A stretch of DNA of 23,268 nt, taken from IMG/VR virus record IMGVR_UViG_3300048918_000033, positions 1 through 23,268 of that record; one strand, given 5' to 3'. Below, in pieces: positions 1 to 23,268 of the stretch. Below the pieces are notes generated by a model. The model saw only the letters and a program-made list of their open reading frames with translations. It did not search any database and was not told the origin of the DNA. Source of the stretch: a virus. The position numbers and the translations under genes were made by a program. Each line of letters begins with the position of its first letter. Within the stretch, counting starts at the first letter, position 1.

Positions 1-123
1 GGCAAGTATCCAGGCTTGGGGAGGGATGGAAGGTCACTTGTTCAGGCTCATCATCCTTCGTATAAGCGTCCTCGCGTAGTTATCTGGACGTGCTGTAAGT
101 GCCATCACCGAGAACACCAATGA
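1..123 (+). CDS. Partial gene, C-terminal 40 residues, function unknown
   Basis: An open frame enters from the left edge and ends at TGA 121-123, giving the last 40 residues of a protein. The tail is basic and holds a cysteine/histidine cluster (C-C-x-C-H-H near its end), which could be part of a metal site, but no family is recognised. Its TGA overlaps the ATG of the next gene as ATGA, the same coupling seen through the rest of the window. That overlap is the main reason to call it real rather than a chance open frame. The 5' part lies outside the window. Confidence 0.5.
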   Translation, partial: GKYPGLGRDGRSLVQAHHPSYKRPRVVIWTCCKCHHREHQ

Positions 124-371
124 GCGGCTACATCTCATTTTCACCGAATAGCTTTAATGGTTCGAAAGAACGTCACCTCAAGTCAACTAAACGAGGTAGT
201 GAAGGTAAGGCGTCCGTATTCCGCTTCGATGGACGCGCCTACACCCTGAAGGAGTGCCTTCACATAACCGGCATGGAAGAAGAGGCGTTTAGGAAGCGCG
301 TGTCGTACCTTAAGAAGCGGACGAAGCTAACGGGTGTTGCATTCACATGGAGCGACTTCAAATGCAAGTGA
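120..371 (+). CDS. Small basic protein with possible helix-turn-helix, unknown
   Basis: 83 residues, unrecognised. The start is placed at ATG 120 because it overlaps the upstream TGA (ATGA). An upstream in-frame GTG at 99 is possible but has no ribosome site. The N-terminal third is polar and basic. The segment from about residue 38 to the end (FRFDGRAYTLKE followed by a TGMEEEAFRKR-like helix) resembles the short HTH-type modules found in phage HNH proteins and small regulators. This is a visual likeness only. It is the second gene of a short plus-strand group that faces the late operon. Confidence 0.55.
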   Translation: MSGYISFSPNSFNGSKERHLKSTKRGSEGKASVFRFDGRAYTLKECLHITGMEEEAFRKRVSYLKKRTKLTGVAFTWSDFKCK

Positions 372-540
372 AGTCTTAGGTTCATAAGCTTCGCAAGACC
401 CATCCGTGGCGAAATTCCATTCCTCTCAACCCACCCAAAGAACCTAGAAAGCTTCCAAACCACAATTTCAGGACGATACCGAAATGATTATTCGACCTGC
501 CAATTTGGTAAAAATTTCCTGTTCTGAACCGAGGTATCGT
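372..540 (+). other. Non-coding gap between plus-strand genes
   Basis: 169 bases with no convincing gene. The only longer open frame here is a minus-strand one that runs antisense across the end of the upstream gene without a ribosome site. No clear promoter or hairpin was seen. Confidence 0.3.
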
Positions 541-675
541 ATGTTTGATCTAGATAAGCTAATGATGGCAGCTATTGTTGGCGTAGTGATCGGACTTCTT
601 TTCTTCATGGTCAAGGCTTCCGCTGATGAAAAGCACAATGGGATACCTTCGCTTCATCGCATGCATGCAAGATAG
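541..675 (+). CDS. Small single-span membrane protein, unknown
   Basis: 44 residues with one hydrophobic span (LMMAAIVGVVIGLLFFMVKA, about residues 7-26) near the N terminus and a short basic tail. The start at ATG 541 is chosen because GAGG lies 7 bases upstream. The longer reading from ATG 484 would add 19 polar residues and has a poorer ribosome site. No family is recognised. It sits alone between two gaps on the plus strand, so it is supported only by the ribosome site and the clear membrane span. Confidence 0.5.
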   Translation: MFDLDKLMMAAIVGVVIGLLFFMVKASADEKHNGIPSLHRMHAR

Positions 676-713
676 TCTCTAAGTCGTCCGGAGACACATT
701 GGTATCACCTACA

Positions 714-752
714 GTAAGTAGCAAAAGAAATATAGGTTTTGCAACTACTTAC
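714..752. repeat. Inverted repeat / stem-loop upstream of the 56-aa gene
   Basis: GTAAGTAGCAAAA (714-726) and TTTTGCAACTACTTAC (737-752) are reverse complements except for three extra bases (742-744) in the right arm. The 10-base A/T-rich loop is 727-736. It lies in the gap between two plus-strand genes, about 65 bases before the next start. It could be an operator or a leader hairpin. There is no T run after it, so it is not an ordinary terminator. Confidence 0.5.
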
Positions 753-816
753 GTGCCAGGAAAGACCGGGTATCTTTGCAACGATGGCGTCACCTACTAC
801 CGATAAGGACTTCGAA

Positions 817-987
817 ATGCGCGCCCGATATGACATCTACTGCGACGGCCTAAAGGTGGCTTCAGCCGAAGGACCGGAGGAAATGGCTGAACGAGAAGCT
901 TGGCATTACGCTTGGCAGTACCAAGAAGAAGGAATTGTGAAAATCTACAAGGTTGAAGGTCGAAAGAAGATCGAACTTGTAGATTAA
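817..987 (+). CDS. Small acidic protein, unknown
   Basis: 56 residues beginning MRARYDIYCDGLKVAS and ending in an IYKVEGRKKIELVD-like beta-rich tail. The charged middle is likely helical. The start at ATG 817 is preferred because AGGA lies 7 bases before it. The upstream ATG at 784 and a TTG at 739 lack ribosome sites. No family is recognised. It is the last plus-strand gene before the convergent terminators, and the stem-loop at 714-752 lies upstream. Confidence 0.6.
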   Translation: MRARYDIYCDGLKVASAEGPEEMAEREAWHYAWQYQEEGIVKIYKVEGRKKIELVD

Positions 988-988
988 A

Positions 989-1018
989 GGGAGCGCTCCG
1001 GCCAGATGAGAGCGCCCC
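989..1018 (-). terminator. Likely terminator of the minus-strand late operon
   Basis: On the minus strand GGG and GCGCTC pair with GAGCGC and CCC (nine pairs with one bulged base) around an 11-base loop, followed by TTTAATC. It lies 44 bases after the o-spanin stop, where the late transcript should end. The T run is short, so termination may be partial. Confidence 0.5.
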
Positions 1019-1050
1019 TAAAGAGGATAGCCCGGAGCGATGCGATATTC

Positions 1051-1079
1051 GGCCTAGCTTTTCAGCTGGGCCTCTTTTT
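1051..1079 (+). terminator. Rho-independent terminator for the plus-strand genes
   Basis: GGCCTAGCT and AGCTGGGCC form a nine-pair stem (one G-T) around a TTTC loop, followed by TCTTTTT. It points rightward, 63 bases after the last plus-strand gene. The o-spanin stop codon on the other strand lies inside the stem. Confidence 0.8.
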
Positions 1080-1337
1080 GGGTGCAGTCCAGCATTTCTG
1101 AGCAACGCCATAGCGGTCATGCGATAGAATGGACTTCAAGGTCTGGTCGCTCATGTGCTGAGCTTCGTCAGCATTGACGGTGATAGGCTCCCATCCCTTG
1201 CAGACATCAAGCTTAACGACAGTCCTAACGCACCCAACCATCGTCCCGAAGCTGGCCGAGAGCGCTATTAGGGTCAGCGTTAGCCACAGTCTGCGCAGGC
1301 GCTTCCGGAAGTTGAGCAACCGTCTGGTCAATGTCAT
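1062..1337 (-). CDS. Rz1-like outer-membrane lipoprotein (o-spanin)
   Basis: 91 residues. The N terminus is strongly basic (RRLLNFRKRLRRL), then a hydrophobic stretch leads to a lipobox-like MVGC with Cys36 as the likely lipidation site. After it comes a short periplasmic domain with further cysteines (Cys46, Cys82) and a CKGWEPI motif, a pattern common in phage Rz1-like proteins. The -3 residue Met is not the usual Leu. The gene starts at ATG 1337 inside the i-spanin gene in another reading frame, with TGGAG 7 bases upstream, and shares 113 bases with it. Overlapping Rz/Rz1 architecture is standard for spanin pairs, which fuse inner and outer membranes in the last step of Gram-negative lysis. 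Confidence 0.75.
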   Translation of the reverse strand: MTLTRRLLNFRKRLRRLWLTLTLIALSASFGTMVGCVRTVVKLDVCKGWEPITVNADEAQHMSDQTLKSILSHDRYGVAQKCWTAPKKRPS

Positions 1338-1521
1338 GGCGCGTCTCCACGGCCTGAGCCGTATGTGTGGCGATCTGTGCGTCTTGGGTGGCTTCGTCTA
1401 CTTTGGCCTGGTTGGAGGCTTTGCCTGATTCGCGGCCTTTGAGGAAGATGGCTAGAATCCCAGCTCCGACTACGGCCAATCCGATCAGCCAACCCCATAT
1501 CTTAGAAAAGATGGCGCTCAT
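1225..1521 (-). CDS. Rz-like inner-membrane spanin (i-spanin)
   Basis: 98 residues with an N-terminal membrane anchor (WLIGLAVVGAGILAIFL, about residues 11-27), a short basic stretch, then a long charged helix likely to form a coiled coil in the periplasm. This is the type II membrane layout of phage Rz proteins, and the ALGQLRDDGWVR-type C terminus is common among them. The start is fixed by an ATGA overlap with the endolysin stop. The o-spanin begins inside it. It is expected to pair with that lipoprotein to disrupt the outer membrane after the endolysin acts. The family assignment rests on layout and context rather than a catalytic motif. Confidence 0.8.
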   Translation of the reverse strand: MSAIFSKIWGWLIGLAVVGAGILAIFLKGRESGKASNQAKVDEATQDAQIATHTAQAVETRHDIDQTVAQLPEAPAQTVANADPNSALGQLRDDGWVR

Positions 1522-1925
1522 GGCTCGATACCCGCTAATGCCAGCCCTTTAGAAATCACCTCATCCGAATAAGGCTGATGACCATTCTCGTGAAAGATGA
1601 TGGCCTTAATGACGTTCTTACAAGTCGTGTAGGCGGCCAAGTCAGTCAATTCGGTAGGTTCGATGCCCGTACGGAGAGAAACGTCATGCACGTAAGCATC
1701 GGTTTCATTCTCGTTGGGAGGCGCCCAGCGGTGGACAGCGTCTTCGATGGTATGGATTCCAGCCGCCTTGTAGGAAAGCAGAATCTTAGCCATCGCCCTG
1801 ATACCGTACTCAGGCGATACAAACGTGCAGAACGATGGATCGTCCTGCGTAGGCGCAAGGCCAACCCAAGGATCGCCGTGACGAATATTGCCCGGATTAA
1901 AATTTCTCAGACCGCGTGTCGTCAC
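1518..1925 (-). CDS. Endolysin, putative muramidase/transglycosylase-type (GLRN-NPGNIR family)
   Basis: 135 residues. The N terminus (GLRNFNPGNIRHG) followed by a phenylalanine-rich strand, GIRAMAKILLSY and WAPPNENETDAY is the signature of a lysozyme-fold family often labelled 'structural protein P5' or lytic enzyme in phages. Position between the holin-like gene and the spanins argues that it is the cell-wall hydrolase of lysis. There is no signal peptide or SAR segment, so export would depend on a holin. The start is GTG 1925, overlapping the holin stop as GTGA, with GAAGGA about 7 bases upstream. The exact bond cleaved cannot be told from the sequence. Confidence 0.75.
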   Translation of the reverse strand: MTTRGLRNFNPGNIRHGDPWVGLAPTQDDPSFCTFVSPEYGIRAMAKILLSYKAAGIHTIEDAVHRWAPPNENETDAYVHDVSLRTGIEPTELTDLAAYTTCKNVIKAIIFHENGHQPYSDEVISKGLALAGIEP

Positions 1926-2146
1926 GGTTGATCCTTCGACTTCTGCCGGTAGTGCTTAGCCGCCAATCCCACAGCCGCAAAGCCATACATCACATGCTTG
2001 GCACTCGCCGGAAGGTCGGCATAGCCAATCCAACCGGCAAGCACGTTGTACAAGTCAGGAAATGGCGCGAGTACCACAAAAACCCACGTAGACGCCTGCT
2101 TCCAGACAGCCTTGACATCGGAGACGATGATATCGCGCCAGTTCAT
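1922..2146 (-). CDS. Putative holin
   Basis: 74 residues, MNWRDIIVSDVKAVWKQAS at the N terminus, followed by two hydrophobic stretches (WVFVVLAPFPDLYNVLAGWIGY and HVMYGFAAVGLAA) and a basic C-terminal tail. This pattern matches small two-span phage membrane proteins commonly found directly before endolysins. It is coupled to the endolysin by GTGA. The ribosome site AAGGA is 9 bases before ATG 2146. The holin role (timed inner-membrane holes) is inferred from size, topology and position. Confidence 0.7.
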   Translation of the reverse strand: MNWRDIIVSDVKAVWKQASTWVFVVLAPFPDLYNVLAGWIGYADLPASAKHVMYGFAAVGLAAKHYRQKSKDQP

Positions 2147-2149
2147 GGA

Positions 2150-2329
2150 TTATTCCTTATGACAACTCGTCATGGCGTAAAGCCAGCCATGAGCGAAGTC
2201 TTCAGATGGGAAGCCGTGGCCGCAGATATGACCATCGGGATTGACTACCGAAATGCTACCGTCGTTGGTGGCCACAGTAGCGGCCTTCGATACAACGACC
2301 TTGGGGTTAATGATGATTGGCGTGCTGAT
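2150..2329 (-). CDS. Small protein of unknown function, start unclear
   Basis: The open frame ends at TAA 2150-2152, just before the holin. Its last ~45 residues (NDGSISVVNPDGHICGHGFP..., ending MTSCHKE) look like real protein, with a Cys/His-rich patch, but no family is recognised. The start is a problem. A strong AAGGAG (2342-2337) is followed at ideal spacing by ATC 2329, a very rare initiator. Conventional alternatives are TTG 2353, ATG 2434 (which would run antiphase over the upstream gene for 128 bases) or GTG 2275 with AAGG upstream. The boundaries given use ATC 2329 and are provisional. Confidence 0.45.
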   Translation of the reverse strand: MSTPIIINPKVVVSKAATVATNDGSISVVNPDGHICGHGFPSEDFAHGWLYAMTSCHKE

Positions 2330-2693
2330 TTTCCTTCTCCTTTTCTTGGTCAATTTTCTGCTTGATTTCAGGCAGAATTCGGAAGATTGAGTTGATATAG
2401 TCGTCGTCTCGGTCTTGCTTGCGACGAATCTCATTTACATCTTGCCCCTGCTTTACCATTTCGGCAGCGGTTACCGCCTGCCTATTGGCTTGAGCGATGT
2501 TAAGTCCTGCCAAGAAGGCCACCATGATTAGGGCTATCAAGACACCCCATCCGCCAGCGTTAACATTGATCGTCTGTGTGTTCGTGCTTGAATTCTGCTG
2601 ATCCCGACGAAGCAAGAGGATAAGCTCGCTCAACTCGTTAAACGCCTTGGTTAGCTTTTCTGCTGCCTCAACATCCCCTGATTCTTGAGACAT
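2307..2693 (-). CDS. Single-span membrane protein, lysis-region, unknown
   Basis: 128 residues: an N-terminal helical, charged part (about 1-45), one membrane span (GWGVLIALIMVAFLAGLNIAQ, about 48-68) and a long charged helical tail ending in a K/E/H-rich stretch. The start at ATG 2693 is chosen for AAGGAG 8 bases upstream. The layout would suit a holin accessory, antiholin or anchor protein, but no motif decides. It lies in the small-gene block between the tail fibres and the holin. Confidence 0.7.
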   Translation of the reverse strand: MSQESGDVEAAEKLTKAFNELSELILLLRRDQQNSSTNTQTINVNAGGWGVLIALIMVAFLAGLNIAQANRQAVTAAEMVKQGQDVNEIRRKQDRDDDYINSIFRILPEIKQKIDQEKEKENQHANHH

Positions 2694-2697
2694 CCTG

Positions 2698-2940
2698 CTA
2701 CTCCTTGGTGACGGTGATGCCAAGCCTTCCTACGAGGGTATGAACCATACCGCTGATGGCGTCTAGTTTAGTGTCAATGGCCTTCAATGCATCGTTTTTT
2801 GCGTAGTTCTCGGCTACATAGAGCTTTAGTGCATCAAGCTCTGACTTGGTTTTCCAGTGGGACACAGTCACCCAGGTAAGCCAGATGACGGCTATCGGCG
2901 CTATAAGCTTGAATAGGCTTTCGATGGCGTCAGGGCTCAT
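2698..2940 (-). CDS. Small membrane-anchored coiled-coil protein, unknown
   Basis: 80 residues starting MSPDAIESLFKLIAPIAVIW. One N-terminal span (about 9-25) is followed by a charged helix (KTKSELDALKLYVAENYAKNDALKAIDTKL) likely to be a coiled coil. The type resembles small phage membrane proteins found near lysis genes, sometimes annotated as putative holins. Start ATG 2940 overlaps the upstream stop by 11 bases. The longer in-frame start at 2991 would run far into the upstream gene. Function is not assigned. Confidence 0.65.
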   Translation of the reverse strand: MSPDAIESLFKLIAPIAVIWLTWVTVSHWKTKSELDALKLYVAENYAKNDALKAIDTKLDAISGMVHTLVGRLGITVTKE

Positions 2941-3148
2941 TGGATGGTTCCCAGTTGTACGCCGAAGGCTGAGGAAGGTTTGCCGTTCCATTAAGCCATA
3001 GCGTTACCCCATCCGAAACGGATTTAACATAAGTGTTCCAATAAGGACCAGGCACACCATCAATGATGGTCTCTCCATCATTCAATGGCCATCCATCCTC
3101 GATGGCTCTGAATTCTCCGTTTTGTGATACGGCATAAAGCATAGACAT
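2930..3148 (-). CDS. Small tail-fibre-associated protein, unknown
   Basis: 72 residues. It opens with MSMLYAVSQNGEFRAIEDGW and ends in an aromatic, Pro/Asn-rich tail. It starts at ATG 3148, overlapping the fibre gene's TGA (TGATG), so it is translated right after the fibre. Small acidic proteins in this position are often fibre assembly chaperones, but no chaperone domain is recognised, so that is only a suggestion. A GTG one codon upstream is an alternative start. Confidence 0.6.
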   Translation of the reverse strand: MSMLYAVSQNGEFRAIEDGWPLNDGETIIDGVPGPYWNTYVKSVSDGVTLWLNGTANLPQPSAYNWEPSNEP

Positions 3149-5100
3149 CACCTTTCAAAGATATAGCCGAACAGGCCAATATTTGCATTTCCACTAGCTC
3201 CGCCTGTTTGATATGCAATGGCCTGCGATGAAATAGGGCATTCGGATGTAACGGGTGAGCCAACACCACTTGAAGCCGGTATCGACAAATACAGACCGGA
3301 AGTCGTAGTCATGGCAACCGACATATTCACCGCCGTTGAATTATTAGCTATGCGAAGCATCCCCATCGTAGCCGTCGAAGGAACTACTCCTGACAGAGAT
3401 ACGGAGGTCGGCGTAGTAGCCGTACCATTACTCAACACAGAGAATATGCCTGCATTATTTCCGGAAAGATAAAGCATCCTTCCTTCAGAATGAAGGAATT
3501 GCCAAATATTGCTCGATCCATCGGTCAATATGGAACCAATATATCTCCTTGTTGTATCGCCAGTTTTTGCCCTAGCCGTGCCCTGATATGGCGATGCGGG
3601 CGCAGTGGTGACACACTCAATCGTTGGCGTACCTGCATTGTCAAATAGGTAGACGTGATAGAACGTCGATGCGCTTAGCGAAAGGCTGGACAAGGTAAGC
3701 GTCGAGCTAACAACCTCAAGCTTACCGGTCGATGGAATAACAGCCGACCCCGTTCCTACGCTGATCGACGTGGCGCTATTCCAGACGAGCTTTAGGCCGC
3801 TGATGTAGTCCGTGGGCAGCGGAATATCCGCTGATACAAGCGCGCGGAACGTAGGCGCAGCAGAGGCGCCAGATGTCGGACCAGCTAGAACGAGATTGGC
3901 ACTCTGATTGGCCCAAGCAAGCGTGAGCGTTCCTGAACCGGTTACCGGTGACCCCGTGATGTTGAACTGCGCCGGGGCTGCAAGTCCTACGCTGGTCACT
4001 GTTCCTGTATTCGCCGCAACCCAGGCCGGCAAGCCACCTGAGACGCCTAGAACTTGTCCCGTCGATCCAACGCCAAGCCGAGTTGCTACACCGCCAGCGC
4101 GAATCTCGATGTCGCCGTTCGTGATCATCGGTGAAAGGGCATTATAGGCAGCGTTTGCTGTCGTCTGCCCCGTGCCGCCGCGAGCAATCGAAAGCGCGCC
4201 CGTCCATCCCATGGTGATCGAAGTGGCTTTCAGGAGTGCGCTAGCGGGCGTTCCGCCTAGCGTAATCGTGACGTTGGTGTCGTTGGTCGAAGTGAGCGCT
4301 TGACCCGAGCCGATATCTGAAGCAGGAATTGTTCCCACCGTAAAAGCGCCACCAGCCGTTGATTGCTTGACGTACTGGCCGGCACCGCCCGTGGCCGAGA
4401 GATTGGCTCCCGTACCGCCATACTGAACTCCAACCAGTGAGCCATTCCATGTTCCCGTGGTGATCGTGCCTAGTGTCGTAATCGATGTCTGGCCGGCATA
4501 CGTAGCCGCGATATCGACGCCAATCGACGCGCCTGAGCCATCGCCACCCGTTATAGTGGTGCGGTTGGCAACGCCCACGACGTCAAGCGTGTGCTGCTGC
4601 GATAGGCGTCCCTTGGCATCGAAGGCAAGCCCATAGAGGCGTCCAGATGTACCCGGCGTTACGTCCGATAGGTCAAAAGTGACCTGCCCACCGGCATCCG
4701 TTGTCAACGTCACATTAGACGAAGGTATAAGAGCGCTTGAGATGGTGTAGAAGCTTTTTGCGCCAGAGCTATCGGTTCCGTAATAATACGTGTTCCCAGG
4801 CGCATCGATATCGCCAACAAGATTGAGCGTCACCACATTGGGCAAGACGCCATTGTTGACGATGGACATCGTGCCTAGAACTTGGCCTGAATTCCCACGA
4901 GGAGGAATGTTCTCAGGCGTCCCATCGGGCGATCCAAGCTTCTCCGAAATGATCGTGATGTCATTCAGGAGTTCGGCATTGTCAGGACCGCCAGAGTCTT
5001 GTTGAAGGTTGTTCCAGTAATTCCACCATTCACGCGTAGGCAAACCGCCCGTGCCAATCACGAGCGCATTAGGCATGGGGATGGGGTATTTAACAGCCAT
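3148..5100 (-). CDS. Tail fibre protein, modular repeats
   Basis: 650 residues, rich in Gly, Ser, Thr and Ala, low in charge, as in trimeric fibre shafts. Short fibre motifs recur: YGGTGAN (~227-233), ARGGTGQTTANAAY (~306-319) and the widespread GTVTSVGLAAP...LAGPTSGASAAPTFRALVSADIP module (~366-426). The last ~220 residues form a different, likely receptor-facing region. The N terminus (MAVKYPIPMPNALVIG) has no recognised virion-binding domain. Start ATG 5100 overlaps the preceding fibre gene's TGA (TGATG). An in-frame ATG at 5124 would lie inside that gene. Fibre repeats of this kind are shuffled between unrelated phages, so the module may have a different origin from the head genes. Confidence 0.85.
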   Translation of the reverse strand: MAVKYPIPMPNALVIGTGGLPTREWWNYWNNLQQDSGGPDNAELLNDITIISEKLGSPDGTPENIPPRGNSGQVLGTMSIVNNGVLPNVVTLNLVGDIDAPGNTYYYGTDSSGAKSFYTISSALIPSSNVTLTTDAGGQVTFDLSDVTPGTSGRLYGLAFDAKGRLSQQHTLDVVGVANRTTITGGDGSGASIGVDIAATYAGQTSITTLGTITTGTWNGSLVGVQYGGTGANLSATGGAGQYVKQSTAGGAFTVGTIPASDIGSGQALTSTNDTNVTITLGGTPASALLKATSITMGWTGALSIARGGTGQTTANAAYNALSPMITNGDIEIRAGGVATRLGVGSTGQVLGVSGGLPAWVAANTGTVTSVGLAAPAQFNITGSPVTGSGTLTLAWANQSANLVLAGPTSGASAAPTFRALVSADIPLPTDYISGLKLVWNSATSISVGTGSAVIPSTGKLEVVSSTLTLSSLSLSASTFYHVYLFDNAGTPTIECVTTAPASPYQGTARAKTGDTTRRYIGSILTDGSSNIWQFLHSEGRMLYLSGNNAGIFSVLSNGTATTPTSVSLSGVVPSTATMGMLRIANNSTAVNMSVAMTTTSGLYLSIPASSGVGSPVTSECPISSQAIAYQTGGASGNANIGLFGYIFER

Positions 5101-5876
5101 CAAGCGGCGCCAATGGCGAACCACATAAAGGGTACGGGTGACGTAAATACAGCATTCGTTTCGCCGAAATCGTCACTATCGAATTGCACAGTGAAGGAGC
5201 TTGCGGAATTGGAGGTTATCGCAGGAACCGGGAGCTGCTGGCCAACACATACCGAGTTGCTAGTCGGCATCACGCCCACATACACAGCCGGTGCGCTAAA
5301 GGCTACGCCATAGGTGACGGCAGTAAATACCTGCCTAAACCCCGTTGTCGGAGCACTTCCCGTTCCCCACTGAATCTTCATGGGGCCAAGCGTCAACGCA
5401 TTGCCAGTCTGCTCGATAGTTGGAATATTGAGCGAAGAAAGCGCCTGCCATAGCACTAGGGTGCCATCCGTACCAAGGATGTAGCCATTAAGGCCGGTCG
5501 GGTCGGGGACTTGACGAATCGCATCCCAAAGCAGATTTGAGCCATCGTTCGTCAGGAAATCGCCAGTCACTAGCGAAGGAATCACTAGGCCAGGGTCAGC
5601 GCCAGATTGGACGTTGTTCAAGGTTTGGATGGTCGTTCCGAGCGCATCCTTGAGAACGCACCCATAGACACCCGATCCCCAGCAATCATTGGAAGGACGG
5701 CCAGCGGCATCAAGAGGAAGCGGGTTAGGGTTAAGCACCGTCAATCCGGGATCGCTATAGGTGTTCTTGAGCGTCGTCAGATCGGTCTCATAGAACGTTA
5801 CCGCGCCGCCCGCATTGACAGTGCCGTCATCGAGGAAGAATTGGACGAATTGGCCGAGCGGTCGAAAACTTGCCAT
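5100..5876 (-). CDS. Tail fibre/adaptor protein with gp53-like C-terminal domain
   Basis: 258 residues. Residues 1-95 (QFFLDDG, GGAVTFYETDLTTLK, TYSDPGLTVLNPNPLPLDAAGR, WGSGVYGCVLKDA) match an N-terminal domain common to podovirus fibres and spikes that connects them to the virion. A linker follows, and about residues 165-258 (PMKIQWGTG..., FTVQFDSDDFG, FMWFAIGA) look like the beta-sandwich gp53-like domain at fibre tips. Being short, with attachment at one end and a tip-like fold at the other, it may act as an adaptor or short receptor-binding fibre that carries the next, longer fibre. Ribosome site AAGGA lies 7 bases before ATG 5876. Confidence 0.85.
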   Translation of the reverse strand: MASFRPLGQFVQFFLDDGTVNAGGAVTFYETDLTTLKNTYSDPGLTVLNPNPLPLDAAGRPSNDCWGSGVYGCVLKDALGTTIQTLNNVQSGADPGLVIPSLVTGDFLTNDGSNLLWDAIRQVPDPTGLNGYILGTDGTLVLWQALSSLNIPTIEQTGNALTLGPMKIQWGTGSAPTTGFRQVFTAVTYGVAFSAPAVYVGVMPTSNSVCVGQQLPVPAITSNSASSFTVQFDSDDFGETNAVFTSPVPFMWFAIGAA

Positions 5877-5885
5877 GGTGATTCC

Positions 5886-8243
5886 TTATTGGGCGCTCTG
5901 TTGTGCCTGCATCATATCTGCTGCGGCTTTCAAATCCGGGTCGTTCTTTTCCTTGGCCGTCGTCCTCAGAGCGGTGATCGTTGGACCAAGAACTGCGGTT
6001 GGCGCATTTGCCTTGGTAGCCAGAAATTTCACGAACGTTGGATTGGTCATGAGGCGACCAGCAAGATTTGCCCCACCCATTCCAGTGCCAATGGCAGCAG
6101 CAGTTCCGGGATGGCCCGTTAAAAGCGACATGACGAGCGCCCCCACCGTCCCAAGCTGAGCGCTTGCGGCTCCCGTTCCGGATGGATTGGCAAGATATTG
6201 CGAACCCTCCTTGACATTGCTAGCGACCTTGGCAATCGAGTCCATATCTTTAGAGAAACTTGGCCCGTAACGATCAAACAGAGTAGACCGGGCTTGCGGA
6301 CTCAGCTTGTTCCAATTAGTCAAAAACGTACCCATGTTGAAAGCATCACCTGACGCATTTTGCTGCCCCGGATTGGCCTTCCCAAGCCGGTTAATGACTG
6401 CTGCTGTCAGCGTCTTTTGCTGGTCCGGCTGCAAACTCTGCATGACAGACTTAAGCGTTGAGGCGCCATCCTTCGTTCCTGACATGGCAGCATTAAACAC
6501 AGCCTCGGGACCGCCATTCTTATCGACTACGCTAGAAAGCGTGTCGATCCTATTTTGACCGGCGCGATAGTAGTTGTTGGCACGATTCCATGCCTGCATG
6601 GCATCGTCACCCTGTGACTGAGCCGCGCCCTTAAGATCGCTAGAAAGAGCACCATAAAGCGCTTGCCACTTTGATCGAGGCACGTCGCTTGAAAGAGAGA
6701 AGTCACTCAGTTGATCACCAACAAGCGTCCGAAGCTTTTTGACAGCCTCATAGGGAAGCTTGTTATCCACCATGCTTGACGCGACATCTTTCATTGCCTG
6801 ATTCTTGTCGATCAATGGCTGCGGCTGGAATGTCTGCGGATTCTGAGGGGCACCAGCAGCACCACCAAGGCCAATTTGGCTCGCATTTGCTTGATCCGCT
6901 GCCGCCTGTCCAGCTCGATTAGAGGCCTGGATTTGTGCATTCTGCGCATCAATCTGAGCCGCCCTCGAAGCCATGGCCTGCTGAACGTCAGGCCTAGTCA
7001 TCGCCGCCTCAACGCTTCCAGTATCCGCTTTTAGCCCATTCTCAATGCCTAGAATCTTGGCATTCTGGAATAGCTTTGACGTGTTTGGCGCACCTTGGAT
7101 CAACGCGTTAAGTTCTGGAAGAAGCTTTTGAGTGTTACTAATACCGATACGAGTATCAGAGGGGATAAACTGATCGAGCTTGTCGTAAAGTTGGCCTGAC
7201 TGATCCTTGAATCGGTCAACAAAACCGTTGGGGCCAGTAATACCGCGAGAAATTGCTCGGCCCGCATCGCCAGTATCGACATTTGGTGCAAGCTTATTGG
7301 CCTGATTCGTCAGGCCCTCAGATACTTGATCGGCCTGCTGTTGAGCAGCCGTTTTCATCTGAGTAACAGCTCCAGGCGTTTTAGCGAGAAGTGATTCAAC
7401 GCCTCGGGCAATAGGCCCCTCCGTTGCCTGCCCAACGGTCGGCGTAGCGCCAGCATTCGCAAAGTCGGCAATATTCTGTGCTACACGCTGGCGACCAGCT
7501 GCGCCACCAACAAGGGCGGACTGCGCCACCGATCCAGCCAAGCTGGGAGCAATCGGAAGCGCACCACCAACAAGACCAGCAGCAATTTGACCAACCGGGC
7601 CAGCGCCTAGGTCTTTAGCCCCTTGTGCGGCAGATGATCCAGTGACTGCCGATGCTAGCTGCGTGCCGGGATTAGCGGCCAACGTCGAGCCAACACCAGC
7701 CACTACCGGATTGGCTGCGCCAGCAGCAATGTTGCCAACGCCGATGCCCGTCAATGTTCCGCCAATGCCACGGCTAATGGCATCGCCATAGCGCTCCCCA
7801 GCATTCTGAGGCGCGAAATCGATGTTAGGAGCAGCCTTTTGGGCGTAGTAGTCGATGGACTGTGCGCCTGTTCCTAGCTGCTGATCAGCCGGCAACACGG
7901 CATTTAGACCAGCACGGATGGGCGTCGCCAGCAGATCACCAAGGCCAATCGCACCCTCTGCCACCGCCTTACCGGTACGTACGGCTGCACGTCCAAGCTG
8001 CTCACCAAAGCTCGGAGGCTCAAGCTGGTCAGCTGTAGGCCGGACCACAATGTCATCAGGCCGGATAGCGGAAGGACCCGTCTGCTTGTCGAACTGCGCC
8101 TTAGCCTGAGTGCGCGCATTGTCGTCAGGCAGCTGAGGCGCAACGACCTGTTGAAAATACTGCTGGCGCGCCGCTTCCTGCTGCTCAGGCGGCAATGCCT
8201 GATAAGCAGGATTCTGAGTGACCTGAATCCACGACTGCGCCAT
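5886..8243 (-). CDS. Ejection (injection) protein, P22 gp16-like position
   Basis: 785 residues, third of three ejection genes, in the place of P22 gene 16 (609 aa). The N terminus (~1-60) is Gln-rich and helical. Residues ~90-270 hold long Gly/Ala-rich hydrophobic stretches (GIGGTLTGIGVGNIAAGAA, GQIAAGLVGGALPIAPSLAG) that could cross a membrane. The middle is Gln/Asn-rich helical, and ~700-745 again has small-residue hydrophobic segments. Such proteins are packed in the head and enter the cell envelope ahead of DNA to form a conduit. No enzyme motif is seen. Start ATG 8243 overlaps the upstream TAA (TAATG), with GGTGG just upstream. The family call is from position and composition. Confidence 0.75.
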   Translation of the reverse strand: MAQSWIQVTQNPAYQALPPEQQEAARQQYFQQVVAPQLPDDNARTQAKAQFDKQTGPSAIRPDDIVVRPTADQLEPPSFGEQLGRAAVRTGKAVAEGAIGLGDLLATPIRAGLNAVLPADQQLGTGAQSIDYYAQKAAPNIDFAPQNAGERYGDAISRGIGGTLTGIGVGNIAAGAANPVVAGVGSTLAANPGTQLASAVTGSSAAQGAKDLGAGPVGQIAAGLVGGALPIAPSLAGSVAQSALVGGAAGRQRVAQNIADFANAGATPTVGQATEGPIARGVESLLAKTPGAVTQMKTAAQQQADQVSEGLTNQANKLAPNVDTGDAGRAISRGITGPNGFVDRFKDQSGQLYDKLDQFIPSDTRIGISNTQKLLPELNALIQGAPNTSKLFQNAKILGIENGLKADTGSVEAAMTRPDVQQAMASRAAQIDAQNAQIQASNRAGQAAADQANASQIGLGGAAGAPQNPQTFQPQPLIDKNQAMKDVASSMVDNKLPYEAVKKLRTLVGDQLSDFSLSSDVPRSKWQALYGALSSDLKGAAQSQGDDAMQAWNRANNYYRAGQNRIDTLSSVVDKNGGPEAVFNAAMSGTKDGASTLKSVMQSLQPDQQKTLTAAVINRLGKANPGQQNASGDAFNMGTFLTNWNKLSPQARSTLFDRYGPSFSKDMDSIAKVASNVKEGSQYLANPSGTGAASAQLGTVGALVMSLLTGHPGTAAAIGTGMGGANLAGRLMTNPTFVKFLATKANAPTAVLGPTITALRTTAKEKNDPDLKAAADMMQAQQSAQ

Positions 8244-10057
8244 TAGCCGCCACCCCACAGATGCGAGAAGTCTTGCTGACCTGCGGGCGCCGTATTCTGA
8301 CCCGGAAGATTGGGCGTAGGCGCCATTTCTTGCTGAGGCGTCTGCTTGGCCGTCGTTCCGCCCTGCGTGCCATTGCCAAAGCGAGACATATTGTCCCGAA
8401 TGGCATGGAGTTGCTGAAGAGAGCCTAGGCGTTGGTTATGAACGTCATTGCGCAGAACCTGGGCAACAGTGCTGAACTGACCCTTGGATAGATCGGCACG
8501 AATGAGACTCAATGCTTCTTCCATGGTGCTCACAGGGGTACCACCAGCGCCAGTGGCGCCTGACATGATCTTGGCATAGTCAGCGGCGACCGGGATCAGG
8601 GCGGCACGAAGCGCGGCCACGTCCTGATCACCTGACTCAAACTCACCCGTTTGCAGGAATCGGTTGATTGCAGGTGAACGAGTACGGTCAACAAGATCGC
8701 TGATCTTTTGCGCTTGATCCAAGTTGTTTAGGAACGCATTTTCTTGCCCAGCCATGGCATCTGCGCGCTTCTGATAGGCGTTAAGACTTCCCTGAAGCGC
8801 CTTCTGCTGACCTCCACGAGTAGAAAGCTCAGCAGGTGTCACACCACTAGCTGCGGCCATATCTGCCGCGTGATTCATGATGGCTGTGCGCTGCGCCTGC
8901 CCCTGGCCACCTCGACCAATAGGAGGCAATACGCCAGTCAGCATGTAGTTGACCGTGGCATTTTCCAGCGCGCCAGGACTCAAGTCAGACGACTGAGCGT
9001 TGTTCATACCCGAAGCGCCCAAGACCATGCCCTGAAGTTGCTCAGAGGACGCGCCAAGCGATTTCGCCACGTCGATGCGCTGCTGCCATGAATTCGTCTT
9101 AGGGGCTGGAGTCCCAACTGCAAGACGCATGCCGGAGACACCTGCGCCACCGTTCGGGTTTTGCAGGTGCACATGATCACCCTCATCAATCGGCTGTAGG
9201 CCGCGCGCCTTGGCGTCTTGGATGAATTGGGCCTTCTGATCAGGCGGAATAACCACATCAGCAGCCGTTCCGCTCAGGTGCTGGCTATTCGGAACGCCAC
9301 CGACTTCGGCATTGTGTTCAGGCGACCGAACGCCGCTAGTGATCGTGGCGCCGTATTTGGATGAAAGATCGTTTACCGCGTTGTAGAAGTCAGGCGAAGC
9401 CATGCCATTAGCAGGAGTGCCAGAGCCACCAAGCGAAACAATCGACCCCTGACCACCGCCATGCGGGTTAACAGCCACGAGGGCTTTCTCGCCATTCGGG
9501 CCAATCGGAGCCTGATAGAACTTGTCGCCTGCCTGATTATTGTAAAGGACTGCGCCGGTATCCTTGTTGGCTAGTACCGATCCAGGGGTGAGCGTGGTCG
9601 AATTGACCGGAAGGCTTGCAAGATGTGCCTTGACTGCCTGGAATCCAGGCTGTGCCGCATTCACATCCTCGGGAACCTGCGAGATATCTACGCCACCCAA
9701 CTGAGCAAAGTAGGGACGCGCTTGCGCCCAGGCCGCCTGCTTGGCTTGCGGAGTCGTTTGGCTTTCCACGAAGTTAATAGCGCCGTTCATGCGACGATAT
9801 TTGGCATCATCAACGCCCTGAAGCGCCGTCGCCTTATCCGGATCGATAGCTGCTAACTGCTGGTAAGCAGACTGATCGCCCGCAACGACCTGAGGCGCCA
9901 ATCCTCGTGCGGTCTGCTGATCAGTTTGAGCCTGCTGAGCCTGCTGCAATGCAATATTGCCCATGGCGTTCTGGCGAGCCGTCTGGACGCCTTGCTGCAC
10001 CGCATTAACGATATTGGGCTGCTGAAGCGCTCCGGCCACATCATAGATATTGGCCAT
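8243..10057 (-). CDS. Ejection protein with M15-type peptidase domain, P22 gp20 position
   Basis: 604 residues. The N-terminal ~130 residues are Gln/Ala-rich and helical. At ~220-300 lies a peptidase M15 (VanX/D-Ala-D-Ala carboxypeptidase-like) domain: TSGVRSPEHN, SQHLSGTAADVV with His260 and Asp267 as probable zinc ligands, and DEGDHVHLQ with Asp294 and His297 near the active site. The remaining ~300 residues are helical with no recognised domain. In P22 this position holds a non-enzymatic ejection protein. Here it would be carried in the virion and trim peptidoglycan cross-links during DNA entry. Start and stop are shared with both neighbours as TAATG, so the three ejection genes are translationally linked. 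Confidence 0.85.
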   Translation of the reverse strand: MANIYDVAGALQQPNIVNAVQQGVQTARQNAMGNIALQQAQQAQTDQQTARGLAPQVVAGDQSAYQQLAAIDPDKATALQGVDDAKYRRMNGAINFVESQTTPQAKQAAWAQARPYFAQLGGVDISQVPEDVNAAQPGFQAVKAHLASLPVNSTTLTPGSVLANKDTGAVLYNNQAGDKFYQAPIGPNGEKALVAVNPHGGGQGSIVSLGGSGTPANGMASPDFYNAVNDLSSKYGATITSGVRSPEHNAEVGGVPNSQHLSGTAADVVIPPDQKAQFIQDAKARGLQPIDEGDHVHLQNPNGGAGVSGMRLAVGTPAPKTNSWQQRIDVAKSLGASSEQLQGMVLGASGMNNAQSSDLSPGALENATVNYMLTGVLPPIGRGGQGQAQRTAIMNHAADMAAASGVTPAELSTRGGQQKALQGSLNAYQKRADAMAGQENAFLNNLDQAQKISDLVDRTRSPAINRFLQTGEFESGDQDVAALRAALIPVAADYAKIMSGATGAGGTPVSTMEEALSLIRADLSKGQFSTVAQVLRNDVHNQRLGSLQQLHAIRDNMSRFGNGTQGGTTAKQTPQQEMAPTPNLPGQNTAPAGQQDFSHLWGGG

Positions 10058-10713
10058 TAGTAGCCTCCACTCGCCGTCGCGAAGTTAAATGCGCCACTGG
10101 CTGGCGTGGAACTGCCAAGGCTTCCATAGCTGTTGATGTTGCCGCCAAGGGAATAGCTGCTAGTCGATCCACCGGCAGGAATAGGATTCTGCCCGTAAAG
10201 CTGACCAAGCTGACCCAGAACGTTTCCATAGGCATTTGCTTGCCCGACCGTCCCGGAAGCCTGAGCCTGCCCGGAGTTCTGTAGGTATCCGCCTACAGAG
10301 TTGGCGTTGTTCTGGCCGAAGTTAGCCAGCGAAGTAGCTGCACCCAAGCCGGTATTAGCCAACCCCGAAATCTTGTTCCAGTAGTTGTTGGCGTATTGCG
10401 TGGCGAGGCCCTGGCCCAAGGAAATGCGGTCAGCATCAGCACCTCCACCCCAAAGGTTGCCCTTAGAGGCTGCGCCAGCGTCAAGCGACTTGGTGCCCTG
10501 CTGCACGGCGAACTGATAGTCCGGCGAATTGGTGAAACCTGACGTGTCGCCGTTTAGATAGGCCTGCTGAAGGTTAAGCGCGTTCGCCCCAGCTCCCATA
10601 TAGGGGCTTAGGTTCGTTTGAGCCTGTTGATAGCGCTGATTCTCTGCGGCAATCGCGGCGTTATTGGCCTTTGACTGTGCATCAGCCGCATCGCTTGCGG
10701 CATTCGCGCTCAT
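10057..10713 (-). CDS. Ejection protein, P22 gp7 position; N terminus interrupted by in-frame TGA
   Basis: The uninterrupted frame gives 218 residues, rich in Ala, Gln, Asn, Gly and Ser (QRYQQAQTNLSPYMGAGANAL..., YWNKISGLANTG..., ending in a Gly/Ser tail), typical of the small virion ejection proteins next to gp20-like genes. P22 gp7 has 229. The same frame continues 27 codons upstream to ATG 10794, which overlaps the endonuclease stop (TAATG) and has GGAGG 7 bases before it. That extension carries TGA at 10773-10771 (codon 8), followed by a hydrophobic LAEIWGAAIIAGGAVASGV stretch that this protein type normally has at its N terminus. Boundaries here use ATG 10713, a conservative choice with no ribosome site of its own. 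The full frame would be 10057-10794, 245 codons including the TGA. Confidence 0.75.
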   Translation of the reverse strand: MSANAASDAADAQSKANNAAIAAENQRYQQAQTNLSPYMGAGANALNLQQAYLNGDTSGFTNSPDYQFAVQQGTKSLDAGAASKGNLWGGGADADRISLGQGLATQYANNYWNKISGLANTGLGAATSLANFGQNNANSVGGYLQNSGQAQASGTVGQANAYGNVLGQLGQLYGQNPIPAGGSTSSYSLGGNINSYGSLGSSTPASGAFNFATASGGY

Positions 10714-10770
10714 AACTCCACTGGCTACAGCGCCGCCTGCGATGATTGCGGCGCCCCAAATTTCCGCCAG

Positions 10771-10794
10771 TCAGCCTACATTCATAATTTTCAT
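10771..10794 (-). other. Seven-codon leader (MKIMNVG) ending at in-frame TGA
   Basis: ATG 10794 lies 7 bases after a consensus GGAGG (10806-10802, within the end of the endonuclease gene) and overlaps its TAA. Translation from here would stop after seven codons at TGA 10773-10771, in the same frame as the downstream ejection gene. It is either the true start of that gene interrupted by a stop, or a leader peptide followed by re-initiation. Confidence 0.6.
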
Positions 10795-11291
10795 TATGAA
10801 GCCTCCGTATAGGTCCAGCGGAGTCCGCCAGCTTGTTGATATTTCCCAGCCAATGCCATTCGCAGAGTCTTTCGATCTACGCCATGTTTTCGCTGAGCCT
10901 CAATCTGAGTAAGGAACACTTCGCCAGTGTCTAAACACATGAAAGGCTTGGCCCATCGCCGAGTCTGGCCTTCCTTGATGCGTCGATACGTTGTTTCTAG
11001 ATCGCGGTTGTGATGCTGCTCAGTAAAAGTCGCAACACGGCAATTGTCGGGCGAATAGCCCTTTGAATTGTCGATGCGATCAATCGTCAGGCCACGCTTC
11101 CAGCCATTATCAAGGAAAAACTGAGCGAAGTTAGGCCACCAAAGCCACTCTTCGCAAACTCGAATTCCCTTGTCGTAATAGCGGTGAGAATCTTCCCGAT
11201 CCATCGGTGAGCAACGCCGAAGCATGGCGCGCCAAACAAGATAAAGATGCGGATGCTTCGTGACGAAATACTGCGAAGGATATTTGTTCAT
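10794..11291 (-). CDS. HNH-type homing endonuclease
   Basis: 165 residues. The central block is the typical phage HNH homing-enzyme pattern: LVWRAMLRRC, YYDKGIRVCEEW, a WPNFAQFFLD helix, then LTIDRIDNSKGYSPDNCRVAT and EQHHNR. Asp71, Asn74 and Asn83 are placed as in the catalytic and folding core of this group. The last ~45 residues (CLDTGEVFLTQIEAQRKHGVDRKTLRMAL) form a likely DNA-binding helix-turn-helix, as in NUMOD-type modules. Start ATG 11291 makes an ATGA overlap with the oxygenase-like gene and has GGGGAG upstream; ATG 11336 is an alternative. No intron or intein is seen, so it would be free-standing. It sits exactly where the tail genes switch to ejection genes. Confidence 0.85.
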   Translation of the reverse strand: MNKYPSQYFVTKHPHLYLVWRAMLRRCSPMDREDSHRYYDKGIRVCEEWLWWPNFAQFFLDNGWKRGLTIDRIDNSKGYSPDNCRVATFTEQHHNRDLETTYRRIKEGQTRRWAKPFMCLDTGEVFLTQIEAQRKHGVDRKTLRMALAGKYQQAGGLRWTYTEAS

Positions 11292-11896
11292 AACAGCTCC
11301 CCATTGGGTCCGAGTTTGTAGAAATGGCTTACCCATACCATTCTACCACTCTCTGGGGAGTTGCCAATACCATCCAGCGGATAGCGAGAATGAAACAGCG
11401 GCGCTTGGAAGATCAGTGCCCGGTTGTACTCACCTCGCACATAGTCTAGCTGTACCCACTTATCGGGGTCTCGCGAAACCATGTCCTCTTTCAGTTCGTC
11501 CAGAATGCCTTGATCATGCATTTCTGCGAACGAAGGCATCGTCTTGAGGCCAGTTCTCTTGTGCATGTAGAAGGCGGTTCCGCTATAGTCGCCATGCTCA
11601 GTCAGATAGGCAACACAGGTATGGTTGCCGGACTCGCGATCACTGTGGATATAGGCCTTTTCCATGCCGACATTGGTCGAGCGGAAAAACATGGAGTTTG
11701 GGACCACGATCCCGCCCATGGCGCGCATCAGTGCAGAGACCATGAGCGAGTGATCGCCCCAAAAGCCCATGCCTTCGTAGATGGAGCTTCCAACCTCACC
11801 TTTGTTGGGTAGCCACGTGCCAATGCCAGCGGCAAGCGCTGACTGGCGTACCCTTTCCGGGTCATGGCAGAAGTTGTCAATGACGAGATAACTCAT
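11288..11896 (-). CDS. Fe(II)/2-oxoglutarate oxygenase-like protein (DUF6445-like)
   Basis: 202 residues. It shows the marks of the double-stranded beta-helix Fe(II)/2OG oxygenase fold: an iron-binding H84-x-D86 in YIHSDRES, a CVAYLTE strand, GTAFYMHKRTG, a distal His169 in LFHSRYP, and Arg185 in GRMVWVSHF as the likely 2-oxoglutarate contact. Proteins with this layout (DUF6445 and relatives) occur in marine bacteria and phages; their substrate is not known to me. It is coupled to the gp10-like gene (ATGA) and to the endonuclease (ATGA), so it is made with the tail proteins. A role in modifying a virion protein is possible but not shown. Confidence 0.7.
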   Translation of the reverse strand: MSYLVIDNFCHDPERVRQSALAAGIGTWLPNKGEVGSSIYEGMGFWGDHSLMVSALMRAMGGIVVPNSMFFRSTNVGMEKAYIHSDRESGNHTCVAYLTEHGDYSGTAFYMHKRTGLKTMPSFAEMHDQGILDELKEDMVSRDPDKWVQLDYVRGEYNRALIFQAPLFHSRYPLDGIGNSPESGRMVWVSHFYKLGPNGELL

Positions 11897-13299
11897 CCCA
11901 CGGTTCCTTGCACAGCGATCACTGCGCCTAGTAGATCACGCTTGCGAGGGCTTGAGCAGCGGATGCGATAGACGCGATGCCGGGAGCGGCCTTGGCGGGT
12001 GAAATAGGGCCTTTCTTCATACTGTCCGACCAAACCAATCGGGTGCTCATCCCAATTGCCCCATGTGTTGCCGCCATCGTCCGAATATTGGATGCGTACG
12101 AAGTCATCCGGGTTAGACATGGGCGTAGATTCCTGGCCAACCTGCATGAGAAGCTCCATGCGGGGCACAAGGAAGATGTTTTGGTTGTCGACGATCACGC
12201 CCGTAGTGCGCTCGGAAATGAACTCCTGATCACCCTCAAGCATGTAATCCCAATCGACCTCCCAAAGCGTGCCGGTCTGGAAGTCGCCCGCGTACCATTT
12301 GCCATTCCAGAAGGTCATGGACGACGGACGCCAGCGATGCAGCCCATAGGAAGCCCTGCGGCTCCATTCCTGAGCCGACACGTCATAGCCCCAAGTCGTA
12401 CCATCGGGGAACGTCCAGTAAGCCACCTTGTGGCCTGCGCTCTCCCAAGTGAAGGCGAACGCCTGATCCCAATTGAGGTCTTTGATCGCCTGTTCGATAG
12501 GGCGTGTCGAGATGCGCTGTGGCGAATAGCCATTGAGGACGTAGAAAATCCCGTCATCGCCGAGCCAGTAGATCGTATTGTCTAGATTGACGACGGTGTA
12601 GCGGCCACCGCACCCACGCTGCAAGCTGATGCGCTTGGTTCGGAAAGGCTGTTCCGCATCGCCAGAATCGTAGAAAAACTCCGTGGAGCGCGCTGAAAAC
12701 AGCACCAAATCCGTGTTAATCACGGCTAGCGACATAAGAAGGTCGGGCGACACCTCGGAGGTAAAGCGGTCCAGCGTGTTGTATTGCGTCGCGTCAGCCG
12801 CTGCCGAGTTGAAGGCGAAACGGCGTGCTGGCTCGATCTGGATTAGGTAGCTATCCATGAAAACGGCATTGATAGCGCCCGGATAGCCGGGATCAGTGAT
12901 GCGCGTCAGGGTATTGGCCTGTGTGTCGAACACATAGCCAGCCGTGCCGTTGACAATCAGGAGTTGATTGCCGACCGACTGCTGATTATGGGCGAACTTG
13001 ACCACGCCAACGCCAGGAATGACGCCACGATTGACCGTCCCGAAGCTTTGGGTGACTTCCCACAGCGTCGTGCCAGCCACCATGAAGAAGCGGCCCTCGC
13101 AGTTATACGTGCCCCGGACCGGGCGCGTGCCGACATTCAGGATTTGCCGTAGACCAGGAGGGGTTTCGAGCTTTGTCCCCGTTCGCGTTCCCGCCTTCTC
13201 AGCCTGCGTCGGAAGCCAGTTAACACAGTCCTGTACGGACCATGGGCGCGTCTCGTCCGCGTAAAAGCCGCCGACCACGGGAACGGGGACTGTCTTCAT
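11893..13299 (-). CDS. Tail accessory factor / packaged DNA stabilisation protein, P22 gp10-like
   Basis: 468 residues, close to P22 gp10 (472). Its features fit the phage stabilisation protein family: an N-terminal MKTVPVPVVGGFYADETRPWSVQDCVNW, then a beta-propeller-like series of Trp/Gly-rich strands (GRFFMVAGTTLWEV, NTIYWLGDDGIFYVLNG, WNGKWYAGDFQTGTLWEVD), and a C-terminal RHRVYRIRCSSPRKRDLLGAV. In P22 gp10 forms a hexamer below gp4 that extends the portal channel and is needed for tail attachment. It follows the gp4-like gene after 3 bases and ends in an ATGA overlap with the oxygenase-like gene. Confidence 0.93.
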   Translation of the reverse strand: MKTVPVPVVGGFYADETRPWSVQDCVNWLPTQAEKAGTRTGTKLETPPGLRQILNVGTRPVRGTYNCEGRFFMVAGTTLWEVTQSFGTVNRGVIPGVGVVKFAHNQQSVGNQLLIVNGTAGYVFDTQANTLTRITDPGYPGAINAVFMDSYLIQIEPARRFAFNSAAADATQYNTLDRFTSEVSPDLLMSLAVINTDLVLFSARSTEFFYDSGDAEQPFRTKRISLQRGCGGRYTVVNLDNTIYWLGDDGIFYVLNGYSPQRISTRPIEQAIKDLNWDQAFAFTWESAGHKVAYWTFPDGTTWGYDVSAQEWSRRASYGLHRWRPSSMTFWNGKWYAGDFQTGTLWEVDWDYMLEGDQEFISERTTGVIVDNQNIFLVPRMELLMQVGQESTPMSNPDDFVRIQYSDDGGNTWGNWDEHPIGLVGQYEERPYFTRQGRSRHRVYRIRCSSPRKRDLLGAVIAVQGTVG

Positions 13300-13302
13300 A
13301 TG

Positions 13303-13716
13303 TTATCCAACATACCAAGATTCGCCATTCAAAGTTCGACCGTTCTTGTAGCTCGGAGTAGGCACAGACAAGATCGGCTGAATCGGAGTTGCCACAGCCA
13401 CGTCACGCAGTAGATCAGCCATGCCCGTGACAGCCATGCCTTGCACAGCCGGAAGCGGCGTCACGCCGTACTCAGAGGCCAAATTGACCGCCAAGTTATA
13501 GGCAATCGCCTGCGTCATTTCATCGGCCAGCGGTAGGTCATCCGATGGACTGGCCACAGGAGACCAGCCAAGCGCCGTGCCGTCAGCCTCAATGCGCGCC
13601 ATCATGCCATTCAAGGCATCAATGCCGGTCGCCATGTCCGTCGCCTTGACGGACTGCTGAGGGTCGATGACTTGGATGAGGCGCAAGGAACGCGCAATGA
13701 GGTTTTCGACTTTCAT
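13303..13716 (-). CDS. Head completion / tail accessory factor, P22 gp4-like
   Basis: 137 residues, mostly helical: MKVENLIARSLRLIQV, a DMATGIDALNGMMARIEADG helix, then LPLADEMTQAIAYNLAVNLASEYG and a proline-rich C terminus. This matches the P22 tail accessory factor gp4 family (P22 gp4 is 166 aa), which assembles in twelve copies under the portal after packaging. The C-terminal muramidase-like part known from P22 is not evident in this shorter protein, so cell-wall cutting may instead be done by the M15 ejection protein. Its ATG overlaps the head-fibre gene's TAA (TAATG), and the gp10-like gene follows directly. Confidence 0.88.
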   Translation of the reverse strand: MKVENLIARSLRLIQVIDPQQSVKATDMATGIDALNGMMARIEADGTALGWSPVASPSDDLPLADEMTQAIAYNLAVNLASEYGVTPLPAVQGMAVTGMADLLRDVAVATPIQPILSVPTPSYKNGRTLNGESWYVG

Positions 13717-13970
13717 TAGCTAGATGCCATCAAGCCAGCCGTCTGAAGGGCCGCAAGCAGCGCATTATGGGCGTTGGCAGCAGCAGTAAGGTCAGCGAAA
13801 GGAACCGCTGAGTTAGCGATGTGAGCTGCCTGCTTGACGATACCTGCCGTGGCCGTGGTGGCATTCGGAACGGTCGAACCACCGACAAGATCGCCGATGT
13901 CCTGAATCGTCACCGACGCCTTACCGCCATTGTTCTGCGATGCGTAGAGCTGAGTTGCGAGGGAAGTCAT
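13716..13970 (-). CDS. Head fibre-like protein (phage_fiber_2 type)
   Basis: 84 residues. The sequence SVTIQDIGDLVGGSTVPNATTATAGIVKQA followed by a helical LTAAANAHNALLAALQTAGLM end is typical of small head fibre/decoration proteins in podoviruses and phi29-like phages. The NATTATAGIVKQA motif is the clearest mark. It would decorate the outside of the capsid and is probably non-essential. Ribosome site AGGAG lies 6 bases before ATG 13970, immediately after a strong hairpin (13986-14013). It ends in a TAATG overlap with the gp4-like gene. Confidence 0.75.
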   Translation of the reverse strand: MTSLATQLYASQNNGGKASVTIQDIGDLVGGSTVPNATTATAGIVKQAAHIANSAVPFADLTAAANAHNALLAALQTAGLMASS

Positions 13971-13985
13971 ATGTGTCTCCTATGG

Positions 13986-14013
13986 AGGAAGGGAGCCTTT
14001 CGGCCCCCTTCCT
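13986..14013 (-). other. Strong intergenic RNA hairpin with GAAA loop
   Basis: On the minus strand AGGAAGGG-G-GCC pairs with GGC-T-CCCTTCCT, 12 pairs including one G-U, closed by a GAAA (GNRA) tetraloop. It begins 3 bases after the 62-aa gene's stop and ends just before the head-fibre ribosome site. The opposite-strand reading has an A-C mismatch, so the structure suits minus-strand RNA. No T run follows, so it is more likely an mRNA-stability or attenuation element than a terminator. Confidence 0.7.
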
Positions 14014-14016
14014 TGT

Positions 14017-14205
14017 TTAGCCAGCGCTTTCAGTCACAACGCCAGAATCATTCCAGAGCTGGCCAGCAACAGCCGGATCAGAAGTCGGCAGGTCACTCAT
14101 GAACACGGGGTTCGGAATGACAGTGCCAACCCCAATGGGAGCAACCCACCACGCGCTGTTAGAGCGATCAGCCACATTCGGATTAGTGATAACGGGAGCA
14201 GCCAT
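14017..14205 (-). CDS. Small head-region protein, unknown
   Basis: 62 residues: MAAPVITNPNVADRSNSAWW..., then MSDLPTSDPAVAGQLWNDSGVV, a motif often seen in small proteins beside phage coat genes. It lies immediately after the coat gene with a strong AAGGAG 7 bases before ATG 14205 and is followed by the GAAA hairpin, so it may be made at coat-like levels. That would suit a capsid decoration or head-size protein. This role is inferred from position only. Confidence 0.75.
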   Translation of the reverse strand: MAAPVITNPNVADRSNSAWWVAPIGVGTVIPNPVFMSDLPTSDPAVAGQLWNDSGVVTESAG

Positions 14206-14216
14206 CTAGATTCTCC

Positions 14217-15416
14217 TTAGGCCGGGGTGAGGTCGGACGGGTCATTAGCAATACGAGCCGCCCATTCGGGACGGAGCGCGCCAAAGCCGTACATGATGTC
14301 GAAGCGGGTCAGGTTCATGTCGTTCACGAGGCTGGAACCCTCGGTCACGCGCATCGAGACGCCTTCAAACTGGCGACGCGAGGTCTTCCAGCCCGACAGT
14401 TCCGGCAGATCGACGGTCACGAACGCGAAGGCTTCCGGACGATAGGCCATGGAGCCGCCGTAGGTCTCGCCAGCCGCTTCAAGAATCGTCACAGCACCGG
14501 AGTTGGTCGGATAGCCCGTCACGTTCTGCTCAGAGCCGCTCACGGTCAGCGCCGGGTAAATCTGGATATCACCAGCGCCACCCGGGAAGTCGGCCGTCAC
14601 GACGAACTGACGCAGGTAGCCGAGGCTTGCCTTGGTCTGCGGATGGACAGCCACAGCGCCCGCGAAGGTGATGATGGAACCCTTCGTGATAGCACCCGTA
14701 CCGGTCTTGAGGGTGATGGCCGAGCCGCTCTCGGTTGCGCCATTGACCTGATAGTTAGCACCCGCGCCGTTGACATGGATCGGGGAGACTGTCGAGCTAT
14801 TCCAGTCGAAACCGGAAGCGCGGCCCATGACGCCGTCTTCGTACTGCACATCCAACTGCTTCTGCGAGTTGAACAAGCCAGCCAGGGCCGGGACGATGGT
14901 GGTTTCCGCCGACGAGTTGGTCAGCATCTTCATGGTGGACGGACCTGCGCCGTTGTCCATGATGAGCTTGCGAGCGATGTTCGCGTAGGCCAGCTGAGTC
15001 CACTGCGCCGAACCGACACCCGTCTGATTGGGGATCGAGTCGAATGCGAGCTGCTGGACCTTGGCCTCAACGGTCACAGCCAAGTCAGCGACCTGCTGCG
15101 ACAGATAGCGACGGTCGAATTCCTCGATGTCGAGTGCCAGTTCTGCCGAGGTGTACTGAACCGAGAAGTTCAGCTGATCGATGATCTTCACTTCGCGGAT
15201 GATGGTCTGCAACGGGGCGGGCTGAGCCACGCGACCGGAGGTAATCACCGCATGCTGCGGCACCGGGACGCGCAGGGTATCGCCGATGGCGGGCGCGCCT
15301 TCCTTGAACGAGGAGTCGTAGGTGCGCGGAATGGTCTTGATGAAGGAAAGGGCTTCGCTGAAGCGCATCAGAGCGCGATCAGCAATCATATCGGTAGTAA
15401 GCAGCTGGTTAGCCAT
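14217..15416 (-). CDS. Major coat protein, P22 gp5-like
   Basis: 399 residues (P22 gp5 has 430). The N terminus MANQLLTTDMIADRALMRFSEAL, the long helix ALDIEEFDRRYLSQQVADLAVTVEAK, a Gly/Ser/Thr-rich middle (~200-320) likely to be the inserted domain, and a C-terminal RFDIMYGFGALRPEWAARI are characteristic of P22-type HK97-fold coat proteins. Start ATG 15416 is chosen over an ATG 13 codons upstream because AAGGAA lies 5 bases before it and the protein start matches the family. A hairpin that overlaps this ribosome site precedes it. The gene follows the scaffold gene after 54 bases, as expected for P22-type heads. Confidence 0.92.
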   Translation of the reverse strand: MANQLLTTDMIADRALMRFSEALSFIKTIPRTYDSSFKEGAPAIGDTLRVPVPQHAVITSGRVAQPAPLQTIIREVKIIDQLNFSVQYTSAELALDIEEFDRRYLSQQVADLAVTVEAKVQQLAFDSIPNQTGVGSAQWTQLAYANIARKLIMDNGAGPSTMKMLTNSSAETTIVPALAGLFNSQKQLDVQYEDGVMGRASGFDWNSSTVSPIHVNGAGANYQVNGATESGSAITLKTGTGAITKGSIITFAGAVAVHPQTKASLGYLRQFVVTADFPGGAGDIQIYPALTVSGSEQNVTGYPTNSGAVTILEAAGETYGGSMAYRPEAFAFVTVDLPELSGWKTSRRQFEGVSMRVTEGSSLVNDMNLTRFDIMYGFGALRPEWAARIANDPSDLTPA

Positions 15417-15423
15417 ATCGGTT

Positions 15424-15462
15424 CCTTGGAAGGTGGTGGAATCGCTAGCCACCACCCCAAGG
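15424..15462 (-). promoter_or_regulatory. Hairpin overlapping the coat ribosome binding site
   Basis: In minus-strand RNA CCTTGG-GGTGGTGG pairs with CCACCACC-tt-CCAAGG: 14 pairs with a 2-base bulge and a 9-base loop. The 3' arm's AAGG is part of the coat Shine-Dalgarno, 7 bases from ATG 15416. The structure starts 8 bases after the scaffold stop. It may control coat translation or protect the mRNA. Confidence 0.65.
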
Positions 15463-15470
15463 GCGAAGGC

Positions 15471-16394
15471 TTAGCGTTTACCCGCCTTGCGCCACGCTGC
15501 AATGCGTTCTGCGGTACTCAGGTTCGGATCACCGATATCAACCGATGGCTTGCCTGAGCCGCTGACCGTCTTGGGAGGCGGAGGGGCGGACGTCGTACGT
15601 TTCGGCAAGGGCGCAGGCGCGGGGGCAGGAGCGTTCGCTGCTTCGGGCTGCGAGCCACCTTCAAACTTCTCCGCCAACTTGGCCAATTCGCGCGCCTTTT
15701 GTAGCGGCGACAGGCCATTGATGCGCTTGGCTTCCGCGAGGTTCTCGCTTAGGTAATGGGCAATGTCCAGGTCATGATCGTCACCCATGAACATGTCGGT
15801 CAGCGGCTTGAATGCCGGGTCCGTGTTCAGTGGTGATTCCACGATGTCCTGCCATGCGCCATCGCCTGCACGTTCCTCAAAGGAGTCAATGCGGGCTTTG
15901 AAGCTTTCGGCAGCTTCGGCACGTTTCCGATTGGCTTCGGAGGCTTCGCGATCTGCTTCGCGCTGTTTGAGCTTCTCATCGACAAGGTAATCGGTGTACT
16001 TACCGCTGTCGAAGTCGAAATCTTCCAGAGTCTTCAGCTTGGGCTTTTCCGGCTCAACCGGTGCTTTAGGCTGGGTCTGCTGAAACTCGCGGAGCATCGC
16101 TTCACGCGTCCGGGCCTCGGTTACTTGCCGTTCCCGTTCCAGCCTTTCCTTCATCCAGCGAGGTAGGCGCTTTTCACTGCGCTGCTGCTGTGAGGCCGCG
16201 TCTGGTGCGTCGTCTTTCTCCCCTTCCACGGGGACCGCAGGTTCTGCGGCTGCTACAGGCTCCTTTTCGACCTTCGGCGCGACCTTTTCAGGCTTAGCTT
16301 CCGGTACAACCAAAGTTGCCTTGTAACTCGTGTCGGTTGATTTCAGCTGCGGCGCAGCTTCCGTGGTGACGGCCACGTTGGTTTCGGTGATCAT
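15471..16394 (-). CDS. Scaffolding protein, P22 gp8-like
   Basis: 307 residues (P22 gp8 has 303). The N-terminal ~70 residues are acidic and rich in Pro/Ala/Glu. A long charged helical middle follows (WMKERLERERQVTEARTREA, KLKQREADREASEANRKRAEAAESFKARID). The tail is Ala/Pro-rich and ends in a small basic helix (AERIAAWRKAGKR), the type of C-terminal element that binds coat in P22. Scaffold directs procapsid assembly and leaves before DNA enters. ATG 16394 has AAGGG 8 bases upstream. It is followed after 54 bases, including a hairpin, by the coat gene. Confidence 0.88.
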   Translation of the reverse strand: MITETNVAVTTEAAPQLKSTDTSYKATLVVPEAKPEKVAPKVEKEPVAAAEPAVPVEGEKDDAPDAASQQQRSEKRLPRWMKERLERERQVTEARTREAMLREFQQTQPKAPVEPEKPKLKTLEDFDFDSGKYTDYLVDEKLKQREADREASEANRKRAEAAESFKARIDSFEERAGDGAWQDIVESPLNTDPAFKPLTDMFMGDDHDLDIAHYLSENLAEAKRINGLSPLQKARELAKLAEKFEGGSQPEAANAPAPAPAPLPKRTTSAPPPPKTVSGSGKPSVDIGDPNLSTAERIAAWRKAGKR

Positions 16395-16435
16395 ATTATG
16401 CCCTTTGGGTTTGGAGTCAAGCGTCTACAGCATGA

Positions 16436-18580
16436 TTAGAAACCGCCTTGGTAATCCCCCGTATTGACCTGCAACGGTGTTTCACGTGGAACAACTGTGC
16501 CGATAGGCTGAGCCGGAGCCATGGGCTGCAATGCCTGAGCGTTCTGGATCATCGTCTGATGACCGTCTGCCTCATGGCCCGGAATCTGGCTGATCTTCTC
16601 GGCGGTATCAGCCTCCGTCTTCTGGATGTCTGCCTGCTGCTTGGCCTGGATATCCTGAGCGCGGGAATGAGCCAGCGCGGCTTGGCCAAGATGATGCTGC
16701 GCCTGAGCCATCTTGACCGGATCGGGCTGTGGCGGCGGAGGCGGCTGATCACCCTCACCCGGAGGCAAGATGCCCGCATTGACAAGCTGCTGGCGTACGG
16801 CTTGGACGTACATGTCGATACCAGGCACATCCAGCGACTTGAACAGCAGGAATTGGCCAATCGCGCCAATCGGTCCAGGCGTCTGAGCCAAGGTCTGCCC
16901 AAGGTCTGCCAGCTCCATGCGAGCCGTGTCGTAAGACTTACCGACCGTGCAAACCACATCGAATCGACCACGCGTTAGGTCGTTCTCCACGTGAATCTGG
17001 CCATCTTCGCCCAAGACGGGGTGATTGACCTTCACGTAGTCCTCAGCCATATCCTCGCCAAGAATGCGAATCGTCCGCTCGGCATCGTAATAGTGTGGGA
17101 TGGCATCCACTAGGATTTCGCCCAAGCGCTTGAGCGCCTTGACCTGATTGTCGATATAGACGAAGTTGGCCGTATCCGCCTGACTATTGCGGGCCATGAT
17201 GGCGCGGCCCGAGGTCTCATTCGACTGAGCGCCCAGCGAGGCATCAAAGACACCAAGGGTGGCCTTCATCTCGTCGCCAGCGATGTTCGCTAGGCCGATA
17301 AGGGCCGTAGGCATCTGCGCCATAGGCTCGCGGCTAGGAGAAGCGCCAGGAGCCTGTGGATCATGGTTGTACATGAGCACCGGAGGGTCGTCGTAGCCCA
17401 TGCGCTCGTAGTAGCTTTCCAGCCCCTTAATCATGGCTGGTGTAGCCTTGAGTGGGCTATTGGGAAGCTTGGCGACTACCTCAACGAGCGTGGACATCTC
17501 AAAGTTGTGGATCATCTGCGAGTCACGACCGAAACGGGTCATGCCGCTGTAAATCTGCTTGCCTTCGATGACCACCAAATCGCCCCACTGCGGCACAATC
17601 GGGATCATCGTGCCGCCCCACTTTGTCGGCTCCTCAAGCTTGCCAGCGCCATAGACAAGGCAGGAATAGACGCAGTTCGTCTCCACCTCGCGGATCATCG
17701 GCTGACCCTTGGCGTCCGTCTTGATCGTGACGGGTTGCCACTGAGGCTGACCGGTCTGTGGATCAATGGGAGGATTGGCCATCTCATCTTTGATTAGGTC
17801 AAACTCATCGGCATTCACCACGCTGCCATCTGACAGCATGTAGATCGTCCTGGCCTCCGGCTCGGTATACCAATACTCGGCAATACGAACCTCGTCCTCA
17901 TTGAACCATTCGCGGTCGTATTGATCCGTCGCATTGGTTACATCGAAGTCGATGGGGTCAACCTTGGGCCAACGTTTCTTGAACTCAGACTTTGGAATCA
18001 GTTCAGTAATGAACCAATAGCGGGCGTCCGACCGGTCGAACTCGCGCGCAGACGGGTCACAGAACACCGTCATCGGGTCCATCACGTTCTTGATGATCAA
18101 GCGCTGGTCAAAGCTATCGCCCGGCTCGTAGTCGGCAATGACGCGCAGCGCACCCATGCCACCACCGCAAGCCCATTGAAATGCCGTGTCATAAGCATTC
18201 TCAGCCGATGACTGAACCTCAATGTTCTTGATCAGGCCGTTGTAGATGTCGGCCACATCCTTGTCATTGTCCTCAACGGCGCGGACCTTGATGTTCGGCT
18301 TGTTCTTGAGCTGCTGACCGGTGACGCGGCGAATGAGCTGGCGAATCCGGTTGAACTCGTAGTTCGGCTTATTGCGGCGCTTGGCCGTCAGATGAACGTC
18401 CCACTGCTTGCCCGACTCAAAGGCGAAGCGCATGTCCTCAACGCACCGACGTCGTTGCTCCGTATCGAAGTTGAAAGCGTCCTGGGCGCGCTCAAGCATT
18501 TGCTGCGTCCAGCCGTCCCTTTCCTTCTTGGTGACGGCTTTGGTTGAATCCTTTGGCTGATAGGTCTTTTGCTTGGCCAT
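16436..18580 (-). CDS. Portal protein, P22 gp1-like
   Basis: 714 residues (P22 gp1 has 725). N-terminal helices with FNFDTEQRRRCVEDMRFAFESGKQWD, then NRIRQLIRRVTGQQLKNKPNIKVR and a core with MDPMTVFCDPSAREFDRSDARYWF, typical of P22-family portals. A later ASLGAQSNETSGRAIMARNSQAD region is also conserved in portals. The last ~110 residues are Gln/Pro/Ala-rich with a run of prolines and a predicted long helix, in the place of the P22 barrel. It forms the dodecameric DNA channel at one capsid vertex and binds terminase, then gp4. It begins 2 bases after the terminase stop, with a consensus GGAGG 6 bases before ATG. Confidence 0.93.
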   Translation of the reverse strand: MAKQKTYQPKDSTKAVTKKERDGWTQQMLERAQDAFNFDTEQRRRCVEDMRFAFESGKQWDVHLTAKRRNKPNYEFNRIRQLIRRVTGQQLKNKPNIKVRAVEDNDKDVADIYNGLIKNIEVQSSAENAYDTAFQWACGGGMGALRVIADYEPGDSFDQRLIIKNVMDPMTVFCDPSAREFDRSDARYWFITELIPKSEFKKRWPKVDPIDFDVTNATDQYDREWFNEDEVRIAEYWYTEPEARTIYMLSDGSVVNADEFDLIKDEMANPPIDPQTGQPQWQPVTIKTDAKGQPMIREVETNCVYSCLVYGAGKLEEPTKWGGTMIPIVPQWGDLVVIEGKQIYSGMTRFGRDSQMIHNFEMSTLVEVVAKLPNSPLKATPAMIKGLESYYERMGYDDPPVLMYNHDPQAPGASPSREPMAQMPTALIGLANIAGDEMKATLGVFDASLGAQSNETSGRAIMARNSQADTANFVYIDNQVKALKRLGEILVDAIPHYYDAERTIRILGEDMAEDYVKVNHPVLGEDGQIHVENDLTRGRFDVVCTVGKSYDTARMELADLGQTLAQTPGPIGAIGQFLLFKSLDVPGIDMYVQAVRQQLVNAGILPPGEGDQPPPPPQPDPVKMAQAQHHLGQAALAHSRAQDIQAKQQADIQKTEADTAEKISQIPGHEADGHQTMIQNAQALQPMAPAQPIGTVVPRETPLQVNTGDYQGGF

Positions 18581-18582
18581 AA

Positions 18583-20145
18583 TCAGCCTCCGAATATGTC
18601 TACGCGCTGGCCGAAGCCGTGATGGGTGAATTGGGTTGTCATGCTAAGTTCTGGCGCTGAGTATACGGGAGCGACGGGTTCAGCGAAGGTCAATACTACT
18701 GCGTCCCACTCGTCGGGAGACGGAACGCCTCGACGTCGCATGTCCTCTTTCTTCTCCATACGGAGTCGAGTATTGGAGTCGTAGCTGTAGCCGGGTCCGC
18801 AAGCATCGGCCTGCAAGGTGTCCGAATCGGGGATGGAAACGCCAGCAGGGTCTTGCAGCCATTCGTTCGAAGCCATCCACATTTCGGCGCGGCGATTGAG
18901 AGGTCCGCCACCTACCTCTCGTCCATCCTCATCCAACTTAGGCGGCTCAAGCGGAGCAGAACCGAAGTTCACGGCCTTCACGATCTCGCCATAGCCCATC
19001 TCGATCAGGCGGTCATAGATGCCAGCACCAAGGCCACCGACGTCGATGAACAGGCGAGCGGGCTTCTCGGCGTCGATAACCTGCTTGCACCAGCCAGCCG
19101 ATTCCATGGTGTCTAGCTTGATGCGCTTCTCAACCTTGGGAATCTTGCGGCCACGACGGCGAGCCATGGCTGATCCATCGTCACCGAAGCGAGCAGGGTC
19201 AAAGCCAATAACCAGCGGTCCGGATTCGTCAGCCTCACACTTGCGGGCTCGCGCGATAAGTTCAGGCTTGATATAGCTGTTGTGCCCGGACATCTGGAAC
19301 GCCTCAGCAGCGGTCGCCGGGTATTCCTGCTTGAACAGAATGGGGTCTTTCAGCTCGGCGATCTTGTTACGCCGCCAGGCCATCTGAGCCATATCAAGCT
19401 CGTACATGCCGGCGTACTCACGTTCTTCAGCCGTATAGTCAATCTCGACGTTCTTGCGGTATTCCTCTTGCCAGAACCAGGGGACGAATATGGCGATGAA
19501 CTCGCCTATCCCGTTCTCAGCGTCGCGCCACTTCTGGTGAAATAGGTTTCCAACGCCGTTCGCTGTGGATTCAAGGATGATTTCAGTTTCATCCGCATCA
19601 GGAACAGCCTGTAAGACGCCAGCTGCGTGGGTGTCGGCATGAGGCCAGAAAGCCGCTTCTGAGCCATGGAAGAGCTGGATCGTGGACGAGCGGCCAACCC
19701 CTTTAGTCCCAGCCGTGCCGACCTTGTATCCTGAATCCAGCTTGTCGAAGAATAGTTCTTTGGCATTAGCGGCTCCCGTAGATGGTCGAACAGCCTGCGG
19801 GCAATGCTCATGGTAGCGGTTGACCATCTCGAACAGGTTCTGGGTCGCTTGGTCCTCGTGGGTGAGGATGAAGGTGCGAATGCCCTTGCGCCAGGTAGAG
19901 GAATGGTAGAACCGGGCTCCGACGTATGTTGAGCACCCCTGCTGGCGACCCTTGAGGATCAGCGCACGAACCTTGCCAGTCTCAGACCTCTGCCGCTCCA
20001 AAGCCTCGTGGATATGCTCCTGAGCCTTGTTGAATACGAACGGTGCAACCTTCCCCGACTTGGACCGAATCTTGAGACAGTTTCGCGCATAGAAGGCCAG
20101 GTCTTCCTTCAGCCTTACTCGCGCTTCCTGTTCACTCAAGGCCAT
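18583..20145 (-). CDS. Large terminase (packaging ATPase and nuclease)
   Basis: 520 residues. A Walker A-type loop GRQQGCST (66-73) follows a LILK strand. LFHGSEAAFWP (158-168) holds the Walker B/catalytic Glu region, and EIILESTANG (188-197) is the coupling motif. The C-terminal RNase H-like nuclease has Asp316 (GFDPARFGDDGSA), Asp368 (LFIDVGGLG) and Asp478/Asp481 (SPDEWDAVV). These are the expected metal-binding acids. It drives DNA into the procapsid and cuts concatemers, most likely by a headful mechanism as in P22-type phages, which cannot be confirmed here. The start overlaps the small terminase by 14 bases. Confidence 0.95.
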   Translation of the reverse strand: MALSEQEARVRLKEDLAFYARNCLKIRSKSGKVAPFVFNKAQEHIHEALERQRSETGKVRALILKGRQQGCSTYVGARFYHSSTWRKGIRTFILTHEDQATQNLFEMVNRYHEHCPQAVRPSTGAANAKELFFDKLDSGYKVGTAGTKGVGRSSTIQLFHGSEAAFWPHADTHAAGVLQAVPDADETEIILESTANGVGNLFHQKWRDAENGIGEFIAIFVPWFWQEEYRKNVEIDYTAEEREYAGMYELDMAQMAWRRNKIAELKDPILFKQEYPATAAEAFQMSGHNSYIKPELIARARKCEADESGPLVIGFDPARFGDDGSAMARRRGRKIPKVEKRIKLDTMESAGWCKQVIDAEKPARLFIDVGGLGAGIYDRLIEMGYGEIVKAVNFGSAPLEPPKLDEDGREVGGGPLNRRAEMWMASNEWLQDPAGVSIPDSDTLQADACGPGYSYDSNTRLRMEKKEDMRRRGVPSPDEWDAVVLTFAEPVAPVYSAPELSMTTQFTHHGFGQRVDIFGG

Positions 20146-20449
20146 TCAGCCAATCCTCGTGAGACTGTTCTTCAACGCTCATGTGACTTTCGGTCCGGGC
20201 AAGCTTGGGAATGTGGTATTCGATCATCTGGAAGTACAGAGATGCCGCATAGCCCGGGTCGGGCTTGACTAGCCACTTCTCGGGATCGGACGAATCACGC
20301 TCACCATCGGCAGTCTTCTGGAGCCACTGAGAGACGCTAGGAGCTAGGCCATCTGCAACGTTGGCTATCATCTGGCGAACCTGCCCGGTCGCCTTGTTGG
20401 GCGTCCCAGAGGTTCTACCGCCAGTTTTAGGTCGCCCTTGCCCAGCCAT
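20132..20449 (-). CDS. Small terminase subunit
   Basis: 105 residues, MAGQGRPKTGGRTSGTPNKATGQVRQMI at the N terminus (a basic, flexible start followed by a helix, common in phage small terminases), a helical middle (LAPSVSQWLQ, AASLYFQMIEYHIPKLAR) and an acidic tail. Position directly before the large subunit, with 14 bases of overlap, confirms the call. It should recognise the packaging site and start packaging. It is shorter than P22 gp3 (162 aa) and its sequence type differs. GAGAG lies 9 bases before ATG 20449. Confidence 0.85.
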   Translation of the reverse strand: MAGQGRPKTGGRTSGTPNKATGQVRQMIANVADGLAPSVSQWLQKTADGERDSSDPEKWLVKPDPGYAASLYFQMIEYHIPKLARTESHMSVEEQSHEDWLNGLE

Positions 20450-20481
20450 TTCTAAGACTCTCTAGTGTAGAAGTCATGTAA

Positions 20482-20510
20482 AGCTTACTTGTCAGTTTTA
20501 TCCGGGTCAA
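20482..20510 (-). promoter_or_regulatory. Possible weak promoter before the terminase genes
   Basis: In the 64-base gap ahead of the small terminase, TTGACC (20510-20505) stands 17 bases from TAAGCT (20487-20482). The -35 is good but the -10 matches TATAAT at only three positions, so this is tentative. Confidence 0.25.
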
Positions 20511-20513
20511 ATG

Positions 20514-20708
20514 TCAACTGCCACCACGCCTAGAGATATCGCCTGGTTCAGGCGTGAACATTCGGCTAGCCAAGTTAAGCAGACCTACCACTTCCCACTT
20601 GGATGGGCAGTCGCCGAAGCATCCGACCTTAATCTCGCCGTCCTCGTAACCTTCCACGAAGACGAAGGTCTTGACCGGCTCATCATCGCTTCTAGCCTCA
20701 AATCTCAT
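20514..20708 (-). CDS. Probable 3' part of a frameshifted phage gene (or coupled small gene)
   Basis: 64 residues starting MRFEARSDDEPVKTFVFVEGYEDG and continuing through IKVGCFGDCPSKWEVVGLLNLASRM. The strand-Asp/Gly-strand-helix pattern resembles the C-terminal part of ~90-100 aa phage proteins whose N-terminal part reads like 'ANIPxxLRxLADEI'. That N-terminal part lies directly upstream in the -1 relative frame (20698-20787), overlapping by 11 bases. ATG 20708 lacks a good ribosome site (AGG is about 11 bases away), which favours one gene split by a frameshift. Function unknown. It precedes the terminase. Confidence 0.6.
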   Translation of the reverse strand: MRFEARSDDEPVKTFVFVEGYEDGEIKVGCFGDCPSKWEVVGLLNLASRMFTPEPGDISRRGGS

Positions 20709-20787
20709 CAGCTAACTGCCTAAGCCTACCTGGGATATTGGCCAAACTGACCTGTACCGGGAGGTCGATAACCTTGAGGTCAGTCAC
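20698..20787 (-). CDS. Probable 5' part of the same frameshifted gene, 29 residues
   Basis: GTG 20787 starts a 29-residue frame (VTDLKVIDLPVQVSLANIPG, then RLRQLADEI) ending at TGA 20700-20698. It overlaps the upstream small gene's stop as GTGA and has GGAG a few bases before it, so initiation here is well supported. It ends exactly where the +1 frame continues into the 64-residue segment. A +1 shift near ATT-TGA would give a single protein of about 91 residues. Confidence 0.55.
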   Translation of the reverse strand: MTDLKVIDLPVQVSLANIPGRLRQLADEI

Positions 20788-20870
20788 TTGTCTCCATCCT
20801 TCCAAACCTGGAACTCGTGCCATAGGCAATACATGCCACAGATACCCAGACATAGACCGAAAGTGACCAT
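20784..20870 (-). CDS. Very small membrane protein, 28 residues
   Basis: MVTFGLCLGICGMYCLW followed by a short charged end: one short Cys-rich hydrophobic span and a Lys/Asp tail. ATG 20870 has GGGAG 9 bases upstream. An ATG three codons earlier is possible. Its TGA overlaps the GTG of the next frame (GTGA). Too short for a confident family call; supported by coupling and the ribosome site. Confidence 0.4.
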   Translation of the reverse strand: MVTFGLCLGICGMYCLWHEFQVWKDGDK

Positions 20871-20896
20871 GCTAGCCATCTCCCATGCCAGTCACG

Positions 20897-21049
20897 TTAG
20901 TAAGCCTTCTTCACGCCAAACTTCTTGGCGATCTTCTTATCGGACTTGTCGTCGGCCTTCTGAGCCTTCTTGACGGCAGACATGTTGCCCTTGAACTCCA
21001 CACGGGACTTAGCCATGGGGTTCATGGTGGACTTGGACTTCATTTTCAT
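20897..21049 (-). CDS. Small lysine-rich basic protein, 50 residues
   Basis: MKMKSKSTMNPMAKSRVEFK, then a Lys-rich helical stretch ending KKIAKKFGVKKAY. It is strongly basic and could bind nucleic acid, but no family is recognised. ATG 21049 overlaps the TGA of the preceding small gene (ATGA) and AGGAG lies 9 bases upstream. An internal ATG two codons on is an alternative. It is part of the pre-terminase block. Confidence 0.65.
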   Translation of the reverse strand: MKMKSKSTMNPMAKSRVEFKGNMSAVKKAQKADDKSDKKIAKKFGVKKAY

Positions 21050-21174
21050 TGGTGAGAACTCCTATCCAATTCGAACAGCTCTTGTGCAATGCGGAAGACG
21101 CCGGGAGAGATGACTTGTTCGCCTGGACGTTTTAGCGCCATCTCAATGCAGAATGTCAGGTATTTGGGCTTCAT
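21046..21174 (-). CDS. Small protein, 42 residues, unknown
   Basis: MKPKYLTFCIEMALKRPGEQ, then VISPGVFRIAQELFELD: two short helices around a Pro/Gly turn. ATG 21174 has AGGAA about 9 bases upstream, 11 bases after the stop of the Ig-fold gene, and its TGA overlaps the next ATG (ATGA). No family recognised. The coupling on one side and the ribosome site on the other support it. Confidence 0.6.
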   Translation of the reverse strand: MKPKYLTFCIEMALKRPGEQVISPGVFRIAQELFELDRSSHQ

Positions 21175-21185
21175 AGGAATATTTC

Positions 21186-22295
21186 CTAGACATTTGCCGT
21201 CAGGATATAAGGTCCGTTAGACACGGGATAGTTTGCCGTAGGGTACAACGGGGTATCCAGCACCGTGAACGAGAACTCAGCGTTGTAGACCTCATCGTTA
21301 TCCAGCGTCACGGTAGCGAGCAAACCGCCGCAGCCTGAGAAATTGAATGTCACGTCTACCATTGTCTCGCGCTGGCCAGCAGCAATCCTAGCGTTAGACA
21401 TGAGAATAGCCCACGGGCTTGTCGTCTCCCATCTAACGGAGACGATTGACCGATCTTTCGGGATAGCACCATTGAAGTTCGCCACCACACACCGCTTAGC
21501 CATTCGCCGAACGCGAGCGACATTAACCCTCGAAAGGTTGTAGCCAGTGACGTAGGTCCGGGTCGTTCGCCCAAGTTCTTGGCATGGCTCGTCCAAGGGA
21601 GGCACCACCTGATTCACGGTAATGGAGACAGTGGCGATATTGGAATCAACGCCGTCAACAGTGGCTTGATACGTGAACGAGTCATTCCCGAAAAAGTCTT
21701 CGTCAGGCTCGTAAACCAACGATACGCCATCTACCGAAGCTACACCATTGGATGCAGGCGAGATGATGGCCAGGGAATCAGGGGTTACAGGATCTCCATC
21801 ACTGGTAATGGCCGGAGTCACCTCAATAGGAGGGTCGTTCTCGTCCATCGTCTCGAAAAGGTCCGGGGAAACAATGGATGCCTGAAGAGGGAAGAGACGG
21901 ATTTGACCCACATAGCTTAAGGCTGGCCCTGTATCGGTCGGACCTGAACAAGCATAGATGGCCGGAATAACCCCGGCGCTCAATTCGTAGTCGATGGTTG
22001 GTCCGGAAGCGCCCGTATACGGCCCAAAGGACTGCAACAAGACATCCCCGGTCAGATTTACCACGTTAAGGTAGAACGGATCGCCATCGAAAGGAGGCGG
22101 ATCATCGGTAAACGTCGCATCGAAGGACAGAGTATCGCCATCTGAGGCTGGAATTTGATACTCCAATCCCATCTGGTCGAATACCGGGCCATCCGAAAAG
22201 TTGTAGGTATACGCGTCGCCATCCCAAGCATCGGTCGGAAGGCTGCTATTGAAGTAGTCCTTCCAATTGGCGTTATCCAACATCAAGTTGCTCAT
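21186..22295 (-). CDS. Ig-fold (Big_9/cadherin-like) virion-associated protein, putative
   Basis: 369 residues with no signal peptide or membrane span, very acidic in its first half. Residues ~145-228 (ITSDGDPVTPDSLAI, SNGVASVDG, VYEPDEDFFGNDSFTYQATV, NIATVSITVN) match the bacterial Ig-like 'tandem-95' domain (Big_9). Residues ~255-350 (VRRMAKRCVVANFNGAIP, VSVRWETTSPWAILMS, DVTFNFSGCGG) form a second all-beta domain that looks Ig-like. The first ~140 residues are also beta-rich. Ig domains on phage proteins usually decorate heads or tails and bind carbohydrate weakly. Its ATG overlaps the glycosyltransferase stop (ATGA), so the two are made together. It may be a surface decoration, and possibly the enzyme's target; both are inferences. 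Confidence 0.7.
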   Translation of the reverse strand: MSNLMLDNANWKDYFNSSLPTDAWDGDAYTYNFSDGPVFDQMGLEYQIPASDGDTLSFDATFTDDPPPFDGDPFYLNVVNLTGDVLLQSFGPYTGASGPTIDYELSAGVIPAIYACSGPTDTGPALSYVGQIRLFPLQASIVSPDLFETMDENDPPIEVTPAITSDGDPVTPDSLAIISPASNGVASVDGVSLVYEPDEDFFGNDSFTYQATVDGVDSNIATVSITVNQVVPPLDEPCQELGRTTRTYVTGYNLSRVNVARVRRMAKRCVVANFNGAIPKDRSIVSVRWETTSPWAILMSNARIAAGQRETMVDVTFNFSGCGGLLATVTLDNDEVYNAEFSFTVLDTPLYPTANYPVSNGPYILTANV

Positions 22296-22978
22296 AGCGC
22301 CCGCTCGATAGATGCCAGAACTTGGCTTGGCGTGATGTCGGATACTTCATCCGCCTGGATGCAGTGGCTTGGATTCCAGAAGGGCGCAAAAGTGGCCATC
22401 TTGGTTATCCCGTACAGGCCTACCACAGGCACGCCCATGGCATCGGCCATATGGACAGCGCCCGTGTCAGGACTGACCACGCAAGCAGCGTCTAGGAAGT
22501 AATCAGGCCATGTGCTCGGCGAGCATTGACCAATCCTGTTATCGATTCCTTCCTCCTGGCCAATCGGCTCAAGAGTGCTCAAGGCGCGTTGAGGACCGAT
22601 AACTCGAACCTTACGACAAGCTTTCAACAGCTCATAGGCAAGGAAAATCCAATGCATGATGGGCCATCGCTTTTCATATCTATCAGCCCAAGGAGAGAGA
22701 ACGATCACGTCGCCTTTACCTTGAGCGAAAGGTACGCGAACTGGATCAACGCCGAAATGTCTGATCCACGCATGAGTTCGATGGACGCCCCGGTAATCCG
22801 GCACTGCTCGTTTCGGTGCCGAGCTGACAAACTTGACCGCCTCAGACTTCACGCAATCGCTATAGACGCGCTTTGCGATGATTGCCGCATCCTCACCTAT
22901 AGCCAGAAGACCGCCAAGCGCTGGAAGCGCCATGAGGATGTCTCCGGTGTGCTGGGAATGGAGATCAAGTCCGATCAC
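22292..22978 (-). CDS. Glycosyltransferase family 9 (heptosyltransferase-like)
   Basis: 228 residues. The N terminus HTGDILMALPALGGL is the GT9 loop near the acceptor. VIVLSPWA, EKRWPIMHWIFLAYELL and VRVIGPQ lead to CSPSTWPDYFLDAACVVSPDTGAVHMADAMGVPVVGLYGIT, the hallmark GT9 nucleotide-sugar site (SPDTGAVH, residues 169-176). At 228 residues it is short: the usual heptosyltransferases are about 320-350, and most of the N-terminal domain is reduced. GTG 22978 is the start, with AAGG just upstream and 6 bases after the preceding stop. Bacterial relatives add heptose to LPS core. Here the target could be LPS or a phage protein. Confidence 0.8.
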   Translation of the reverse strand: MIGLDLHSQHTGDILMALPALGGLLAIGEDAAIIAKRVYSDCVKSEAVKFVSSAPKRAVPDYRGVHRTHAWIRHFGVDPVRVPFAQGKGDVIVLSPWADRYEKRWPIMHWIFLAYELLKACRKVRVIGPQRALSTLEPIGQEEGIDNRIGQCSPSTWPDYFLDAACVVSPDTGAVHMADAMGVPVVGLYGITKMATFAPFWNPSHCIQADEVSDITPSQVLASIERAL

Positions 22979-22984
22979 GGCGCC

Positions 22985-23164
22985 TTACTTGCCCAACTTA
23001 CGCAACGTTTTAGCGAGTCGAGCGCGACGCCCTTCGACCCCGGGCTTAGTCGCTGCGGCATCAAGCTTCTTGGCCGGAATAGGTTTGCCAGGCTTTGCGC
23101 CAAGTTCCTTTCGGAGAGCGCCCTTGTTCTTGGATGTGGCGCCAGCAATCCAGTTCTTAGCCAT
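22985..23164 (-). CDS. Conserved small basic phage protein, 59 residues
   Basis: MAKNWIAGATSKNKGALRKE at the N terminus followed by LGAKPGKPIPAKKLDAAATK and a basic end RRARLAKTLRKLGK. Short proteins opening MAKNWIxGA..GAL occur in many phages and have no known role. ATG 23164 has AGGAA 7 bases upstream, and the transcript from the extended -10 promoter would place about 30 bases of leader before it. It is the first gene of the late block. Confidence 0.8.
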   Translation of the reverse strand: MAKNWIAGATSKNKGALRKELGAKPGKPIPAKKLDAAATKPGVEGRRARLAKTLRKLGK

Positions 23165-23202
23165 GTGATTTTCCTAGACAAAGGTATGGTGAACGCCTAG
23201 CC

Positions 23203-23211
23203 ATTATACCA
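23203..23211 (-). promoter_or_regulatory. Extended -10 promoter for the late block
   Basis: TGGTATAAT on the minus strand: a perfect TATAAT (23208-23203) with a TGn extension. A TTGACT lies 20 bases upstream, too far to be an ideal -35, but an extended -10 can work without one. It lies between the tRNA 3' end and the first gene, about 40 bases ahead of ATG 23164. Confidence 0.65.
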
Positions 23212-23235
23212 TATCAAACGGAAAGTCTAGTCAAG

Positions 23236-23268
23236 TGGGAAGGCATTGTGGATTCGAACCACCGTCCG
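23236..23268 (-). tRNA. 3' part of a tRNA, cut by the window edge
   Basis: Read on the minus strand: CGGAC (variable loop), T-arm GGTGG-TTCGAAT-CCACA (four of five pairs, one G-A mismatch), acceptor ATGCCTT, discriminator C, then an encoded CCA. Spacing is exactly that of a tRNA 3' half. The anticodon lies outside the window, so the amino acid is unknown. C as the discriminator base is unusual and is typical of tRNA-His, which is only a hint. Confidence 0.8.

Follow-up and report, generated by a model that had tools for sequence, protein, structure and literature searches.

The DNA ejection gene of this virus probably starts at a CTG codon (10768..10770, minus strand) lying directly behind an in-frame TGA, at a site where a homing endonuclease gene has taken the place of the usual ribosome-binding site (RBS) and ATG. 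The window, i.e., the whole stretch of 23,268 bases making up an IMG/VR virus record, is best explained, and in our judgment probably so, by translation starting at CTG 10770 to give (f)Met-AEIWGAAIIAGG..., through initiation bridged by an RNA hairpin and/or a hand-over of ribosomes from a short leader ORF. The TGA is real, lies just before the ejection gene and ends this leader. The initial annotation had reported a GGAGG at 10806-10802, an ATG at 10794, the TGA at 10773-10771, the CTG at 10770 and an ATG at 10713, all of which are present, and had listed several ways of reaching the ejection frame: among these the readthrough reading is rejected, while re-initiation or a rare start at the CTG behind a seven-codon leader is the option that the evidence supports and to which a cause can now be given. 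What had been missed is that the CTG falls exactly at the start codon of the relatives and that the link with the endonuclease is causal, the insertion having replaced RBS and ATG.

The virion genes of the window, on the minus strand, form a P22-like set (terminase, portal, P22-type coat, tail accessory factor and head-closure protein). A gene with profile matches to DUF6445 and PHROG 1644 (annotated as minor coat protein; 11288..11896) is followed by the HNH endonuclease gene (10794..11291; PHROG HNH matches, E 1e-27), whose ATG overlaps the DUF6445 stop codon and which sits immediately upstream of the ejection ORF. The last HNH codons (T-E-A-S) contain the Shine-Dalgarno (SD) motif GGAGG (10802..10806), and the endonuclease TAA shares one base with the leader ATG 10794 (TAATG). 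From there the minus strand reads ATG AAA ATT ATG AAT GTA GGC TGA, the seven-codon leader MKIMNVG* (10771..10794), and then CTG GCG GAA ATT TGG GGC. These last codons share the frame of the ejection ORF, whose end is at 10057; the gene would span 10057..10770, with the putative N terminus M-A-E-I-W-G-A-A-I-I-A-G-G. The PHROG 598 'DNA ejection' match (E 4e-40) extends over residues 10-230 of the version translated through the TGA, so that the part behind this stop is family sequence. The window sequence holds no in-frame ATG, GTG or TTG between the TGA and the ATG formerly called as start (10711..10713). When the window is compared with the related record L033, the block comprising SD, hairpin, leader, start and first codons (10751..10807) ranks first for conservation among 4138 stretches of 57 columns, with 54/57 positions identical where the mean is 69%; this segment appears to be under constraint, or to have been so until recently. 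Elsewhere in the window, the internal protein encoded by the next virion gene (8243-10057) has a domain of the Peptidase M15 family (PF08291, E 7e-12) that likely cuts cell walls, a glycosyltransferase family 9 (heptosyltransferase-like) protein is encoded at 22292-22978, near the record end and adjoining the virion genes, and a small ORF on the strand opposite the virion genes (99-371, +) resembles, on visual inspection, the C-terminal portion of a further HNH-type endonuclease.

Relatives were gathered with the upstream DUF6445 gene as bait. Comparing homologues upstream of position 10713, as the initial annotation had proposed, places the beginning of the relatives' proteins 19 residues earlier, at the CTG position. 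In the 15 relatives devoid of the HNH gene, an SD is followed by ATG or GTG and then GCN GAR ATH TGG (M-A-E-I-W); CTG GCG GAA ATT TGG of the window aligns with this codon for codon, which puts CTG 10770 at the start-codon position. The endonuclease cassette or its scar is found in four loci: the window; L005-L009, five IMG/VR records of a single lineage; L036, with an HNH gene at the same site 69% identical to that of the window; and L114, whose HNH gene there is about 50% identical to it. The codon at the start position is CTG, CTG, GTC and ATC, respectively, so that the canonical start is lost in all of them; it is non-canonical in 4/4 cassette or scar loci versus 0/15 others (Fisher 1/3876, kinship not corrected). 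A natural filled and empty pair is provided by L114 and L116, the flanks of which are ~98% identical on both sides: the empty L116 reads GTTGGCAGGTATCAACA ATG GCT GAG ATA TGG and the filled L114 reads GTTGGC...(HNH)...GAACATCG ATC GCT GAG ATA TGG, the ATG having given way to ATC directly before GCT GAG ATA TGG. The insertion point lies exactly between codons 1 and 2 of the ejection gene. In the ejection-protein tree the window groups with L005, L036 is sister to the endonuclease-free L047, and L114 is sister to L043, L097, L122, and L123, all endonuclease-free; cassette status must therefore have changed at least three times.

A single substitution would turn CTG, ATC, or GTC into ATG or GTG, and it counts against the CTG start that ATG, one such change away in the window and in L114, is found in neither. 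CUG and AUC are weak initiator codons; to our knowledge, GUC is not an accepted one, and the GTC of L036 points either to initiation set by position, or to weak expression, or to an assembly error. We also considered AUU/AUA at residue 4 as the start and discarded it: Ala-Glu at residues 2-3 persist, their codons having changed synonymously, and the ATA goes back to the empty allele L116.

The element shared by the four loci consists of an invariant GGAGG in the last endonuclease codons or their remnant, a hairpin capped by a GAAA tetraloop, and 8-10 nt leading to the start codon. The hairpin TTCATAAT-GAAA-ATTATGAA (10781..10800 in the window) is common to the window and L005, while L036 has CATCGCCAT-GAAA-ATGCCGATG with one C.C mismatch and L114 has TCGCTGT-GAAA-ACCGCGA with one mismatch. 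Compensatory changes affect 5 of the 8 pairs and one-sided changes none; the covariation score is reached by 0/500 shuffles and the signal is destroyed when the arms are slid. Taken alone, each hairpin is the minimum-energy fold of its segment (z of -5.6 for the window, -2.5 and -2.8), and in longer contexts those of L036 and L114 face competing folds. A covariance model search recovered the full element in cassette or scar loci only, the element being known from four distinct sequences only. By hand count, the SD lies 31, 31, 30, and 29 nt from the start codon (window, L005, L036, L114), beyond normal spacing, and subtracting the hairpin leaves 11, 11, 8, and 11 nt, a predicted return to functional spacing as in a split RBS. 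Because the start codon is not AUG (CTG, CTG, GTC, ATC), we say that the element works like a split RBS rather than file it as a member of that class.

From these features the following course of events may be proposed. An HNH gene entered immediately in front of codon 2 and displaced the RBS and ATG of the ejection gene, and the tail of the insertion would itself rescue translation by means of the strong GGAGG inside the last endonuclease codons. The 30S subunit would bind this GGAGG, and the tetraloop hairpin would bridge the gap, leaving 11 instead of 31 nt between SD and CTG, so that the near-cognate CTG would sit in the P site and serve as start codon. Were the hairpin open, ribosomes could start at the leader ATG, stop exactly at the CTG and re-initiate there. 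That ribosomes initiate at the CTG, and how efficiently, we infer from sequence comparison, and between the two routes we lean moderately towards direct, hairpin-bridged initiation.

A less likely though still plausible version of these events would have translation always start at ATG 10794, make MKIMNVG, stop at the TGA and restart at the CTG, the hairpin merely tuning the leader. Ribosomes can be brought to a coupled gene by a short ORF lying upstream of it (review PMC12548453), and SD-less re-initiation is weak but real (PMC2268962). In all lineages GGAGG stands 7 nt from an RTG, the first codon of the leader shares bases with the HNH stop codon (TAATG, ATGA, GTGA), and this short ORF runs for seven to nine codons (MKIMNVG* in the window, MKIMNAS* in L005-L009, MKMPMTS* in L036, MKTAMNIDR* in L114). 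The leader stop lies at the ejection start in all four loci (0, 0, -1 nt, and 2 nt past the start codon), within a few nucleotides of it in three different frames (0, 0, -1, +1 relative to the ejection gene, in the same order). As the frame differs in this way, fresh initiation is needed, and neither readthrough nor frameshifting can be the common route. Against an obligatory leader, however, the folded hairpin buries its ATG in stem and loop, conservation of RTGAAAA is fully accounted for by the tetraloop with its closing pairs, and the leader peptides are not conserved. Going beyond the bridged CTG start itself, it is tempting to speculate that the endonuclease carries a portable RNA start device with which position rather than identity picks the first codon (CUG, AUC, even GUC), and that loss of the ATG also protects the carrier's own site from its endonuclease; we hold this broader proposal to be rather unlikely.

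Whether translation could instead begin at ATG 10713, with the upstream frame dead, depends on the 18 codons in between. Within codons 2-19 (AEIWGAAIIAGGAVASGV), third positions account for most of the variation between cassette lineages: differences at codon positions 1, 2, and 3 number 3, 3, and 9 between window and L005, 4, 1, and 13 between window and L036, and 3, 3, and 12 between window and L114, with amino-acid identity above a random-substitution null at P 0.001, 0.0002, and 0.003, respectively. This pattern indicates that the 18 codons evolve as coding sequence and hence are translated. Because window and L005 share the cassette tail, at least part of the constraint acted after the insertion, unless the tail was recently exchanged; some of the synonymous divergence may be older than the insertions. 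ATG 10713 is the first canonical in-frame start. Nonetheless, with protein-level constraint upstream of it, with relatives starting 19 residues earlier, with this Met internal also in the ATG-started relatives L039, L041, and L047, and with the ATG absent at that position from L114 (CTT) and L038 (ATT), a start at 10713 seems very unlikely. Of the claim that the N terminus includes a hydrophobic stretch upstream of 10713, two parts hold: this stretch exists and is translated, and the gene does not truly begin at ATG 10713. The part that fails is that the stretch could be reached only through the stop.

Programmed readthrough, which would yield MKIMNVG-x-LAEIWG, with Trp proposed for the UGA, is somewhat less probable still. 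Leader and gene do share a frame in the window and in L005-L009, and in both a C follows the stop. Yet L005-L009 read ATG AAA ATT ATG AAT GCA AGC TAA CTG GCG GAA ATT TGG, with TAA instead of TGA, the leaders of L036 and L114 lie in other frames and leave no conserved in-frame continuation across the stop, and the position is that of the relatives' start codon. The TAA at the same place in a related lineage likewise disposes of TGA recoding. Entry by frameshifting at the slippery AAATTTG was set aside since the shift needed differs between lineages. Coding in frame +1 (RRLHNENYEC[RK]LTGGNLGR, with two of the three window/L005 differences synonymous) was also dropped, this frame having no start and being lost in L036 and L114.

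The history of the insertion can be followed further in L005-L009, whose ejection protein is 59% identical to that of the window and where an endonuclease gene survives as its two ends, MNK from the first three codons and EAS from the last, the body being gone. Everything from CGGAGG on is retained, i.e., exactly the RBS tail, and across 10807-10751 this lineage differs from the window at 3 bases. The ejection protein of the window is a mosaic, with residues 1-60 like the AEIWG type (L036, L047) and those from 61 onward like L002 (75-89% up to residue 150), whose own protein begins M-P-W (MPWG type) and where other genes replace DUF6445. The mosaic is suggestive of flanks co-converted in the course of homing, as homing endonucleases are known to cause (PMC2988022). 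The L005 ejection protein shows a similar mosaic switch. A nucleotide-level phage DNA search with the window gave no match and a single-sequence HNH scan no matches; an HNH alignment scan matched L036 alone, and a degenerate HNH-tail pattern the known lineages only, plus chance matches (L128-L131). In L036, 107 nt between the DUF6445 and HNH genes (L036:3110-3216), a region lacking in the window, hold a hairpin (CCCC-AGATGT-GGGG) together with a GATAAT box and may include a promoter of the HNH gene.

An insertion exactly between codons 1 and 2, with an ATG at its left edge in the window and L114, also brings to mind an endonuclease segment spliced from the mRNA as an intron, or bypassed, joining the upstream ATG to codon 2; T4 gene 60 does pair an HNH gene with bypass (PMC3014915). 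Searching Rfam at E up to 5 revealed neither a group I nor a group II intron, the HNH ORF fills almost the whole insert with only about 25 nt behind it, and inspection of the four loci by eye found no matched take-off and landing codons, landing before AEIWG, common to the lineages: candidate pairs GGC..GGC, ATT..ATT and ATC G ATC each suit at most one. We give splicing or bypass slightly less credit than readthrough. The HNH protein, matched by PHROG profiles and accompanied by neither intron nor intein, resembles a free-standing endonuclease, with filled and empty alleles at one site in L114 and L116. Lastly, although the window is a single record, a nonsense mutation or an assembly error turning TGG into TGA is practically negligible, five related records (L005-L009) keeping a stop at the same position as a different codon and the relatives having neither Trp nor upstream sequence there.

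If the hairpin-bridged CTG start is correct, the cassette would represent a translation-level counterpart of a strategy, already known, that makes selfish endonuclease genes hard to delete: the invaded virion gene would depend on the last codons of its invader. L005-L009 lost the body and kept the exact RBS tail. These loci would offer natural, repeated non-AUG starts in a conserved structural gene, the 98% identical filled and empty pair lending itself to a clean experiment, and automatic annotation would place the ejection start at the wrong codon in these genomes.

Several known systems resemble this arrangement in part. In T4 genes 25 and 38, a hairpin cuts the SD spacing from 27 to 11 nt and from 22 to 5 nt, respectively, and the gene 25 structure was shown to promote translation (review PMC3014915, citing Nivinskas 1999 and Malys & Nivinskas 2009). 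As in those genes, a distant SD would here be brought near the start by a hairpin (predicted, 31 to 11, 30 to 8, and 29 to 11 nt), whereas here the start is not AUG, the SD lies within a mobile endonuclease gene, the phage is of an unrelated type and the structure has apparently moved together with the endonuclease. Like the free-standing phage HNH endonucleases encoded by mob genes, the present gene is intergenic, with presence and absence alleles and mosaic flanks resembling co-conversion; examples from T4 hold promoters of the downstream gene within the endonuclease gene, favouring retention (PMC2988022), while here it is the downstream RBS that lies inside the endonuclease gene, and the canonical start is lost. 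With the T4 mobA/gene 60 bypass it shares an HNH gene adjoining a brief untranslated segment of an essential gene, together with a hairpin capped by a tetraloop and a stop codon in frame; it lacks the take-off and landing codon pair, and the gene is entered at its start instead of being bridged inside. The leader recalls short-upstream-ORF coupling (PMC12548453), being a short ORF with its own SD that ends at the next start codon, and departs from it in that the restart codon is not AUG and a conserved hairpin covers the start of the leader. Split RBS and expression signals borne by endonucleases were both known already, and the cassette described here appears, from its sequence, to be a variant of both.
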